A stretch of DNA of 64,000 nucleotides, from contig NZ_JAHWDQ010000002.1 in assembly GCF_019312595.1 (NCBI RefSeq), positions 248,001 through 312,000 on the forward strand, in the 5' to 3' direction. The notes beneath the pieces were generated by a model, which was given only the letters and a program-made list of their open reading frames with translations, searched no databases and was not told where the DNA came from. Both the position numbers and the translations under genes were made by a program. Within the stretch, counting starts at the first letter, position 1, and each line of letters starts with the position of its first letter. The stretch is from Zhongshania aquimaris (GTDB lineage: Bacteria; Pseudomonadota; Gammaproteobacteria; Pseudomonadales; Spongiibacteraceae). Shown here one piece after another: positions 1-64,000 of this stretch.

Positions 1-971
1 CGCCGTCCACTGCTGAGGAGGTCTTGGTTGAGCTAGCGCATGATTACCCGCTTCCCAAGGTGCTTCTCGAACATCGCGGCATGGCCAAGCTTAAATCGAC
101 TTATACAGATAAATTACCATTATTGATTGATCCGGCGAGCGGCCGGATTCACACCTCTTACCATCAGGCGGTGGCAGCAACGGGTCGTTTATCTTCTTCG
201 GATCCTAACTTGCAGAATATCCCAATTCGCAGTGCTGAGGGGCGGCGGATTAGGCAGGCGTTTATCGCGCCGCCGGGCTATGTCATTTTGGCTGCTGATT
301 ATTCTCAAATAGAGCTGCGCATTATGGCGCACTTGTCGGGCGATCGCGGCTTGATCGATGCTTTTGCCGCGGGTGAAGACATCCATAAAGCCACGGCTGC
401 GGAGGTGTTCGGGGTCGCTTTAGACGAAGTAAGTGATGAGCAGCGTCGCAATGCAAAGGCGATTAATTTTGGTTTAATTTATGGCATGTCGGCCTTTGGT
501 CTTGCGCGGCAATTACATATCGGCCGCAAAGAAGCTCAAGAATATATAGACCTCTATTTTGAGCGGTACCCGGGCGTGTTGCGTTATATGGATGAAACTC
601 GGGTATTGGCGTCAGAAAAAGGTTATGTAGAAACCTTGTTTGGTCGACGCCTATATTTGCCGGAAATAAATGCCAGCAATGGAATGCGCCGACAAGCAGC
701 AGAACGCACGGCCATTAACGCGCCAATGCAGGGTACGGCGGCTGATATCATCAAACGGGCCATGATTTCGGTAGATCGCTATTTGTCAGAAAGTGGCGTA
801 GATGCCCGTATGATCATGCAAGTTCACGACGAATTGGTGTTGGAAGTAGCGCCGGCGGCCTTGGATTCTGTGAAGGCGGAAGTGATAAAACTGATGATGG
901 CAGCGGCAGATTTATCGGTACCTCTGGAGGTCGGGATGGGTGTGGGTGCGAATTGGGACGAGGCGCATTAA
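1..971 (+). CDS. polA: DNA polymerase I, C-terminal polymerase domain (5' part outside window)
   Basis: Carboxy-terminal part of DNA polymerase I, which fills gaps during repair and replaces Okazaki RNA primers. The frame is open from base 3 leftwards, so the gene begins outside the window; the TTG at 24 is internal. All three family A polymerase motifs are visible: motif A DYSQIELR, motif B around [10 protein letters not shown], and motif [10 protein letters not shown]. The protein ends in GANWDEAH, the usual end of the family. About 322 residues are present, which is the palm and fingers; the 5' nuclease and 3' exonuclease domains must lie upstream. The neighbouring engB on the other strand is the usual gammaproteobacterial arrangement. 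Confidence 0.97.
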
Positions 972-1004
972 TTTGCGTATTCGCAAATCTGCGTCTACTT
1001 TTAA

Positions 1005-1117
1005 TAGGCTGTTGCTCTTAAATGTATGTGAGAACAGCCCCGCGTTAGGAGACTTGTCTCCCCCTGACTCCTTAGGAGTAGGATTGCCCGGTGAGTTCAG
1101 CGCACCGGGCTTTTTTG
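1005..1117 (+). ncRNA. Candidate small RNA in the polA-engB gap (Spot 42/ErsA position)
   Basis: Seen: two hairpins separated by a pyrimidine-rich single-stranded stretch. The first stem pairs 1008-1014 with 1033-1039 (GGCTGTT/AACAGCC). The linker holds TTGTCTCCCCCTGACTCC at 1054-1071. The last stem, 1086-1093 with 1103-1110 (GCCCGGTG/CACCGGGC), is followed by six T, a good intrinsic terminator. Known: this gap carries Spot 42 in enterics and ErsA in Pseudomonas. Inference: a trans-acting, probably Hfq-dependent sRNA whose C-rich linker could pair with Shine-Dalgarno sequences. The 5' end is uncertain. The alternative is simply the polA terminator, although polA stops 115 bases earlier. Confidence 0.5.
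1086..1116 (+). terminator. Rho-independent terminator after polA / candidate sRNA
   Basis: Eight-base-pair GC-rich stem (1086-1093 with 1103-1110) and nine-base loop, followed directly by six T on the plus strand. It ends the candidate sRNA or a polA read-through transcript just before the convergent engB stop codon. Confidence 0.8.
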
Positions 1118-1133
1118 CACCTGGCAAATAGCG

Positions 1134-1802
1134 TTAAATCTCATTATTGGGCTCTGCCAGCTCATCGATACCAACTTCTTCACGTCTTGGAATATCCAGC
1201 CACTGGTCTAACTGGCTTCGCAGCGCCTGCAGGCCGTCGCCGTTATGGGCGGAAAACAATTGCACACTAATTAAGTCGCCGTATTCGGCGAGCTCCTTAC
1301 GCACTGCCAATAAGGTTGCCGACGCGGGGCCGCGTTTCAGTTTGTCAGATTTGGTAAGTAAAATGTGCATAGGCATGGTGCTTTTGGTCGCCCAGCTCAC
1401 CATTTGTTTGTCAAACTCCGTGAGGGGGTGGCGGATATCCATCATTAACACCATGCCCCGCAGCGATTCGCGTTTTTGTAAATAGGCTTCAAGGTTGCGC
1501 TGCCACTCATTTTTAACTGCCAGTGGAACTTTGGCAAAGCCATAGCCTGGGAGATCGACAAGTCGCTGGCGGCCGCTTTCATCTAAGATAAAAAAGTTGA
1601 GTAACTGGGTTCGGCCAGGCGTTTTACTGGTTTTAGCGAGCTTCTTGTTTTCCGTTAAGCGATTGATTGCACTAGATTTTCCTGCATTAGAGCGGCCAGC
1701 GAAGGCAACCTCCGCTCCGGTGTCATCTGGGCAGTGCATCAGGTTTGGCGAGCTCTTTAGATAACTGGCGCGGCGGTAGTTTAAAGCAGGGGAGGAATCC
1801 AT
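1134..1802 (-). CDS. engB: Ribosome biogenesis GTPase EngB (YihA/YsxC family)
   Basis: Essential TRAFAC-class GTPase needed for late assembly of the 50S ribosomal subunit. Visible motifs are the P-loop GRSNAGKSS, switch region [12 protein letters not shown]3 DLPGYGFA, G4 TKSD and a G5-like SAHNGDG. I place the start at the internal ATG that begins [14 protein letters not shown], giving 222 residues. The longer frame to 1865 adds 21 residues of unlikely leader. The family is usually about 200-215 residues, and the carboxy tail here is slightly longer and acidic. It is convergent with polA and divergent from the cytochrome c5 gene. Confidence 0.95.
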
Positions 1803-1979
1803 AATATATCCGAGAAAATGACTAAGGCAGTGTGTACAAGCTCTAGGGCAATAACTGGCCCACACGCCGACTAGTTGTGTATAATGCCGCAGTTTTTGTG
1901 CGGGGTCACTTTAGGTGCTGAGTAAGCCCCAGCGTTCCGAAAAACGAGTTCGAACTGCTGATATTTGGAGATGTAACTC

Positions 1980-2282
1980 ATGCATAAATGGTTTGTGGCT
2001 TTACTTCTGATAGCGGCTAGCGTGACTGCCACTGCGGCCGAGCAGGCGATTGTAGATCGTTATAAGGCATCCTGCTATGCCTGTCATGGTTTTGGTGCAA
2101 ATGGTGCGCCAAAAACAGGTGTTGAGGCTGACTGGGCGCCTCGTTTAGAAAAAGGCATGGATACATTAATGAAGCATACTAATGAAGGTTTTAATGCAAT
2201 GCCGCCAAAGGGTTTGTGTTTCAATTGCAGCGATGACGAATTTAAAGCATTGATTGAGTATATGGCGACGCCACAATCTTAA
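1980..2282 (+). CDS. Cytochrome c5 family protein (periplasmic monoheme)
   Basis: Small monoheme c-type cytochrome of 100 residues, exported by a cleavable signal peptide (residues 1-20, ending ATAAEQ). The heme site is CYACH at residues 32-36. The axial methionine is probably the one in NAMPPKG. The extra cysteine pair in GLCFNCSDDEF is typical of cytochrome c5. The likely role is electron shuttling to terminal oxidases. It sits 42 bases ahead of a diheme cytochrome c4 gene and may be co-transcribed with it. A close paralogue lies at 9682-10077. A TATAAT hexamer at 1880-1885 is a possible promoter, but no good -35 is seen. Confidence 0.9.
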   Translation: MHKWFVALLLIAASVTATAAEQAIVDRYKASCYACHGFGANGAPKTGVEADWAPRLEKGMDTLMKHTNEGFNAMPPKGLCFNCSDDEFKALIEYMATPQS

Positions 2283-2324
2283 GAAGTGTGTGACAGAATT
2301 ATCTTGATTAAAGAGTGTGTGACA

Positions 2325-2951
2325 ATGAATAAACCACTATTAGTAATGATTGCCTCATTGATGTTCGCTGGTTCTGCCGTGGCATTAGAGGGCGATGCCT
2401 CGGCCGGTAAGGCGAAATCGGCACCATGTGCTGCCTGTCACGGTGCTGACGGTAATAGTCCTGCGCCGAACTTCCCGAATCTAGCGGGGCAAGGTGAGCG
2501 TTATTTAGCTAAGCAGATTCACGACATTAAATCTGGCGAGCGTTCTGCGCCATTGATGGCGGGCCAAACAGATAATTTGTCTGACCAAGATATTGCAGAT
2601 ATCTCTGCTTATTACGCAAGTAAAAAGGCTAGCACAGGTCAAACAGATCCTGCATTGCTAGAAAAAGGCGCCGCTATTTATCGCGGTGGTATTGCCGATC
2701 GCAGTGTGCCAGCTTGTGCGGCCTGTCATTCACCAACCGGCCAAGGTATGGCGGCGGCTGGCTTCCCTGCACTGGCGGGTCAGCACGCGGACTATACGAT
2801 TGCGCAATTGAAAGCTTTCCGTGCGGCGGCAGATGGTCGTGAAGGTCGCGCCAACGATGGCGACACCAAAACAATGCGGACTGTGGCATTTAAAATGAGT
2901 GATTCTGAAATTGAAGCGGTAGCAAGTTATATCCAAGGTTTACATCACTGA
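2325..2951 (+). CDS. Cytochrome c4 (diheme)
   Basis: Periplasmic diheme cytochrome c4, an electron donor to cbb3-type oxidases in related bacteria. The ATG at 2325 is preferred because it begins a normal signal peptide (MNKPLLVMIASLMFAGSAVA) and has AAGAG upstream; the longer frame from 2286 adds 13 residues that do not look like a leader. Two homologous halves each carry CAACH (the first at residues 36-40), the hallmark of the family. The length of 208 residues is normal. It follows cytochrome c5 and ends at a strong terminator. Confidence 0.95.
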   Translation: MNKPLLVMIASLMFAGSAVALEGDASAGKAKSAPCAACHGADGNSPAPNFPNLAGQGERYLAKQIHDIKSGERSAPLMAGQTDNLSDQDIADISAYYASKKASTGQTDPALLEKGAAIYRGGIADRSVPACAACHSPTGQGMAAAGFPALAGQHADYTIAQLKAFRAAADGREGRANDGDTKTMRTVAFKMSDSEIEAVASYIQGLHH

Positions 2952-2967
2952 GTGCGAGCAGACAAAC

Positions 2968-2990
2968 AAGCGGCTTCGGCCGCTTTTTTT
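2968..2990 (+). terminator. Rho-independent terminator after cytochrome c4
   Basis: Stem AAGCGGC / GCCGCTT with a TTCG tetraloop, followed by a run of seven T, 17 bases after the stop codon. It separates the cytochrome pair from dsbA. Confidence 0.9.
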
Positions 2991-3165
2991 ATTTCTGCGA
3001 CGGTAGATTTTAAATGAACAAAATCCCGGTAAGTTGTGTATAAGATCCTGTTAAATAGGAATCATTGTGTATTAGCATGGTCTCAGACAACTTATAACAA
3101 TTTAATTTTCTAATTTGCGTTTCCCGACAGTTATTGGGTAAACCGTTTTTAAATGAGGTGGCTTC

Positions 3166-3870
3166 ATGTTCAAGAAAATGCTTTCACTGCTCAGTGTGTT
3201 CAGCTTTTTATTATTAGTGTCGGCGTGCAGCGATGGTGCAGAGCCTGCTGCTTCAAAAACAGCCCAGCCAGCAGCTTCTGCCGCCGCCCAAGCTCAACCA
3301 AGCGACAAAGCTGATGTGGGAGAGCGCTTTATTCGCATCCCTCAGCCAGTGAGAACGGCTAATCCTGATAAAATCGAAGTTGTTGAAGTGTTTTGGTACG
3401 GCTGCAGTCACTGCTTCCATTTTGACCCCATGATTGAGGTGTGGAAGAAAAAGCTCGCGGCGGATGTTGATTTTCACCGTTCACCGGCAATGTGGAATGA
3501 GCTGATGGTCGTGCATGCCAAAGCGTATTATACGGCGCTGACCTTGGGTGTGCTGGATAAGGTACATGAGCCGATATTCAAAGCTATTAATGTTGATCGT
3601 AATACCCTTCGTGACGCCGACGCACTAGCTGCGCTATTTACTAGCCATAGCGATATTGATGACGCGACTTTTCGTAAAACCTTTGATTCATTTGGTGTGA
3701 ACAGCCAGGTGAAGCAGGCTGATGCACGCGCTCGCTCCTACGGTATTGCAGGTACGCCCGAGTTGATAGTCAACGGCAAATACCGCATCACAGGTCGCTC
3801 GGCGGGTGGCCAGGCAGAAATGCTGAAGGTTGCTGACGAATTGATAGCGAAAGAGCGGGCGGCCAAGTAA
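3166..3870 (+). CDS. dsbA: Thiol:disulfide interchange protein, DsbA-like lipoprotein
   Basis: Periplasmic thiol oxidase that inserts disulfide bonds. The thioredoxin fold is shown by the active site CSHC at residues 80-83 (CPHC in the E. coli enzyme) and the cis-proline loop GTPELIVNGKY near residues 193-204. The leader ends LLVSAC, a lipobox with Cys21, so this form is probably lipid-anchored. It is followed by a long Ala/Gln-rich linker (residues 22-50). It is 234 residues long with GAGG upstream of the ATG. The adjacency to cytochrome c4/c5 is common in Pseudomonas relatives. Its reoxidation partner DsbB is not in the window. Confidence 0.93.
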   Translation: MFKKMLSLLSVFSFLLLVSACSDGAEPAASKTAQPAASAAAQAQPSDKADVGERFIRIPQPVRTANPDKIEVVEVFWYGCSHCFHFDPMIEVWKKKLAADVDFHRSPAMWNELMVVHAKAYYTALTLGVLDKVHEPIFKAINVDRNTLRDADALAALFTSHSDIDDATFRKTFDSFGVNSQVKQADARARSYGIAGTPELIVNGKYRITGRSAGGQAEMLKVADELIAKERAAK

Positions 3871-3929
3871 ATCATTGTCGCAATCTTGCGTTAGTCCTTC
3901 TCTACTATAGCGGGCTCAGAAGATAGATA

Positions 3930-3967
3930 AAAAAGGCCGCTTGGCGTACACGCTAAGCGGCCTTTTT
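3930..3967. terminator. Bidirectional terminator between dsbA and the ATP-grasp operon
   Basis: Long near-perfect inverted repeat (AAAAAGGCCGCTTGGCG paired with CGCTAAGCGGCCTTTTT) with A-run and T-run ends. It can terminate both the rightward dsbA transcript and the leftward operon whose last stop codon is at 3984. Confidence 0.9.
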
Positions 3968-3983
3968 ATTTTTGTGCTGAGCT

Positions 3984-5027
3984 CTATATTTGAGTGCCGG
4001 CCTCACTGTTAAGCTCAGCCGACGAATTGCCCTCTTGCTCCGTAATGCTTGGTAGCATTTGCTGGGCAAATTCCCTTTGGCAAAACGCGAGTCGCTTAGC
4101 GGGGGCTGGATTTTTTATACCCTTGGCGGCAAGCCGGTCAATTTCATTTTCCACTTTCCGGCAGCGCGCGGCCAGGCCTGCATCGTTGGCAATTTGGATA
4201 TTGAGTCCGGGTCGGGCATTTAGCTCTAACATCAAGGGGCCGCGATCTTTGTCTAGCACCATATCTACGCCTAAGTAGCCTAGGCCGGTGAGCTCATAAC
4301 AGCGGGTTGCTAATGACATAAAGCCGTCCCAGAACGGCAACTGCACCCCTCTTACGGGGTTGGTTGTGTCTGGGTGACTGTTGATGAGTTTATTTAGCCA
4401 CGTACCGTCCAGCGTAATCCCCGTTGCTAGATCGACTCCAACCCCTATCGCGCCTTGATGGAGGTTGGCCTTGCCGCCAGATTGGCGGGTAGGTAGTCGC
4501 AACATTGCGAGTAAGGGGTAGCCTTTCAGCACAATAATGCGGATATCAGGCACACCTTCGTAGCTTATGGCACTAAAGATTGGGTCTGGCGTCACTCGGT
4601 ATTCAATAAGTGCGCGGTCGCGATGCCCGCCCAGTGAATAGATACCCGATAAAATGCCCGAAAGGTGGAATTCAATATCTTCGTGGCTCAGTAATTTTCC
4701 AGATGTGGTGCGATAGTAGCCTTCAAATTGGTCAGCAATAACAATGATACCGTCACCACCGGCGCCTTGTGCCGGTTTAATAACAAAGTCGCGATGGTCT
4801 TTAACGATGTCCCTAAGTTTGCTGATTTGCTTGTCTGAATCGATGACACCATACATGGGCGGCACGTGAATACCGGCCTGTACCGCGCGTTCTTTGGTTT
4901 TAATTTTGTCATCAACCAAGGGATAAAGATGGCGTTGGTTGTAGCGCAATACATAGTCTGCATTGCGCTGGTTGATACCCATAACGCCCTTTTCACGCAG
5001 CTCTTTCCACGTACTAAATAAGGACAT
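3984..5027 (-). CDS. Alpha-L-glutamate ligase-like protein (RimK-related ATP-grasp)
   Basis: Member of the ATP-grasp family annotated as alpha-L-glutamate ligase-like (ATPgrasp_ST). Such enzymes join an amino acid or acyl group through an acyl-phosphate. Visible signs are the ATP-binding stretch FVIKPAQGAGGDGIIVI and the metal-binding carboxy motif LMLELNARPGLNIQIAN. The length of 347 residues is normal. It is the last gene of a tight operon: one base separates it from the transglutaminase-like gene, which overlaps the protease gene by four bases. The three always seem to travel together in gammaproteobacteria. The true substrate is not known to me; peptide or envelope modification is an inference. 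Confidence 0.85.
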   Translation of the reverse strand: MSLFSTWKELREKGVMGINQRNADYVLRYNQRHLYPLVDDKIKTKERAVQAGIHVPPMYGVIDSDKQISKLRDIVKDHRDFVIKPAQGAGGDGIIVIADQFEGYYRTTSGKLLSHEDIEFHLSGILSGIYSLGGHRDRALIEYRVTPDPIFSAISYEGVPDIRIIVLKGYPLLAMLRLPTRQSGGKANLHQGAIGVGVDLATGITLDGTWLNKLINSHPDTTNPVRGVQLPFWDGFMSLATRCYELTGLGYLGVDMVLDKDRGPLMLELNARPGLNIQIANDAGLAARCRKVENEIDRLAAKGIKNPAPAKRLAFCQREFAQQMLPSITEQEGNSSAELNSEAGTQI

Positions 5028-5028
5028 G

Positions 5029-6561
5029 TTATTTGCCTTTAATCATGGCGTTAAAACGGAATAGCTCGGTTAAACGGTAGCCTCGGTAATGGCCTAGTAC
5101 CAACATGAATGACATAAATACCAGCAGCATACCTGGGAAGGTAAATACGAAGTACGACCAGGGTTCGTAGGTCATCATTAGATGTGACAGCGTCGCGGCG
5201 ACTAGCGTGCCGACACCCACCTTGCCAGCGTGAACACCGCCGCGCTCCTCCCAGACAATCGACATACGCTCTATCGACATGGTCAAAATAACCATGGGGA
5301 ATAGCGCAATCGACAAGCCGCGATCTAGCCCTAAACGGTGCCCAAGGACACTAATTAAAGCCATTACAATCACCACAAAGGTCAGCACCACAGACAGTCT
5401 CGATAGTAATTGCAAGTGCAGATGCTCGAGATAGGATCGCAGCGATAGGCCGAGCGCGGTAATCACGGTGAACAGAATGACTCCCCAGAATACCTGGGTT
5501 TCACGAAATGCCAGACCGATTAGAACGGGCGTAAATGTGCCCAAGGTCTCCAGGCCGATAACATTGCGCAACAATAGAATTAGCATTACCCCAATTGGAA
5601 TCATAAGAATGATTTCAAAGGTTTGCTGTGACTGCAGCGGTAAGTCGTATAGCGACAGAGCCCACAGTTTATTCTCTTTGCGCTCGGCCACGGATTGGGC
5701 GAGCATAATAGAACTCATGATGCGTTGATTGGCGGTAACTTCTATTTTTAGATTACGGCCACCCTCAACGGCTGCCATTGGTTCATCGCCGGTCCACCAT
5801 ACAACTCGATCATTGGGTAAGCCGAGGGCGCCAGTTTCAGGGTTGAAGTAGAGCCAGCGTTTGCCATTGTAGCTACGCATCCACAACTCGGAGATTTGCG
5901 CCACGCTGCTGACTAGTCGCAGGGTGTGGACGCGTTCTACAGGGATATGAGCAGAAGACAATAATAATTCAAGCACCCGCGACTTACTGTCTTGTGTGTA
6001 GTCGTTACCCAGCAGTAAGCGGGCATTGTGGTTGCTTGGCTCGTTAATAAGTTTGATTGCTTCGCGAATAAAGGTTTCGATATCAGCGGAGTGCTCGCGA
6101 ATTGGTTTTAGTAGTGCATCAACGGCGACTTTCTCTACGCCTATCAGTTCTGGGCTTTCGCTGAACAGGGGGCCGGGTTCTGATTCGGAGAAGCTTGAGT
6201 TGCTGCGCTTAGTGAGCATTAAGCGATAAAAAAGCTGCTGACTACCCTCGGCGCGGCGCGCCGACCAAACCGCTTGCCGATTATCGCCGACGACATCGGT
6301 ATTCACGCCGTAATTTTTAGAAATGAAACTCTCGTTCAGGGTAATGAACTTGCTCCAAACTGGAGGCAAATACATTTGTACTTTTACCGGGCTATTGTCG
6401 CGGGCGTTAAAGCTGAGCTTGGTGTCGATTACCCACACTGGCTCTGTGGTTTCGGAGGAGACCGGAATATTTAGAACAAAAATCTGCCATGCAGTGCTGG
6501 CGGCACCCATAATTAATAGCGCCAGTGCCAGTACCCTGACATGCAGTTTTACGCCCTTCAT
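5029..6561 (-). CDS. Inactive transglutaminase-like protein fused to a 7TM domain
   Basis: Inner-membrane protein with an amino-terminal anchor (residues 8-30), a periplasmic domain of the inactive transglutaminase fold (about 35-330), and a carboxy-terminal block of about seven membrane helices starting near TFEIILMIPIGVMLILLL. The catalytic Cys-His-Asp triad of true transglutaminases is not apparent, which fits the family name. At 510 residues it is full length. It starts within the stop of the protease gene (ATGA overlap) and runs one base from the ATP-grasp gene. Inference: it is the membrane scaffold linking periplasmic sensing to the cytoplasmic ligase. Confidence 0.83.
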   Translation of the reverse strand: MKGVKLHVRVLALALLIMGAASTAWQIFVLNIPVSSETTEPVWVIDTKLSFNARDNSPVKVQMYLPPVWSKFITLNESFISKNYGVNTDVVGDNRQAVWSARRAEGSQQLFYRLMLTKRSNSSFSESEPGPLFSESPELIGVEKVAVDALLKPIREHSADIETFIREAIKLINEPSNHNARLLLGNDYTQDSKSRVLELLLSSAHIPVERVHTLRLVSSVAQISELWMRSYNGKRWLYFNPETGALGLPNDRVVWWTGDEPMAAVEGGRNLKIEVTANQRIMSSIMLAQSVAERKENKLWALSLYDLPLQSQQTFEIILMIPIGVMLILLLRNVIGLETLGTFTPVLIGLAFRETQVFWGVILFTVITALGLSLRSYLEHLHLQLLSRLSVVLTFVVIVMALISVLGHRLGLDRGLSIALFPMVILTMSIERMSIVWEERGGVHAGKVGVGTLVAATLSHLMMTYEPWSYFVFTFPGMLLVFMSFMLVLGHYRGYRLTELFRFNAMIKGK

Positions 6562-7115
6562 TCGTTTTGCTCCTCGGACTTATCTTGTTTAGTGCAGAGC
6601 GTTTTGTCCTGCATGTATTTTTTACTTGGGTCAACCAGCGCGTTAAACGCAGTCAACGGTTCAGAACCAACCAGCATGGGTTTCGAAAACTGTCTGCGAT
6701 CCGCTAGATTAACCTCAACCTTGTGCGAGTTACCGCCAATACAGAGTGTTAGTTCTAGCACAGGGCGGCGACTATAATCTTTTTCGTCTTCGTCGTAGTC
6801 AGCGGCACGACGTTTGATACGGATATGCTTGCTGAGCGGCAAACTCACTGATTTTAGCGAGTCATCAGGCAACACCAAGTCAAAATGGACGATGTCATCT
6901 TTTTTACCCTTGCCCTTTTCGACTTGGGCGTTGATCGCATTGATTGATGCGCTCTCAGCGCCGGTATCAATTTTCGCCTTGTAGCGAACTCCCAGCTCCT
7001 CGATGTAAACGTATTCGCTTAATCCGAAGATCTGATTGGAATCATCGTCGGCGTGGCTAGCAGCGGTGAATAAAATGGCGTTAGTAAATAGTAGCGTAAA
7101 GACAGCAAATCGCAC
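6558..7115 (-). CDS. Retropepsin-like protease, PF05618 family (RimB-like; 'ATP-dependent zinc protease')
   Basis: Exported protein of 185 residues with a signal peptide (cleavage near AASHADD). Its key motif is IDTGAESASINA, the DTGA signature of retropepsin-like aspartic proteases; despite the family name there is no clear zinc motif. Members occur beside RimK-like ligases and are thought to trim or recycle the ligase product. It is the first gene of the three-gene operon and overlaps the next by four bases. A cysteine pair (C at LTLCIGG and at KTLCTKQ) might form a disulfide. Function in this operon is inferred from context only. Confidence 0.82.
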   Translation of the reverse strand: MRFAVFTLLFTNAILFTAASHADDDSNQIFGLSEYVYIEELGVRYKAKIDTGAESASINAINAQVEKGKGKKDDIVHFDLVLPDDSLKSVSLPLSKHIRIKRRAADYDEDEKDYSRRPVLELTLCIGGNSHKVEVNLADRRQFSKPMLVGSEPLTAFNALVDPSKKYMQDKTLCTKQDKSEEQNE

Positions 7116-7230
7116 GGTTACTCCTTTTCATCTTATTGTGCTCCCCAGTGCCTGCATAGCATAGTTCAGGCTGGGTACAGTTAGCCAGCACGGGCTATCA
7201 CTGGAGAGCAATAAATGTGTCTGAGTGTGC

Positions 7231-8610
7231 TTAGTCTCTGATTTCTTTAAAAAGTGCGAGGGTAATTTTTCGCCTTTCATTGTGATCGACAATAGGCAAA
7301 GGGTAATCCGAAACAGCCGGTGGTTGATGCAATTGCTTGCCCCGCAGCCCTTTTAGTTCGGGTACGTAGTGCACAATAAATTCGCCGTCGGCATCAAAGC
7401 GCTGACCTTGAGTCGTCGGGTTAAAAATACGGAAATAAGGTGCTGCGTCAGTCCCCGTCGAGGCCGCCCACTGCCAGCCACCGTTATTTGAGGCAAAATC
7501 GGCATCAATCAGGGTCTCTAGGAAGTGGCGTTCACCCCAGCGCCAATCAATATGCAGATCTTTGCAGAGGAAGGATGCTGCAATCATGCGCAAGCGATTG
7601 TGCATCCAGCCAGTTGCCGAGAGCTGACGCATGGCGGCATCCACAATGGGGAATCCGGTGCGACCTTCACGCCAGGCGTCGAATAGTGCTTGGTCATTTG
7701 GCCACGGAATGGCGTCGGTATAGCTCTGAAAGGCCTGACCTTTTACGACTCGCGGAAAGTGGTAGGCAACATGGCGGTAAAACTCTCGCCATAGCAACTC
7801 ATTAAACCATGTGCCAGCATCGCTTTTAGCGTCCCAAATCTCCTCACCACACTCCTGCTGTAAGCGGGCTAGACATTGACGTGGGCTGAGGAGACCCAAA
7901 GCTAAGGCGGCGGAGAGTCGCGAAGTGCCATCAATTGCAGGAAAATCGCGATGCTTTTGATAGTCAGCAGCGCGCTCAGCACAAAATTGACGCAATTGTT
8001 GCAGCACGCCCTCCTCGTCGGCCGGCCAGGCGGAGGAGTCTTTTTCCTCTCCAAATTTTGGACACTGCGCCGTTGTTCCGGCGTCCGATGACTTTTTGGC
8101 AGCAGGTCGCCGCAAAACACGGGGAAACTGCGCTGCCAGCACTTCGCGGCAGCGTCGAGAGTACGGCGTAAACACTTTGTAGGGCTGACCATCGCCCTTG
8201 GCAATGTGCAGAGGGCTGAGCAGGCTGTCATCGAGTAAATGTAGGGGGATGTCTAATTGCTCGGTGCAGAGGCTATCACGCTGTATTTCATCGACCAGCC
8301 ATTCTTGATTGGCATACACGGCCTCAATACCGTGTTTCTGACAATGGTTTTTTAACTGGCTTGGCACGTGTTTGAAGTGCGTGGCATTGACGATGTCGAG
8401 GGGAATACCTAGCTTACCCAGCTGTGCGCTCAAGTCATCGACGGCGCGGCGCAGAAAGTGTCGACGAATGGGGGCAATGCCATGCTCATCAAGCTGCTGC
8501 GGGCAGAGAAAGTAAACAGCGCGAACGTGCTCATGGTTCTTGCAGACGGCAGTGAGCGCTGGGTTATCTAAACTTCGTAAATCATTGCGAAACCAAATAA
8601 GCGCCGTCAT
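7231..8610 (-). CDS. phrB: Deoxyribodipyrimidine photolyase (class I CPD photolyase)
   Basis: Light-driven enzyme that splits cyclobutane pyrimidine dimers. The amino-terminal Rossmann domain opens with ALIWFRNDLRSLDNPAL and binds the antenna cofactor. The carboxy-terminal FAD domain has RTGFPIVDAAMRQL, GWMHNRLRM and DWRWGERHFLETLIDADFA, all standard photolyase signatures. It is 459 residues, close to E. coli PhrB. The gene starts three bases after the stop of the DUF523/DUF1722 gene, the same ybgA-phr pairing as in enterics, so the two are co-transcribed. Confidence 0.96.
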   Translation of the reverse strand: MTALIWFRNDLRSLDNPALTAVCKNHEHVRAVYFLCPQQLDEHGIAPIRRHFLRRAVDDLSAQLGKLGIPLDIVNATHFKHVPSQLKNHCQKHGIEAVYANQEWLVDEIQRDSLCTEQLDIPLHLLDDSLLSPLHIAKGDGQPYKVFTPYSRRCREVLAAQFPRVLRRPAAKKSSDAGTTAQCPKFGEEKDSSAWPADEEGVLQQLRQFCAERAADYQKHRDFPAIDGTSRLSAALALGLLSPRQCLARLQQECGEEIWDAKSDAGTWFNELLWREFYRHVAYHFPRVVKGQAFQSYTDAIPWPNDQALFDAWREGRTGFPIVDAAMRQLSATGWMHNRLRMIAASFLCKDLHIDWRWGERHFLETLIDADFASNNGGWQWAASTGTDAAPYFRIFNPTTQGQRFDADGEFIVHYVPELKGLRGKQLHQPPAVSDYPLPIVDHNERRKITLALFKEIRD

Positions 8611-8613
8611 ACG

Positions 8614-9564
8614 CTACAATCCCATGCGCAGCTTTAGGTCCCGAGGGTATGGGGTGAAGTAATACTGGTCCAATAGATAGTCAACTTGGTATTTCTTTAA
8701 AAACATACCGAGCATTTCCAGTGGCACTAATAATGGAAGCAGTCCTTCCGAGTAATCTCGAATAACCTCACTGAGTTGCGCCTTGTCACTGGCATCGAGG
8801 TGCTCTTTAAAGAAGCCTTGGATGTGCATAAGCGTATTGGTGTGGTTTTTAACGCTCGCGGGGTGCCGAATTGCTTGCATAAATTTACTAATGTAGCGAT
8901 CGCCAATTTCATTTACGTCGCCCGCCTCTGCGACAATCGGCCCCAATTCGCGGTATATAGGTTGATTGTGCGCTAGCAGCAAAAATTTGTGGCGGCGGTG
9001 AAAGTCCTGCAATCGTTTCACACTTAGTCCCTCGGCGGCCATGGCTTGCCAGCGAGCATAGGCAACAACGCGCAAAACAAAATTTTCCCGCAGATGTACA
9101 TCGTTTAAGCGGCCGTTTTCTTCCACTGGCAGCAGCGGATGAGCGGCCATTAATTGTTTCGCGAACAGTCCTACGCCTACTTTGCCTAGTCCGACTCCGT
9201 TGTCTGAGTAAACAGGTACCCGCTCCATTCCGCAGCTAGGTGATTTTGCGCAAAGAATATAGCCACTGATGTAATCGAGTGTCGCCACCGAGTCGCGGGC
9301 GAAGACCGTCATTTTTTCGGTCACGTCCAAGCTACTGTCTGAGCTTCCGACTAAGCGCGGGCTGTCAGGATCGCCAACGAGTCTAATTGTCGGGCGTGGC
9401 ACACCCATGCCGATGGCTTGTTCAGGGCAAATTTTGACAAAATCGAAGTGGCGAGCAAGCTCATCAGAAGCGAAGGGCAAACGCTTGTGGCCGCCGTCGT
9501 AACGCACTTGCTCGCCGAGTAAGCAGGCGCTAATACCAATACGGATAGCTGGCGTGTCAGACAT
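8614..9564 (-). CDS. DUF523-DUF1722 fusion protein (YbgA-like)
   Basis: Two-domain protein of 316 residues. The DUF523 half (residues 1-150) has the conserved cysteines in SACLLGEQVRYDGGHK, the CPE element and CAKSPSCG. DUF523 proteins include the iron-sulfur thiouracil desulfurase TudS. The second half (about 185-305) is DUF1722, the YbgA domain, of unknown role. It is the upstream partner of phrB with a three-base gap. Inference: a role in nucleobase or DNA-damage metabolism, from the cysteines and the photolyase link; the exact substrate is unknown. Confidence 0.88.
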   Translation of the reverse strand: MSDTPAIRIGISACLLGEQVRYDGGHKRLPFASDELARHFDFVKICPEQAIGMGVPRPTIRLVGDPDSPRLVGSSDSSLDVTEKMTVFARDSVATLDYISGYILCAKSPSCGMERVPVYSDNGVGLGKVGVGLFAKQLMAAHPLLPVEENGRLNDVHLRENFVLRVVAYARWQAMAAEGLSVKRLQDFHRRHKFLLLAHNQPIYRELGPIVAEAGDVNEIGDRYISKFMQAIRHPASVKNHTNTLMHIQGFFKEHLDASDKAQLSEVIRDYSEGLLPLLVPLEMLGMFLKKYQVDYLLDQYYFTPYPRDLKLRMGL

Positions 9565-9681
9565 GGTGATGGCGCTTCCTAAGTCTTTGTAAGTAGGTCG
9601 GTATTACGCACTGATCTCATTAGCAGATCAAACCTAAGGCTAAAAACCCGCGTCACTAGCTTGCATTCGAGCGGCCTGAAA

Positions 9682-10077
9682 TTATTCGCTTTGCCCAGAG
9701 AGGAATACGATTAAATTGCGAAAATCCTCTTCACTACAGCCCATGCACATCCCTTTTGGTGGCATGCTATTCAGTCCGTTAATGGTATTGCTAAGTAGCA
9801 CGTCCATGCCCTTTTGAAGTCGCGGTGCCCAATCGGCCTGATTACCGCTGCGCGGCGCTGAAGCAACCCCCGTGCTGTGACAGCCATAGCAACTTTGGAT
9901 ATACAGTGACTTTAACGCGGGGTCGCTGGGCATGAGGCTGCGACTAGACGGGGCGGCGCTCGCTGTCTCAGTGGTCGCCGTCGTGTTTGTACTTGGGCTT
10001 GGGCCGCAGCCTACGAGGGCGATGACAAGACCGAGCGGCAGTAAAGTAGCGAAACGGTGAGTAGCGTTAAACGACAT
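9682..10077 (-). CDS. Cytochrome c5 family lipoprotein
   Basis: Monoheme c-type cytochrome of 131 residues with heme site CYGCH. The leader ends IALVGC, a lipobox, so the protein is probably lipid-anchored; a Thr/Ser/Ala-rich linker follows. The carboxy part (ADWAPRLQKGMDVL, NSMPPKGMCMGCSEEDF) is closely similar to the soluble cytochrome c5 at 1980-2282, so the two are paralogues. It stands alone between the DUF523 gene and a long non-coding stretch. Its redox partners are not evident. Confidence 0.88.
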   Translation of the reverse strand: MSFNATHRFATLLPLGLVIALVGCGPSPSTNTTATTETASAAPSSRSLMPSDPALKSLYIQSCYGCHSTGVASAPRSGNQADWAPRLQKGMDVLLSNTINGLNSMPPKGMCMGCSEEDFRNLIVFLSGQSE

Positions 10078-10438
10078 TATTAAGTGTCCCGTCAGTTTTG
10101 TATTGAGGGCTGCAGTTTACCCATGATGTGAGCACTTTGTCTTCGCAAAAGCAGTGAAGTTTGAATGACAGGAAGTCGGTGCTTACGGTAATTTCGGGGC
10201 GAGAAGTTTGCGCTTGGCATTACACTTGGTCGAAAATTGAGATACGTAAAATGGTGGGGTTATAGCAATTGTTGTAAGGGAGGTTTTGAGACGTACCGTA
10301 AATGTTTAGGTGGTCGTACGGGCGCTCAGGTCAGCAGGTTTTCCTGTATCGAAAATGCACGTCGCCTGAGGCGCTGACTTTGAATTCTCTAACTCATGAC
10401 CAACATTTACCGGCGATGTGGCGCTTATATAAAGGCGG
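10078..10438. other. 361-base gene-free stretch with a hairpin
   Basis: No convincing reading frame on either strand. It holds the presumed promoter of the leftward cytochrome c5 gene and the 3' flank of the MarR gene. An imperfect inverted repeat is visible around 10330-10380 (GCGCTCAGGTCAGC against CCTGAGGCGCTGAC), without a following T-run. I see no tRNA-like or mobile-element signature. Confidence 0.5.
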
Positions 10439-10957
10439 CTAGTCTTCGCTGTGCTCAAAGCCAAAGGTCCGGTTCTCGTCCTCACTTTGGCGGTCTATGG
10501 CTCCCACGTCCAGTAATGGGGCGGCATCGATATGCTGGGCATCCATCATATGGGCGACACGCTGTAGTGCGCTGATGATGTGAGTTTGCTCCCAATCCTG
10601 CAAATCGCTGAATTGGCGAATGAAGTAATCCTGCAGTGGCATGGGTGCGTTGCGAATCAATTCGCTGCCCGTATCGGTCAGGCAGGCGTAGACCTTGCGT
10701 TTGTCCTGCTGCGAGCGCTCCCGCATCACTAATCCGCGTTTTTCTAGACGATCGAGAATGCTGGTCACGGTCGCTTGGCTGAGATTAATGTGGTTTGCCA
10801 CGTCACTGATGATGGCATCACCTTGATCTCGTAGGGTTTGCAAAATCAGCATCTGAGGCGCGGTTAAGCCGGCGGTCTTCATTAAATGCTTAGAGTGCAA
10901 GTCAATCGCGCGTGTTACGCGCCTTAGCGAGATTAATACTTCGTCAATTCTGTTCAT
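10439..10957 (-). CDS. ectR: MarR-family regulator, probable EctR (ectoine operon repressor)
   Basis: Winged-helix MarR regulator. The HTH is read in LTAPQMLILQTLRD...ISDVANHINLSQATVTSILDRLEKRGLVMRERS, followed by the wing DKRKVYACLTDTG. I place the start at the ATG beginning MNRIDEVLISLRRVTRAIDLHSK (172 residues); the longer frame to 11017 adds 20 poor residues and would run into a possible operator. It is divergent from ectABC-ask. In methylotrophs and other halotolerant bacteria EctR is a MarR repressor in exactly this position. The name rests on that synteny. Confidence 0.82.
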   Translation of the reverse strand: MNRIDEVLISLRRVTRAIDLHSKHLMKTAGLTAPQMLILQTLRDQGDAIISDVANHINLSQATVTSILDRLEKRGLVMRERSQQDKRKVYACLTDTGSELIRNAPMPLQDYFIRQFSDLQDWEQTHIISALQRVAHMMDAQHIDAAPLLDVGAIDRQSEDENRTFGFEHSED

Positions 10958-11018
10958 TTCAGTTTTCTTAGAATCCGTGAGCGCCCCAATGGTAGCGACT
11001 TGGCGGCGGTTTTGCACC

Positions 11019-11039
11019 TGACAAACTGCCTTGTTGTCA
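11019..11039. promoter_or_regulatory. Candidate MarR operator in the ectR-ect intergenic region
   Basis: Inverted repeat TGACAA-N9-TTGTCA, 21 bp overall, 62 bp upstream of the proposed ectR start and just before the ect promoter candidate. Size and symmetry suit a MarR dimer. Binding is inferred. Confidence 0.4.
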
Positions 11040-11049
11040 ATAGCTTGGC

Positions 11050-11079
11050 TTGATCATTATGACGAAAATCAACTATAAT
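11050..11079 (+). promoter_or_regulatory. Candidate sigma-70 promoter of the ect operon
   Basis: TTGATC at 11050-11055 and a perfect TATAAT at 11074-11079, spacing 18. A TTGAT/ATCAA inverted repeat (11050-11054 with 11068-11072) lies within it and could be a repressor site. This would give a leader of about 140 bases before ectA. The leader contains an orphan AGGAGG at 11104-11109. Confidence 0.5.
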
Positions 11080-11228
11080 GCTTCGTGTACTAAACAATTA
11101 ATCAGGAGGTTGAGTTCACAATTTAGTGATTAAATACGATATAACGCGATAAAGACGACGCTTTATATACTATTTGCTTATTAAATTAGAATGAACACAA
11201 ATAAATTGTGTTGAAATCAAATAGCGCG

Positions 11229-11735
11229 ATGCAAGCCGACGCTGCCACGCTTCGTTTTCGCCAGCCAACGGCGGAAGATGGCTATGCCCTAAATCAATTA
11301 GTGGCGGCCAGCCCCCCACTAGATACCAATTCTGTTTACTGCAATTTGCTGCAGTGCACCCACTTTGCCGCGACCTCGGTTGCGGTCGAAGAGGATGGTC
11401 GCTTGGTTGGTTTTATATCAGCCCACCGTCCACCGGAAAAAAGTGACACGGTGTTTGTATGGCAAGTCGTTGTAGATGGGTCTCAGCGCGGCCGTGGTTT
11501 GGCAAAACGGATGCTGAAAGAAATCGTAAAGCGTCCTGCGTGCGCAGGAGTCAGCTTTTTAGAAACGACCATTACACCAGACAACGAGGCCTCTTGGGCG
11601 CTGTTCCGCAGCTTTGCCCGCGACCTCGACACAGAATTAAATCACAGTATTTGGTTCGAGAAAGACGCCCATTTTGGTGGCCAGCACGACAGCGAAGCGC
11701 TGCTCCGTATTGGGCCCTTTTCCGTGCCGCAATAA
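11229..11735 (+). CDS. ectA: L-2,4-diaminobutyrate acetyltransferase
   Basis: GNAT-fold enzyme that acetylates diaminobutyrate to N-gamma-acetyldiaminobutyrate, the second step of ectoine synthesis. The family core is clear: RQPTAEDGYALNQLV, DTNSVYCNLLQCTHFAATS, VWQVVVDGSQRGRGLAKRML (acetyl-CoA loop), FLETTITPDNEAS. The ATG at 11229 fits the family amino terminus. A GTG at 11208 would add seven residues. Neither has a good ribosome-binding site, so the start is uncertain. It is the first gene of ectABC-ask. Confidence 0.95.
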   Translation: MQADAATLRFRQPTAEDGYALNQLVAASPPLDTNSVYCNLLQCTHFAATSVAVEEDGRLVGFISAHRPPEKSDTVFVWQVVVDGSQRGRGLAKRMLKEIVKRPACAGVSFLETTITPDNEASWALFRSFARDLDTELNHSIWFEKDAHFGGQHDSEALLRIGPFSVPQ

Positions 11736-11797
11736 GCCACAAGGCTATGCAGCAGCAAATACGAACTCAGTAAGGAATGCTAAGAGGAGTGAAGACT

Positions 11798-13072
11798 ATG
11801 ACAATCTTTGACAGGCTCGAATCAGAAGTACAATCCTACGCCCGATCTTTCCCCGTGACCTTCGACAAGGCGCAGGGCGAGCATTTGTACGACACCGACG
11901 GCAAGCAGTACATCGACTTTCTTGCGGGTGCCGGCACACTTAACTACGGACATAACAATCCGGTATTAAAGCAGGCGCTCGTTGACTACATTATGCGCGA
12001 CGGTATTACCCACGGCCTAGATATGCACACCGCCGCCAAAGGCGATTTTTTGCAGGCGTTTAATGAGCATATCTTGGCGCCCCGTGACATGGAATACACC
12101 TTCCAGTTCACGGGTCCTACCGGCACCAACGCGGTAGAAGCGGCGCTAAAATTAGCGCGCAAAGTGACCGGCCGCACCTCAATCGTGTCGTTCACCAACG
12201 GCTTTCACGGCGTGACCCTTGGCGCAGTTGCCGCAACGGGTAACAGCCATCATCGTGGCGGCGCGGGTGTCGCACTGGGCGATGTAAACCGTATGCCCTA
12301 CTGTGGCTACTACGGTCGCGACGCCGACAGTTTGAAAATGATGGACAAATTACTGTCGGATCCATCATCTGGTGTTGACCTGCCTGCCGCCATGATAGTT
12401 GAGCCTGTGCAGGGCGAGGGTGGCCTTAACGTCGCCAACAATGACTGGTTGCGCGGATTAGAAAAGCTGTGTCGCAAGCACGATATATTATTAATTGTTG
12501 ATGATATTCAAGCGGGCTGTGGTCGTACTGGCACCTTCTTCAGTTTTGAAGCTAGCGGTATTAAGCCAGACATTATCACTATGTCTAAATCATTGAGTGG
12601 CTACGGTTTGCCCTTTGCCATTGTATTGCTGCGTCCAGACTTAGACGTGTGGGAGCCAGGCGAGCATAACGGTACCTTCCGTGGGAATAACCATGCGTTT
12701 ATTACCGCCGCTGCAGCGATTCGTCACTATTGGACGGATGAAAAGTTTGCCGCTGATATCGTTGAGAAATCAGCGATTGTGAGCCACCGCTTCAAGAAAA
12801 TTTCAGATCGCTACGGCGTTACCCAAATGCAGCCCAAAGGGCGTGGCATGATGCAGGGTCTTGCGTGTCGCGATGGCGAAACCGCCGATGAAATCGGCCG
12901 CGCGTGTTTTGAGCGCGGATTGGTTATTGAAACCTGCGGTAATCGCGGTCAGGTCGTAAAGGTATTTTGCCCACTCACTATAGAAAAAGCGGAGTTGGTG
13001 CGCGGCTTGGATATTCTCACCGATGCCATTGCCGATGTATTGGGCAAAGCGGTCGAAAAAAAAGCCTCTTGA
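11798..13072 (+). CDS. ectB: Diaminobutyrate-2-oxoglutarate transaminase
   Basis: PLP-dependent class III aminotransferase converting aspartate semialdehyde to diaminobutyrate, the committed step of ectoine synthesis. Visible signs are the cofactor lysine region DIITMSKSLSGYGLP, the LLIVDDIQAGCGRTG aspartate motif, and HNGTFRGNNHAF. The start is the ATG at 11798 preceded by AGGAG at eight bases; the frame also opens at 11777, but without such a site. It is 424 residues, normal for EctB. A 128-base gap with a weak hairpin separates it from ectC, possibly lowering downstream expression. Confidence 0.97.
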   Translation: MTIFDRLESEVQSYARSFPVTFDKAQGEHLYDTDGKQYIDFLAGAGTLNYGHNNPVLKQALVDYIMRDGITHGLDMHTAAKGDFLQAFNEHILAPRDMEYTFQFTGPTGTNAVEAALKLARKVTGRTSIVSFTNGFHGVTLGAVAATGNSHHRGGAGVALGDVNRMPYCGYYGRDADSLKMMDKLLSDPSSGVDLPAAMIVEPVQGEGGLNVANNDWLRGLEKLCRKHDILLIVDDIQAGCGRTGTFFSFEASGIKPDIITMSKSLSGYGLPFAIVLLRPDLDVWEPGEHNGTFRGNNHAFITAAAAIRHYWTDEKFAADIVEKSAIVSHRFKKISDRYGVTQMQPKGRGMMQGLACRDGETADEIGRACFERGLVIETCGNRGQVVKVFCPLTIEKAELVRGLDILTDAIADVLGKAVEKKAS

Positions 13073-13200
13073 ATGAATGAGTAAAGCGTCTCTTCTGCGG
13101 AATATATTCTGTGGGAGAGGACTTTATTAACGGTCTATTTATGTCGCCGCTGGGTATCAGCAAGAGCGGCATTTATTTTTAAGAAATAAAGGAATTTGAA

Positions 13201-13584
13201 ATGATTGTTAGAACCTTAAAAGAGTGCGAAAACTCAGAGCGTTGTGTAGCCACCGACACTTGGCAAAGTGTGCGCATGATTTTAAAAGACGACAAAATGG
13301 GTTTTTCATTCAATATCACTACTATTTTTGCCAATACTGAAACGCCAATTCACTACCAGAATCATCTTGAATCGGTGTACTGCATATCAGGCAACGGCGA
13401 AATTGAAACCGTGAATGACGGTAAAATTTATAAATTAGAAGCGGGCACCATTTATCTCTTAGATAAACACGATAAGCATCTATTGCGCGGCGGCAGCGAA
13501 GATATGCAAATGGCCTGTGTGTTTAACCCGCCCTTGAGTGGCAAAGAAGTACACGATGAAAATGGCGTCTACCCAATCGACTGA
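13201..13584 (+). CDS. ectC: Ectoine synthase
   Basis: Cupin-fold enzyme that cyclises N-gamma-acetyldiaminobutyrate to ectoine. [21 protein letters not shown] is nearly diagnostic. Other family pieces are [37 protein letters not shown] and the carboxy end [20 protein letters not shown]. At 127 residues it matches the usual 126-137. AAGGA lies just upstream of the ATG. No ectD hydroxylase follows, so hydroxyectoine is not expected from this locus. Confidence 0.97.
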
Positions 13585-13632
13585 ATCTGCTGAAGACCGA
13601 AAATTTATTTCAGTTATTCAACGGAGAAAAAA

Positions 13633-15069
13633 ATGACACACAGTGTAGAGAAAATCGGCGGCACCTCGATGACCAATTACGAGGCGGTGAGAGACAATAT
13701 CGTGCTCGCCGGTGGCGAGGATGGCAATGTTTACGGTCGTATATTTGTCGTATCGGCCTACGGTGGCGTAACCGATTTGCTGTTAGAAAATAAACGTAAT
13801 AGTCATCCCGGTGTTTACGCCTTGTTTGCTGACGATGGCGCTGAAACCTTATGGCGAGATGCGCTTAGCAACGTCGGCAACACCCTTAAAGAAATTAATG
13901 CGGGTTTGTTTCCAGATATTGAGCAGCTGGCGGAAGCCAATAAATACATCGAAAGCCGCTTGTTCGAAGCTGAACGCTGCATGGATAATTTGCACCGCCT
14001 TTGTCAGCACGGTCATTTTGGCTTAGAAGACCACCTGCTAACGGTGCGGGAAATGTTGGCGAGTATCGGCGAAGCACACAGTGCGTGGAATACAGCCGCA
14101 CTGCTTACGCGCGACGGTGTTAATGCGCGCTATATTGATCTTTCAGGTTGGCGTGCCGAAGAGGCCTTGCCTTTAGACGATCATATAAGGGAAGCGCTTG
14201 CCGGCATCGATTTAACGACAACGCTGCCTATTGTGACGGGCTACGCGCATTGCCAAGAGGGACTAATGGCCAGTTTTGATCGCGGTTATAGTGAAATGAC
14301 TTTTAGTCGTATGGCGGTCATCAGTGGCGCTCGCGAAGCGGTTATTCATAAAGAATATCATTTAAGTAGCGCCGACCCTCGTTTGGTTGGTGCCGATAAA
14401 GTGGTTCCCATTGGCCGTACCAATTATGACGTGGCCGACCAGCTCGCGAATTTGGGTATGGAGGCAATTCATCCCCGTGCAGCGAAGGGCTTACGCCAAC
14501 AGAAAATTGCTCTGCGAGTAAAAAATACCTTTGAACCGGATCATGCGGGTACTTTAATCGACTGTGATTATCGCAGTGAAAAACCGTGCGTAGAAATTAT
14601 TGCGGGGCGCAAACAAGTCTATGCCTTAGAGGTATTCGACCAAGATATGGTTGGCGCACTGTGGCAGTACGAGCAAAAAATATTAGCGGCGATCGAACGC
14701 TTTAAAGGCACAGTGATCACCAAAGATATTAACGCCAACACCATTACCAATTATCTCGGTGTAAATTTAAAAACCGTCAAGCGCATTGTTAGTGCGGTTA
14801 AGGAATTATTTCCTAGTGCCGAAGTGAGCACGCGCAAAGTAGCAATTATCTCGGCCATCGGCAGTGATATGCAGGTACCAGGAATGTTGGCCAAAACCGT
14901 TTCTGCCTTGGCCTCTGCAAATATTAGCGTGTTGGCCATGCACCAATCTATGCGTCAGGTAGATATGCAGTTTGTGGTGAATGAAGATGATTATGAAATG
15001 GGCGTAGCCAGCTTACACCGTTGTCTTGTTGAAGTGCATGACCACGGCGAAGCCATATGCGCAGCATAA
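13633..15069 (+). CDS. ask: Ectoine-specific aspartate kinase
   Basis: Dedicated aspartokinase (Ask_Ect) that feeds aspartyl-phosphate into the ectoine pathway while escaping normal feedback control. It has the kinase motif VEKIGGTSMTNYEAV in place of the usual KFGGTS, the catalytic-domain stretch HLSSADPRLVGADKVVPI, and two ACT-like regions in the carboxy part (about 325-470), including KVAIISAIGSDMQVPGMLAK. The length of 478 residues is typical of the ect-linked form. It follows ectC by 48 bases and overlaps the next gene by 13 bases. Confidence 0.94.
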   Translation: MTHSVEKIGGTSMTNYEAVRDNIVLAGGEDGNVYGRIFVVSAYGGVTDLLLENKRNSHPGVYALFADDGAETLWRDALSNVGNTLKEINAGLFPDIEQLAEANKYIESRLFEAERCMDNLHRLCQHGHFGLEDHLLTVREMLASIGEAHSAWNTAALLTRDGVNARYIDLSGWRAEEALPLDDHIREALAGIDLTTTLPIVTGYAHCQEGLMASFDRGYSEMTFSRMAVISGAREAVIHKEYHLSSADPRLVGADKVVPIGRTNYDVADQLANLGMEAIHPRAAKGLRQQKIALRVKNTFEPDHAGTLIDCDYRSEKPCVEIIAGRKQVYALEVFDQDMVGALWQYEQKILAAIERFKGTVITKDINANTITNYLGVNLKTVKRIVSAVKELFPSAEVSTRKVAIISAIGSDMQVPGMLAKTVSALASANISVLAMHQSMRQVDMQFVVNEDDYEMGVASLHRCLVEVHDHGEAICAA

Positions 15070-15950
15070 TTAAACGCTTGGCAATTCTAGCCGCACTATG
15101 TGCTCCGCTGCTGCTGTCAGCGGAGCCTGCATTAACGCCGGAAGACAGCAATGTCGACGCCTCAATTGATAATTTAAGCGAGCCACTCTACTCACCTTTC
15201 ATTGAACGCTATATGTTAGATGAGATACGCAGCTTGCGGATCGATATGGAGCGATCGCATCGAGAAATGGCCGCGGAAGTTGTCGACCGTGAGTTAGGCG
15301 CTGCCGATAAGGCAGTGTCTTACGCCACCAATACCGTTACCTATTTTTTCTATTTAATTGCTGCGGTGAGTTCGGCGCTGGTCTTGATTGGCTGGAATTC
15401 GATTCGCGATATTAAAGATAAAGTTCATAAAGTTGCCAACGAACAGGTGGCGGAATTAGTGGAAGAGTATGAAAAACGGCTTCGCACAATCGAGAAACAA
15501 CTAAAACAAGAAACTGCGCATATAGAATCGAATCGCGAAGAAATTACCCTCACACAGGAAATACATTCGCTTTGGTTACGGGCGAGTCAGGAATCAAGCC
15601 CAGCGGGAAAAATCGCAATTTACGATCACATTCTCGCGCTGCGCAAAGATGATATCGAAGCCATTACTTACAAGGCCGACGCCGCACTAGATCAGAACGA
15701 GCCCCAATGGGCTATAAACCTTTGTCATCAAGCGCTGGTGTTAGACGACGCCAACGCCCACGCCTTTTACCAGTTGGCTTGTGCGCATACCTGTCAGGGC
15801 AATTTAGATGACGCTGCTCGTTACTTTACCCATGCGGTTGCCCAGTCGGAATCCTATCGAGACGAGCTTCACCGAGATCCGGCCCTTTCTGAACTGCGAG
15901 AGCATCCTTTGCTCATAGAGTTACTGGCTCCGAGTACAACGCCCGCTTAA
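15057..15950 (+). CDS. Membrane-anchored TPR protein of the ect operon
   Basis: Protein of 297 residues with a signal-like amino terminus (1-22), one membrane helix around TVTYFFYLIAAVSSALVLIGW (about residues 98-118), a charged coiled-coil (about 122-165) and a carboxy region with TPR-like helices (DIEAITYKADAALDQNEP; NAHAFYQLACAHTCQGNLDDAARYF). The gene overlaps ask by 13 bases, so it belongs to the ectoine operon. I know of no assigned function. The architecture suggests a cytoplasmic-facing scaffold tethered to the inner membrane, perhaps for the ectoine enzymes or for the symporter encoded next (inference). Confidence 0.78.
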   Translation: MRSIIKRLAILAALCAPLLLSAEPALTPEDSNVDASIDNLSEPLYSPFIERYMLDEIRSLRIDMERSHREMAAEVVDRELGAADKAVSYATNTVTYFFYLIAAVSSALVLIGWNSIRDIKDKVHKVANEQVAELVEEYEKRLRTIEKQLKQETAHIESNREEITLTQEIHSLWLRASQESSPAGKIAIYDHILALRKDDIEAITYKADAALDQNEPQWAINLCHQALVLDDANAHAFYQLACAHTCQGNLDDAARYFTHAVAQSESYRDELHRDPALSELREHPLLIELLAPSTTPA

Positions 15951-15994
15951 GCAAATATACAAACCAACACACTGCAAACATCACGGAATTAACT

Positions 15995-17413
15995 ATGATA
16001 ACAGCCTGGAGTTTTGCCGCCTTTCTCAGTGTATTTGTGCTTATTGGCCTATCGTCGCTTTTTTTTAATACCCACCAAAGCAAAGATTATTATTTGGCCA
16101 GCAACACCATTAAACCGTGGTTGGTGGGTTTGTCGGCTGTGGCGACCAACAACAGCGGTTATATGTTTATAGGTGTAATTGGTTACACCTATACTGTTGG
16201 GTTGTCGGCGTTTTGGGTCATGGTAGGCTGGATTTTTGGTGATTATATCGCCTCGCATTTTGTTCATCGAAAATTGCGCGCCATGACTGAAAAGACCGGC
16301 GAAGTAAGTTATCTCGGCGTGTTGGCAAATTGGAACGGAGCATTGCTCCCCGGCTACCAAAAATTCGCCGCACTAATCTGCCTACTACTTCTTACTGCCT
16401 ACGCCGCAGCCCAGTTATTGGCTGGCAGCAAGGCGTTACATGTCTTATTTGATTGGCCAACGTGGGCTGGCGCGGTGTGTGGTACGGTGCTGGTAGCCGC
16501 CTACTGTCTTGCGGGTGGTATTCGCGCATCTATCTGGACTGACGCAGCCCAGTCAGTAGTGATGATTAGCGCAATGGCAATACTTATGTGGGTGGCAGTT
16601 GCAAACCTCGGCGGTGTCTCTGCAACCCTTACGGCTTTAAAAGACGTACCAAACTACATGGACTGGTTCCCGGAAGATCTCGCCTTTCCCGGTGTGCCGG
16701 GTGCATTTTTGTTTGCTTTGGGATGGCTTTTTGCCGGCCTATCAGTGGTCGGTCAACCTCATGTTATGGTGAGGTTTATGGCCCTAAGTAGCGGCGATGA
16801 TATGAACCGTGCGAGGGTGTGGTATTACCTGTGGTTTACCGCCTTTTATTTGATGGCCACGACGGTAGGCTTGCTGTCGCGTCTGTATCTGCCTGAAGTC
16901 GGCAGCTTCGACGCCGAGCTAGCACTGCCAACCATGGCGCAAACATTATTGCCTCCGGTATTGGTCGGCTTAATTCTTGCCGGTATTTTTGCCGCGACAT
17001 TATCCACAGCCGACTCACTAATACTTAGCTCTTCTGCGGCATTCACCCATGATCTAGTACCTAAAAATATAGAGCGCCCATTTCTGATCAAAGCCTCTAC
17101 CCTTGGTATCTGCATTTTGGCCTTGGGCTGGGCACTGCTTAGCGCTCAGAGTGTATTTGCGATGGTGGTAATGGCATGGTCGGGTTTAGCTAGCGCCTTC
17201 GTTCCTATGTTAGTCGTGCTGATTTTTGGCGGCCGGCCAAGTCAGGGAGTAGCCATCGCTATGAGCTGCGTAGGTATTACCACCGCCCTAGTATGGCGCT
17301 ATTTTGATCTACACAATATGGTTTACGAAGGCTTACCGGGGATTATTGCCGGGGTCTCGGTGTACTGGCTGGCTAAACCATTTACAAATAGCAGCAAAGA
17401 GCCAGCACACTAG
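15995..17413 (+). CDS. Sodium:solute symporter (SSS family), candidate osmolyte importer
   Basis: Integral membrane protein of 472 residues with about 13 hydrophobic helices. It is recognisable as an SSS/PutP-type carrier from GLSAVATNNSGYMFIG, the central GGIRASIWTDAAQSVVM and LAGIFAATLSTADSLILSSSAAFTHD. It lies 44 bases after the TPR gene and is the last rightward gene of the ect group. SSS carriers linked to ectoine genes have been reported as osmolyte importers (EctI of Novosphingobium, from memory). Its substrate could be ectoine, proline or betaine; this is not decidable by eye. TeaABC, EhuABCD and BCCT carriers are absent. Confidence 0.88.
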   Translation: MITAWSFAAFLSVFVLIGLSSLFFNTHQSKDYYLASNTIKPWLVGLSAVATNNSGYMFIGVIGYTYTVGLSAFWVMVGWIFGDYIASHFVHRKLRAMTEKTGEVSYLGVLANWNGALLPGYQKFAALICLLLLTAYAAAQLLAGSKALHVLFDWPTWAGAVCGTVLVAAYCLAGGIRASIWTDAAQSVVMISAMAILMWVAVANLGGVSATLTALKDVPNYMDWFPEDLAFPGVPGAFLFALGWLFAGLSVVGQPHVMVRFMALSSGDDMNRARVWYYLWFTAFYLMATTVGLLSRLYLPEVGSFDAELALPTMAQTLLPPVLVGLILAGIFAATLSTADSLILSSSAAFTHDLVPKNIERPFLIKASTLGICILALGWALLSAQSVFAMVVMAWSGLASAFVPMLVVLIFGGRPSQGVAIAMSCVGITTALVWRYFDLHNMVYEGLPGIIAGVSVYWLAKPFTNSSKEPAH

Positions 17414-17436
17414 AAAATGACGTTTGTTGTTTTCGC

Positions 17437-18063
17437 TTAATTTAAAATACGCATAAGCGTATCGATATGGTGCTCCATATATTCTGTACTGCTGGGTTCA
17501 ACACCGAGAATACGCTCTGTAATAGGCGCTACATTTACTAAGTAAATTAATGCGCCGGAGAGGATGTGGAGTAGATCCATGGAGTCTACCTTGGGTAATA
17601 GGCCCCGGTGTTGAGCCAGTTCTATCATGGCCCTGCCTTCGATAAAATCTGTGCCGAGAAACTCCTCAACCAGCCAGTCTAGTCGCGGGCCGGGCATGGA
17701 CGATTCTTGGAACATAATTTTTACCCACTCCGGATTGTCGAAGGTAAATTGCAGAATACGCCGGCACAAATCCCGAATCATTTCCGATTTATCATCAGAA
17801 TTTTTTCTTTGCAGAGAGATATCTTCAATATAGCGGGGCAAGGCATTGTTTCGCTGACGCCACACATAGGCAACGGCCTCCTTCCACAAAACCTCCTTGT
17901 TATCAAAATGGTACTGCACAAAGGTCTTTTGCTCTCCTGCCTGCTCAGCAACGATAGAAAATGAGGTGCCATCAAAGCCCATTTGCCCAAAAAGCTTGGC
18001 GGCAGCTTGAAGCACATTTTCTCGCCGTTGATTCGATTTGCTTGCTGGTTTCTTGGTATTCAT
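17437..18063 (-). CDS. TetR/AcrR-family regulator
   Basis: TetR-type repressor of 208 residues. The amino-terminal HTH is QRRENVLQAAAKLFGQMGFDGTSFSIVAEQAGEQKTFVQYHFDNKEVLWKEAV broken up as helix 1, turn and recognition helix; the YHF(D)NKE element is typical. The carboxy ligand domain is unassigned. It is convergent with the symporter and divergent from the PEP-synthase-like operon at 18253. A perfect 22-bp inverted repeat lies in the shared promoter region (18152-18173), so it most likely controls that operon. Confidence 0.9.
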   Translation of the reverse strand: MNTKKPASKSNQRRENVLQAAAKLFGQMGFDGTSFSIVAEQAGEQKTFVQYHFDNKEVLWKEAVAYVWRQRNNALPRYIEDISLQRKNSDDKSEMIRDLCRRILQFTFDNPEWVKIMFQESSMPGPRLDWLVEEFLGTDFIEGRAMIELAQHRGLLPKVDSMDLLHILSGALIYLVNVAPITERILGVEPSSTEYMEHHIDTLMRILN

Positions 18064-18133
18064 AAGGCCTAATTTATTTACCCTTCTCTTATGGCGCGTG
18101 ATTATAAGGTCTAACGCTAGCGCAACTTAGCAT

Positions 18134-18173
18134 TTGGCTTGACATTACAGCAAAACTATATGATCGTATAGTT
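18134..18173 (+). promoter_or_regulatory. Promoter with overlapping TetR operator
   Basis: A -35 candidate TTGGCT at 18134-18139 and -10 TATGAT at 18158-18163 (18-bp spacer) drive rightward. The perfect inverted repeat AAACTATA-TGATCG-TATAGTTT at 18152-18173 covers the -10. A repressor bound there would block transcription. The assignment of the divergent TetR protein as its ligand is inference. Confidence 0.6.
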
Positions 18174-18252
18174 TGTTTGATAAAGTCTACCTTGCTCATA
18201 AAAAGGTGTAGACGCTCATATAACTATAAAAGCAATAAGACGGAATGATGGA

Positions 18253-20667
18253 ATGCATAGCGTGACGCCAGAGATACATTTCCTAGAGGAGTTAGGAGTT
18301 AATCAAGCGCGCCTTCACGCCGCTGGTGGAAAGGCCGCTGGGCTCAGTCAACTGATGGGCTGGGGCCTTAAGGTGCCGGTGGGGTTTGTGATTTTAAATG
18401 CTCAGCGCGGTGAACATCCCGCAGAGCTCGCCGATTACTACCGGCAACTAGGTGCTGGACAGGTAGCGGTACGTTCATCTGCGTTTGGCGAAGATGGCGT
18501 TGAAAGCTCATTTGCGGGCCAGTACGAAAGTATCCTTAATGTCAGTGGTTTAGACGAATTAAAAGACGCTATAGATCGCTGTGTCGATTCCTTGACTAGT
18601 CAGCGCGCCAGTTCATATCAGCGAGACAAGCATATTCAAAGTAGCCAAATGAATGTTGTGGTTCAGAATATGGTCGACGCCAGCTTTGCCGGCGTTATGT
18701 TTACGGTTGATCCTGTATCCGGGCGCCATGACAGGCAAGTTATTGACGCTGTCGCCGGTCTAGGGGAGGCCTTGGTCAGTGGCGAAGCGACGCCTGATCA
18801 TTATGAGCTAGATGGTGAGGGTAAGATCGTTCATTCCGACTTGCTTGGTGATGCCCCGATGTTGTCGCCACAACAGTGCTCGGCGCTTTTCAGCGATGCC
18901 AAAAAGGCAGTGCAAGAGGCGGGCGCGCCCTTGGATTTAGAGTGGGCTATTGATAAGGCAGGAGAACTGTTTTGGCTCCAAGCACGGCCAATTACCACTA
19001 TTGGTTCTGACTTGAATGAATTAGATACGCCATTAAAACCTGGTGATGTGCTTACCCGTTGCAACGTGGGTGAAATGATGCCGGGTGCAAGTTGCCCCTT
19101 AACCTTTTCAACGACAGGTCGTTGTATTGAAAACGGCATGCAACACATGCATGTGAGTTACGCGGGGCGACCGGCTGTGAATGAGGAATGGACTCAAGTC
19201 GCAATGAGTCACGGCAAACTCTTTCTTAACCTAAGTGGTTCCATCGCCGCGGCGGCAAATGTGTTAGGCGTAGACGCAAAGTCGATGGGCTATAGCTTGT
19301 GTGGTGGTGTCGTCGAGGAGTTAAAGGAGCCAAAGAAAAGTTACTGGTGGATACGTTTGCTGGGCACCATGAGAATGCTCAAATATTTATATACAGTAGA
19401 TGACATTATTGAAAAATTTGAAAAAAGGGCAAGTCACTTCTCTTTGCCCGTGACCGGCACAAGTCACGAGATCGCTAGTGCTTTAGATCAAGCCTTACCT
19501 TTTTATTCGGAGGCGATGGCTGTTCATTTGCAATCATCAACCACCTCGGGTTTTGCATCTAATATATTGCAGGGAATGATTTCCGGGGGCCAAGAGAGTA
19601 CGGCAGTAGAGCAAGCTGAGGCCGCCAGTTTAATGGCGGGCGCCAATGATGTGGAGAGCGCAGTGCTGGTAGAGCAGCTTGATGCCATCGTTGCGAAAAT
19701 TGCAGAAAATAAAGAAGAAGCGAAACAATTTATAAATGCGACGCCTGCCGATGCAGTAACTTACTTGTACAGCGCTGACTCAAAAATTAGCGCAGACTTT
19801 AATGACTTTCTTAAACGGCATGGTCATCGTGGTTACCGCGAGCTTTGCATGCGCGAGGCAAGCTGGGCCGATGCACCAGAAACGCTAATTGCCACCATGC
19901 AGGCTTCGGTAAAAGGCCAGCTTGGCGGTGCGAGAAAAGTCACGAAGCCCCATCAGGTTGATCCCAATAATTTAAGTCGCGGGCTGCGTTGGATTTTGCC
20001 AAAAGCACATAATGCTATTCGTCGCCGGGAAAAAACAAAATCCTTGTTGGTGGATATTGCCAATCGCTTTAAGCGTAGTTATCGAGCTTTGGGCGAGCAG
20101 TTATTCAGCGAAGGAAAGTTAAGCGATGCGGATCAAGTCTTCTTTTTTACTCATAGAGAATTAATTGACTTTGTCGATGGCAAGGTCGATCTGGGTTTAT
20201 GGCAAAGTAAAACAAAAGCACGTCGAACCGCATTGTACTTCCAAGACAAATTGAAATTTGACGAAATATGTGTAGGAAAACCGGTCCCTATTGACCCGCG
20301 CATACACGTGAACCATGAAGGAAAAATTACTGGACGCCCGGTTTCCTCAGGCAGTGTGGTGGGAATAGCTCGGGTAGCTTTTAGTGTGGATGAGGCCGCC
20401 GGATTAAACCCAGGTGAAATACTTGTTGCGCCAATTACTGACGTTGGCTGGACGCCGTATTTTAGTCTAATCGCAGGGTTGGTGACCGATGTCGGCAGCT
20501 CGGTATCTCATGGTGCAGTGATTGCCAGAGAGTACGGATTACCCGCCATTGTTAATACTCGCGTTGCCACTCAACAAATTAAGACCGGCGACAAGATACA
20601 CCTCGACGCTGATACTGGCGTAGTGACAATTTTACAAACTTTTGATTCTCTTAATAACAATCTCTGA
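18253..20667 (+). CDS. PEP-synthase-like phosphotransferase (PPDK_N / PEP-utilizing domains)
   Basis: Protein of 804 residues. The amino-terminal ATP-grasp domain shows GGKAAGLSQLMGWGLKVPVGF, VAVRSSAFGEDGVESSFAGQYE, SFAGVMFTVDPVSG and WLQARPIT. The carboxy swivelling domain has SVSHGAVIAREYGLPAIVN with the phospho-acceptor His753. There is no PEP/pyruvate TIM barrel, so the domain plan is that of rifampicin phosphotransferase and related small-molecule phosphotransferases rather than PEP synthase itself. The middle (about 260-700) would bind the acceptor, which is unknown. First gene of the TetR-controlled trio, nine bases from the next. Confidence 0.82.
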   Translation: MHSVTPEIHFLEELGVNQARLHAAGGKAAGLSQLMGWGLKVPVGFVILNAQRGEHPAELADYYRQLGAGQVAVRSSAFGEDGVESSFAGQYESILNVSGLDELKDAIDRCVDSLTSQRASSYQRDKHIQSSQMNVVVQNMVDASFAGVMFTVDPVSGRHDRQVIDAVAGLGEALVSGEATPDHYELDGEGKIVHSDLLGDAPMLSPQQCSALFSDAKKAVQEAGAPLDLEWAIDKAGELFWLQARPITTIGSDLNELDTPLKPGDVLTRCNVGEMMPGASCPLTFSTTGRCIENGMQHMHVSYAGRPAVNEEWTQVAMSHGKLFLNLSGSIAAAANVLGVDAKSMGYSLCGGVVEELKEPKKSYWWIRLLGTMRMLKYLYTVDDIIEKFEKRASHFSLPVTGTSHEIASALDQALPFYSEAMAVHLQSSTTSGFASNILQGMISGGQESTAVEQAEAASLMAGANDVESAVLVEQLDAIVAKIAENKEEAKQFINATPADAVTYLYSADSKISADFNDFLKRHGHRGYRELCMREASWADAPETLIATMQASVKGQLGGARKVTKPHQVDPNNLSRGLRWILPKAHNAIRRREKTKSLLVDIANRFKRSYRALGEQLFSEGKLSDADQVFFFTHRELIDFVDGKVDLGLWQSKTKARRTALYFQDKLKFDEICVGKPVPIDPRIHVNHEGKITGRPVSSGSVVGIARVAFSVDEAAGLNPGEILVAPITDVGWTPYFSLIAGLVTDVGSSVSHGAVIAREYGLPAIVNTRVATQQIKTGDKIHLDADTGVVTILQTFDSLNNNL

Positions 20668-20676
20668 AAAGCGCAA

Positions 20677-21672
20677 ATGACTATGATTGACGAAAAGACT
20701 CTCACCCAGTTTGGCATAAAATTAGAAGATGAGTTTCCCCATGTCTTTAGTGAAGACCATGAAGACTGGAATGAATCCTATTTTTTCGATTGGTATGATC
20801 GTGAGGGGCACAATGCCGGTCACTGCCGTATTGCTTGGCACCCAGTTCAGAAGCGTGTGCTTTTTTGGTTGTATATATTTAACGGCTCGGAATGGATGAT
20901 TATTGAAGAGTATCGCCTGCCATTTTCAGAGCTTAAGTTAAATGCCGATAAGTCGGTGTTCTCTTATTCAGGCTGGGGCCTAGCGTTCGACTACGTAGCC
21001 ACTGCCGCGCTCAATGCCGGTAAATTAACGGTGTCTGGATTTGCCCGCGTGGTATCGGGCCACCGACAGGGACTGGTATTGCCTGTGAGTCTGAACTTGG
21101 CATTTCAGGCGCTTGGTCCCGCACATTCACGGGGTGCTGGCACCGTAGAAAATCACAGCGCTGAAGGCTTCAGTACTAATCGGTATGAGCAGCCAATTGC
21201 CGCGGAGCTGCAATTAGCGATTGACGCAGATAAATACCTTATCGGTGTGCGCGGTGAGCGTGATCATTCCTGGGGACCGAGGCCTTGGGATATGGAGTGG
21301 CAATTTTTTGTGGTTAATAGCGAACATTTCAGTCTTCAGTCTACGGTAGTGAATATACCCGACTGGCCGACCATTCAAATGGGATACTATCAAGCGACAG
21401 AGAAAGAGATGGAGCATCTCAGCAAGGTTGAGTTCGATTTGGTATTTGATGCGGCTGATCCGACGAAGGCGGTGCAGGGCAGCTTTAGTTTAGTTTGTGA
21501 TAGCGGAAGACAAATAAGTGGGCGCATAGAAACAATTAGCGGAATGGAAATTGATATTACTCACACCTTCGCGACACCGAAGCGCACAGAGTATCGCCGT
21601 TCACTTGTGCGTTGCTTCATCGAGGGTGAAGACGCGGTGATTGGCTGGTTGGAATGTAATCGCCAAATTTAA
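20677..21672 (+). CDS. DUF7064-like / CrtC-fold hypothetical protein
   Basis: Protein of 331 residues, rich in beta strands and with no signal peptide. The segment VRGERDHSWGPRPWDMEWQFF resembles the conserved core of DUF7064/DUF7065 proteins, related to the AttH/CrtC lipocalin-like hydratase fold. Members bind hydrophobic ligands, and some hydrate isoprenoid double bonds. No catalytic assignment is possible by eye. It is nine bases after the PEP-synthase-like gene and 27 before the LLM enzyme, clearly one operon. The family assignment is from motif memory, so moderate. Confidence 0.7.
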   Translation: MTMIDEKTLTQFGIKLEDEFPHVFSEDHEDWNESYFFDWYDREGHNAGHCRIAWHPVQKRVLFWLYIFNGSEWMIIEEYRLPFSELKLNADKSVFSYSGWGLAFDYVATAALNAGKLTVSGFARVVSGHRQGLVLPVSLNLAFQALGPAHSRGAGTVENHSAEGFSTNRYEQPIAAELQLAIDADKYLIGVRGERDHSWGPRPWDMEWQFFVVNSEHFSLQSTVVNIPDWPTIQMGYYQATEKEMEHLSKVEFDLVFDAADPTKAVQGSFSLVCDSGRQISGRIETISGMEIDITHTFATPKRTEYRRSLVRCFIEGEDAVIGWLECNRQI

Positions 21673-21699
21673 AAAACTAAAAAATAATTAGGTAATTAA

Positions 21700-22710
21700 A
21701 TGAAAATTGACGGACCCTTTTATGCGCAAATGAGTGGCGCAGCCGACGAGGCAAAGCGTTTGGCTGCGATAGGCTACGACGGTGTTTATTCCCTGGAGGG
21801 AAGTTGGGACCCCTTCTTTCCACTGGCCCTCGCCTCGGAACACGAACCGAGCCTCGATATTGCCACGGGTATTGCGGTAGCCTTCCCGCGCAACCCATCG
21901 CATATCGCCTATCAGGCTTGGGATTTACAGACTTTCTCGAAGGGGAAGTTTAGTCTTGGCATAGGCTCGCAAATAAAACCGCATATTGAAAAGCGTTTCG
22001 GTTTGGAATTTAACCCCGCGGCGGCAAGAATGCGGGAGTATATTCTCGCTGTAAAAGCGTTCTTCGACTGTTGGCAAAACGGGTCTACATTGGATTTTCA
22101 GGGTAAGTTTTATCGCCATACTCTAATGACACCGATGTTCAACCCCGGCCCAAACCCTTATGGTGTTCCGCCAATTTTATTAGGTGCGCTGGGCCCAAAG
22201 ATGACCGAAGTGGCGGGCGAAGTAGCAGACGGTTTGATTGTCCATCCATTCAATAGTATGCCGTTTCTTGAAAATCACGCGCTCCCCGCTGTTCGGCGGG
22301 GCCTTGAAAAATCGGGTCGTGGTTTTGATGATTTTACCTTGCAAGTGAACGCCATCATTATTACCGGCGAAACCGAAGCCGAATATCTGGCAGCGGAGAA
22401 AAGTGTAAAGGGCTTGCTGGGTTTCTACGCGTCAACACCAGCGTATATCCCGCCTATGGACGCTGTGGGGCTGGGTGATTTACAGCCGATTATGAATCGG
22501 CTGTCGAAAGAAGGTAAATGGGATGAGCTCGGTAGCTACGTTAATGATGAGTTTGTCGACGCGTTTTGTACTAGAGGTAAGCCTGAAGAAATTGCTGGTA
22601 AGCTAAAAGCTAAATATGGCGCTTACGCAGATAGATTAGCGATTTACGCCCCTTATGCTGCACCGGATGAGATGTGGAAAAAAATTATAAGTGAGCTGAA
22701 ATCGTCGTAA
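21700..22710 (+). CDS. LLM-class flavin-dependent oxidoreductase (TIGR03617-like)
   Basis: Luciferase-like TIM-barrel enzyme of 336 residues using F420 or FMN. Typical pieces are EAKRLAAIGYDGVYSLEG, DIATGIAVAFPRNPSHIAYQAWDLQ, SKGKFSLGIGSQIKPHIEKRFG, and PPILLGALGPKMTEVAGEVADGLIVHPF. The family is common in actinobacteria and in hydrocarbon- or steroid-using marine gammaproteobacteria. Third gene of the trio with the phosphotransferase and the DUF7064-like protein. The substrate is unknown. The ribosome-binding site is weak (AGGT nine bases upstream). Confidence 0.85.
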   Translation: MKIDGPFYAQMSGAADEAKRLAAIGYDGVYSLEGSWDPFFPLALASEHEPSLDIATGIAVAFPRNPSHIAYQAWDLQTFSKGKFSLGIGSQIKPHIEKRFGLEFNPAAARMREYILAVKAFFDCWQNGSTLDFQGKFYRHTLMTPMFNPGPNPYGVPPILLGALGPKMTEVAGEVADGLIVHPFNSMPFLENHALPAVRRGLEKSGRGFDDFTLQVNAIIITGETEAEYLAAEKSVKGLLGFYASTPAYIPPMDAVGLGDLQPIMNRLSKEGKWDELGSYVNDEFVDAFCTRGKPEEIAGKLKAKYGAYADRLAIYAPYAAPDEMWKKIISELKSS

Positions 22711-22776
22711 TTCACAATGAATTAGCAATTGTCGGTATACACTCACAATGTTAAACCGAACTGAGTTTTGGCTGTT

Positions 22777-23253
22777 ATGAAAAAATGGATTTATGCAGCG
22801 TTGGCGGTGCTCGCACTGTATCAAGTTTATCTACGGAACCCCCAGCTAGGCGAGCACGTTCAGGCCTTTTTACCAGTAGCGTCAGAGCCTAGGTCCCAGG
22901 GTGTTAGTGATGAAGTTGGCGGCGAACAACAATTAGCCGATGCGTTTAATCGCCAGCTTAGCGATGTTCAAGTGAGTGGTAGTGGGCAAGTTATTAAGGT
23001 CTTGGCAGACGATACCAAGGGAAGCCGGCATCAGAAGTTCATTCTTAAACTCACTTCCGGGCAAACGTTATTGGTTGCGCATAATATCGATATAGCGCCG
23101 CGTATCGAAGGTTTACAAGCCGGCGATAAAGTTAAATTTTATGGTGAGTACGAATGGAATAAGCTGGGTGGCGTACTGCATTGGACACACCATGATCCAG
23201 CAGCACGACACGTCGGCGGCTGGTTAGAACACCGTGGTCGACGTTATCAGTAG
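22777..23253 (+). CDS. DUF3465 family protein
   Basis: Predicted exported or membrane-anchored protein of 158 residues. A hydrophobic amino terminus (KKWIYAALAVLALYQVYL) precedes the DUF3465 domain (QVSGSGQVIKVLADDTKGSRHQKFILKL; LQAGDKVKFYGEYEWNKLGGVLHWTHHDP), probably an OB-like fold. The ATG at 22777 is preferred over the TTG at 22768. Its function is unknown. It is convergent with the TauE/SafE gene, with only three bases between stops. Confidence 0.82.
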   Translation: MKKWIYAALAVLALYQVYLRNPQLGEHVQAFLPVASEPRSQGVSDEVGGEQQLADAFNRQLSDVQVSGSGQVIKVLADDTKGSRHQKFILKLTSGQTLLVAHNIDIAPRIEGLQAGDKVKFYGEYEWNKLGGVLHWTHHDPAARHVGGWLEHRGRRYQ

Positions 23254-23256
23254 CGC

Positions 23257-24033
23257 TCAACCTTCTAGTGCCTTCCAAAGCCCCAGTGCACTTATCAATA
23301 GCAGCGTTATGCCCAATACTCTAAAGAAGATGGGTGTTTCTGCTTTCAGCATTTTTGCGTGAAAGCGCAGGCCGATAAAGTGGCCGATCGCGGCGCAGGG
23401 TAATAGCCACAGATGGTGAATCATTTGCAGGCTAACATCGGCATAGATAAATGCCGCTAGCTTTATACTCACTAAAATAAACCACAGAGCAAACAAGGTA
23501 TCGCGCAGTCGTTCGCGGGCAACATGCTGGGCGGCCACTGCGATAATTAAGGGCGCGCCAATTAATGAGGTGCCGCTGATATAACCACCGGCCATTAGGA
23601 ATATGGCATCGACAAACTTGTTATTACTCTTAAAGGGTTTGTTGAAAATGTAGGTCACCGCGTACACCGACACGATCACGAAAATGATCATGCTTAGCAC
23701 GTCGGCGGGCATGGTAATCAAACCAAACACACCGAGTAGTTTTGGCACGATCATGATTGCCAACATATATCTTAGGTAGGGCCAATCGACCGTACTTTTG
23801 TGAGCGCGAGTGGCGGTTTCTGATTTACGGTTGTTCAAGACCAGCGTGATGGACGAGAAGAATAATAACTGCACGGAAATCAGCGGTAGAAAGACCAGCG
23901 GCTGGTTGTATACCAGTAGTAAAAAGGGCAGTGATAGAACCGCGCCGCCAAAGCCGAGACCGGAACGGACAAAGCCGCTCCAGACAAAGATCAAGCCGAT
24001 CAGTAGGTACTGATATAGTTGAAGGTCAGACAT
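23257..24033 (-). CDS. TauE/SafE-family membrane permease
   Basis: Protein of 258 residues with seven to eight hydrophobic helices. Two similar halves each start with a glycine-rich stretch (WSGFVRSGLGFGGAVLSLPFLLL; GGYISGTSLIGAPLIIA). The family exports sulfite, sulfoacetate or other organosulfur anions. The neighbours do not define its substrate. It is far from the sulfide locus near 52-58 kb, so I do not link them. Confidence 0.87.
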   Translation of the reverse strand: MSDLQLYQYLLIGLIFVWSGFVRSGLGFGGAVLSLPFLLLVYNQPLVFLPLISVQLLFFSSITLVLNNRKSETATRAHKSTVDWPYLRYMLAIMIVPKLLGVFGLITMPADVLSMIIFVIVSVYAVTYIFNKPFKSNNKFVDAIFLMAGGYISGTSLIGAPLIIAVAAQHVARERLRDTLFALWFILVSIKLAAFIYADVSLQMIHHLWLLPCAAIGHFIGLRFHAKMLKAETPIFFRVLGITLLLISALGLWKALEG

Positions 24034-24310
24034 TGGTATCCGGTGACATTGTGTAAACGTGTGGCGGGAATTGCTGGTGCAAATTGTAAGGTGCTAGCCA
24101 TTCCGTTGCTAGGGTCTGTTGCTGTAATCTGGATAATTTCGGCAGCCGATCGCTGCTCTCCAAGCTATATTTTGTGTTTATCGTCATCGCCTATAGCTAA
24201 AACCAACAAAGGGCGTACTCTGACAGACATCACTACTAGCGTGGTGGTGTTTTGTATTGCCGGTGAGATGTCTATGTGGCGTCCACGCCCCACTGAATGG
24301 AGTTCAGTTT

Positions 24311-24430
24311 ATGAGTAAAGAACAAAAAAGTAATAAAGAAACCAAGAAAAAGCCCTTGTTAACGCAAAAGGAGAAGAAGCTAGCCAAAAAAGACAAGGCT
24401 AGTACTACAAAAAGTTCACCGTTCAATTGA
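24311..24430 (+). CDS. Small lysine-rich protein (39 residues)
   Basis: Short reading frame with GGAG eight bases ahead of its ATG. The product begins MSKEQKSNKETKKKP and contains LTQKEKKLAKKDK; 13 of 39 residues are lysine. Small basic proteins with a similar (L)KEKR/KAxKK core are widespread unannotated genes in gammaproteobacteria (recollection). The good ribosome-binding site and biased composition argue for a real gene. A cytoplasmic, possibly nucleic-acid-associated role is a guess. Confidence 0.6.
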   Translation: MSKEQKSNKETKKKPLLTQKEKKLAKKDKASTTKSSPFN

Positions 24431-24637
24431 TATCCCAAAACTCACAGGTGCGTAGCAGCCAATGCCTCGCACCTGATGCCTCGTACTTACACTCAGTAAC
24501 ACCTACTTCCTAAACCTTTATTAACCATGATTTAAGCGATGACTTCCGCGAGTGTCCGCTAAGATACGCGGCTGCCTTTAATGACTAGCTAGGTTAATAT
24601 TGGCTGCATTCAATAATAGATCGATGTGGTTTTGGCG

Positions 24638-25906
24638 ATGACGACGGCGCTGCTAAATCAGCAAATTGAGGATGTGTATCGAAAGGAGTCGCGTCGTGTA
24701 TTGGCGACACTCCTACGTTTACTCGGCGACTTTCAATTAGCGGAAGAGGCTCTGCAAGATGCATTCACTGTGGCTTTAAAACAGTGGCCTAGCGACGGCG
24801 TACCAGCAAATCCTCGGGCCTGGTTGGTGTCTACCGGGCGATTTAAAGCGATTGATGGACTGCGGCGGCAGTCGCGCTTTGTGCACGGTGTCGACGAGCT
24901 TGCCGACCAGTTGGAGGCGGACACCCCCGATTTTGTCGCCTTTGCTGATGATGATATCGAAGATGATCGTCTGCGCCTTATTTTCACCTGCTGCCATCCC
25001 GCCCTTGCCGAAGACAGTCGTGTTGCTCTGACGCTGCGCGAAGTCTGTGGACTGACGACGGAAGAAATCGCCAGCGCGTTTCTCAGTCGGCCAAGCACCA
25101 TTGCCCAGCGCATTGTCCGCGCCAAGGCAAAAATTCGCGACGCGAATATCCCCTATCAAATACCCAGTGCGGCGGAATTACCGGAGCGTATAAACGCGGT
25201 GCTGCAGGTGCTCTACCTAATGTATAACGAGGGCTATTCGGCGTCGTCGGGGGAAAATGTCACGCGGGCTGATCTTTCCGCAGAGGCGATTCGCTTGGCG
25301 GAGTTAGTGCTAGATTTAAATAGTGATAGCACTGCTGACACGGAAATAGCAGGGCTGCTCGCACTCATGTTATTGCAGGAGTCCCGCCGCGCTGCTCGCA
25401 GTGACGCGCAGGGTGAATTGGTGCTGATGGCGGATCAGGATCGCCGTCTCTGGAACCGCGATTTCATCGAAAAGGGTCTGGCCTTGGTGCGCCGCGCACT
25501 TGGCGATGGTCGCTATGGCCCCTATTCTATTCAGGCCGCTATAGCGGCGATTCACGCCGAGTCTAGCTCGCCGGACACCACCGATTGGCACGAGATTGTG
25601 GGTTTGTATGAGGTGCTGTTAAGGGTGAATGCCAATCCGGTTATTGCCTTGAACCGTGCGGTTGCTGTTGGCATGCGAGACGGCGCTGCCGCTGGGGCAC
25701 GGGCAGTGGATGAGATATACGATAGCGGTGTGTTGGCGGACTACCACCTCTTGCACGCCGCACGGGCCGATTTTCAGCGCCAGCTTGGGCTGCATCAGGC
25801 CGCTCTGACGGCCTATGAAACGGCGATTGGCTATGCCCAGCAGCTACCGGAAATTCGGTTTTTAGAAAAACGTATCGCCGAGATGCGGGCAAAATTAGCG
25901 AGATAA
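24638..25906 (+). CDS. ECF42-type RNA polymerase sigma factor (DUF6596 carboxy domain)
   Basis: Group IV sigma factor of 422 residues. Regions sigma2 (VYRKESRRVLATLLRLLGDFQLAEEALQDAF...WPSDGVPANPRAWL) and sigma4 (LTLREVCGLTTEEIASAFLSRPSTIAQRIVRAKAKIR) are followed by a long helical TPR-like extension (about 190-420) with LYLMYNEGYSASSG and VIALNRAVAVGM, the marks of ECF42/DUF6596. There is no anti-sigma factor. In this group the extension is thought to control activity. I use the ATG at 24638, not the GTG at 24626. It is linked to a YCII/DGPF gene, as is usual for ECF42. Confidence 0.92.
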   Translation: MTTALLNQQIEDVYRKESRRVLATLLRLLGDFQLAEEALQDAFTVALKQWPSDGVPANPRAWLVSTGRFKAIDGLRRQSRFVHGVDELADQLEADTPDFVAFADDDIEDDRLRLIFTCCHPALAEDSRVALTLREVCGLTTEEIASAFLSRPSTIAQRIVRAKAKIRDANIPYQIPSAAELPERINAVLQVLYLMYNEGYSASSGENVTRADLSAEAIRLAELVLDLNSDSTADTEIAGLLALMLLQESRRAARSDAQGELVLMADQDRRLWNRDFIEKGLALVRRALGDGRYGPYSIQAAIAAIHAESSSPDTTDWHEIVGLYEVLLRVNANPVIALNRAVAVGMRDGAAAGARAVDEIYDSGVLADYHLLHAARADFQRQLGLHQAALTAYETAIGYAQQLPEIRFLEKRIAEMRAKLAR

Positions 25907-25980
25907 TTTGGCGGCCCGTGTCGATTTAAGGTCTCCCTATTCGACTAGGATAAACAGCAAGCTTTTAGAGGGTGAAGAAA

Positions 25981-26316
25981 ATGAAGTACTTATGTTTAGT
26001 CTATGGCGACGAAGCCAAAATGGCGGAAATGAATGATGCCGAGTGTATGTCCTGTGTTGGGGGGCTCATAGACAGCGGTCATTTCATTGCCGGCGAAGCG
26101 CTGCAGCCTGTAGAGACTGCCACTACCCTGCGCATTCGCAATGGCAAAGTCTCCTATACCGATGGCCCCTTCGCCGAAACCAAGGAACAGCTAGCGGGGT
26201 TTTATCTACTGGAAGCCCGCGACCTTAACGAGGCGCTGGATAAGGCGGCGAAAATTCCGCCCGCCCGTATCGGTTCAATTGAAGTTCGGCCAATACGTGA
26301 GTTACAGCCAGATTAA
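25981..26316 (+). CDS. YCII/DGPF-domain protein
   Basis: Protein of 111 residues in the YCII-related superfamily. It contains the namesake-like motif TDGPFAETKEQLAGFYLLEA and a conserved carboxy IEVRPI. DGPF proteins are the constant genetic partner of ECF42 sigma factors and often their target. Start ATG at 25981, with GAGG about ten bases upstream. The 3' end overlaps the end of the convergent acyltransferase gene by four bases. The enzymatic role is unknown. Confidence 0.87.
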   Translation: MKYLCLVYGDEAKMAEMNDAECMSCVGGLIDSGHFIAGEALQPVETATTLRIRNGKVSYTDGPFAETKEQLAGFYLLEARDLNEALDKAAKIPPARIGSIEVRPIRELQPD

Positions 26317-27254
26317 GCCAGCTCGGTTTTGCTGTGAAGCTCGCCCAAGAGCTGATCTTTGTGCGTCCACAACTCCGACACCCACTGCTGAAACTCGGCC
26401 CTAAATTGTTGATCGCTCATATAATCACGGCTTAAAAAGCGCGGTGGAATGGTTTGTCTTTCTACGCGAACCACCACTTTGCTTATTTGGCCAGACAAGA
26501 AGTGCCAAAAACTGCGGTCGTCGCTAGGGTAGTGAATCGTAATATTTAAGAGGGTGTGCAATTGCTCGCCCATGGCGCCCAGTACAAAGGCGGCACCGCC
26601 AGCCTTGGGTTTGAGCAAATACCGGTAAGGTGACTCCTGTTGCGCTTGTTTCTCAGGGGTAAAGCGCGTGCCCTCCATGAAATTAAATACCGTGACGGGG
26701 GTGTATTTAAATTTTTCGCAGGCTTTGCGGGTCGTCTCTAAATCCTTGCCTTTTAAGGCCGGATTTTTCTCTATCTCCGCCGGCGAGTAACGTTTCATAA
26801 ATGGAAAGTCCAGAGCCCACCACGCCAGACCAATCACCGGCACCCATATAAGTTGCTGTTTAAGAAAGAACTTGAGCATGGGGATTTTGCGGAAAAGGGC
26901 TTTCTGAGCAACCAGAATATCCGCCCACGACTGGTGATTACAGGTGACGAAATACCAGTCTTTTGGATCGAGTCCGTCTGTCCCTTCGATATCCCATTCA
27001 ATGTTATTTACAACTTCAAGCAGCAGATTGTTAAAACCCACCCATAAATTAGCAATCTCAATGGAGATGATTGTGAACCAGCGCCGAGTCGCTGTTAGCG
27101 GAATAAGCAGTTTAAGAAGCGCTGCAAGTAATAAAAATGGGACTAAGATTAAAGTGGAACAAATGATCAGCAGCATAATCAGGCCGCCGCGTAAGCACTG
27201 GGAGAGAAATGTCAGCATAGTTTCAGGTCTGTAACTATTTATGATGTTGGCCAT
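26313..27254 (-). CDS. Acyltransferase, PlsC/YihG family
   Basis: Inner-membrane 1-acylglycerol-3-phosphate acyltransferase-like protein. The catalytic block NHQSWADI (HxxxxD form) and FMEGTRFT are present. Two hydrophobic helices near the amino terminus (LIMLLIICSTLILVPFLLLA) anchor it. The proposed start, MANIINSYRPE (313 residues), matches the opening of E. coli YihG; the frame continues to a GTG at 27356. It splits the ECF42-YCII group from the second YCII-VOC-DUF1428 group, in the opposite direction. It probably remodels phospholipid acyl chains. Confidence 0.87.
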   Translation of the reverse strand: MANIINSYRPETMLTFLSQCLRGGLIMLLIICSTLILVPFLLLAALLKLLIPLTATRRWFTIISIEIANLWVGFNNLLLEVVNNIEWDIEGTDGLDPKDWYFVTCNHQSWADILVAQKALFRKIPMLKFFLKQQLIWVPVIGLAWWALDFPFMKRYSPAEIEKNPALKGKDLETTRKACEKFKYTPVTVFNFMEGTRFTPEKQAQQESPYRYLLKPKAGGAAFVLGAMGEQLHTLLNITIHYPSDDRSFWHFLSGQISKVVVRVERQTIPPRFLSRDYMSDQQFRAEFQQWVSELWTHKDQLLGELHSKTELA

Positions 27255-27417
27255 TGTAATGCCAATACTGGGTGCGAGTAAAAACTTTGCCGCATGCCTG
27301 ATACCGGACAGATGTGAGGAATAAATATAATTAGGTAGAAAAATAATTCCCACCACCTGTCGAATTAACGCAGTGGGCTTCGACTATAGGTGAATATTGT
27401 TAAATGTGGAGTGATTT

Positions 27418-27846
27418 ATGAAATGCATTGTGTTGATGAAAGCGAGCGCAAGTAGCGAAGCAGGAGAGATGCCAAGTGAGCAATTACTCACCGACATGGG
27501 CGCCTTTAATCAAGAGTTGGTAGAGGCCGGCATTATGTTGAGTGGTGAAGGATTACATCCGACTAGTGCGGGGGTTCGTGTCCACTTTGGCGACGGTGAA
27601 CCCCGCGCAGAGCGCGGCCCCTTCTTGAAAGGCACGGAGCTGATAGCTGGGTTTTGGATGTGGCAGGTCGCATCGATGGAAGAGGCGATAGCCTGGGCTA
27701 AGCGAATTCCCAATACCGACGGCGAACATGGCAATGTTGAAATTCGCCCGGTATTTGAGGCAGAGGATTTTGGTGAAGAATTTACCCCCGAGCTGCAGCA
27801 ACAAGAGGCGCGCTTGCGTGACGCCATGCAGCAACAGCAACAATAA
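27418..27846 (+). CDS. Second YCII/DGPF-domain protein
   Basis: Protein of 142 residues homologous in plan to the one at 25981: MKCIVLMKASASSEAGEMPSE opening, a degenerate DGPF region (PRAERGPFLKGTELIAGFWMWQVASMEEAI) and NVEIRPVFE. The carboxy end is an unusual glutamine-rich tail (QQQEARLRDAMQQQQQ). First gene of a rightward run with VOC and DUF1428 proteins, the typical ECF42-associated set. Confidence 0.87.
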   Translation: MKCIVLMKASASSEAGEMPSEQLLTDMGAFNQELVEAGIMLSGEGLHPTSAGVRVHFGDGEPRAERGPFLKGTELIAGFWMWQVASMEEAIAWAKRIPNTDGEHGNVEIRPVFEAEDFGEEFTPELQQQEARLRDAMQQQQQ

Positions 27847-27872
27847 TTTGAGTAAATCTAAGGACCTTAACT

Positions 27873-28304
27873 ATGAAAATTAATCCCTATTTGAATTTTG
27901 CCGGTAACTGTCGGCAGGCCTTTGAATTTTACGCTGCGTGCTTGGGGCTTGAGCCCGTAATTATGGCCGTGGCGGAAACGCCTGCCGCTGAGCACTTTCC
28001 CGCAGATAGCCAGCATCATGTCATGCACGCCCAAATTGATAACGGCAATGGCTTGACCCTAATGGGCTGCGACGCACCTGCAGAAATGTACGAGCGACCT
28101 GCGGGTACGAGTGTGGCCATTCAGGCCGACACTGTCGCTGAGGCTGAGCGCGTGTTTGCGGCGCTGTCAGAGGGGGGCAGTATCACTATGCCAATAGCAG
28201 AAACTTTTTGGTCGCAGCGTTTTGGCGCTTTTGTCGATCAGTTTGGCATTTCGTGGATGGTAAATGGACCCGCGCCCATCGGTGCAGAATCTGATTGCGC
28301 TTAA
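27873..28304 (+). CDS. VOC-family protein (PhnB/glyoxalase-like)
   Basis: Protein of 143 residues in the vicinal-oxygen-chelate superfamily, close to the PhnB-like group: MKINPYLNFAGNCRQAFEFYAACLG, HVMHAQIDNGNGLTLMGCD, and the ending FWSQRFGAFVDQFGISWMVNG. Such proteins bind metals and small ligands, but many have no known reaction. It lies 26 bases after the YCII gene and 19 before the DUF1428 gene, in one operon. Confidence 0.9.
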   Translation: MKINPYLNFAGNCRQAFEFYAACLGLEPVIMAVAETPAAEHFPADSQHHVMHAQIDNGNGLTLMGCDAPAEMYERPAGTSVAIQADTVAEAERVFAALSEGGSITMPIAETFWSQRFGAFVDQFGISWMVNGPAPIGAESDCA

Positions 28305-28323
28305 CACCTTAGGAGACAGAGCG

Positions 28324-28683
28324 ATGAATTACGTTGATGGATTTGTATTGCCGGTGCCAGAGAAAAACCTTGATGCCTACTTTGAAATAGCCAGAAAAGC
28401 AGGTGAAATCTGGAAGGAGCTAGGAGCCTTAGAGTATATTGAATGTGTGGCGGACGATGTAAAAACCGGCGTGCACACCTCCTTTCCGCAAAGCGTAAAG
28501 TTAGAGGAAGGTGAAGTGGTGGTGTTTTCTTATATTGTGTATGCCTCGCGGGAAGACCGTGATCGCATTAACGACGCAGTGATGAAAGACCCGCGCATAG
28601 AAGCCATGATGGGGCCAGATGCAATGCCCTTTGATGGCAAGCGTATGATCTTCGGCGGTTTCAAAACGCGGGTGGCGATGTAG
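28324..28683 (+). CDS. DUF1428 family protein
   Basis: Protein of 119 residues starting MNYVDGFVLPVPEKNLDAYFEIARKAGEI, typical of DUF1428 (RNA signal recognition particle-like in old annotation). Conserved pieces are ALEYIECVADD, FPQSVKLEEGEVVVFSYIVY and the end PFDGKRMIFGGFK. The ATG at 28324 has AGGAGACAG just upstream; the longer frame back to 28264 overlaps the VOC gene and is rejected. DUF1428 is often found with YCII and VOC genes. A dimeric ferredoxin-like fold is probable; its function is unknown. Confidence 0.9.
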   Translation: MNYVDGFVLPVPEKNLDAYFEIARKAGEIWKELGALEYIECVADDVKTGVHTSFPQSVKLEEGEVVVFSYIVYASREDRDRINDAVMKDPRIEAMMGPDAMPFDGKRMIFGGFKTRVAM

Positions 28684-28762
28684 CCGACCGTATTTCCTTT
28701 TGCACAAGATGGTAAAGCTTGATAGCTTCAAGTTGTTTTGTTGTCTATGCGGAAGGTGATCA

Positions 28763-30157
28763 ATGCCGTTTAGCGTCAATATCGGTCATCAACATTATGT
28801 GTTTGCTGATCTAAAAACCTTGCTCGCCAAGGCTACACCGGCACGCTCCGGTGATAGCCTTGCGGGCATCGCCGCTACTAGTAATGAAGAGCGGGTAGCG
28901 GCGCAATATACCTTGGCTGATTTACCTCTGCGCCATTTTCTCAACGATGTTGTTATTCCCTACGAAGACGACGAAGTCACTCGACTCATCATAGATAGCC
29001 ACAGTGCGCAGGCTTTTCAGCTGGTGTCCCATCTTACCGTTGGTGGTTTTCGCGACTGGCTCTTGTCGGATGTCGCAACGACTGAATCACTGCGCGGCCT
29101 GGCGCCAGGCTTAACGCCGGAAATGGTCGCGGCGGTGAGCAAATTAATGCGGGTGCAAGATCTGATTCTGGTCGCCAAAAAATGCGAAGTGATTACCCGA
29201 TTTCGCAATACCATTGGCTTGGCCAATCACTTTTCGACACGGCTGCAACCCAACCATCCCAGTGATGATGCTGCCGGCATTGCCGCAAGTATTGTTGATG
29301 GCCTGTTATACGCCAGTGGCGATGCAGTCATTGGGATTAATCCCGCTTCAGACAATACCCAAACCGTCACGCGTCTTTTGCATTTATTAGATGACGTCAT
29401 TACACGCTTTGACATACCGACCCAATCTTGCGTGCTCACCCACGTCACCACCACGCTGGAATTAATCAATCGGGGGGCGCCCGTTGATCTGGTCTTTCAA
29501 TCGATTGCGGGCAGCCAGGCAGCGAATACTAGCTTTGGTGTGAACTTGGCGATATTGGCGGAAGCCCAATCTGCCGCTCACGCATTACAGCGTGGCACCG
29601 TTGGCAATAATGTGATGTATTTTGAAACCGGCCAAGGTAGCGCGCTGTCGGCCAATGCCCATTGCGGTGTTGATCAGCAAACCCTCGAAGTCCGCGCCTA
29701 TGCGGTTGCTCGCGCGTTCTCGCCGCTGTTGGTAAATACCGTGGTCGGTTTTATTGGCCCAGAATATTTATACAACGGTAAGCAAATTATTCGCGCCGGC
29801 CTAGAGGATCATTTTTGTGGCAAATTACTTGGCCTGCCTATGGGCTGCGATATCTGCTATACCAATCATGCCGAAGCTGATCAAGACGATATGGATATGC
29901 TGCTCACCCAGTTTGCAGCGGCCGGCGGCAGTTTTATCATGGGTATTCCCGGTGCCGACGACATTATGCTCAATTACCAAACAACCTCTTTTCACGATGC
30001 TTTATATATTCGGCGGCTACTAAACTTGCCACCGGCCCCCGAGTTTTTTCAGTGGTTACAGACATCAGAGATTATGGATGAGCGCGGTGTTTTGTTTTCA
30101 GGGGCAGCGCTACCGCCGCGCTTCGCCCGAGCATTAGTGCTGCCGGGGGCGTCATGA
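28763..30157 (+). CDS. eutB: Ethanolamine ammonia-lyase large subunit
   Basis: Catalytic alpha subunit of the adenosylcobalamin-dependent lyase that splits ethanolamine into acetaldehyde and ammonia. Family landmarks are FADLKTLLAKATPARSGDSLAGIAA, FRNTIGLANHFSTRLQPNHP, DAVIGINPASDN, YFETGQGSALSANAHCGVDQQT and GLPMGCDICYTNHAEADQDDM. Full length at 464 residues. It overlaps eutC by four bases. There are no microcompartment shells, EutA reactivase or cobalamin transferase nearby, so the pair probably serves simple nitrogen or carbon scavenging. Confidence 0.96.
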   Translation: MPFSVNIGHQHYVFADLKTLLAKATPARSGDSLAGIAATSNEERVAAQYTLADLPLRHFLNDVVIPYEDDEVTRLIIDSHSAQAFQLVSHLTVGGFRDWLLSDVATTESLRGLAPGLTPEMVAAVSKLMRVQDLILVAKKCEVITRFRNTIGLANHFSTRLQPNHPSDDAAGIAASIVDGLLYASGDAVIGINPASDNTQTVTRLLHLLDDVITRFDIPTQSCVLTHVTTTLELINRGAPVDLVFQSIAGSQAANTSFGVNLAILAEAQSAAHALQRGTVGNNVMYFETGQGSALSANAHCGVDQQTLEVRAYAVARAFSPLLVNTVVGFIGPEYLYNGKQIIRAGLEDHFCGKLLGLPMGCDICYTNHAEADQDDMDMLLTQFAAAGGSFIMGIPGADDIMLNYQTTSFHDALYIRRLLNLPPAPEFFQWLQTSEIMDERGVLFSGAALPPRFARALVLPGAS

Positions 30158-30957
30158 GCGACACTAAAAAAGATAGTTGGCATGACTTGCAGGCTTACAC
30201 ATCGGCTCGCATCGCCCAGGGCCGAAGCGGTGTTTCACTGCCAATTGCCGCGAATTTAAAGTTCCAGTTAGATCACGCTCGCGCCCGTGACGCGGTGCAT
30301 ACCGCTTTTAATATTCATTCATTTATAGACTCATATTTAGCCGCTTTTCCCAGCGCTGATGCGCCGCTATGTGTGGCGAGTTCGGCTGATAGCCGTGGCC
30401 AATATTTGCAGCGGCCAGACTTGGGACGTCAACTACCCGAAGCGCAATGGCAACAATTACGTCAATCGCTGAAGAGCGAGGGTGGCAGCGATATTGCCGT
30501 TGTTGTCGCTGACGGGCTATCGTCGGCGGCGGTTCAACGTCACGCCCTGCCCCTGCTTGCCTTGCTGCTTCCCGCTATAGCTAATCAAGGTTTTAGTCTG
30601 GCGCCCCTGTGTCTCGCAACGCAGGCGCGGGTCGCTCTGGGTGATGATATTGGCGAGGCCATAAAGGCAAAATTACTTGTTATGTTGATTGGTGAGCGAC
30701 CGGGTTTGAGTTCGCCAGACAGTCTTGGCATGTATATAACCTATTCGCCGCAGAGAGCTCGCACAGATGCTCAGCGCAACTGTATTTCAAATATACGCGA
30801 CGGCGGCCATAGTTATCAGCAGGCCTGCGATACCGGGATCTACTTAATAGCGGCAGCAATGGAAAAAGCTCAAACTGGCATCAGCTTGAAAGACGAGTCG
30901 ATGCTACTAGACAGTCCGACAACTACGGCTATCCCATTTTTAAAACCCAGTGCTTAA
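30154..30957 (+). CDS. eutC: Ethanolamine ammonia-lyase small subunit
   Basis: Beta subunit that helps bind adenosylcobalamin. Landmarks are TSARIAQGRSGVSLPIAANLKFQLDHARARDAVH, VVADGLSSAAVQRHALPLL, LIGERPGLSSPDSLGMYITYSP and RNCISNIRDGGHSYQQA. At 267 residues it is normal. It starts within the last codons of eutB (ATGA overlap), indicating coupled translation. Confidence 0.95.
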   Translation: MSDTKKDSWHDLQAYTSARIAQGRSGVSLPIAANLKFQLDHARARDAVHTAFNIHSFIDSYLAAFPSADAPLCVASSADSRGQYLQRPDLGRQLPEAQWQQLRQSLKSEGGSDIAVVVADGLSSAAVQRHALPLLALLLPAIANQGFSLAPLCLATQARVALGDDIGEAIKAKLLVMLIGERPGLSSPDSLGMYITYSPQRARTDAQRNCISNIRDGGHSYQQACDTGIYLIAAAMEKAQTGISLKDESMLLDSPTTTAIPFLKPSA

Positions 30958-31144
30958 GGATAAGCGCACCATAAGGACAAGCCCGTATGGGCGCTAAGAC
31001 ACTTCCCCTTCACAATCAAATTTGCAGAAATAGTGCTGCACACTTGACACATTCTCGGCAATTTTTATTGCCAATAAGTGGCTCTTCTACGCGAGAGTCA
31101 TGTCTAGGGAAGTTGTAAAGTTGCTTGATTAACTGGGTGCAGAA

Positions 31145-32161
31145 ATGCGTCTCCAGAGATTGCTTGTGAGAGGTGCATTAGTGGAAACCCCAAGAACTCC
31201 TGACGGTGAAGATAGGCGCATAGCGGCTTTGCGAGCTCTGGATGTCTTAGATACGCCGATGGAGGAGCGTTTCGACCGCATTACCCGCTTTGCAAGTCAG
31301 TTGTTTGACGTCCCAATCGCTTTGGTAAGTTTAATAGATCAAGATCGCCAGTGGTTTAAATCTGCTATGGGACTAGATGTCCGAGAGACGTCTCGTGCAA
31401 TTTCCTTTTGTGGACACACCATACTCACGCGTAAAATTCTTCTTACACCAGATGCTCTAATTGATAGTCGCTTTTCAGATAATCCTTTGGTGCGAGGAGC
31501 GCCTTATATTCGCTTCTATGCCGGGTGTCCAATATATGCTGAATGCGGATCAGCGCTGGGAAGTTTGTGCTTGATCGATACCAAACCGCGTGTTCTTTCA
31601 GAGACGGATTTACATGCGCTGCGGGATTTAGCGCTAATGGTTGAGCGCGAATTACAAAGGCCAGAGTCGAATATACTGGATGAAAAAACCAGTATCTGTA
31701 ATCGCAATGGCTTTTCACTTTTGGCTGAAAAGGGCTTAGATCTTTGTGCTCGCCGAATGACTCCAGCATCCATGGTATTTATAGAAATAGATGGGCTCAA
31801 CGACGACAAGGAAAGTAAAGAGACAGATAGAATACTTTATCAGTTCAGCGAGTATTTGAACTGCCATCTAGATCATTCAGCATTAGTCGCTCGAGTAGAG
31901 AAAAATCAGTTTGTTGCGCTTTTAATTGACGCTTCCGCCGCTGCTGCTGAATTGGCGATGATCAATTTCAAGGCGGCTATTGAGGCCTTGCATATCCGTG
32001 AAAACTGGAAGTACTTACTTCGGTTTAGTCACGGCGTAGCTGAATTCAATACAAATAAACATCCTACGGTCGACAAGCTAATTACCGATGCCGATATTGC
32101 GATGTACGATAATAAAAAGCAAAGGCGTTATGCCGATAGAGCAAACGAAGCTGTAAATTAA
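31145..32161 (+). CDS. GAF domain protein with degenerate GGDEF domain
   Basis: Signalling protein of 338 residues. The GAF domain spans about 25-180 (ITRFASQLFDVPIALVSLIDQDRQWFKSAMGL, SFCGHTIL, IRFYAGCPI, GSLCLIDTKPR). The carboxy part (about 180-330) follows a diguanylate cyclase fold (SICNRNGFSLL, MVFIEIDGLNDDKESK, ITDADIAMYDNKKQ). In it the GGDEF loop is replaced by VEKNQF, so cyclic-di-GMP synthesis is unlikely. A possible promoter is TTGACA at 31044-31049 with a GGCAAT-TTTT-ATTGCC hairpin downstream. It is convergent with the hybrid kinase, 41 bases apart, and may act with it. Confidence 0.83.
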   Translation: MRLQRLLVRGALVETPRTPDGEDRRIAALRALDVLDTPMEERFDRITRFASQLFDVPIALVSLIDQDRQWFKSAMGLDVRETSRAISFCGHTILTRKILLTPDALIDSRFSDNPLVRGAPYIRFYAGCPIYAECGSALGSLCLIDTKPRVLSETDLHALRDLALMVERELQRPESNILDEKTSICNRNGFSLLAEKGLDLCARRMTPASMVFIEIDGLNDDKESKETDRILYQFSEYLNCHLDHSALVARVEKNQFVALLIDASAAAAELAMINFKAAIEALHIRENWKYLLRFSHGVAEFNTNKHPTVDKLITDADIAMYDNKKQRRYADRANEAVN

Positions 32162-32202
32162 TTGTTATTCTAAGCATGACATTTTCATACGAACTATCAT
32201 CG

Positions 32203-35200
32203 TTACGCCCGTGATATCCGCGCGATATTAAACTTAATTTTACTAATTGCGTCTCTAAAATTTATTGGCTTTGCAATATGATCGCTCATGCCCGCTTCAA
32301 GACAGGCGTCGATATCAGTGGGAAAGACATTCGCCGTCATTGCCAGTATCGGTACGCGATCGTACTGTGGCATGTTGCGAATTATCCGTGTAGTTTCTAA
32401 GCCGTTTATGTCGGGCATTTCCATGTCCATCAAAATAAGATCAGGAACTAAGCCATCATTTAATTTTCGAATTGCCGCTTTTCCTCCGCTTACTGCGGTA
32501 ACCGTGGCGCCACTTTGTTTTAACATTTCAGTGGCGATTACTAGATTTATTTCGGTGTCATCAACCACTAAAATAGTAAGATCTCTAAGTTGAGATACAG
32601 AGTTCACTCCCGGTGTGAGCTTCTTTTCCGCTAAATTGCTATCGCCAATATCCTCCAGCAAGCTGCAAATTTGTTTGGGCGTAGCGGGTAAGCAAATTAG
32701 TCCGCGACCATGATCCGAATCCCACGCAGTCACTTCGCCGCTTTTGTGCGGTTTAGTTGCAATTAAGCGCGGCGCTGTTTTGCCTGGCAATAGCAAGGAG
32801 ATTGTGTACTGAACGGTATCTGATTCAAGCATACCGGCATCAATAATCGCCGCTGAGAAGGTATTTCCCTCCTTAATTTCGACAAGTTCATTAATAAAAT
32901 CGGCTTCCGAGTGCACTGTGACCACTGTAGCGCCAAAGTCATCGAGCATCTGTTGCAGATTATTACGATACAAACTATTGCTCTGAGCTAGCAAAATTCG
33001 ATATCCGGATAAACTCATCGAGGTATAAGTTTTATTATCGAACGAGGTATAGGGCAATGAGAGAGAAAATTTAAATACGCTACCTTGGCCAAGCTGGCTA
33101 TTAACAGATATCTCACCACCCATCATATTGATTAATCGCTGGCTGATTGAAAGACCCAAGCCGCTGCCACCAAACCGTCTACTGGTTGAATCTTCGGCTT
33201 GTTGAAAACTAGAAAATATTCTTCCTTGCATCGACTTTTCAATGCCAATGCCGGAATCTTCAACTGAAAATTCTAAAGTGCTATGCGTTAGTGATTTGTC
33301 GCATACCTTAACTCGGAGTATGACATGGCCTTCATTGGTGAACTTTATCGCGTTGCTAAGAAGATTCATTAGCACTTGCTTTAGGCGCAAATCGTCGCAG
33401 AAAAACAGTCCTGGCAATACAGAGGGTATGTCGAATAGTACGGCTATATTTTTTTCGCGACCGCTGCCAGCAATAATTGCAATCACTTCCTGCATTAGTA
33501 AATCTAGGTCTATATTGCGGGGCGCTAAATCTATTTTGTTTGCTTCAATCTTGGAATAATCAAGGATATCGTTTAGCAATAGCAGAAGTGAATTTGCAGC
33601 AGTAGCTGCGCGATTGACAAAGTTATTCTGGCGATCATTCAGTTCTGACTGCTGCAGTAGTTGAAGCATACCGAGAACGGCATTTAACGGTGTTCTAATA
33701 TCGTGGCTCATATTGGCGAGAAAACTCGATTTTGCTGAGCTTGCAGATTCCGCTAATTCCTTGGCTTGGCGCAAGTTTCGCTCTAGCTCAACTTCTGATG
33801 TGATGTCGCGATTGAATCCCGCTACTTTAATAATACTGCCATCAACATCTCTTTCTAAAGCACCTCGCGCTTGAATATAGCGGATGTTACCGCTAGGTAG
33901 CGATAGACGGAATATCGGGTCATACTCTCCGAGCTCTGCTATCGCGTCGTGTAAACTTTTTTCTGCTGCCTCTACGTCTTCAGGATGTACCCGTGAACGC
34001 CAATGTTCGTAATTCAAGCCATTTTGATTTAATGCTGTGGGCCATTCATACAGCGCAAACATTTTGTCATTCCAGTCAAGGGAATTGTCTTCAAGCGTCC
34101 ACGTCCACACCCCTAATTCTGCAACGGTAGTGGCTTGCAAAATCTTACTATTGGACGCTTCAATATCCCTTCTATGCTGGCTTTCCTTTGTGACATCGGT
34201 CGCGATGATCAAATAGCCAGAAGGGCTGTTTGCTTCGTTTAACATTGTACTAACAGCGACATTACCGACAAATATGGCATCGCCGTTTTTGCGGAAGCGC
34301 CACTCCCTGCGCTCATGGAGTTTTTCGGTGGCGAGATGAGTTAATACGCGAATATCATCATTACTATCGTGTAGGTCGATGCCAAGCTCTTTGCTTCTTA
34401 ACTCTAGATCCTTTCTTAGAATAAAACTCTGGATAGAAGCCTTGTTTACAACCTCCTCCGAGCTATAGCCTAATAGGTTTTCTGCACCGGCATTAAAAAA
34501 GCGAACAACACCATCTAAATGTGTAGTTATAATGGCTACCCCCGAAGCGGAGTCCATTATATTTTGCAGCAAACTATTGAGCTCGGTTAACTCTGAGGTT
34601 CTACGTTTAACTTGTTCGTCTAACTTAATATTCAGCGCATTTATCGTTGCTGACTGCGCCTTTTGGACGGTGATATTTTTAACAAGCCAAGAATATCCTG
34701 TGGTGTTTGTACCACTAATGACAAAGGGAGATCGGGTAACGGCAACATCTATTGGTGTATCTGTTTTGCAGTACCACAGGGCGTCGTAGCTTATTGCGCT
34801 GTTTTCCGCAGTGCTCTCCTCGGATTGGGTGTCCATATTTTGAACACCGCTTTCTTTCACTAATGCAAAGAGCGATGCCCCAATCGCTTCACTGCGGCTA
34901 AACCCTAAGTTTTCTGTTGCGCCAAAATTCCAACTGTTAATTACGCCATTTAAGTCGGTACCAATTATGGTGTCGGCTGATGACTCTACGATTTTAGCCA
35001 GCTTTTCTTGTTCTTCAATAACTTGCTGCCGTATCTGCCGCTGAGCACTTAAAACGCCTAGTAAGGTGGCTAGTAGAAAGGAAATAATTGCGCCTAGCCC
35101 GAGTACTTTAGATCCAGGGAAGAGTGCTAAGCTGTCAATAAATGCGGGTTTAACTAATAGCTCTTGCTGCCATACGCGGCCAAAAACGCGTATGGTGCGT

Positions 35201-36027
35201 GTGTCTGTTAATTTGGGCTCAGGGGCGCTCTGTTCGCTTTCAAAGAAACGAGTAGGGCTTTCAGCGTCGGTAATATCAAAAAGTTGTAATGTAAAGTATT
35301 CCGCTTTTAATCTGAGGTCGGCAAGTACTTCATCCATAAGCAGGGGTGCGTAGCTCCATCCCACAAGATTTGCTATGCGCTGTTCCTCTGTTTCCGGCGT
35401 GCTGTAAGACGCATAGGCTGGCATTAAAATAAGAAACGAGCGTTGGGTTTTTCCCGATGCTTGGACAAGGGTTATCGGCCCTGTCAGACGAACTTCGCCA
35501 GATTGCATTGAGTCAATAGCGGCAACTCTGCGATTTGTTTCTGATGCGATGTCGAGGCCAACGGCCTCGTGGTTTCTTTCGACAGGCTCAATATACTGAA
35601 TGACAAAACGATCGTCATCGTTCGTAGAAAGCTGCTTAATCTGAAAATTTGGCCAGCCATCTGCGCGCGCCGCTTCTAAAAAAGTCTGCTCTTGATCGGC
35701 GGGAACTCGGCGAATAAAACCAAATCCTCGCGCACCAGGAAACTCGTCTGGCACGTCGCGGGTTGCGCTATAGCGAGTAAACTTGTCTCTATCAATATCT
35801 GCGGCTAGCACCACTCCCCGCGCACCACGCAAGCCGTATTGATATAGTTCGACTCGCTCTTCTACGTAGGTCTTACTCGCCTTCGCGTAGCGGGCAACTT
35901 CATCGACAATGCGTTGCTTATTATGCTGCGATTGCTCGTAGGCGAGGAATGAAGAAATCGCTAGGCCGCTGACGAATAGTCCCCAGGACGGTATGTGACG
36001 AACTATATGATGTAGCGTTTTATTCAA
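32203..36027 (-). CDS. Hybrid sensor histidine kinase (CHASE-PAS-HisKA-HATPase-REC)
   Basis: Inner-membrane hybrid kinase of 1274 residues. An amino-terminal helix is followed by a periplasmic CHASE domain (about 60-270, GVVLAADIDRDKFTRY, GFGFIRRVP) and a second helix near 300-325. Three PAS repeats follow (about 335-750). The kinase core has the phospho-acceptor motif FLANMSHDIRTPLNAVLG, the N box LMNLLSNAIKFTNEGH and GSGLGLSISQRL. Two receiver-like domains end it. The first is degenerate (ILLAQSNS, IDAGML); the last is intact with VVDD and phospho-acceptor Asp near 1201 (ILMDMEMP). No output regulator is adjacent. A ligand-sensing role is inferred from CHASE. Confidence 0.92.
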   Translation of the reverse strand: MNKTLHHIVRHIPSWGLFVSGLAISSFLAYEQSQHNKQRIVDEVARYAKASKTYVEERVELYQYGLRGARGVVLAADIDRDKFTRYSATRDVPDEFPGARGFGFIRRVPADQEQTFLEAARADGWPNFQIKQLSTNDDDRFVIQYIEPVERNHEAVGLDIASETNRRVAAIDSMQSGEVRLTGPITLVQASGKTQRSFLILMPAYASYSTPETEEQRIANLVGWSYAPLLMDEVLADLRLKAEYFTLQLFDITDAESPTRFFESEQSAPEPKLTDTRTIRVFGRVWQQELLVKPAFIDSLALFPGSKVLGLGAIISFLLATLLGVLSAQRQIRQQVIEEQEKLAKIVESSADTIIGTDLNGVINSWNFGATENLGFSRSEAIGASLFALVKESGVQNMDTQSEESTAENSAISYDALWYCKTDTPIDVAVTRSPFVISGTNTTGYSWLVKNITVQKAQSATINALNIKLDEQVKRRTSELTELNSLLQNIMDSASGVAIITTHLDGVVRFFNAGAENLLGYSSEEVVNKASIQSFILRKDLELRSKELGIDLHDSNDDIRVLTHLATEKLHERREWRFRKNGDAIFVGNVAVSTMLNEANSPSGYLIIATDVTKESQHRRDIEASNSKILQATTVAELGVWTWTLEDNSLDWNDKMFALYEWPTALNQNGLNYEHWRSRVHPEDVEAAEKSLHDAIAELGEYDPIFRLSLPSGNIRYIQARGALERDVDGSIIKVAGFNRDITSEVELERNLRQAKELAESASSAKSSFLANMSHDIRTPLNAVLGMLQLLQQSELNDRQNNFVNRAATAANSLLLLLNDILDYSKIEANKIDLAPRNIDLDLLMQEVIAIIAGSGREKNIAVLFDIPSVLPGLFFCDDLRLKQVLMNLLSNAIKFTNEGHVILRVKVCDKSLTHSTLEFSVEDSGIGIEKSMQGRIFSSFQQAEDSTSRRFGGSGLGLSISQRLINMMGGEISVNSQLGQGSVFKFSLSLPYTSFDNKTYTSMSLSGYRILLAQSNSLYRNNLQQMLDDFGATVVTVHSEADFINELVEIKEGNTFSAAIIDAGMLESDTVQYTISLLLPGKTAPRLIATKPHKSGEVTAWDSDHGRGLICLPATPKQICSLLEDIGDSNLAEKKLTPGVNSVSQLRDLTILVVDDTEINLVIATEMLKQSGATVTAVSGGKAAIRKLNDGLVPDLILMDMEMPDINGLETTRIIRNMPQYDRVPILAMTANVFPTDIDACLEAGMSDHIAKPINFRDAISKIKFNIARISRA

Positions 36028-36302
36028 TGGTTTTTACTCGACTTATTAGCCACTTTTATTCGCATCTGGTTTTGGCAGCTTATGTATAAACTTCATTCTT
36101 ATGGAAGCGGTTAGTTATGTCATTGTACAAGCACTTATAATATTAGGCATACAATGACTTTCTCGATACCCTTAGGTATCTATACTTACTTTATTAAAGA
36201 TTGCTAGCAAAATCTGAGGTCAGATGTTTGCGGCTGTATCAAGAAGAGCTACTGTGCTCACTTGAACTTGGTATAACAAGTACGCGTGATAAGGGAGGAC
36301 GT

Positions 36303-36719
36303 ATGACAGATGTTCAATATCCTATTTTTGGGACGTGTCAATGTGGCGGCGTGCGTTATCAATTACTATCGCCACCCATAAAGGTGATGGCCTGCCACTG
36401 CAAGGAGTGCCAAAAATTATCAACCAGCGCCTTTAGTCTTACCGCGCTAGTGTCGGCTGATTCGGTGGTGTTTGAGGGCGAGCTCAAGCAGTGGGAGCGT
36501 CTTGCGGAAAGTGGCAATAAAAACTACGCTAAATTCTGTCCAATCTGCGGGAATCGGATTTACCATTTTAATCCTGATCAGCCGGCCGTTATTAAGTTAA
36601 AAGCCGCTAATTTATCCGATACACGAATTTTGCAGCCCGAGGCACATATTTGGGTGAGTCAAAAACAGGATTGGTTTCACATTCCCGATGGGGTGCCTCA
36701 GTATGACAAGCAGCCTTGA
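36303..36719 (+). CDS. GFA-family zinc protein (Gfa-like, CENP-V fold)
   Basis: Protein of 138 residues with the zinc cysteines of the glutathione-dependent formaldehyde-activating (GFA) family: GTCQCGGVRY, ACHCKECQK and FCPICGNRIY. These bind zinc; most members have unknown reactions, and annotation as formaldehyde-activating is often wrong. The ATG at 36303 is preceded by GGGAGG; the longer frame from 36201 is not supported. The next gene starts inside its 3' end. Confidence 0.9.
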   Translation: MTDVQYPIFGTCQCGGVRYQLLSPPIKVMACHCKECQKLSTSAFSLTALVSADSVVFEGELKQWERLAESGNKNYAKFCPICGNRIYHFNPDQPAVIKLKAANLSDTRILQPEAHIWVSQKQDWFHIPDGVPQYDKQP

Positions 36720-36939
36720 TTGCTTAGCCCGCTTGCTGCAGCCTGCCGTGTTCATATTGTTGATAGCGGCTGTCGCTGCTTGTAGCAATAAACAACTTTA
36801 TGAAGCCAGTCATCAAAATCGCCTGCAAGAGTGCGAGAAGTTAGTTGCCTCACAGCGTCAATCGTGTCGTGAAGAGTACAGCGAATCTTATGACGAGTAT
36901 CGGCGTCGCTTAGAAGTGGAAAAGCAGTCGCAGAAGTAA
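36703..36939 (+). CDS. Small putative lipoprotein
   Basis: Reading frame of 78 residues (from ATG 36703; a further ATG at 36688 adds five). A hydrophobic stretch (PAVFILLIAAVAAC) ends in a lipobox cysteine. The mature part is very charged (LQECEKLVASQRQSCREEYSESYDEYRR) and predicted helical. It overlaps the GFA gene by 17 bases. I do not recognise a named family. Similar small lipoproteins with the QECEKL...SCREEY pattern occur in related marine bacteria (recollection, weak). Confidence 0.65.
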   Translation: MTSSLDCLARLLQPAVFILLIAAVAACSNKQLYEASHQNRLQECEKLVASQRQSCREEYSESYDEYRRRLEVEKQSQK

Positions 36940-36977
36940 ATGTGGGCTTTATAAATATCGGAGGCGGGCCTAGGGTG

Positions 36978-36996
36978 ATGCGACATCATGTCGCAT
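36978..36996. promoter_or_regulatory. 19-bp perfect palindrome upstream of the PepSY gene
   Basis: ATGCGACAT-C-ATGTCGCAT, nine-base arms around a single base. It abuts a weak promoter candidate (TTGCTG at 36996-37001, TAATAT at 37018-37023). There is no T-run, so it looks like an operator rather than a terminator. The regulator is unknown. It does not resemble a Fur box. Confidence 0.5.
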
Positions 36997-37123
36997 TGCT
37001 GAATACTCAAAACTTGATAATATACCCCGCTCTACTCAGAGCTGCGCGTGACCCTTGATCCACACCTCTTTTGCTCTCCATGAGTTTTGCTGCCTTTTGC
37101 CGTTTGTGATCGGATAATGTGTT

Positions 37124-38533
37124 ATGTCTAAGAAAACCCCGCGCCGTCCTTCTTCACTTATTGGCTTCTTATTACGCTGGCATCCGCGTCTCGGTGGCGT
37201 GGTTGGGCTCGCCATTATTGCTTGGGGGCTAAGCGGCTTAGCGCACCCGATTATCTCCCGTATTCAACCCTCGGCGGCGGCGTATGTCTACAAGCTTGAG
37301 CCCTTTTCTAGCGCCGGTGTATTAACTGTTAGCGACGCTGCAGAACGCGCGGGTTTGACCCAGTCGCTAAGTGCTGTGCGTCTTTTGGCTTGGCAGGGCC
37401 GGCCATACTACCGCTTACAAACGGCGGCGGACGTGATCTGGTTAGACGCTCGCAGCGGTGCCGTGATTGAGCGTGCCGAGCGAGATTACGCGGAATTTCT
37501 CGCCCGGCATTATGTGGGGGATCAAGATAGCGCCGTAAAATCGCTGAGCTTACAAACAGAATTTGATGAGGATTATGTGTTTGTAAACCGCCTGTTGCCG
37601 GTGTGGCGGGTTGAGTTTGAGCGCGATGATGGAATGCGGGTGTATGTAGACACCGCCAGCGACCGTCTCGGCACAATTGTAAACAACACCAAGGCAGCAA
37701 CCAGTGTGTTTTTTCGCAATGTGCATTCGTGGATTTTTATCAAAAACGACAGTCTTCGCCTTAGCCTCATGACGATTTGTCTTGTTGGCGGCGGTATTAT
37801 TGCGCTTGCGGGAATACTGCAATACTTCCTGCAGTGGCGCGCTGGTCGCGGCTGGCGACAAGGCCGACCGACGCTAAAATTTCATCGTCTACTGGGTGTT
37901 AGCGTCGCGTTGACGGCGGTGACCTTTACCGGCAGCGGTTTATATCACTTATGGCAAAAGCAATTTGTACTGCAGTCTGAGATGGTGGCGGCGAAGTACT
38001 TTGACGCCGCGCAAATCAATGTGGGGTGGTCCACATTGAATCCAGAGATCGTGCAGGCAGACATGGTTGCGATTGGTAACGAAGCGTATTTTCGAACCTG
38101 GTACGGCGGCGTTCTACAGTATAGCAATGCACTAAATGGCAAGATCTTGGTTGATGGTGAGCGCTTACACGCACTAGCCTTGGCGGCGCAATATTTGCCA
38201 ACAAACGCACCGGTCAAAGCGGTACGCGCGGTAGATTCCTTTAACGACGAATATGGTTTTGTGAATAAACGCCTGCCTGTTGTCGCGGTGGATTATGAGC
38301 GAAGTGATCATCTCAGCGTGTATGTTGAGCCCCGCAGTGGCGCCTTGGCCACCGTGGTGAGAGACGCCGATCGCTACGAAGGATTTAGCTTTGCTTTCCT
38401 GCACAAATGGAATTTTATCGATGGCCTTGGGCACACCGTGCGAGACATCATTGCGGCCTGCTTTGCGGCTGGCATCGCGGCCACGTTTATACTCGGAATG
38501 ACGTTGTTTTTGCGCCGCGCAAGGCGGCGGTAA
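37124..38533 (+). CDS. PepSY-associated membrane protein
   Basis: Protein of 469 residues with about four membrane helices: near residues 20-40 (GVVGLAIIAWGLSGLAHPI), 210-230 (LSLMTICLVGGGIIALAGIL), 255-275, and 440-465. PepSY-like periplasmic segments lie between them (EYGFVNKRLPVVAVDYERSDHLSVYVEPRSGALATV). Two similar halves are visible (VNRLLPVWRVEF / VNKRLPVVAVDY), as in PepSY_TM proteins. Members include iron-uptake-linked reductases, but no heme ligands can be fixed here. It is preceded by the 19-bp palindrome. Confidence 0.83.
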   Translation: MSKKTPRRPSSLIGFLLRWHPRLGGVVGLAIIAWGLSGLAHPIISRIQPSAAAYVYKLEPFSSAGVLTVSDAAERAGLTQSLSAVRLLAWQGRPYYRLQTAADVIWLDARSGAVIERAERDYAEFLARHYVGDQDSAVKSLSLQTEFDEDYVFVNRLLPVWRVEFERDDGMRVYVDTASDRLGTIVNNTKAATSVFFRNVHSWIFIKNDSLRLSLMTICLVGGGIIALAGILQYFLQWRAGRGWRQGRPTLKFHRLLGVSVALTAVTFTGSGLYHLWQKQFVLQSEMVAAKYFDAAQINVGWSTLNPEIVQADMVAIGNEAYFRTWYGGVLQYSNALNGKILVDGERLHALALAAQYLPTNAPVKAVRAVDSFNDEYGFVNKRLPVVAVDYERSDHLSVYVEPRSGALATVVRDADRYEGFSFAFLHKWNFIDGLGHTVRDIIAACFAAGIAATFILGMTLFLRRARRR

Positions 38534-38566
38534 TAGCATAGTAGTCAGCAGCCAAAGCGATTCTTG

Positions 38567-39415
38567 TTAGATCGAGGTAGTGGCATCGGCCTCTGATTTA
38601 GTCTCTATTTTGACAATTTGCTCACCAGTTCGGCACAGCGGCCACAATAATTGCTCGGCGACCGTGGTGTCGGGCAAGTTTTCTACACCTATTTCGTCGG
38701 GATAGCGGCGGGTTATTTTTGCGCTGCCGAATAGCACATCCCAGAAAAATAATAGATTGCCGTAGTTGCCTTTGTAGTGGGTGACACCGTCTTCCGCGTG
38801 TTTACCGTGGTGGGCCGAGTGGGTAGCGGGTGTGGAAATAATGCGTTCTACCACCCACATCAATTGCGATATCACTGGAATCGTATAAAGCTTCTTGTCC
38901 CAGCGTACATCAGAGTGAGCCCCGAAAATAACCGCCATTTTTACAACCACATAAACGACGTATACCCAGCCTCCACCGAGATAAACCAATAGTCCAGAGA
39001 ACCACAGCCCGGGCATTAGCAGGTAATAAAAGAGATTGTTGCGATATACCATACGAATCGACATGTATTCCGCGTTGTGGTGAGGGCGATGCAGCTTGTA
39101 CAGCCAGGGCACCATATGAGAAAGCCGGTGCCACCAATATTGGCTCAAGTCGTCTAATACTAAAAACAGCCCGAGTACCAGCCACAGGGGTTGCGACACC
39201 AGAATGTCTTTGTACTGCGGCATCAGCAGTGCTCCAATAGCCATGCCGCCACCGAAGGCCAGAGGCTTTGTCACAAAAAGAAGACTCAGGGTGCTAACTG
39301 CTTCCACAGTGGCATCGCCGCGTTTTTGATTGGGCTTGTGCAAAATCCCGGTGAGTGTGGTCTCGAAAAGCACAAAGCCAAGGAAAATTATCGTGATCAT
39401 CATTTCGGGTTGCAT
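38567..39415 (-). CDS. Sterol desaturase / fatty acid hydroxylase family protein
   Basis: Membrane di-iron enzyme of 282 residues with the histidine clusters HRLSH, HRPHH and HSAHH among four or five hydrophobic helices. The family hydroxylates or desaturates sterols, carotenoids or fatty acyl chains. The start MQPEMMITII is chosen because GAGG precedes it; the frame extends to 39466. It is divergent from the Crp-family gene, with 105 bases between. The substrate is not predictable here. Confidence 0.88.
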   Translation of the reverse strand: MQPEMMITIIFLGFVLFETTLTGILHKPNQKRGDATVEAVSTLSLLFVTKPLAFGGGMAIGALLMPQYKDILVSQPLWLVLGLFLVLDDLSQYWWHRLSHMVPWLYKLHRPHHNAEYMSIRMVYRNNLFYYLLMPGLWFSGLLVYLGGGWVYVVYVVVKMAVIFGAHSDVRWDKKLYTIPVISQLMWVVERIISTPATHSAHHGKHAEDGVTHYKGNYGNLLFFWDVLFGSAKITRRYPDEIGVENLPDTTVAEQLLWPLCRTGEQIVKIETKSEADATTSI

Positions 39416-39520
39416 GGCAAGCCTCGCTATCGCTGTTCTCGTTATTGGTGATATTTGAGCAAGCACAGATTAGCAGCAAGTGCTAAGCTAGAATGCAAAC
39501 TTTTATACATTTGGGTGCGA

Positions 39521-40237
39521 ATGATTGATTTACTTCAACACGGATCGCCTAGCCTCATCGATCTGATTTCTGATGAGTTATGGCGTCAGCTTCAGGCCAT
39601 TGGGACAGTTGAGCGCTACCAAGACGGCCAGATGATTCATATGCGTGGCGATGAAAAGCCCGGAATTACGGTGGTGCTTGACGGGCGCGTGATGATTGGC
39701 CTGCAGGGTTCGGAAGGCACGTTTCTAACAAGTTCAGTGATGGGTCGCGGTCAGTGCTTTGGGGAGTTCACACTGTTTGCTGGTTTGCCGCGCACACATG
39801 ATATTAGTGCTATCGGCGAAACCCAGGTGCTGCAAATTAAGGGCAAGCCGTTTTTGGCCTTATTCAATGCGGAGCCGAGTCTGTCCCATGCGCTGCTTAC
39901 CATCAATGTGTATCGCACCCATGGTTTGCTGGAGTTTCTTGACGACTTACGACGCCTACCATTACCCGTCCACGTCGCCAAGTTCCTACTATCTATGTCT
40001 GAATCGGCGAGTAATAAGAAAGAAATTCAATGCAATCAGGAAGTGCTGGCATTTAATTTTGGCGTGTCGCGAATTTCGATTGGCAAGGCGCTAAAAAAGT
40101 TAGAAGCGACCGGGCTGATCGAGGTCGGCTACGGTAAGATAGCGATCACTGATCACCCTCAATTGCGGCGTTGGGTAGAGCAGCGCTGCCCGGTTTCTGC
40201 GCTACGCGCGTCGCGTGTAAATTCGACATCGCAATGA
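39521..40237 (+). CDS. Crp/Fnr-family transcriptional regulator
   Basis: Regulator of 238 residues. A cyclic-nucleotide-binding-like beta roll (about 20-130; GQMIHMRGDEKPGITVVLDGRVMIGL, GRGQCFGEFTLFAGLPRTHDISA) is followed by a winged HTH (CNQEVLAFNFGVSRISIGKALKKLEATGLIEVG). It has no amino-terminal cysteine cluster, so it is not an Fnr-type oxygen sensor. The start MIDLLQHGS at 39521 is preferred to the longer frame from 39455. It is divergent from the sterol desaturase-like gene and may regulate it. Confidence 0.88.
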   Translation: MIDLLQHGSPSLIDLISDELWRQLQAIGTVERYQDGQMIHMRGDEKPGITVVLDGRVMIGLQGSEGTFLTSSVMGRGQCFGEFTLFAGLPRTHDISAIGETQVLQIKGKPFLALFNAEPSLSHALLTINVYRTHGLLEFLDDLRRLPLPVHVAKFLLSMSESASNKKEIQCNQEVLAFNFGVSRISIGKALKKLEATGLIEVGYGKIAITDHPQLRRWVEQRCPVSALRASRVNSTSQ

Positions 40238-40310
40238 TGCGAATGCCCTGATTTCCCGGTAAAATCAGGCTTGCATACGGCACCTCTCCAACAATTGAAA
40301 GCGAGTTCCC

Positions 40311-40742
40311 TTGGCCAGAAAGACCATAGAATTACCTGACAGGCTTCCATTCAGCACCGAGTATGTGGTGTTGTACTCCGATGTGAATGTGGCTAACCAC
40401 CTAGCTGCGGACCGCATCCCCGCTATTGCGATAGAAGGCCAGCTGCGTTTTATTATTGCCTTGGGTTACGAGCAAGCCACCGCCTTTGAGGAAGCCGGTC
40501 TCATCATGGCGCACTCAGAAATCTCCTACATTTCTGAAACCGACTACGGTGATCGGCTGCGGATTGATGTGGCGGCAGTCAATTTCACGGCCAAAAGTTT
40601 TGACTTGGTTTTCCGCTTGTTCAATTTGACTAAGAATATTGAAACTGCGCGACTGCGCAATACCATGCTATTTTTTGATTACGCTAGTAAATCCGTGTGT
40701 GAGGTACCGGCCAGCTTTAAAGAAAAAGTGGCCGCAATCTAA
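40311..40742 (+). CDS. Hotdog-fold thioesterase family protein
   Basis: Protein of 143 residues. The hotdog/4HBT pattern is seen in TEYVVLYSDVNVANHLAADRIPAIAIEGQLRF, then AHSEISYISETDYGDRLRIDVAAVNFTAKSFDLVFRLFN. The probable start is a TTG at 40311 with GCGAG six bases upstream; no ATG is available near it. The usual catalytic Asp/His pair may be D and N-H in SDVNVANHL. The acyl substrate is unknown. Confidence 0.75.
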   Translation: MARKTIELPDRLPFSTEYVVLYSDVNVANHLAADRIPAIAIEGQLRFIIALGYEQATAFEEAGLIMAHSEISYISETDYGDRLRIDVAAVNFTAKSFDLVFRLFNLTKNIETARLRNTMLFFDYASKSVCEVPASFKEKVAAI

Positions 40743-40854
40743 GCTTTTGTCACGGATCTTGCGACCAATTGATCTACTTTCTTTTTAAGCTTCGTATGCT
40801 ACAAATTACGGCTAGCCCTTTTGGCTGGCCAAATAACACAGCATTACTCAGCCG

Positions 40855-41715
40855 ATGAACGGAATGTTTATGCGCAATATGATAAGAATACTACTGCTGA
40901 GCTTACTTTCAATTGGCGTCGGTGCGGACGAGCTTGAGCGTCTACCGAAATGGGAGTTGGGCTTGGGCTTGGCTGCCGTCAATTTGCCGGATTACCCCGG
41001 AGCCGATCAGAGCCAAAGCTACGTATTGCCCTTCCCGTACGTTATTTATCGTGGCGCTCGCTTAAAGGCTGGACGCGAAGGTTTGAGGGGCCTGTTGTTC
41101 GAAAGCAAGCGTTGGGATTTGGATATTTCAGCCGGCGGTAGTTTACCGGTAAATAGCGACGATAACCGCGCTCGCCAAGGCATGGACGATCTTAAAGTAA
41201 GCTTAGAACTCGGACCTTCATTGCGCTTGAAATTCGTCGACGAAGCCAATGAGAAAATCCAGCTGCGTTTTAATTTGCGCGCGTTATTGGCTGCCGATGA
41301 TTTTCCGGCACTTGATTACGAGGGCTGGTTGTTCAATCCTGAGCTGCGCTGGCGCCGTCATTACGGCGACCGTTATGTGTTGGGGTCGTCATTACAAGTT
41401 CGCTATGGCAGTGCCGAATACCACGACTATTTTTATGGTGTGGCACCGCAATTTGCCACTGCAACACGGCCAAGCTATCGCGCCAACCGTGGCTATCAAA
41501 GCGTCGGTGTCAACGGGTTTATGGCAATAAAAATCGATCACAACTGGCGGTTGACTGCCAACGTCGGCTATTACGATCTGCATAACGCGGCATTTGATGA
41601 CAGCCCACTATTTAAAAGGAATAGCGGCGCCTATTTTGGCTTGTCGATCTCTCGTATCTTGTGGCGCTCACAAGCAACAGTGGGTCCTAGCAGAATTGAC
41701 GATATTGTCCTATAG
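40855..41715 (+). CDS. MipA/OmpV family outer-membrane protein
   Basis: Protein of 286 residues with a signal peptide (cleavage near GVGADEL) and a barrel-like mature part rich in alternating aromatic strands. Family marks are WELGLGLAAVNLPDYPGADQS, VLPFPYVIYRGARLKAGREGLRGLLF and the terminal FGLSISRILW. MipA proteins scaffold murein enzymes; OmpV relatives are porin-like. Several in-frame ATGs (40855, 40870) are possible starts. It is a lone gene. Confidence 0.88.
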   Translation: MNGMFMRNMIRILLLSLLSIGVGADELERLPKWELGLGLAAVNLPDYPGADQSQSYVLPFPYVIYRGARLKAGREGLRGLLFESKRWDLDISAGGSLPVNSDDNRARQGMDDLKVSLELGPSLRLKFVDEANEKIQLRFNLRALLAADDFPALDYEGWLFNPELRWRRHYGDRYVLGSSLQVRYGSAEYHDYFYGVAPQFATATRPSYRANRGYQSVGVNGFMAIKIDHNWRLTANVGYYDLHNAAFDDSPLFKRNSGAYFGLSISRILWRSQATVGPSRIDDIVL

Positions 41716-41784
41716 CGTCTTCACGTCTCAATAGCGACTTGATTACGGTACAATCTGCGTACTATTCTTTTTCGAGTTCGTGTC

Positions 41785-43023
41785 ATGCCCGCAAGTCACA
41801 GCCATATCACCGCCATAATTATTGGCGGTGGCCCAGCGGGTTTAATGGTAGCGGAGCAGCTTAGTAACGCCGGCGTCGCCGTGGACCTCTACGACGCGAT
41901 GCCCACAGTGGGCCGCAAGTTTTTACGGGCCGGTATTGGTGGCTTAAATCTGACCCACAATGAGAACTGGCCGGATTTTGTTGCTCGCTACGGTGATAAG
42001 GCTGCGTTACTCAAGCCCGCACTCGATAGTTTTAGCTCGGACGATTTGCGCAAATGGGTCGCAGAATTAGGTGTCGATACCTTTGTCGGCAGTTCTGGGC
42101 GAGTTTTCCCTGTTGAGAAAAAAGCAGCTCCCTTGTTACGGCGGTGGCTGAGTCGTCTTCGCGATAAGGGTGTACGCATTCACAGTCGGCATCGCTGGCT
42201 GGGCTGGAACAACGTCGGTGAACTGCAAGTTCAACGCTCAGATAAAATATTGTCGCTATCTGCGGATATGGTGTTTTTTGCCCTAGGCGGAGGTAGCTGG
42301 TCGGCGCTGGGGTCAGATGGCCAGTGGCTAACTCACTTCGAAAATCGCGGTGTTGCGTGCCAACAATTTCGGCCTAGTAATTGCGGATTTAATTATCCCT
42401 GGCAGGCGGATATCCAAACTCAATATCTTGGCTCGCCCCTCAAATCAATCGCCGTGTCTATCTGTGATGACGATGGCGCGGTGTGGCGTCAGCGCGGCGA
42501 TGCCTTGATTTCTTCCTATGGCATTGAAGGCGGCCCTATATATGGAATCTCCGCGCCGATGCGCGATGCCATAGAGCGTCACGGTCAATGTACAATCTAC
42601 TGGGATCTAGATCCCGATCGCTCGCTGGAAAAATTACAGCAGGCGATAGCAAAGCGCAGAAGCAAAGACTCTATCGCCAATGTGCTTCGCAAACAATGTG
42701 GGCTTAATGGCAATAAACTTGCGCTGTTTAAGGCCTTAACAAGCAAAGTCCAAATGGCCGATATTGGTGGTATTCCCAGCTTGATAAAATCCTTGCCGCA
42801 AACCTTTGTCAGCGTCCGCGATATAGACGAAGCAATTAGTACTGACGGCGGAATTTGTTTTACGGCCTTAGATGATAAGCTGATGTTAAAGCAAATACCG
42901 AATACCTATTGCGTAGGTGAAATGCTTGATTGGGAAGCGCCGACGGGAGGCTATTTACTGACAGCCTGTTTCGCGACGGCAGCGTGGGCGGCGAAGGCCG
43001 CAGTCGCTCGCAAAACGGATTAA
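41785..43023 (+). CDS. TIGR03862-type flavoprotein (HI0933-like)
   Basis: NAD(P)/FAD-dependent oxidoreductase of 412 residues. The FAD-binding Rossmann motif is IIIGGGPAGLMVAEQLSNAGVAVDLYDA. Further family marks are GRKFLRAGIGGLNLTHNE, GSSGRVFPVEKKAAPLL, VFFALGGGSWSALGSDG and the carboxy GEMLDWEAPTGGYLLTACFATA. Related HI0933-type proteins include the tRNA/rRNA modification factor RlhA-like and bacterial 'aminoacetone-like' flavoproteins, but no reaction is certain. It is followed by DUF2164 after 17 bases. Confidence 0.88.
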   Translation: MPASHSHITAIIIGGGPAGLMVAEQLSNAGVAVDLYDAMPTVGRKFLRAGIGGLNLTHNENWPDFVARYGDKAALLKPALDSFSSDDLRKWVAELGVDTFVGSSGRVFPVEKKAAPLLRRWLSRLRDKGVRIHSRHRWLGWNNVGELQVQRSDKILSLSADMVFFALGGGSWSALGSDGQWLTHFENRGVACQQFRPSNCGFNYPWQADIQTQYLGSPLKSIAVSICDDDGAVWRQRGDALISSYGIEGGPIYGISAPMRDAIERHGQCTIYWDLDPDRSLEKLQQAIAKRRSKDSIANVLRKQCGLNGNKLALFKALTSKVQMADIGGIPSLIKSLPQTFVSVRDIDEAISTDGGICFTALDDKLMLKQIPNTYCVGEMLDWEAPTGGYLLTACFATAAWAAKAAVARKTD

Positions 43024-43040
43024 ACATTTAGGGAGGTAGC

Positions 43041-43295
43041 ATGGCCATTATTGAATTTTCAAAAGAAGAAAAAGACATCATTATTGCGAAAGTACAGCGC
43101 TATTTTGAAGACGAGTTACATCAGGATATTGGCAAATTCGATGCAGAGTTTTTAACTGACTTCTTCTCTGAAGAAGTGGGGGCCTACTTTTATAACCGCG
43201 GTTTAAACGATGCAAAAATGGTGCTGGAAGATAAATTGGCGGATATCAGCGATGCACTCTATGACATTGAGAAGCCAACTAATTTTGTAAGATGA
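43041..43295 (+). CDS. DUF2164 family protein
   Basis: Small acidic protein of 84 residues: IIEFSKEEKDIIIAKVQRYFEDELHQDIGKFDAEFLTDFFSEEVGAYFYNRGLNDA, which is DUF2164. A good GGGAGG site precedes the ATG. Function unknown. It is probably co-transcribed with the upstream flavoprotein. Confidence 0.92.
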   Translation: MAIIEFSKEEKDIIIAKVQRYFEDELHQDIGKFDAEFLTDFFSEEVGAYFYNRGLNDAKMVLEDKLADISDALYDIEKPTNFVR

Positions 43296-43335
43296 ATTTT
43301 GAATCTTTTGTAGACTTTAAATAAGGGACTATTCC

Positions 43336-46014
43336 GTGGCGGCAATGGCATTACAAGATCTATTAAGTCTCAGCGGCCACTGTGTTGTACTCATGCCCAG
43401 CGACGCCAGTGCGCGACAGTGCCGCGACCGCATAGCGCGCTTGCGCGGCAGTCACGATCAAGCGTTTATCGAAACTGTCACGGTAGTGCCAGTAGATCAG
43501 TGGCTAGCGGAATTGTGGGATGCCACCTTCCCTTCTAAACAAGTTCTGCGCCCTATTCAGCTGCTGGCCTTGGCGCGGGACATCATTGAGAGCAGCGATT
43601 TTTATCCAGAAAATTGCCTGAATAGCATGGCAATTACCCGCCAGTTTGTAGATGCTTTTCAATTGCACGCCGAATACCTGCTCAGCGACGATGAAGACTA
43701 CTATCGCTTCTCAACAGAGTATCAGGCATTTTATCGCTGGCGTCAGGAGATGCAGCAACAATTGGATAGGCAGTCGGCATTGAGTGGCCAGCAACTACCT
43801 GCGCATTTAGGTGAATTACTCGATGAGTCTGGTTTAGATTTACCCGATCACTTAGTGCTGAATGAAGGTTTGGATCTCAGTCCAGCCGTGCAAGCCTTTT
43901 TACATCGCTGCGCCGAAAAAACCTCGGTATCCACCTTGGCCGAGATGTTTAGTTCAGCGCTTCTCCCGAGATTTAGCGCTGCCCAGCAAATAGAGCAGGA
44001 GTGCCAAGCGGTTGCCGCGTGGTTGCGTGGAAAGTTTGCTCCAGAGGCTGGCCCAGAAAAGTCATTACAGGATTCACTGTTCGCGATAGTAGTTCCGGAT
44101 ATGAAACGCTATCGCGGCGTCTTGAATAGTGTCTTGCAGCGTCAATTTTATGTTGATGGATTATTTCCGAACGTAGAAAAAGAGGCGCGCGAACCGTGGC
44201 TATTTGAGTCCAGTGAAACTCTCCTCTCCTATCCGCTGATCATGTCTGCCTGGGACTTAATATCGCTAAGTTCGCGTGCCTTACCGCTAGAGCAGCTCAG
44301 CCGAATTTTACGTTCACGCTTTGTGCGGGGTTGGCCGGAGTCGCGCAGTATTCGAGCGAGCTTAGACATTCGCTGGCGAGAGTATCTCAGCCCAGAAACC
44401 ACTTTGCGCAATGCCTTAGGCCTTGCCCACAGCATGGAAGCGGATGAGCCCAGTGTCAGTGATTTTTTGCATGATCTTGCGGCCATGCTCAATGTCATGC
44501 CCGGCCGTCAACTACCGTCGGCCTGGGTGAGATTTTTTGATCAACTGTTGCTCACGGCGGGCTGGCCCAATGCCAGTGATGACGATGTTGTCGTGCAGCA
44601 ATGTCGGCGTGGCTTTAGTCAGGCAATGGATGTGTTCCGCGCCTTAGACCGGCAGCTAGGTGACATAAAACACGACACGGCGCTCGCTTGGCTACAGCAT
44701 ATTTTGAGTACCAAGCGTTTTTCTGTCAGTCGCGATTGGCCCTGTCCGGTACGCATCATGGAATATGATGACGCGCTGGGTTTGAGTTTCGATGCAGTGT
44801 GGATAATGGGTTTGGATGACCATGCTCTGCCGCGTCGCGTTGAGCCCTCAGCTTTTCTACCTTTGGAACTACAGCAGCAGGCTAAATACCCTGACAGTGA
44901 CCCCAGCCTCTGTCTGCAGCGAGATCAGCGGTTGTTGGATAGTCTTCTGCGCTCTGGGCCGGAGGTGCACCTAAGTCACTGCCGTGAAAACGAAGTGGGC
45001 AGCCCGCTCGGGCCGTGTACTTTACTCGCGGATTACGATGAAGATGAGGCGTGGTTTGCTGAAAATCAATTTGTCGCGCGGGGCGATATTGCGCTGCCAG
45101 CCTCAGATGCGGTGCGCGCCATTAAGTCTGAGCAGCGAGCGACGGTGCGCGGCGGCACAGGTTTGTTTAAAGAATATGCCAGCAGCCCTTTTTTCGCGTT
45201 TCTAAAATACCGCTTAAACTTGCGAGAATTTCCTGTACCCGCTGAGGGCTTGGATCATCGTGTGCAGGGTATTCTCATTCACGACACTATGCAGCATGTG
45301 TGGGAAACCCTAAAAACCAAAGCGGCACTGGACGCCTGCAGCGAGTTGCAACTAGAGGCACTGGTCAGGACTAGCTGTGAGCGCGCTCTTGAAAATCCTG
45401 AGTTAAGCGCGCTGCGATTTGGTGAGTCTTTGTTAAGCATTGAAAAAGAGCGTGTTATCACCTTGGTGTGCGCGTGGATGAATAAAAACGAACGTCGTCG
45501 CCTGCAGGATTTTACGGTGCTATCCACCGAGCAATTAACGGAAAGCGAATTAATGGGAATTCCGCTGCGAATCCGCATGGACCGCATCGACCAAATAGGC
45601 GACAAACGCTTAGTTATTGACTACAAAACCGGCACCATCGATGGCCGTTCTCTCAGTGTTGATAATTTAACGGAGCCACAGTTGCCGATCTATGTTTTGG
45701 CGCAAAATAATACAGCACAGCAGCTAGACGGCGTGATGCTGGCGCAGCTTAAAAGTCCCGATGATTTAAAAATCCATATGCGCAGTAACTGGGCGAACAG
45801 TGTGGTTGCTAAAAAATCGCGAGACGAAGATGTCGATACCGCAGAAAAATGGCAGGCGGAAATAGAGGCGTGGTCAAGCGCCTTACAAGAAATGGCAGAG
45901 GGTATTTTAGCGGGCAATATTGAGCACGACTTTAGTCAGAATCACAGTCGCGGGTTTAGCGCTTTCTTGCTGCCGCTGCTGCGAGATTTAAGTATTGAGG
46001 AGGATGCGCAATGA
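43336..46014 (+). CDS. PD-(D/E)XK nuclease with inactivated helicase domain (TIGR03623, AddB-like)
   Basis: Protein of 892 residues. The amino two-thirds follow the superfamily I helicase fold, but the P-loop is degenerate (VVLMPSDASARQCRD, no GxGKT), as in AddB-type subunits. The carboxy domain is a RecB-type nuclease: RIDQIGDKRLVIDYKTG supplies the Asp and Glu/Asp-X-Lys residues, with the upstream HDTMQHVW histidine motif. GTG at 43336 with AAGGGA upstream is the probable start. The next gene overlaps by four bases. Together they would resect or repair double-strand breaks in place of, or beside, RecBCD. Confidence 0.88.
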   Translation: MAAMALQDLLSLSGHCVVLMPSDASARQCRDRIARLRGSHDQAFIETVTVVPVDQWLAELWDATFPSKQVLRPIQLLALARDIIESSDFYPENCLNSMAITRQFVDAFQLHAEYLLSDDEDYYRFSTEYQAFYRWRQEMQQQLDRQSALSGQQLPAHLGELLDESGLDLPDHLVLNEGLDLSPAVQAFLHRCAEKTSVSTLAEMFSSALLPRFSAAQQIEQECQAVAAWLRGKFAPEAGPEKSLQDSLFAIVVPDMKRYRGVLNSVLQRQFYVDGLFPNVEKEAREPWLFESSETLLSYPLIMSAWDLISLSSRALPLEQLSRILRSRFVRGWPESRSIRASLDIRWREYLSPETTLRNALGLAHSMEADEPSVSDFLHDLAAMLNVMPGRQLPSAWVRFFDQLLLTAGWPNASDDDVVVQQCRRGFSQAMDVFRALDRQLGDIKHDTALAWLQHILSTKRFSVSRDWPCPVRIMEYDDALGLSFDAVWIMGLDDHALPRRVEPSAFLPLELQQQAKYPDSDPSLCLQRDQRLLDSLLRSGPEVHLSHCRENEVGSPLGPCTLLADYDEDEAWFAENQFVARGDIALPASDAVRAIKSEQRATVRGGTGLFKEYASSPFFAFLKYRLNLREFPVPAEGLDHRVQGILIHDTMQHVWETLKTKAALDACSELQLEALVRTSCERALENPELSALRFGESLLSIEKERVITLVCAWMNKNERRRLQDFTVLSTEQLTESELMGIPLRIRMDRIDQIGDKRLVIDYKTGTIDGRSLSVDNLTEPQLPIYVLAQNNTAQQLDGVMLAQLKSPDDLKIHMRSNWANSVVAKKSRDEDVDTAEKWQAEIEAWSSALQEMAEGILAGNIEHDFSQNHSRGFSAFLLPLLRDLSIEEDAQ

Positions 46015-49000
46015 GCCAGTATCCTCGTCCCCCAGATCAAGATCAGCGCCAGCAGGCAGTTGACCCGCGCCACTCAGTTTTAGTTAGAGCGCCGGCCGGC
46101 TCCGGTAAAACCGGTGTGCTGTTATTGCGTTATTTACACTGCCTTTTGGCAGTTGAGCAACCAGAGACAGTGGTTGCCATTACGTTTACCAATAAGGCTG
46201 CTGGCGAAATAAAAGAGCGGGTAATGTCGGCCTTGCAAGATGGTGCCAAGGCTCTGGTTAACGCAGCAAACGGTGATGATATAGAGCCAGCTGGCAGTGG
46301 TTTTGAACACGATATTCGCGAAGCGGTATGTAAAGTTCTGGCCAAAGATGAGAAAAATCAATGGCACTTGTTAAAGAACAGTGCGCGCTTGCGCATCACG
46401 ACCTTTGATAGTTTTTGTGGCAGTTTGGTTAGGCGGTTACCACTGTTGTCGGGCTTAGGGGCGGCAGTGCCGTTTACCGACGCCGACGCGCTGTATCGCG
46501 AGGCGATTCTGAGTTTGTTTCGCCAGTTAGATGAAAGTAGCTGCCCCCCTGCCCTCGCCACCGCGCTGCAGAAATTATTGGCCTACGGAAGTAACCGTAT
46601 AGAAACCTTGCTGCCCTTGTTGTCGGCATTACTGTCCAAGCGGGATCAGTGGCTGCGAGACGTGATTAGCGGCGATCTCGACTTGATGGAATCCGCCTTG
46701 GCAGACGAAGTGACATCGCAATTTGAACCCGCTTGGGCGTCGCTGCAAGAGCTAGATATTCAACAATTGATCAGCGCATTTATGGCGTCGTCGGCGGCGA
46801 ACGAAGATCATGCTTGGGCTGCAGATTTGCGCAGCGCCGGCGAATTGGATATTACCGATTTTGATTTGGTGCAGCAATTAGCCAGCGCGATGCTCAGCGG
46901 TAAAGGGGAGCTGTATAAGCCCCGCTCCTTAAATTACGCGGGACTGAAAGCGGGCCAGCCGGGGACCGCGGAAGCCAAGAGTTGGCTAAAGGGCTTGGAA
47001 GACGAGGGCTTGTTTGGTGAGGCATCACAGGCCTTGGCCGCGATAGCCAGTTTGCCGCCACCGTATTTTCCTGACAGTAGCCGGGAATTAGTTGGCCATT
47101 TTAGAATCGCCCTCGCCTATTTGCTGGCGCATTTGCGCCTGAGCTTTGAACACAAAGGTGGTGTCGATTTTGGCGAAATTGCCCAGCGAGCCATTACTGC
47201 GCTCAGTGCCGAGCACGGAGAAGCGGTCGGCGACGCCCTATTAATTGAAGATCGGGTGCAGCATATTTTAGTTGATGAAATGCAGGATACCTCAGTTAGC
47301 CAAATTGAGTTGCTAGACGCACTCTGCCAAGGCTGGGAAGAGGATGACGGTCGCAGCGTATTTTTCTGTGGTGATTTGCAACAGTCGATCTATGCGTTTC
47401 GCGGAAGCTTGGTCAGTCTGTTTGATGAGTTGCAACAGCGCGGTAGTTTTGCTGGCAAAACCTTGCTGCCCTTGCAGTTGAAAGCAAACTTTAGATCGTC
47501 GCCCGACCTGGTTAATTGGGTAAATGATTGCTTCAAAATATTGTTCACCGACCGCGGCCGATACTATGAGGCCGCACTTCCCCAGCGAGACAATGCCGGC
47601 AAGGTTGTCATTCACCCGCAGGTGCTGGGTCAAAAAGTGGAAGCCAAACTGACTGCCGGTCAGGCGGAAGCGCAAGAAATTGTAGAATTAATACAGCGGG
47701 TTCAAACCCGCGATAGCATTGCGGGTAGCACCTCGTCGGTGGCGATATTGGTTCGTAATCGCGGCCACCTAAAATATATTGTCCCAGCCCTAAAAACGGC
47801 TGGAATAACCTTTTCTGGTCAAGATATTGATAGCTTGACCGCTACCCCCGCGGTCATGGATTTTATGGGTCTGCTCCGCGCCCTGTGGCACGAGGCCGAC
47901 AACGTGGCGTGGGCGCGGGTGCTGCGCGCCCCGTTTGTGGGCTTGAGTTGGGATGACCTTCTCTCGCTGCGCGAGGCCGGTGGTTTGCTTCGCGATACCC
48001 TGATGAATTTTGAGACCTGCTCGCCAATAAGCGAGGACGGTAAGCGAGCGCTCACCCACCTTCGGGATACTATTAATTGGTTGGAGTCTTGTCCGCAGAG
48101 CCGTGACTTGCGCTGGGCACTGCGCAGCGCTTGGCATTTGCTGGGTGGTCCAGCTTGTATTGAGCCACATCAGCAGGGTGATATTGATCGAGTATTGGCC
48201 TTGCTTGATGAATACGCTCCGGCGGGATTGTTAGAGGATATTCGCGCTTTGGAGCGCGCCCTCGAAAGACTTTACGCGACACCGCCGACTAGCAATATTG
48301 AGTTGATGACCATTCACAAATCCAAGGGCTTGGAATTTGATGTGGTGATCTTGCCGGGCACCGGTGCCGCCGGTCGCAATGCCGACCGCGAGCTGCTCGC
48401 TTGGCAGCGGATTCGCGGCCACATGATATTTGCACCCAAGCCGCAAAGTTCGGGAGCGGACCCTGCGGCGGAAAAGCTATATAGCTATATGAGCGAGCGT
48501 CAGGCCCGTGCCTTAGATGAAGAAATAGACCGCTTAATCTATGTGGCTCTCACCCGTGCAAAAATTGAATTGCATGTGTTCGGGCAGGCGAAAATGAATA
48601 GCAAGGGAGATGTGGCGGCAACGTCCGGCAGTGTCTTGCATCGCCTGTGGGATAGTGTTGGCGACGATTTTGAACGCTGCGACATTATCGAGGCAGATGA
48701 CGCGATTGCACCACTGCGGGTGCCAATGGCCCCTCGTCTGCGGAACTTGCAGTGTGTTAGCGAGCCGGTTTGGCAGCCGCCGATGCCGCCGGAGTCGCCC
48801 TTGCAGCGCGCCCAGCGTCAAACTGAAAATGCGGTATTAGAAGATAATATTGAAGATCGCGCGGTGGGTATTGTGTTTCATGAGCTGATGGAGCGACTGG
48901 GACGGAGAAATGACCGCGAGCAATGGGTTGCAGACCACGATCGTTTGCAGCGTGGTGTGACTCAGCGCCTGCGTCATCACTGTCATCCTGAGCCCGGCCT

Positions 49001-49370
49001 TGATGAGAGTGTTGCGCGGATAATGAGCTTGGTCAGCAACACCTTAAATTGTGAGAAAGGTCAGTGGATTCTGTCCAGCTACCAGTGGCAGGCCAGTGAG
49101 CAAACCATTCGTCGCATGATAGGTGGGCAGTGGCAGACCTTGATTTTGGATCGGGTTTTTATTGATCAGAACCGCTGTTGGATCGTCGATTACAAGACGG
49201 CCACCGCAAAAGGCAATGTAAAACGCTTTTTCGAAGAGCAAGCTGAGCGATATCAAACAAAAATGCGTATTTATCAGCAAGCTTTGTACGCAACTGGGGT
49301 AGAATGCGCGATTGCGACGGCCTTGTATTTTCCCGCCCACCAGCATTTATTGGTTTTGGATGAAGCCTAA
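46011..49370 (+). CDS. UvrD-type helicase/exonuclease (AddA-like, RecB family)
   Basis: Protein of 1119 residues. Helicase motifs are DQDQRQQAVDP (Q motif), APAGSGKTG (Walker A), AITFTNKAAGEIKERV (Ia), VDEMQDTSVSQIELL (Walker B), FCGDLQQSIYAFRG (III), and VALTRAKIELHVFG (VI). The carboxy end (RVFIDQNRCWIVDYKTA ... AERYQTKMRIYQQAL) is a second PD-(D/E)XK nuclease domain. With the preceding gene it forms a two-nuclease complex resembling AddAB. It is translationally coupled to that gene by a four-base overlap. Confidence 0.92.
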   Translation: MSQYPRPPDQDQRQQAVDPRHSVLVRAPAGSGKTGVLLLRYLHCLLAVEQPETVVAITFTNKAAGEIKERVMSALQDGAKALVNAANGDDIEPAGSGFEHDIREAVCKVLAKDEKNQWHLLKNSARLRITTFDSFCGSLVRRLPLLSGLGAAVPFTDADALYREAILSLFRQLDESSCPPALATALQKLLAYGSNRIETLLPLLSALLSKRDQWLRDVISGDLDLMESALADEVTSQFEPAWASLQELDIQQLISAFMASSAANEDHAWAADLRSAGELDITDFDLVQQLASAMLSGKGELYKPRSLNYAGLKAGQPGTAEAKSWLKGLEDEGLFGEASQALAAIASLPPPYFPDSSRELVGHFRIALAYLLAHLRLSFEHKGGVDFGEIAQRAITALSAEHGEAVGDALLIEDRVQHILVDEMQDTSVSQIELLDALCQGWEEDDGRSVFFCGDLQQSIYAFRGSLVSLFDELQQRGSFAGKTLLPLQLKANFRSSPDLVNWVNDCFKILFTDRGRYYEAALPQRDNAGKVVIHPQVLGQKVEAKLTAGQAEAQEIVELIQRVQTRDSIAGSTSSVAILVRNRGHLKYIVPALKTAGITFSGQDIDSLTATPAVMDFMGLLRALWHEADNVAWARVLRAPFVGLSWDDLLSLREAGGLLRDTLMNFETCSPISEDGKRALTHLRDTINWLESCPQSRDLRWALRSAWHLLGGPACIEPHQQGDIDRVLALLDEYAPAGLLEDIRALERALERLYATPPTSNIELMTIHKSKGLEFDVVILPGTGAAGRNADRELLAWQRIRGHMIFAPKPQSSGADPAAEKLYSYMSERQARALDEEIDRLIYVALTRAKIELHVFGQAKMNSKGDVAATSGSVLHRLWDSVGDDFERCDIIEADDAIAPLRVPMAPRLRNLQCVSEPVWQPPMPPESPLQRAQRQTENAVLEDNIEDRAVGIVFHELMERLGRRNDREQWVADHDRLQRGVTQRLRHHCHPEPGLDESVARIMSLVSNTLNCEKGQWILSSYQWQASEQTIRRMIGGQWQTLILDRVFIDQNRCWIVDYKTATAKGNVKRFFEEQAERYQTKMRIYQQALYATGVECAIATALYFPAHQHLLVLDEA

Positions 49371-49460
49371 GTTGTCTAGACTTGGTATGGCGGTGCCTTG
49401 CTCGTGAAACAATATAATATATTTGGCTTGTATGAGCCGATTTTAGGAATGACTTTGTAA

Positions 49461-50042
49461 ATGAAACACCTGCTTGGCTTTACACTCATATCGATGCTGC
49501 TAATGGGTTGCTCGCAATTCAAGACGGCCAAGGTAATTGCACCTGTAAATTTACAAAAGCCTGTGCAGCTTGAAGAAGATCAGCAAGAAGCTGAGCCCAG
49601 CGACGTAGAAAAGCTGGCGACTAGCGTGTCGCGACAGATGTTACTGGGCAAATGGTATGGCATTCGCAAAACCGCCGACGGCGGCCAAAAAGAATGGCTG
49701 ACTGAGCGTTCAGCCGATGGCACATACCGTGTTGATTTCCGTTTTGTGGCGGCCGACGGCACCGCGCGCTCGCAGTCAGAGGTTGGTTTTTGGGGCGTGT
49801 CTGGCGATATCTATTTTCGTATTTTCCGTGGCTGGGTTACCGTTGAAGGCATGAAACCCGCCGATCCAACCGTGGCCGAGCACTACGACGCATATAAAAT
49901 CGAAGGCCTAGACGATAGCTACTTCAATTATGTGCATAAGTCGCGCGGCCAGCAGTATACGGTAAAGAAAATGCCAGGTGATTTTCGTTTGCCGATCACG
50001 GTTAAAAACCAGGAAACCGAGCCTCTTACCTTTAGCTATTAA
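49461..50042 (+). CDS. Hypothetical lipoprotein
   Basis: Protein of 193 residues with signal sequence MKHLLGFTLISMLLMGC and lipobox Cys17. The mature part has a low-complexity acidic linker (about 30-50), then a beta-rich domain (MLLGKWYGIRKTADGGQKEWLTERSADGTYRVDFRF) that suggests a lipocalin-like fold: the GKWYG opening resembles the lipocalin GxW motif. No named family is recognised. It lies between the helicase gene and a convergent CNNM gene, eight bases from the latter's stop. Confidence 0.75.
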   Translation: MKHLLGFTLISMLLMGCSQFKTAKVIAPVNLQKPVQLEEDQQEAEPSDVEKLATSVSRQMLLGKWYGIRKTADGGQKEWLTERSADGTYRVDFRFVAADGTARSQSEVGFWGVSGDIYFRIFRGWVTVEGMKPADPTVAEHYDAYKIEGLDDSYFNYVHKSRGQQYTVKKMPGDFRLPITVKNQETEPLTFSY

Positions 50043-50050
50043 TCAGTTCG

Positions 50051-51139
50051 TTAACTCGTTCTGGGCGCCTGCCACGAGGTGGCGGCGCTAATCTTATCAT
50101 CGTCAAATACACCGAGGCGGCGCGCCCTCTTCGCCCATAGCTCGCGGGCCAGCGCCTGCATATCAATAGCGGTGTCAGTTTCGTCTACAATTTCCATGCC
50201 CAGCATGGTTTCCACTAAATCTTCTATCGTCACCAGGCCCATTACGCTGCCGTATTCATTTACAACCAAGGCAATTTGCAGGCGCATTTCGGTGAGGTTT
50301 TTAAGCAGCTCTGGTGTTGGCAGCGTTTCGGGAACAACGAATAGCTCGCGACGCAAACTGCTTAGTGGCGCGTCTGCGCTGCGGGACATGGCGAGCATAA
50401 GCTCATCTTTGCGGACAAAACCGGTAATATTGTCGGGATCATCGGCGTAAACGGGGATTCTGGAAAATAGAATGGCGTCGTTGCCCTCCACTACTTCTCT
50501 GACACTCGCGGTTTCCGGCACGCTAAAAATGACTAGTCGCGGCGTCATTACATCGCGTGCTTGCAGCGATCGAAAGCGAATTAAGCTGGCGACCGCCAAG
50601 GATTCTTCCTTGTCCAAGATGCCTTCGCTGACGGCGACTTCTGCTAAGGCGACAAACTCTTCGCGACTGATAGAGTGAGCCCCTGCTCCGCGCGACATTA
50701 AGCGCGTCAGCACCTGTGCCATTGCCACCAATGGGGACATCGCCCACATGATAAATCGCAAAATAATCGCGCATGGCGGCGACAATTGACGCCAGAATAA
50801 GGCGCCAAGGGTTTTTGGAATGATTTCAGACACGAAGAGAATTAATAGGGTAAGCACCGCCGAAATAAGCCCAAAATAGGCCTCGCCAAACAGCGCTGTT
50901 GCCTGCGCCCCTGCCCCTGCTGCGCCCACTGTGTGGGCGATCGTATTGAGACTTAAAATGGCGGCAAGCGGTCGGTCGATGTCGGTTTTATAAACGCGCC
51001 ACAGTTTGCCGTTGCGATGGCCGCGCTCCTCTTCTGCGGCGATATAAGACGGTGTAACGCTGAGTAGGACAGCTTCTAGTACAGAGCATAAAAAAGAAAC
51101 GCCTAAGGCGATGGCAACATAAATCAGCAGTAAGAGCAT
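50051..51139 (-). CDS. CNNM/CorC-type hemolysin family protein (DUF21 + CBS)
   Basis: Inner-membrane protein of 362 residues. The DUF21 membrane domain (about 1-185) has helices at the start, ISAVLTLLILFVSEIIPKTLGALFW and CAIILRFIMWAMSPLVAMAQ. A CBS pair follows (RDVMTPRLVIFSVPETASVREVV ... LQIALVVNEYGSVMGLVTIEDLVETMLG). The usual carboxy transporter-associated domain is missing or very short. Members affect magnesium, cobalt or sodium homeostasis. It is separated by 95 bases from the SulP gene upstream and may be read from the same transcript. Confidence 0.87.
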   Translation of the reverse strand: MLLLLIYVAIALGVSFLCSVLEAVLLSVTPSYIAAEEERGHRNGKLWRVYKTDIDRPLAAILSLNTIAHTVGAAGAGAQATALFGEAYFGLISAVLTLLILFVSEIIPKTLGALFWRQLSPPCAIILRFIMWAMSPLVAMAQVLTRLMSRGAGAHSISREEFVALAEVAVSEGILDKEESLAVASLIRFRSLQARDVMTPRLVIFSVPETASVREVVEGNDAILFSRIPVYADDPDNITGFVRKDELMLAMSRSADAPLSSLRRELFVVPETLPTPELLKNLTEMRLQIALVVNEYGSVMGLVTIEDLVETMLGMEIVDETDTAIDMQALARELWAKRARRLGVFDDDKISAATSWQAPRTS

Positions 51140-51234
51140 AGCGGAGTCGGCTTAAAAGTGTAGGGATGATTGCCGCATTGCCGGCGGGTAAAGTCAAGCG
51201 CTGTTGGCGCATAGGCATCGAGCGGAGCATCTCC

Positions 51235-52995
51235 CTAAATAGTCCAGTTCGGTGTGCCACCCTCTTCCGATTTTGCATTCTGGGCAAGAATTTTTTGAAC
51301 GCCAAGGTGGTGAGACAGAAAAATTTCACCACTTAAATGCTTTATAAAATCTGTTGTTAAAAGGATGTCGCTTACCGGCCCTTTAACTTCAGATAAATGC
51401 AGCTTAATTTCACTGTCACTTAATCGCTGGTTGATGGATTCCAGCGCGTCTAAAGCGCTAAGGTCAATTTCATTCACTGCGGTACACATTAAAATAACGT
51501 GACGTATTGCGGAATTTTTTTCTATAAGTTCGTAAATCTTATCTTCGATAAATCCGGCGTTGGCAAAATATAAGCTTTCATCAATGCGCAGAGAAAGAAT
51601 GTCACTGTGGGTGATTACTTTGTGGCGATTCACATTGCGATAGTGTTCTGTACCGGGAACTTCGCCAACTACCGCCATATGCGGCGTAGAGGTTTTATAT
51701 AAATGTAGGGCGAGAGAGGCAAACACGCCGCAGGCAACGCCACTTTCTACACCGGCAAGTAGAGTGACTAATAAGGTGGTACTTACAGCAATAAAATCAC
51801 TGCGGGCGTAGCCCCAGCTTTTTTTCAGTATGGAGAAATCTACTAGCGATAGCACCGCGACAATGATCGTTGCTGCTAAGGTTGCCTTGGGTAAATAGGC
51901 GAGATATGGCGTAAAAAATAGGGCGGCTAGTCCAATACCCACGGCGGTGAATATGCCTGCGGCAGGGGTCACGGCGCCGGCATCAAAATTGACGACTGAG
52001 CGCGCAAAGCCGCCAGTGACAGGGTAACCGCCGGAAAATGCGGCAGCCACATTGGCGGCACCTAAGCCAATAAGCTCTTGATTTGGCGTGATTTTTTGGC
52101 GCCGTTTAGCGGCTAGGGTATGGCCCACAGAAACGGATTCAACAAAGCCAATAACAGAAATAAATATGGCAGAGACGAGTAGTTCACGCCACGCGCTATG
52201 GTCTAAGCTTGGAATTTGTAGGCTGGGTAAACCGCTTGGAATGTCGCCGACAAGTTTCACGCCATGCTGGCCAAGGTCAAAGGTGTAGGCTGCAATACTG
52301 GTTGCAATGATACCCATGACGGGCCCCGTTTTTGACAGCATTCCAGCGGCTTTATCACCTAGACCAAATCGCATTAGCAAGGGCTTCAAGCCGCTGCGAA
52401 CCCAGAACAAAAATGCCAGTACGGGAAGACCAACGGCTAGGGTGTAGAGATTGGTATTCGCAATTTCATTGAGTAATGCCGTTAGTAAATGAAATAAATT
52501 TTCGCCTGATGCACTAATGCCTAAAATATGTTTTAACTGACTTACCGCAATAATAATTCCCGATGCGGTAATAAAACCTGCAATCACAGGATGAGATAAA
52601 AAGTTCGCTAAAAATCCCATCCGTAAAATGCCCATACCCAGCAAAAACATGCCGGAAAGCAGCGCTAGTAAAAGTGCGGCTTCAATATAGCTGACGCTGC
52701 CCGGCGCTGCGATATGTCCGATGGCAGACGCTGTCATGAGGGAGACAACGGCAACAGGTCCTACAGATAGCGTGCGGCTGGTGCCGAAAATAGCGTAGGC
52801 CACAAGAGGAAGCATACTCGCATACAAGCCCATTTCCGGAGGCAGTCCCGCTAGCAGCGCATAGGCCAAAGATTGGGGAATGAGCATGATGGTGACGATC
52901 ACCGCCGCTAACAGATCGCTAATCAAGGTGTCGCGTTGATAGTCCGCGACCCACGTTAGAATCGGAAAGTAGGATTTAATCGCTTTTATTTTCAA
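51235..52995 (-). CDS. SulP-family inorganic anion transporter with STAS domain
   Basis: Protein of 586 residues with 12-14 membrane helices (DLLAAVIVTIMLIPQSLAYALLAGLPPEMGLYASMLPL is the classic SulP opening) and a carboxy STAS domain (about 440-560; SLRIDESLYFANAGFIEDKIYELI, HVILMCTAVNEIDLSALDALESI). SulP carriers move sulfate, bicarbonate or other oxyanions. It is the last of five leftward genes starting with cydA, 11 bases after the SQR-fusion gene. Inference: it handles a product of sulfide oxidation (sulfite, sulfate or thiosulfate); bicarbonate remains possible. Confidence 0.92.
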   Translation of the reverse strand: MKIKAIKSYFPILTWVADYQRDTLISDLLAAVIVTIMLIPQSLAYALLAGLPPEMGLYASMLPLVAYAIFGTSRTLSVGPVAVVSLMTASAIGHIAAPGSVSYIEAALLLALLSGMFLLGMGILRMGFLANFLSHPVIAGFITASGIIIAVSQLKHILGISASGENLFHLLTALLNEIANTNLYTLAVGLPVLAFLFWVRSGLKPLLMRFGLGDKAAGMLSKTGPVMGIIATSIAAYTFDLGQHGVKLVGDIPSGLPSLQIPSLDHSAWRELLVSAIFISVIGFVESVSVGHTLAAKRRQKITPNQELIGLGAANVAAAFSGGYPVTGGFARSVVNFDAGAVTPAAGIFTAVGIGLAALFFTPYLAYLPKATLAATIIVAVLSLVDFSILKKSWGYARSDFIAVSTTLLVTLLAGVESGVACGVFASLALHLYKTSTPHMAVVGEVPGTEHYRNVNRHKVITHSDILSLRIDESLYFANAGFIEDKIYELIEKNSAIRHVILMCTAVNEIDLSALDALESINQRLSDSEIKLHLSEVKGPVSDILLTTDFIKHLSGEIFLSHHLGVQKILAQNAKSEEGGTPNWTI

Positions 52996-53006
52996 GTTTA
53001 TATTTC

Positions 53007-54671
53007 CTAGGCTTCATCGCTCATTACTGGCTTTACCAACCACTCTTTACCTTTGAGCATACCGCGCCAGTAAATGGGCGGTAGTAATTTTTCTTTTAAA
53101 AACCACGCTGCGCGTGTTGGCTTGGTGCCGTCAATGATCCATTTCGGAAAACTCGGTAAAAGTGTGCCGCCGTATCCGAATTCAGCCAATACAATTTTTC
53201 CACGCTCTACTGTTAGCGGGCAGGAGCCGTAGCCATTGTATTTCGCGACGAGGTGGTCACCTTTGATGTCGGCAATAATATTAGCAGCCACAATTGGTGC
53301 TTGTACCCGTGCTGCGGCAGCGGTTTTGGCGTTGGGGGTATTGGCTACGTCGCCCAGCGACCAGATGTTGCTATAGCGCTTGTGGCGAAGGGTATATTGA
53401 TCTACATCTACCCAGCCAGCGTCGTCTACTAGTGGACTGCTGCGGATAAAATCGGGTGCGGTTTGCGGCGGACAAACGTGGATCATATCAAATTCGCGGC
53501 TAATAATTTCGGTGCTGCCATCGCCGGTGGTGGTTTCAAAGTAAGCTGTCTTTTTGTCGCCGTCGATACGGACCAGTTTGTGATTAAATTTTAATTCGGT
53601 CTGGTATTTTTTGACGTACTCCATTAATGCCGGGACGTAGTCGGCCACCCCAAAAAGCACAGCGCCAGCGTTATAAAATTCGATATTAATATTTTTTATG
53701 TTTTGATTTTTGAGCCAGTAGTCGCCAGACAAATACATGGCTTTTTGTGGCGCCCCTGCACATTTAATCGGCATGGGTGGTTGGGTAAATAAGGCGCGAC
53801 CCCCTTTTAAGTTGCGAACCAGATCCCATGTGTAAGGTGCAAGGTCATAGCGGTAATTAGAGGTGACGCCATTGCGCCCCAGGGTTTCGCTGAGTCCTTC
53901 GATTCCAGCCCAATTTAGTTTTATACCGGCGGCAACCACAAGGCGCTGGTATTTAATGAGTCGACAGCCTTCAAGAGTAACGGTGTTACTGTCCGGGTTG
54001 AAGGTAGCAACCGCGGCCTTTATCCAATCGGCGCCTCTGGGAATCAGCGACGCCATATCGCGCATGGTTTGCTCAGGCGTAAATATCCCAGCGCCAACCA
54101 AGGTCCAGCCGGGTTGGTAATAGTGTTTGTCGGCCGGATCTATAATCGCTATTGATAGTGCTTTGTTTCTGGCTAGCAAGCTGGCAGCCGTCGAGATACC
54201 CGCTGCGCCGCCCCCAACGATAAGCACATCGTAGCTTTTCAACGCTTGCATTTCGCCGCTGTTGCCGGCAATTCGAGCGGCTACACCGCTCATGTCGTAA
54301 CCCGCTTCTTTGGCCGTGGCAACAATGTCAGCCAGCGGTAGCTGCTTGGCTTGGTTCAGCGCCCACAGGGTAGTGGAACGCATACCGCTGCGGCAGTAAG
54401 CGTGAATAGGACCGTCTTGCTGAAGTAATTTGCCAAAGGCGGTGGCGTCATCATCGCTCACCTTACCGGTGATCACTGGTAGGTAGTGGCATTGAATATG
54501 GTGTTCCTCGGCGGCTTTTGCTATTTCAGAAAATAGCGGCTGATCCGGGCCTTCGCCGTCTGGGCGATTGCAGATAATGGTCCGAACTCCCCGTATGGCA
54601 AGCTCGCTAATATCACTGCTAAGCAGTTGATCGGAAACGCTTATATTTGCATTTAATTCTTTAATGTTCAT
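53007..54671 (-). CDS. Sulfurtransferase (TIGR01244/Blh-type) fused to sulfide:quinone oxidoreductase-like flavoprotein
   Basis: Bifunctional protein of 554 residues. Residues 1-110 are the TIGR01244 phosphatase/rhodanese-like domain with active loop CRSGMR (Cys93-Arg98), able to carry a persulfide. From about 143 an SQR-type flavoprotein follows: VLIVGGGAAGISTAASLLA (FAD), YYQPGWTLVGAG, CAGAPQKAMYLSGDYW (a redox cysteine), and the terminal WFLKEKLLPPIYWRGMLKG. SQR oxidises sulfide and passes electrons to quinone, leaving a persulfide that the fused domain could accept. It sits 30 bases after the persulfide dioxygenase gene. Confidence 0.9.
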   Translation of the reverse strand: MNIKELNANISVSDQLLSSDISELAIRGVRTIICNRPDGEGPDQPLFSEIAKAAEEHHIQCHYLPVITGKVSDDDATAFGKLLQQDGPIHAYCRSGMRSTTLWALNQAKQLPLADIVATAKEAGYDMSGVAARIAGNSGEMQALKSYDVLIVGGGAAGISTAASLLARNKALSIAIIDPADKHYYQPGWTLVGAGIFTPEQTMRDMASLIPRGADWIKAAVATFNPDSNTVTLEGCRLIKYQRLVVAAGIKLNWAGIEGLSETLGRNGVTSNYRYDLAPYTWDLVRNLKGGRALFTQPPMPIKCAGAPQKAMYLSGDYWLKNQNIKNINIEFYNAGAVLFGVADYVPALMEYVKKYQTELKFNHKLVRIDGDKKTAYFETTTGDGSTEIISREFDMIHVCPPQTAPDFIRSSPLVDDAGWVDVDQYTLRHKRYSNIWSLGDVANTPNAKTAAAARVQAPIVAANIIADIKGDHLVAKYNGYGSCPLTVERGKIVLAEFGYGGTLLPSFPKWIIDGTKPTRAAWFLKEKLLPPIYWRGMLKGKEWLVKPVMSDEA

Positions 54672-54701
54672 CGTAATTCCCTGACCGTTTGGGTGGGTGC
54701 T

Positions 54702-55595
54702 TTAGAGCAGGTTCAGCGGCAGTTTAAGGTAGACCACCTCATTGGTGTCGGCCTTGGGTAAATGGCCTGCGCGCATATTTACCTGCAGGGATGGCAAAAT
54801 CAGTCTGGGCATACCTAGGGTTGCGTCGCGCTTTTCACGCATGGCAACAAAGTCACTTTCGCTAATCCCCTGGTGAACATGAATATTATGTTCGCGCTCT
54901 TGCTTGACGGTGGTCTGGTACTCAACGTCACGATCATTAGGCATGTAGTCGTGACACATGAAGAGACGAAGATCGTCAGGTAAGGACAGAATGCGCTGGA
55001 TGGACTGGTATAAGGTTTTGGCGTTGCCACCCGGGAAGTCTGCGCGCGCGCTGCCGCCGTCGGGCATAAATAAGGTGTCGCCAACAAAACCCGCGTCGCC
55101 CATGATATGGGTCATACACGCCGGTGTATGGCCGGGGGTGTGCAGGGCGTGGCAGCGCATTTTGCCAACGAAGTATTCGTCGCCATCGTTAAATAGATGA
55201 TCGAACTGGGAGCCGTCGCGGCAGAAGTCGGTGCCCTCGTTAAAGATTTTGCCAAAGGTGTTTTGCACTGTGGTGATCTCGGCGCCAATGCCAATTTTGC
55301 CGCCCAGTTTCTCTTGAATATAGGGCGCGGCAGACAGGTGGTCGGCGTGGACATGAGTTTCTATTATCCACTGCAGCTCTAGGTTTTGACTGCGGATATA
55401 GTCGATGACTTTGTCTGCGCCGTGCAGGCTGAGTCGGCCTGCGGCGTAGTCGATTTCCATTACCGAGTCGATCACCGCGCAGGCATTTGACGCCGGATCT
55501 TTTACCACATAGGTAAAGGTGTTGGTGGGTTCGTCAAAAAAAGCCAGCACGTCAGGGCTGGTGCTCATGTCAGTGTTAAAAGCTAGTGTGCTCAT
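54702..55595 (-). CDS. Persulfide dioxygenase (ETHE1/Blh family metallo-hydrolase)
   Basis: MBL-fold enzyme of 297 residues that oxidises glutathione persulfide to sulfite. The metal motif is ETHVHADHL (HxHxDH), with further ligands in HALHTPGHTPACMTH, VGDTLFMPDGGSARADFPGG and FMCHDYMPNDR; the sequence resembles the Blh/PDO type II group. The start is the ATG at 55595 (MSTLAFNTDM); the frame extends to 55664 into cydB and is rejected there. It lies 19 bases after cydB and is the functional partner of the SQR fusion encoded next. Confidence 0.93.
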   Translation of the reverse strand: MSTLAFNTDMSTSPDVLAFFDEPTNTFTYVVKDPASNACAVIDSVMEIDYAAGRLSLHGADKVIDYIRSQNLELQWIIETHVHADHLSAAPYIQEKLGGKIGIGAEITTVQNTFGKIFNEGTDFCRDGSQFDHLFNDGDEYFVGKMRCHALHTPGHTPACMTHIMGDAGFVGDTLFMPDGGSARADFPGGNAKTLYQSIQRILSLPDDLRLFMCHDYMPNDRDVEYQTTVKQEREHNIHVHQGISESDFVAMREKRDATLGMPRLILPSLQVNMRAGHLPKADTNEVVYLKLPLNLL

Positions 55596-55614
55596 TATAA
55601 ATATCCTATTAAGT

Positions 55615-56607
55615 TTATTCGTAAGACAGCGCGGTCGCTTTGCCATGAAATATTCGATAGACAAAAAAGGTGTAAAACAAAATGACGGGTAGGGTGATGA
55701 CTACGCCCACTAAGGTAAATTGCAGCGATTTCACTGAGGCGGCGGACTCCCATATTGTGAGGCCACCAATAACGATGTCAGGGAAAATACTATAGGCCAG
55801 TCCTAAGCTCGCCATTAAGCAGATAGCGACGGTGCAGGCAAAGATCAGCCAGCTATAGCCTTGCTTGAGAACGGAAGTCTTATTTAGTGCCACTACAATG
55901 ACGCCATAGCAAAATACACAGACCATTGGGATCGGCATTAAGTACAGGGCGTTCGGCAGGGTAAACCATTTTTCGGCAATGCTACTGCTCACCATCGGAG
56001 TGGCGATAGACACCATAAAAAGCCCCAAACCCATTGGCCAGATTGCCATGCGCGCCCAGCCGATGGCTTTATTGCGCAAATCGCCGTCGGTTTTCATCAG
56101 TAGCCAGCCGCAGCCTAGGATTAGGTAGAGGGCGGGTAGGGTCATGGCGATGAGTGCGGAGAATAATAGGCTGGTGGTGGAACTTTGCAGACCGGTGATA
56201 TAGGCGCCGAGCATCCAACCTTGGGCGACCGATGCAATCAGGGAGCCGCCGAAAAATGCCTTATTCCATAGGCCGCGACGGTGGTCGCCCGCCTTTACCC
56301 GTAAATCAAAGGCGACGCCGCGCAGAATTAAACCCATTAACATGAGGGTCACGGGTAAATACAAGCTGGTGAGAATAATACCGTGGGCGACGGGGAAGGC
56401 GATCAGTAGCACGCCAATACCCAGTACGATCCATGTTTCGTTGGCGTCCCAGAATGGCCCAATGGAGGCGATCATCATGTCCTTTTCCGCTTCGTCAGCC
56501 AGCGGTACAAGCAGACCGACGCCAAGATCGTAGCCGTCGAGAATGACGTAGATCAGCAGAGCGAGGCCCATGATGCCCATGTAAATGATTGGCAGCCAAT
56601 ATTCCAT
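55615..56607 (-). CDS. cydB: Cytochrome bd-type quinol oxidase subunit II
   Basis: Integral membrane subunit of 330 residues with about eight helices. Family marks are LPIIYMGIMGLALLIYVILDGYDLGVG and IGPFWDANETWIVLGIGVLLIAFP, plus the carboxy LPVILFYTFFVYRIFHGK. It pairs with CydA to reduce oxygen with quinol. No cydX-like small gene is evident between cydB and the persulfide dioxygenase gene (19 bases). The three-base gap to cydA shows coupled expression. Confidence 0.95.
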   Translation of the reverse strand: MEYWLPIIYMGIMGLALLIYVILDGYDLGVGLLVPLADEAEKDMMIASIGPFWDANETWIVLGIGVLLIAFPVAHGIILTSLYLPVTLMLMGLILRGVAFDLRVKAGDHRRGLWNKAFFGGSLIASVAQGWMLGAYITGLQSSTTSLLFSALIAMTLPALYLILGCGWLLMKTDGDLRNKAIGWARMAIWPMGLGLFMVSIATPMVSSSIAEKWFTLPNALYLMPIPMVCVFCYGVIVVALNKTSVLKQGYSWLIFACTVAICLMASLGLAYSIFPDIVIGGLTIWESAASVKSLQFTLVGVVITLPVILFYTFFVYRIFHGKATALSYE

Positions 56608-56610
56608 TGC

Positions 56611-57972
56611 TCAGGCCTCCTTGTTTGTAGTTTGGGGTGCGCTCACTGCTGTGAGGCTAAGCGACGCAGCGGGTTTGCGTGACAGGTTGAGCAGGGCGCC
56701 AATATAGGAGGCCAGTAAAAAGCCATAGAGCAAGATATAGCCGATCAGGGTGCCGCCAACCGTTGCGCTGCTGTGGTCTGCTACTACGTCTTGCACCTTG
56801 AGCACACCGCTCACAATCCAGGGTTGGCGACCAATCTCGGTAACATACCAGCCTGCTAAAACGGCGACCCAGCCTGAAAAGGTCATGGCCGAGAGGGCAT
56901 ATAGCAGCGGTTTTGTTGGGGTTTTGTTATTTCGCAGCTGCCAAGCCGCCCACCACGACACTAGCAGCATCAAGCCGCCTACCGCCAGCATCACGCGAAA
57001 CGACCAAAACACGATGGCGACGGGGGGATGCTCGCCTTCAAATTCGTTAAGACCTTTTACTTCGCCCATGGGGTCGTGGGTAAGAATGAAGCTTGCCGCG
57101 TAGGGCACTTCAATCGCGTAGCGGTTGCTGCGAGTGTTATCGTCGGGCAGTGCAAAAATCGTGAAGGGCGCGCCTTTCTCGGTTTCCCACACCGCTTCCA
57201 TTGCGGCGATTTTGGCGGGCTGATGCTCCAAGGTATTCAAGCCGTGAAAGTCGCCGACCAGTATTTGAATAGGGGCGAGTACGGCGGCCATCATCACGCC
57301 TGTTTTCATCACCTTCCAAGTGGCGGGGCCGTCGACATTGCGCAGCGCCCGCCAAGCGCTCACACCTGCAATCACAAAGGCAGAGGTCAGCAGGCAGGCA
57401 ATAAGCATGTGGAAAAAGCGGTAGGGGAACGACGGATTGAAGATCACTTCCATCCAGCTGTCTACCATAACCACGCCGTCCTCTAGGTGATAGCCCGCGG
57501 GGGTTTGCATCCACGAGTTAAGGCTGAGAATCCAGAACGCCGACAAGGTTGTGCCAAAGGCCACCAGAAACGAGCTGATTAAATGCATGCGGTTAGACAC
57601 ACGGTCTTTGCCGAATAACATAATGCCGAGGAATGAGGCTTCCAGGAAAAACGCGCTGAGCACTTCGTAGCCCAGCAGGGGGCCGGCCACATTGCCGGCT
57701 TTTTCCATAAAGCCCGGCCAGTTGGTGCCGAACTGAAAGCTCATGGTAATACCAGACACCACCCCCATCGCGAAGGTCAGGGCAAAGATCTTTACCCAAA
57801 ACAGGTAGGCATCCTCCCACGCTTGGTCGCCGGTTTGGGTGAAGCGTAAACGAAAGAACAACAGAACCCAGGCCAGGCCAATGGAGATGGCGGGGAATAA
57901 AATATGAAAGCTTATATTGGTCGCAAATTGGATGCGGGCCAAAATGAAGGGGTCGAAATCCATATTGATCAT
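56611..57972 (-). CDS. cydA: Cytochrome bd-type quinol oxidase subunit I (short Q-loop, CIO-like)
   Basis: Heme-bearing subunit of 453 residues. Heme ligand region: RIQFATNISFHILFPA (His for b595). Other marks are FQFGTNWPGFMEKAGNVAGPLLGYEVLSAFFLEA, DFHGLNTLEHQPAKIAAMEA and the quinol-site motif EIGRQPWIVSGVL. The chain is much shorter than E. coli CydA (522), so the Q-loop is short, as in cyanide-insensitive oxidases (cioA). bd oxidases are known to resist sulfide, which fits its place at the head of a sulfide-oxidation operon. ATGs at 57972 and 57963 are both possible starts. Confidence 0.94.
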   Translation of the reverse strand: MINMDFDPFILARIQFATNISFHILFPAISIGLAWVLLFFRLRFTQTGDQAWEDAYLFWVKIFALTFAMGVVSGITMSFQFGTNWPGFMEKAGNVAGPLLGYEVLSAFFLEASFLGIMLFGKDRVSNRMHLISSFLVAFGTTLSAFWILSLNSWMQTPAGYHLEDGVVMVDSWMEVIFNPSFPYRFFHMLIACLLTSAFVIAGVSAWRALRNVDGPATWKVMKTGVMMAAVLAPIQILVGDFHGLNTLEHQPAKIAAMEAVWETEKGAPFTIFALPDDNTRSNRYAIEVPYAASFILTHDPMGEVKGLNEFEGEHPPVAIVFWSFRVMLAVGGLMLLVSWWAAWQLRNNKTPTKPLLYALSAMTFSGWVAVLAGWYVTEIGRQPWIVSGVLKVQDVVADHSSATVGGTLIGYILLYGFLLASYIGALLNLSRKPAASLSLTAVSAPQTTNKEA

Positions 57973-58050
57973 CCTAATGTGAGTTGCGCATTTGCTTTCG
58001 ATTCATCCGCTGGCTGTCACAATCTTCGCCTGTGGTACTTACCACCATAG

Positions 58051-58066
58051 AGCAATGCACATGCCA
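58051..58066 (-). promoter_or_regulatory. Sigma-54 promoter of the cydAB-pdo-sqr-sulP operon
   Basis: Read on the minus strand: TGGCAT-N5-TTGCT, with GG at -24 and GC at -12 in the exact ten-base spacing. This is close to the consensus TGGCAC-N5-TTGCA. The predicted start point is near 58040, about 68 bases ahead of cydA. It faces away from a divergent sigma-54 activator gene. Confidence 0.8.
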
Positions 58067-58171
58067 TGCATGTAGTACTTGTGGCTATGTGCAGTAAGTC
58101 ATTGGTTTATATATAGTATTTTATAAATCCGAAGAGCCTTGCCTAGTTTGCGCTGGTAAAACCTTTGCTTA

Positions 58172-58211
58172 ATTGTCATTATTGACAAAAATAAATGACA
58201 GAAATGACAAT
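58172..58211. promoter_or_regulatory. Upstream activator sequence for the FisR-like protein
   Basis: TTGTCA-N4-TGACAA at 58173-58188, then ATGACA at 58195-58200 and 58204-58209. The outer arms ATTGTCATT (58172-58180) and AATGACAAT (58203-58211) are perfectly complementary. The block lies about 132-171 bases upstream of the predicted sigma-54 start point, the normal place for an enhancer site. It is immediately before the regulator gene, so autoregulation is possible. Confidence 0.65.
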
Positions 58212-58214
58212 GCC

Positions 58215-59522
58215 ATGCAGCTCATAGCAAAAGACTCAGATAAAGACGTTGCCTATATGCTCGATGGTTTCGACTACCCAGCCATATTGGTGTCCGCCGA
58301 TTACAGAATACTGGCAACGAATGAACTCTACCGTTCAACATTCGGTGAAATTGACGTCGACAAGGAGGCGCGCTGCTATCAAGTCTCCCACGGTTATCAG
58401 GTGCCCTGTGATCAGGCGGGAGAAAGTTGTCCCTTACTTGCCTGCAAAAGCTCTGGCAGCAAGGAGCGAGTGCTACACGTTCACACGACGCCACGAGGCA
58501 AGGAGCATGTCGATGTAGAAATGCTGCCAATTCACGGTGAAGACGGCGAACTGAAGTATTTTGTCGAAATTCTAAAGCCGGTTCATATCGCCAGTGCAGA
58601 GCTGAGCACCCAAAATATGGTTGGCCGCAGTCCGGTTTTTAACGCGCTGGTTGAAATGATTAATTTGGTGGCGAGCAGAGACACCTCGGTATTATTGATG
58701 GGGGAATCTGGTACGGGCAAAGAATTAGCGGCCAAAGCCATTCATGAGGCCAGTAGTCGCAGTACAAGACCCATGATCACGGTTGAGTGCGCGGGATTGA
58801 CGGAAACCCTGTTTGAAAGTGAGTTGTTTGGCCACGTTAAGGGCGCGTTTACCGGTGCAACATCGAACAAGCGCGGTCTGTTAGAAAGCGCCGAGGGTGG
58901 CACCTTATTTCTGGACGAAATTGGTGATGTACCCTTGGGTATGCAGGTGAAATTACTGCGCTTAATTGAAACGGGCAGCTACCGAGCGGTGGGTAGCACC
59001 GAGCTCAAGCGCGCAAATTTTCGCTTGATATGCGCCACCCATAAAAATTTATCTAACAATGTAGCCAGTGGCGAATTTCGTGAAGATTTATATTATCGAA
59101 TTAATGCCTTTCCTATCGTCTTGCCTCCATTGCGTGAGCGTGGCGACGACATCGCATTGATTGCAAAATCGATACTCGAAAAATTCAGCAAAAAAGACAT
59201 GTATCGACTGACCGAGTCGGCGATCAAATTACTAGAAAAATGCAATTTTGCGGGAAATGTTCGCGAACTTCGCAATGTGCTCGAGCGCGCAATTATTTTT
59301 GCGCATTCGAATATTATCGATGTGAAAATACTGGAGCGGTGCATGCTAGATGTTCGTCCGCATAATGATAACAACGAAGACAAGTGGCAAGATTTAAAAT
59401 CAAAAGAGATGCAGTACTTGAATGAACTATTAGCGTTTTGCGATGGCGATAAAGCGCGGGCGGCGCATATAGCGGGCATTAGTCTGCGGTCGCTTTACAG
59501 AAAGCTCGGTGTCGTAAAGTAG
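58215..59522 (+). CDS. fisR: FisR-like sigma-54-dependent regulator with cysteine sensor domain
   Basis: Enhancer-binding protein of 435 residues. The amino PAS-like sensor (1-120) has Cys54, Cys65 and Cys72 (plus Cys76); spacing 11 and 7 equals Cys53/64/71 of the sulfane-sulfur sensor FisR of Cupriavidus (from memory). The AAA+ domain has Walker A GESGTGKE (162-169) and GAFTGA (209-214), the sigma-54 contact loop. A Fis-type HTH ends it ([22 protein letters not shown]). The ATG at 58215 is preferred; the TTG at 58173 would place the inverted repeats inside the gene. It is divergent from the cydAB-pdo-sqr operon it should activate. Confidence 0.87.
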
Positions 59523-59529
59523 CTTAGTA

Positions 59530-59847
59530 GTGAACACGATGATCGACGATGTTTGGTATAGCTGTAATCTTGGTGATGCCATGCTGGCCGATCCGGCCCT
59601 GGATCGAATAGAAGCGCAGGCCAGGGCGGTGTTTGCCAATGCAATAAACACAGATCAGTGTGCGGTGTACTACCGCCATGAGTCAAAAGAGCGTTTGCAC
59701 TGTGAGTTAGTGCTGTATTTTTCTCCCCTGGCAGCGCGGATGCCGATGGGTGCGGAGCTACAAGCCTGTGCTAAACCGGCCAGACAGGATTTGAGTATAC
59801 TCGTTGGCAAAGTGTCATCGTGGTCACTTCTGTTTCCTGACTCTTAG
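59530..59847 (+). CDS. Hypothetical protein downstream of fisR
   Basis: Protein of 105 residues from a GTG at 59530, or 102 from the ATG at 59539. No signal peptide or membrane helix is seen. The sequence (DVWYSCNLGDAMLADPALDRIEAQARAVF ... CAVYYRHESKERLHCELVLYFSPLAARM) is predicted alpha/beta and has four cysteines. It starts seven bases after fisR and is surely co-transcribed with it. I do not recognise the family. A role in the sulfide/bd-oxidase response is inferred from position only. Confidence 0.7.
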   Translation: MNTMIDDVWYSCNLGDAMLADPALDRIEAQARAVFANAINTDQCAVYYRHESKERLHCELVLYFSPLAARMPMGAELQACAKPARQDLSILVGKVSSWSLLFPDS

Positions 59848-59937
59848 CTGGCGTTCGGTTTATATCGAGCCGCGACATTGACCATTTTAAAAGCCGGTGA
59901 CTATACTCAGGTCTCATCTCGGCATAAGCGTAAAATA

Positions 59938-60756
59938 ATGGACGATAAAACAGTAATACGCAGCTTTGGCGTCACCGACATTGGCAGGGTGCGCAGTCAC
60001 AACGAAGACGCAATATGCGTAGCCGAAGATCATGGGTATGTATTAGTGGCTGACGGTATGGGTGGCCACAACGCGGGTGAAGTGGCCAGCGCCTTGGCAA
60101 TAGAAGGCTTTACCCGGTTTTTAGCAGCGGATCACGACGGCGACGACTCGGTCGCAGAAATATCTGAGTTTTCCGGGCAAACCATCGCCCTGCGAAATGC
60201 GGTGCAGGCGGCAAACGCCATCATTTTCGGAGACGCTCAGCGCAATCCGGAGCGCCAAGGCATGGGCACCACCTTGGTATCAGCGAGTTTTAACGGCAGC
60301 TGTCTCGCGGTAGCCCATGTTGGAGACTCCCGCCTGTATCGATTCAGAGACGGCTTTTTAGATCAGCTCACGACCGACCACACCTTGGTTCAAGAAATGA
60401 TCGACCGCAAAGTGTATTCCGAAGAAGACGCGCGAAACTCCCGCAATAAAAATGTGATTACCCGCGCTTTAGGTCTTGCTGATATTGTTGAGGTCGATCT
60501 TTTGGAATCCCTCTTGCGTGCTGGTGACCTGTATTTGCTGTGCTCCGATGGCCTGACAGGCATGGTTGAGGATGCTGAGATCGCAGATGTGTTAGCTAAC
60601 TGCCAAGCTGATCCGGAAGTAGCCGCCAAGCAATTATTGAAAATGGCGAATAATTCCGGCGGCAATGATAATATTTCGATTATTGTTGTGTGTGTAGATA
60701 AAGTAGTCGCTGGGCAGGAAAGCTCTTCAGAGGAAGAGCTAGACTGGTTTGATTAA
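59938..60756 (+). CDS. PP2C-family serine/threonine protein phosphatase
   Basis: Metal-dependent phosphatase of 272 residues (Stp/PrpC type). PP2C motifs are GRVRSHNEDAICVAED, YVLVADGMGGHNAGEVAS, GMGTTLVSASFNGSCLAVAHVGDSRLYRFRDG, LLCSDGLTGMV and GGNDNISIIVV, with all metal aspartates present. The ATG at 59938 (MDDKTVIRSFG) is chosen; the frame from 59878 adds 20 residues. An FHA protein gene follows. No partner Ser/Thr kinase or type VI secretion gene is in the window. Confidence 0.93.
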   Translation: MDDKTVIRSFGVTDIGRVRSHNEDAICVAEDHGYVLVADGMGGHNAGEVASALAIEGFTRFLAADHDGDDSVAEISEFSGQTIALRNAVQAANAIIFGDAQRNPERQGMGTTLVSASFNGSCLAVAHVGDSRLYRFRDGFLDQLTTDHTLVQEMIDRKVYSEEDARNSRNKNVITRALGLADIVEVDLLESLLRAGDLYLLCSDGLTGMVEDAEIADVLANCQADPEVAAKQLLKMANNSGGNDNISIIVVCVDKVVAGQESSSEEELDWFD

Positions 60757-60770
60757 AGGGTTAATAGGCC

Positions 60771-60824
60771 AGGGCATCTCTGATTAATCCGCTGAGACAT
60801 TACCGAATTAATTAGAGTTGCCCT
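60771..60824. repeat. Long imperfect hairpin between the phosphatase and FHA genes
   Basis: An 18-bp stem (60771-60788 with 60807-60824; AGGGCATCTCTGATTAAT against ATTAATTAGAGTTGCCCT) with two mismatches and an 18-base loop. There is no T-run. It could be an mRNA stability or processing element or a single REP-like unit; no second copy was noticed in the window. Confidence 0.5.
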
Positions 60825-60882
60825 AGATCGATACGCTGCCGTGCCTCATTAAGGGAACGCAGGTCAAAGACGGATAAGGATT

Positions 60883-61536
60883 ATGGCTAAACTGGTTCTC
60901 AGCTTTCAGGGTAGAGTACTTGAGGATTTTCCCTTAAATAAGGAGAGAATCTCTCTTGGTCGTGCCCCCGACAATGATATTTGTATAGAAAACTTGGCGG
61001 TAAGTGGCCGCCATGCAGCCGTTGAAACGGTACTTAAAGATTGCTTTCTAGTTGATTTGGGCAGTACCAACGGAACCTTAGTTAACGGTACGGCGATCAC
61101 TCGCCACCAGCTTCGCAATGGTGACTACATCACAATTGGTAAGCATTCACTTACCTTTCACAGCGAATCCTTTGGCGGCGGCGAAGCCGAGGTCGAAAAG
61201 ACGATTGCGATGCGGCCAAGTAGTAAGCGCGCCGAGCCAGCACCGGTAGCGATGATTGCTAAGCTGCAGGTACAGAATGGCGGTTCGGCGGGTCGTGAGA
61301 TGACCTTGAATAAACCGCTAACTAAATTGGGTAAGGTGGGTTTCCAGGTAGCGGCTATTAGTCGCCGCCAGCAAGACTATTATCTCGAGCATATTGAAGG
61401 TGTAGATGGTCGGACGCCGAAGCTGAACGGTGTCGAGATCGGCCTACAACCTCGCCAACTCAGCGTCGGTGATGTGCTTGAAATTGCAGGTACGCAATTA
61501 AAGTTTGTATTGGTAGAGGCACCGCCAGAAGTTTAA
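60883..61536 (+). CDS. FHA domain-containing protein
   Basis: Protein of 217 residues. The amino-terminal FHA domain (about 5-95) has all phosphothreonine-binding landmarks: ISLGRAPDNDICIENLAVSGRHA and VDLGSTNGTLVNG. The second half (about 125-215) is a weaker beta-rich region that may be a second, degenerate FHA fold (LTKLGKVGFQVAAISRRQQDYYLEHIEG...PKLNGVEI). It follows the PP2C gene by 126 bases, suggesting a common phospho-signalling role. A strong terminator follows. Confidence 0.9.
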   Translation: MAKLVLSFQGRVLEDFPLNKERISLGRAPDNDICIENLAVSGRHAAVETVLKDCFLVDLGSTNGTLVNGTAITRHQLRNGDYITIGKHSLTFHSESFGGGEAEVEKTIAMRPSSKRAEPAPVAMIAKLQVQNGGSAGREMTLNKPLTKLGKVGFQVAAISRRQQDYYLEHIEGVDGRTPKLNGVEIGLQPRQLSVGDVLEIAGTQLKFVLVEAPPEV

Positions 61537-61564
61537 ATGCAGGTTTCTTTAGGTCTAGCCATGC

Positions 61565-61596
61565 AAGGCACGACATAAATGTCGTGCCTTTTTTAT
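61565..61596 (+). terminator. Rho-independent terminator after the FHA gene
   Basis: Stem AAGGCACGACA / TGTCGTGCCTT with a four-base loop, followed by T-rich sequence. It ends the PP2C-FHA transcript. Confidence 0.9.
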
Positions 61597-61760
61597 TTGT
61601 GTCAGGTGGGCGATTGACAATATCGCACCGCTATCTAGATCGAGGAAAGCAGTTCGTAGCTTGGGTAGAGGAACGACAAGTTTTAAACTGGACGCCGATT
61701 CGGGCGCCCCGACGGGGTTTATCAAACCCAATATGGTGGGATGTTCTACCATCGCTATAT

Positions 61761-62171
61761 TTATTGCGAACAAGCCCCCAGAGCGGGGTGGCATATATAT
61801 GTCTGAATTTGTTTCTGGCGCTGTTCGTAGAGCTCAGCCATGCAAAGGTGATATTGCATTCCCGCCATACTACCTCCCCAGCTTATTAGCAGGCGGCAGT
61901 GCTGTCCGGCGTACACAAGCCAGGCATCCTGCGCGGATTGAATGTCCTCAGCTTGCGGGCCAAAGCCCTGGTTCTTTGACTTCGCCATGGCGAGTACTTC
62001 AGCAAGGCTATTGTTGAATGCGGCTTGTTGAGCTTGATGCTGCTGTGCGGCGCAGACGTTTAATTCGCGCTGGCTGCCGTCCATTGTGCAATTCGCCGTC
62101 GTGGATTCTGCTGTGCAGGCAATGGCAGTAAACGATATTAGTGCGGCGTAAAACCAGGGCTTTAGCATCAA
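61761..62171 (-). CDS. LprI/DUF1311-like lipoprotein
   Basis: Exported protein of 136 residues with a signal ending FTAIAC, a possible lipobox. The mature part matches the lysozyme-inhibitor LprI amino-terminal (DUF1311) pattern: cysteines in TANCTMDGSQRELNVCAAQQ and QHCRLL...YHLCMAELYEQRQKQI, with helical repeats between (NNSLAEVLAM, DIQSAQDAWLVYAGQHC). Four conserved cysteines should form disulfides. It may inhibit lysozyme or protect the envelope, but family membership is all the sequence shows. Confidence 0.8.
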   Translation of the reverse strand: MMLKPWFYAALISFTAIACTAESTTANCTMDGSQRELNVCAAQQHQAQQAAFNNSLAEVLAMAKSKNQGFGPQAEDIQSAQDAWLVYAGQHCRLLISWGGSMAGMQYHLCMAELYEQRQKQIQTYICHPALGACSQ

Positions 62172-62221
62172 AACCGCTCCATGATTTTTGGAAAAAAAGC
62201 GCCAATACGTCGATCTACATT

Positions 62222-62488
62222 TTACAAATCTAGATTGCGGGTTAACACTTCGGCAGATTTAATGATTCGCTTGGTTCGGTAAAGGTCGGGGTGCTTGTTT
62301 TCAGCTGTGTAGCCCGCCGGCTCCCCAGTACCGTAATTGACAAGCCAAGAGGTCTCTGGTCGACGTTCACCCAATAGTTTTTTTAACTCCGGCGCGGTAA
62401 TACCTAATGCTTCAGCTGCCGCATTGTTGCTGCAGCGGGTTTTGTTTTCATTTAGGTAATCTAGTATCGCTGCGATCTTGTCTTGCAT
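62222..62488 (-). CDS. Hypothetical small HTH-like protein
   Basis: Protein of 88 residues: MQDKIAAILDYLNENKTRCSNNAAAEALGITAPELKKLLGERRPETSWLVN reads as a small helix-turn-helix (AEALGITAPELKKLL), then an unstructured tail (YGTGEPAGYTAENKHPDL). AAGGA lies 12 bases upstream of the ATG. I do not recognise a named family. A DNA-binding or structural role is possible. Confidence 0.65.
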   Translation of the reverse strand: MQDKIAAILDYLNENKTRCSNNAAAEALGITAPELKKLLGERRPETSWLVNYGTGEPAGYTAENKHPDLYRTKRIIKSAEVLTRNLDL

Positions 62489-62800
62489 AATAAAACCGTG
62501 TCCTTAAAAGTAGATGTCACCATTGTCTGCTGATGGAGAGCGCAGCACGCGGCGGTGTATATAGTGTTAGATCTGCACGGCGCGCTTACGTTAATCCCGT
62601 AAGGCAATGTCCATAGCACTATCGATGTGTTTGAATAATCTGGCGATGCTGATCCTGCAGGGAAATTTCCCGTGTCGTTACCAAACGGCTTGCAAGGATG
62701 AGTGCCAGTATGCAGCAATACAGGGTATTTGTCTGTAAAGTGGGCTATTACGAGGTAATTTGCGGAAATTCTATTAGTAGAATTTCGCCATATCAACACC
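62489..62800. other. 312-base gene-free stretch with a perfect hairpin
   Basis: A 112-residue frame here lacks family features, and I do not consider it coding. At 62765-62786 there is a perfect inverted repeat GAAATTCTA-TTAG-TAGAATTTC, 15 bases past the stop of the leftward 62801-63088 gene; it lacks a T-run on that strand. It may be a 3' stabilising hairpin or an operator for the 88-residue gene. Nothing else is evident. Confidence 0.5.
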
Positions 62801-63088
62801 TTAGCCCTTGATAATGGAAACTCCGCTGACCTCGGTCAAACTGACGACCTCAGCTCTTTCGATGATTTTTACCAGCGTTGTTTGAATGGTTTCATCTTCT
62901 CTTGCATCCTGATCACATACAAATTTTTGAATTTGCGGCTCAGCGCCTTCTTCTGTAATAAATGAAATCACAAGTTCGCTCGCCATCGCGGGCGTTGCGC
63001 CAAAATATTCCAAAGTGATTGAAGGGTAGCCATGGAAGCCTTTCTTGAGCTGCTTAGCGATACGCTTTTTTGCTTTGTCTAAATGCAT
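62801..63088 (-). CDS. Conserved hypothetical protein
   Basis: Protein of 95 residues from the internal ATG (MHLDKAKKRIAKQLKKGFHGYPSITLEYFG). The longer frame to 63154 adds an unlikely cysteine-rich leader. An amphipathic basic helix is followed by an alpha/beta domain (ELVISFITEEGAEPQIQKFVCDQDAREDETIQTTLVKIIERAEV). The KKGFHGYP...I-L-Y-G pattern recurs in small proteins of marine gammaproteobacteria (recollection). Function unknown. Confidence 0.72.
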   Translation of the reverse strand: MHLDKAKKRIAKQLKKGFHGYPSITLEYFGATPAMASELVISFITEEGAEPQIQKFVCDQDAREDETIQTTLVKIIERAEVVSLTEVSGVSIIKG

Positions 63089-63244
63089 AAAATAATTCTC
63101 AGGATAGGCAGTTTGCTTAATGCAATTGTGTTTAAACGCGCACGAAGAAAGCAATTAAAAATGTGTTTACCCGATAGGAAAAAGAAAGCGCCAATAAACG
63201 GTCAGTTTTTAAAAATCCACAAGGTATTGTTGGGCTACGACGAT

Positions 63245-64000
63245 TTAAATCACAGCATTATTTTTTAATGACACTAAGCGTTCAGCCGTCATACCAAGTA
63301 GTTCGGTTAACACCTCTTCAGTGTGTTGCCCAAGTTTAGGGCCGGCCCACTGCGTGCCGCCTGGGGTGCCGACAAGTTTTGGCGACATGCCGGGAATGGT
63401 GACCGTGCTGCTGTCGTCCAAGCCCACTTTTTCAAATAAGCCCCGCGCTTGAAAATGCGGGTCATTAGCCATGTCTTCGGCATTGTAAATTGGCCCAGCG
63501 GGTACGCGCACCGCGTCCAATTTTTCAATGACAGACTTTATCGGATGGCCAAGGCACCATTGGCTGATGGCGTCGTCTATTTTCTGTTGGTGTATAACGC
63601 GGCCCGCATTGTCTGCCATGGCGGGATCATCAGCAAAATCCTTACGACCTATTTCGGTCATGAGGCGTTTAAATATGGAGTCGCCATTGCCGCCGATAAT
63701 GACAAATTTATCGTCGAGGCAGCGATAGGTGTTGGTCGGTACTATGCCTGTTAGTGTCGTGCCGGAGGCTTCACGGATAATACCCTCTTCCGCGTACTCG
63801 GGCACCACCGATTCCAACATATTAAACATGGTTTCATATAGGGCAACATCGACCACTTGGCCATTGTGTATGCCGCGATCGCGGGCATTTAGGGCCATCA
63901 ATATGCCAATGATGGCGTGCAGAGACGCAATGCTATCGCCGAGACTCAGGTTAGGTCTTACCGGCGCTTCGCCGGGAAATCCATTGAGGTGGCGGAAGCC
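63245..64000 (-). CDS. CaiB/BaiF-family CoA-transferase, C-terminal part (5' end outside window)
   Basis: Class III CoA-transferase, which moves CoA between carboxylic acids, often in carnitine, bile-acid or aromatic-acid metabolism. The frame remains open to the last base of the window: upstream of the first in-frame ATG it reads PNLSLGDSIASLHAIIGIL, the family core, so the gene continues beyond 64000. Other marks are DGQ-like HNGQVVDVALYETMFNMLE, GGNGDSIFKRLM, RVPAGPIYNAEDMANDPHFQARGLF and GQHTEEVLTELLG. The substrate is unknown. Confidence 0.93.
   Translation of the reverse strand, partial: GFRHLNGFPGEAPVRPNLSLGDSIASLHAIIGILMALNARDRGIHNGQVVDVALYETMFNMLESVVPEYAEEGIIREASGTTLTGIVPTNTYRCLDDKFVIIGGNGDSIFKRLMTEIGRKDFADDPAMADNAGRVIHQQKIDDAISQWCLGHPIKSVIEKLDAVRVPAGPIYNAEDMANDPHFQARGLFEKVGLDDSSTVTIPGMSPKLVGTPGGTQWAGPKLGQHTEEVLTELLGMTAERLVSLKNNAVI

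Follow-up and report, generated by a model that had tools for sequence, protein, structure and literature searches.

A predicted five-gene operon joining a cytochrome bd quinol oxidase to sulfide-oxidation enzymes and a SulP anion transporter faces the gene for a FisR-type sigma-54 activator in the window, the whole 64,000-nucleotide stretch of Zhongshania aquimaris DNA analysed here. Judged from its sequence, the locus represents a previously undescribed form of the FisR sulfide regulon, with putative induction, in which cydA, cydB, pdo, a sulfurtransferase-SQR fusion and sulP all run leftward with gaps of 3, 19, 30 and 11 bases and fisR diverges from them. The gene content, the gene order and the anatomy of the promoter region are conserved among relatives. 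Cytochrome bd oxidases are known for their resistance to sulfide, which can also act as their inducer.

Gene content and protein families

The leftward layout and its four gaps, already proposed in the initial annotation, were confirmed by coordinates and strands (Table 1). CydA carries the GRQPW motif, and CydA and CydB both match over their full length, which places the pair among short Q-loop cytochromes bd; the top PDB sequence matches of CydA are subunit 1 of E. coli bd-II and bd-I, followed by the Bd-type quinol oxidase 5doq, and an alternative cydA start, ATG at 57963, is possible. The presence of CydDC was not treated as defining for this class. No CydC over the family cut-off was found in the genome (best 255.1 bits against 329.05), which counts against the proposed mechanism in that it leaves the assembly of the oxidase unexplained. 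PDO has the HxHxDH motif of metallo-beta-lactamase-fold persulfide dioxygenases in the form HVHADH, and its structure-database sequence matches are 9g8t, 4ysk and ETHE1 4chl. Against the NCBIfam bifunctional Blh family (NF040641) its dioxygenase part matches at 8.3e-112, with a score under the family's whole-protein cut-off because the sulfurtransferase half is absent from this protein.

In the fusion protein, residues ~3-132 belong to the TIGR01244/DUF442 sulfurtransferases (117.7 bits against a cut-off of 85.85) and residues 146-541 form a human-SQOR-like (type II) SQR, with a full-length match to human SQOR at ~4e-98. The cysteines of KCAGAPQK and SCPL align with human SQOR, in which we take them to be the catalytic pair. 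SulP exceeds the TIGR00815 cut-off (441.7 bits against 380.45), includes a STAS domain and matches the chloroplast sulfate transporter 4.1 (7lhv) at 1.2e-102.

FisR comprises a PAS-like sensor with three cysteines, an AAA+ sigma-54 domain and a Fis-type HTH. The sensor cysteines of FisR are known as C53, C64 and C71, and Cupriavidus FisR (Li et al. 2017) is reportedly a sensor with three conserved cysteines. In the window protein the triad reads C-X10-C-X6-C (11 and 7 apart), a spacing kept in 66 of 66 homologs (39/39 and 27/27), so that the earlier description of a sigma-54 activator with FisR cysteine spacing holds; rpoN is found in the same genome. The true fisR start is probably the ATG at 58215, since many homologs align only from about there and the proposed FisR box falls in the first codons of the longer ORF. 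The 105-aa ORF beyond fisR is present in three close relatives.

Table 1. Genes and predicted control elements of the locus (window positions)
Feature	Positions	Strand	Details
sulP, SulP/SLC26 anion transporter	51235..52995	-	Sulfate_transp+STAS; TTG start
Sulfurtransferase-SQR fusion	53007..54671	-	Pfam BLH_phosphatase+Pyr_redox_2
pdo, metallo-beta-lactamase-fold persulfide dioxygenase	54702..55595	-	Lactamase_B PF00753
cydB, bd oxidase subunit II	55615..56607	-	Cyt_bd_oxida_II PF02322 1.6e-77; 3 bases from cydA
cydA, bd quinol oxidase subunit I, short Q-loop type	56611..57972	-	453 aa; Cyt_bd_oxida_I PF01654 4.5e-163
Sigma-54 -24/-12 element (predicted)	58051..58066	-	TGGCATGTGCATTGCT; 14.5/15 in consensus score, best of whole window
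IHF-like site	58095..58107	-	One mismatch to WATCAANNNNTTR; block conserved in genus alignment
Proposed FisR box, palindrome	58173..58188	.	TTGTCATTATTGACAA; 16 bases; only full match in 64 kb
fisR, sigma-54 activator	58215..59522 (longest ORF 58173-59522)	+	Pfam PAS_4+Sigma54_activat+HTH_8
105-aa ORF	59530-59847		No family match; end of interval

Predicted control elements between fisR and cydA

The gap between the divergent genes holds a palindrome, an IHF-like site and a -24/-12 element, which are, at the sequence level, conserved in relatives and are new in this analysis. Both the IHF consensus and the -24/-12 consensus behind the scores were taken from general knowledge. The sigma-54 promoter ahead of the operon is a consensus match, not a mapped start, with its 3' end 78 bases before the cydA ORF, and the IHF-like pattern carries little weight by itself, with 68 such matches over the two strands of the window. 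A core box occurs in 40 of the 66 regions next to FisR genes, whereas shuffling gave 0.20 on average and never more than 2, and 23 of the 28 cyd-first loci have one; in 11 of 14 box-bearing genus loci the box and the -24/-12 element lie 119-122 bases apart, start to start. Of the 29 cyd-first loci, 28 have a sigma-54 site that scores at least 13 in the 400 bases preceding cydA, compared with a maximum of 12.5 upstream of 70 cydA genes of loci L097-L168. The broad sigma-54 scan was too noisy for use alone, and a promoter and terminator scan gave no more matches than shuffles give.

A search of the organism's own genome for further FisR targets, with the pattern TTGYCANNNNTGRCA, returned 22 strand-wise matches, versus 7 for the reversed control. 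Matches on both strands fell at five places, one of them the box described here; the four others each fall inside an ORF (411, 616, 203 and 129 aa), of which the shorter may not be genes, and none was taken as a further target.

The intergenic gaps of only 3-30 bases leave no promoter room outside coding sequence, and these gaps and the promoter match before cydA support the earlier proposal of an operon served by sigma-54. Several observations run against this reading: 5 of the 28 cyd-first loci lack an exact core box, as do 3 of the 5 cyd-last ones, an unlinked cydA (L216) has an upstream sigma-54 score of 13.5, and at one locus (L042) other ORFs, one of them on the opposite strand, lie between cydAB and pdo.

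Recurrence and known systems

Among the 18 genomes examined from the GTDB genus, 14 carry the full gene order, interrupted at L042 by other genes, and fisR, cydAB and pdo also occur together in three further families, with cydAB before pdo or after sulP; the cyd-last order fisR//pdo-SQR-sulP-cydAB was seen at five loci. Across the 390 genomes of the order, at least 33 have cydA within 4 kb of pdo, the pairs being picked by eye among the matches listed and the distances computed from coordinates. A search for the order in other genomes had been set beforehand as the test of chance; it was found repeatedly and is not unique to this genome, and this recurrence rules out a chance neighbourhood. 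The parts can come apart, as in fisR-less versions (L046 of G001, L244 and L245), and one genome (G007) gave no cydA match. In the class-wide sample, 21 of 27 FisR homologs face sulfide-oxidation genes, a bd oxidase or both, and six face neither; seven of the 27 face a distantly related long Q-loop bd-I cydAB, and two of these loci (L295 and L303) also have a type I SQR downstream in the same orientation. On sequence grounds the FisR-bd oxidase pairing is recurrent, and the different operon positions and classes of the oxidase suggest repeated selection. A single origin of the cyd link was examined in a CydA tree built by a quick method with SH-aLRT as its only support measure, after 23 duplicate or short rows had been removed from the 144; many of its genus rows with the label 'n' are copies of linked loci. 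All cyd-first and cyd-last rows fall in one starred clade of 48, but this clade also takes in unlinked rows from Alcanivorax and Arenicella, so that one or several recruitments would fit the tree.

A close published parallel is that of Acinetobacter baumannii, in which a divergent sigma-54 activator, FisR, accompanies a pdo1-sqr-transporter operon with a predicted sigma-54 promoter, the operon's sulfide induction is lost without fisR, cydAB is induced by sulfide, and SQR and CydAB are predicted to be linked through quinone (PMC7315123). There, cydAB lies elsewhere (A1S_1433-1434), whereas here it is in the operon; the transporter is TauE instead of SulP, the operon adds a candidate homoserine dehydrogenase gene, and the passages of PMC7315123 considered here contain no report of cydAB as a direct FisR target. 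The physiological idea that sulfide raises SQR and CydAB and that the two are joined via quinone is not new, having been proposed already for A. baumannii (PMC7315123). Cupriavidus FisR work is cited in PMC9774590; the C. metallidurans locus (L249) has FisR//pdo-sqr with the same cysteine spacing as here but, unlike here, no CydA, CydB or SulP match in 15 kb. In Chromobacterium violaceum, the operon cioR-cioA-cioB likewise pairs a short Q-loop, sulfide-protective bd oxidase with its own local regulator, which is, however, a GbsR/MarR-type repressor (PMC11837568).

The same pdo, SQR and SulP trio occurs in Methylophaga as pdo-sqrB-sulP, within a methanethiol oxidase cluster (PMC6548844), and on a Ruegeria plasmid in a stretch lacking a bd oxidase and FisR; pdo-(ST-)SQR-sulP without adjacent cyd is also found in other families and plasmids. 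By these comparisons SulP belongs to the usual make-up of the pdo-sqr module. Such clusters rule it out as a novel part, contrary to its earlier description as an undescribed extension, and calling it an exporter of the oxyanion product was overstated, export being putative.

Proposed mechanism and role of the bd oxidase

It is likely that the locus works as one sigma-54-dependent operon for living with sulfide. Entry of sulfide would let sulfane sulfur accumulate and modify the cysteine triad in the sensor domain of FisR; sitting on palindromes ~120 bases upstream and assisted by IHF bending, FisR would then activate RNA polymerase-sigma-54 at the -24/-12 element before cydA, from which the whole cydAB-pdo-SQR-sulP message would be produced. 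SQR would convert sulfide to persulfide and reduce quinone, PDO would convert persulfide to sulfite, and SulP would carry an oxyanion across the membrane. Cytochrome bd would use oxygen to re-oxidise quinol at times when sulfide inhibits the heme-copper oxidases, keeping respiration going and also draining SQR's electrons. We infer co-transcription, sulfide induction, FisR binding, the enzyme activities and the direction of transport, and by analogy with other bd oxidases the short Q-loop oxidase here is probably sulfide tolerant. No bd oxidase besides the operon's cydAB was found in the genome, where its CydA is also the sole match to that protein, and a dedicated second bd oxidase was therefore rejected; the annotated phrase 'its own bd oxidase' was overstated in this respect. 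Two COX1-family genes are also present, in a family that includes nitric oxide reductases.

With FisR control of the operon taken as real, cydAB might only protect general respiration from sulfide and SQR might be incidental to it, a reading that we regard as a serious possibility. Two genus genomes (G002 and G010) retain fisR//cydAB-pdo-sulP, yet neither type of SQR was found in them, the only matches being FAD-domain ones at 25%, and FisR homologs face cydAB in stretches with no pdo or SQR matched at 5 of the 27 class loci (L290, L292, L305, L306 and L307) and on a Pseudoalteromonas plasmid (L250). Protection of respiration is therefore at least as good an explanation of cydAB as the draining of electrons from SQR, and the annotated role as a sink for those electrons fails as the whole reason, although the oxidase may also serve it. 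Most cyd-linked operons seen nevertheless include SQR, bd-I is paired with the same-strand type I SQR at L295 and L303, and the two roles are not exclusive.

Separate control, with the sigma-54 promoter serving cydAB only and pdo-SQR-sulP having its own promoter, appears unlikely. Such an arrangement would fit five loci (L039, L041, L042, L043 and L044) in which the cydB-pdo gap is larger and contains a TGGCAC element, its -12 part imperfect, some 95-124 bases ahead of pdo; two of these loci (L039 and L042) also hold a CsoR/CstR-family repressor gene in that gap. Against it, the gap in the window is 19 bases, sigma-54-like matches near pdo score at most 11 there, and two loci outside the genus that lack cyd (L049 and L053) have a sigma-54-like site immediately ahead of pdo. 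Less probable still is that FisR here answers another signal, such as nitric oxide, cyanide or low oxygen, with cydAB an ordinary stress oxidase. The Chromobacterium short Q-loop oxidase protects against NO, sulfide and cyanide and was induced, of the compounds tested, only by cyanide (PMC11837568), but the three cysteines are kept in every FisR homolog checked and most class loci (21 of 27) face sulfide-oxidation genes, a bd oxidase or both.

More broadly, we lean slightly towards FisR-family regulators being general switches for sulfide-proof respiration in Gammaproteobacteria, which would tie a bd oxidase to the sensing of sulfane sulfur whether or not sulfide oxidation is included, with two bd classes recruited more than once and a shared operator palindrome, TGYCA-N4-TGRCA. 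Against this stand the seven bd-I loci scored, only two with the exact box and three with a sigma-54 score of at least 13, and the six class loci facing neither kind of gene. In the present operon, the detoxifying enzymes and a probably tolerant oxidase appear to be made together from a single message, under a single promoter and a single sensor, and the SQR-less versions allow protection of respiration and service to SQR to be told apart directly.

Anatomy of the operon and its predicted promoter

The five leftward genes, cydA, cydB, pdo, a sulfurtransferase-SQR fusion and sulP, are separated by 3, 19, 30 and 11 bases and face a divergent activator gene, and a re-reading of the window sequence agrees with the initial annotation on this arrangement. 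The sulfurtransferase-SQR fusion is already known, as a plasmid relative is annotated "bifunctional protein tyrosine phosphatase family protein/NAD(P)/FAD-dependent oxidoreductase". The activator comprises PAS-like, AAA+, and Fis-type HTH parts in domain searches, and its earlier assignment to the FisR type is borne out by a C-X10-C-X6-C cysteine triad kept in all 39 homologs sampled from loci with linked cyd, loci without cyd, and plasmids, and in all 27 homologs of a class-wide sample.

The genome carries rpoN, and the sigma-54 element before cydA scores 14.5 of a possible 15 against the -24/-12 consensus, the top match of the 64 kb. Conserved blocks in an alignment of 14 fisR-cydA regions of the genus are few, namely TTGYCA/TGRCAA elements, an IHF-like site, and the -24/-12 element. 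Among loci with cydAB first after fisR, 28 of 29 have a sigma-54 site scoring at least 13 within 400 bases of cydA, and the sole miss (L114) has a 14-point site farther upstream. The top score among 70 cydA genes of comparison loci L097-L168 is 12.5, and one closer unlinked cydA (L216) attains 13.5. The proposed FisR palindrome, TGYCA-N4-TGRCA, adjoins fisR in 40 of 66 loci (shuffled mean 0.20, maximum 2), including 23/28 cyd-first loci, 2/5 with cydAB last, 7/9 pdo-sqr loci without cyd, and 2/7 with long Q-loop (bd-I) oxidases; because related loci are not independent, these box and promoter counts are a measure of sequence conservation, not a probability. Before pdo in L039 and L041-L044, and before cyd in L250, L303, and L307, a well-matched -24 (TGGCAC/T) is followed by a -12 that reads TTGT or the like in place of TTGC.

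Features of the window and of related loci; operon products were assigned by domain searches and solved-structure matches
Feature	Locus	Position	Description
CydA + CydB	window		short Q-loop cytochrome bd
PDO	window		MBL-fold persulfide dioxygenase
ST-SQR	window		TIGR01244 sulfurtransferase (ST) fused to human-SQOR-like SQR
SulP	window		SulP/STAS transporter
sigma-54 element	window	58066-58051	before cydA
105-aa ORF	window	59530-59847	starts 7 bases past fisR; also matched in 3 close relatives (L033-L035); zero matches in Pfam, NCBIfam, PHROG
pdo of second copy	L047 (G005)	9220	sigma-54 match 15/15, 251 bases before pdo; no fisR match in stretch; control from the other G005 locus possible
CsoR/CstR-family repressor gene (PF02583)	L039	6592-6873	between cydB and pdo; no NCBIfam cut-off attained; possible second persulfide-type sensor within operon
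CsoR/CstR-family repressor gene (PF02583)	L042	5012-5347	as for L039
pdo adjoining cydAB	L101	6918-12416	Burkholderiales MAG; no FisR match; different regulators may thus govern the pairing in some genomes
pdo adjoining cydAB	L136	3751-12362	as for L101
CydA + CydB in one open frame	L250	3958-6669	Pseudoalteromonas xiamenensis plasmid; ~903 aa, annotated cydB; possible cydA-cydB fusion
885-aa ORF	L300	6359-9016	CydA match confined to C-terminal half
Tll0287-like (PF11845) gene	L289	2427-3050	first gene facing FisR, ahead of SQR or cydAB
Tll0287-like (PF11845) gene	L291	7903-8496	as for L289
Tll0287-like (PF11845) gene	L307	7776-8378	as for L289

Distribution among relatives

The same gene order, which the initial annotation proposed seeking in other genomes, recurs in 14 of 18 genomes of the genus, with extra genes inserted in one locus (L042). 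SQR is absent from G002 and G010, G001 keeps the sulfurtransferase half only and has no fisR match within the stretch, and G007 has no cydA match, its pdo lying 4 kb from its fisR. G005 has an additional pdo-SQR-sulP copy, with no cyd or fisR match within that stretch.

Across the order, strict cut-offs matched pdo in 235 and cydA in 194 of 390 genomes, and at least 33 genomes, chosen by eye among the matches listed, have both on one stretch, no more than 3,935 bases apart. Sixteen of these 33 belong to the genus and 17 do not. In 15 of the 17 outside loci, all of them inspected, fisR adjoins the unit, with cydAB first in ten (L229-L238) and after sulP in five (L239-L243); the other two, L244 and L245, lack a fisR match and carry a distant CydA (48-49%) beyond sulP. 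SulP is unmatched in L234 and L235, as is the sulfurtransferase half in L229, and the layout is complete in a Cellvibrionales MAG (L090). Of 80 CydA loci, some of them on contigs too short for neighbors to show, five (L089, L090, L101, L114, L136) have a pdo, SQR, or sensor-bearing FisR match nearby, and three more match FisR by its AAA+ part only; thus, most CydA relatives lie outside such operons. Since fisR//pdo-SQR-sulP (// marking divergence) occurs outside the genus without cyd (L048, L049, L053), cydAB looks like an added part of the module.

A search with the FisR sensor domain at E 1e-8 gave matches in 71 of the 369 genomes in the class, which its named relatives mark as Gammaproteobacteria. 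The sample comprised 27 loci besides that of the window, with E up to 2e-23, weaker rows (24-38% identity) being left out. FisR faces a pdo-like gene, type II SQR, and sulP in three loci, type I SQR in 11 (including a single locus where cydAB lies close by on the other strand), and bd-I cydAB in seven, two of which (L295, L303) have a same-strand type I SQR downstream; six, including two short contigs, have none of pdo, SQR, sulP, or cydAB facing FisR. The fisR-cydA interval of several bd-I loci spans 0.8-1.6 kb or holds one more small gene. The chains most like the type I SQR of L303, 3sz0 and its kin from Acidithiobacillus ferrooxidans (2e-181), bear the name sulfide-quinone reductase, and the FisR-like ORF of this locus is a sensor only, of 133 aa. 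The P. xiamenensis plasmid carries a triad-bearing FisR homolog that faces cydP-cydAB-cydX-ybgE.

Relation to known systems and role of the bd oxidase

In Acinetobacter baumannii, FisR drives pdo1-sqr-tauE-hsd and cydAB is sulfide-induced but sited at another locus, and an SQR-CydAB quinone link has already been drawn (PMC7315123). The pdo-SQR-SulP trio is likewise in print (PMC6548844), so SulP is not the undescribed extension it was first taken to be. No published description of cydAB within a FisR operon was found among the papers listed, judged by title, abstract start, or passages; this is weak evidence of absence, as subscription journals fall largely outside such a search. The operon is a real, conserved FisR variant adding a bd oxidase, with strong evidence for its anatomy and with its joint expression as a prediction.

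FisR would switch on the removal of sulfide together with an oxidase that withstands it. In E. coli, sulfide inhibits bo3 with an IC50 of 1.1 µM, and neither of the bd oxidases is sensitive to it at up to 58 µM (PMC4815019). The genome studied here has one bd oxidase and two genes of the COX1 family, which also includes nitric oxide reductases, so sulfide would plausibly leave the bd oxidase as its working oxidase; despite that oxidase, no CydC was found over the family cut-off in this genome. The initial annotation had coupled sulfide oxidation to a tolerant oxidase for SQR electrons, and this reading is kept with a changed weight. Searches for SQR in G002 and G010 returned nothing beyond 25% FAD-domain matches, and because cydAB remains beside pdo in these genomes, protection of respiration is favored as an at least equal reason for cydAB in the operon.
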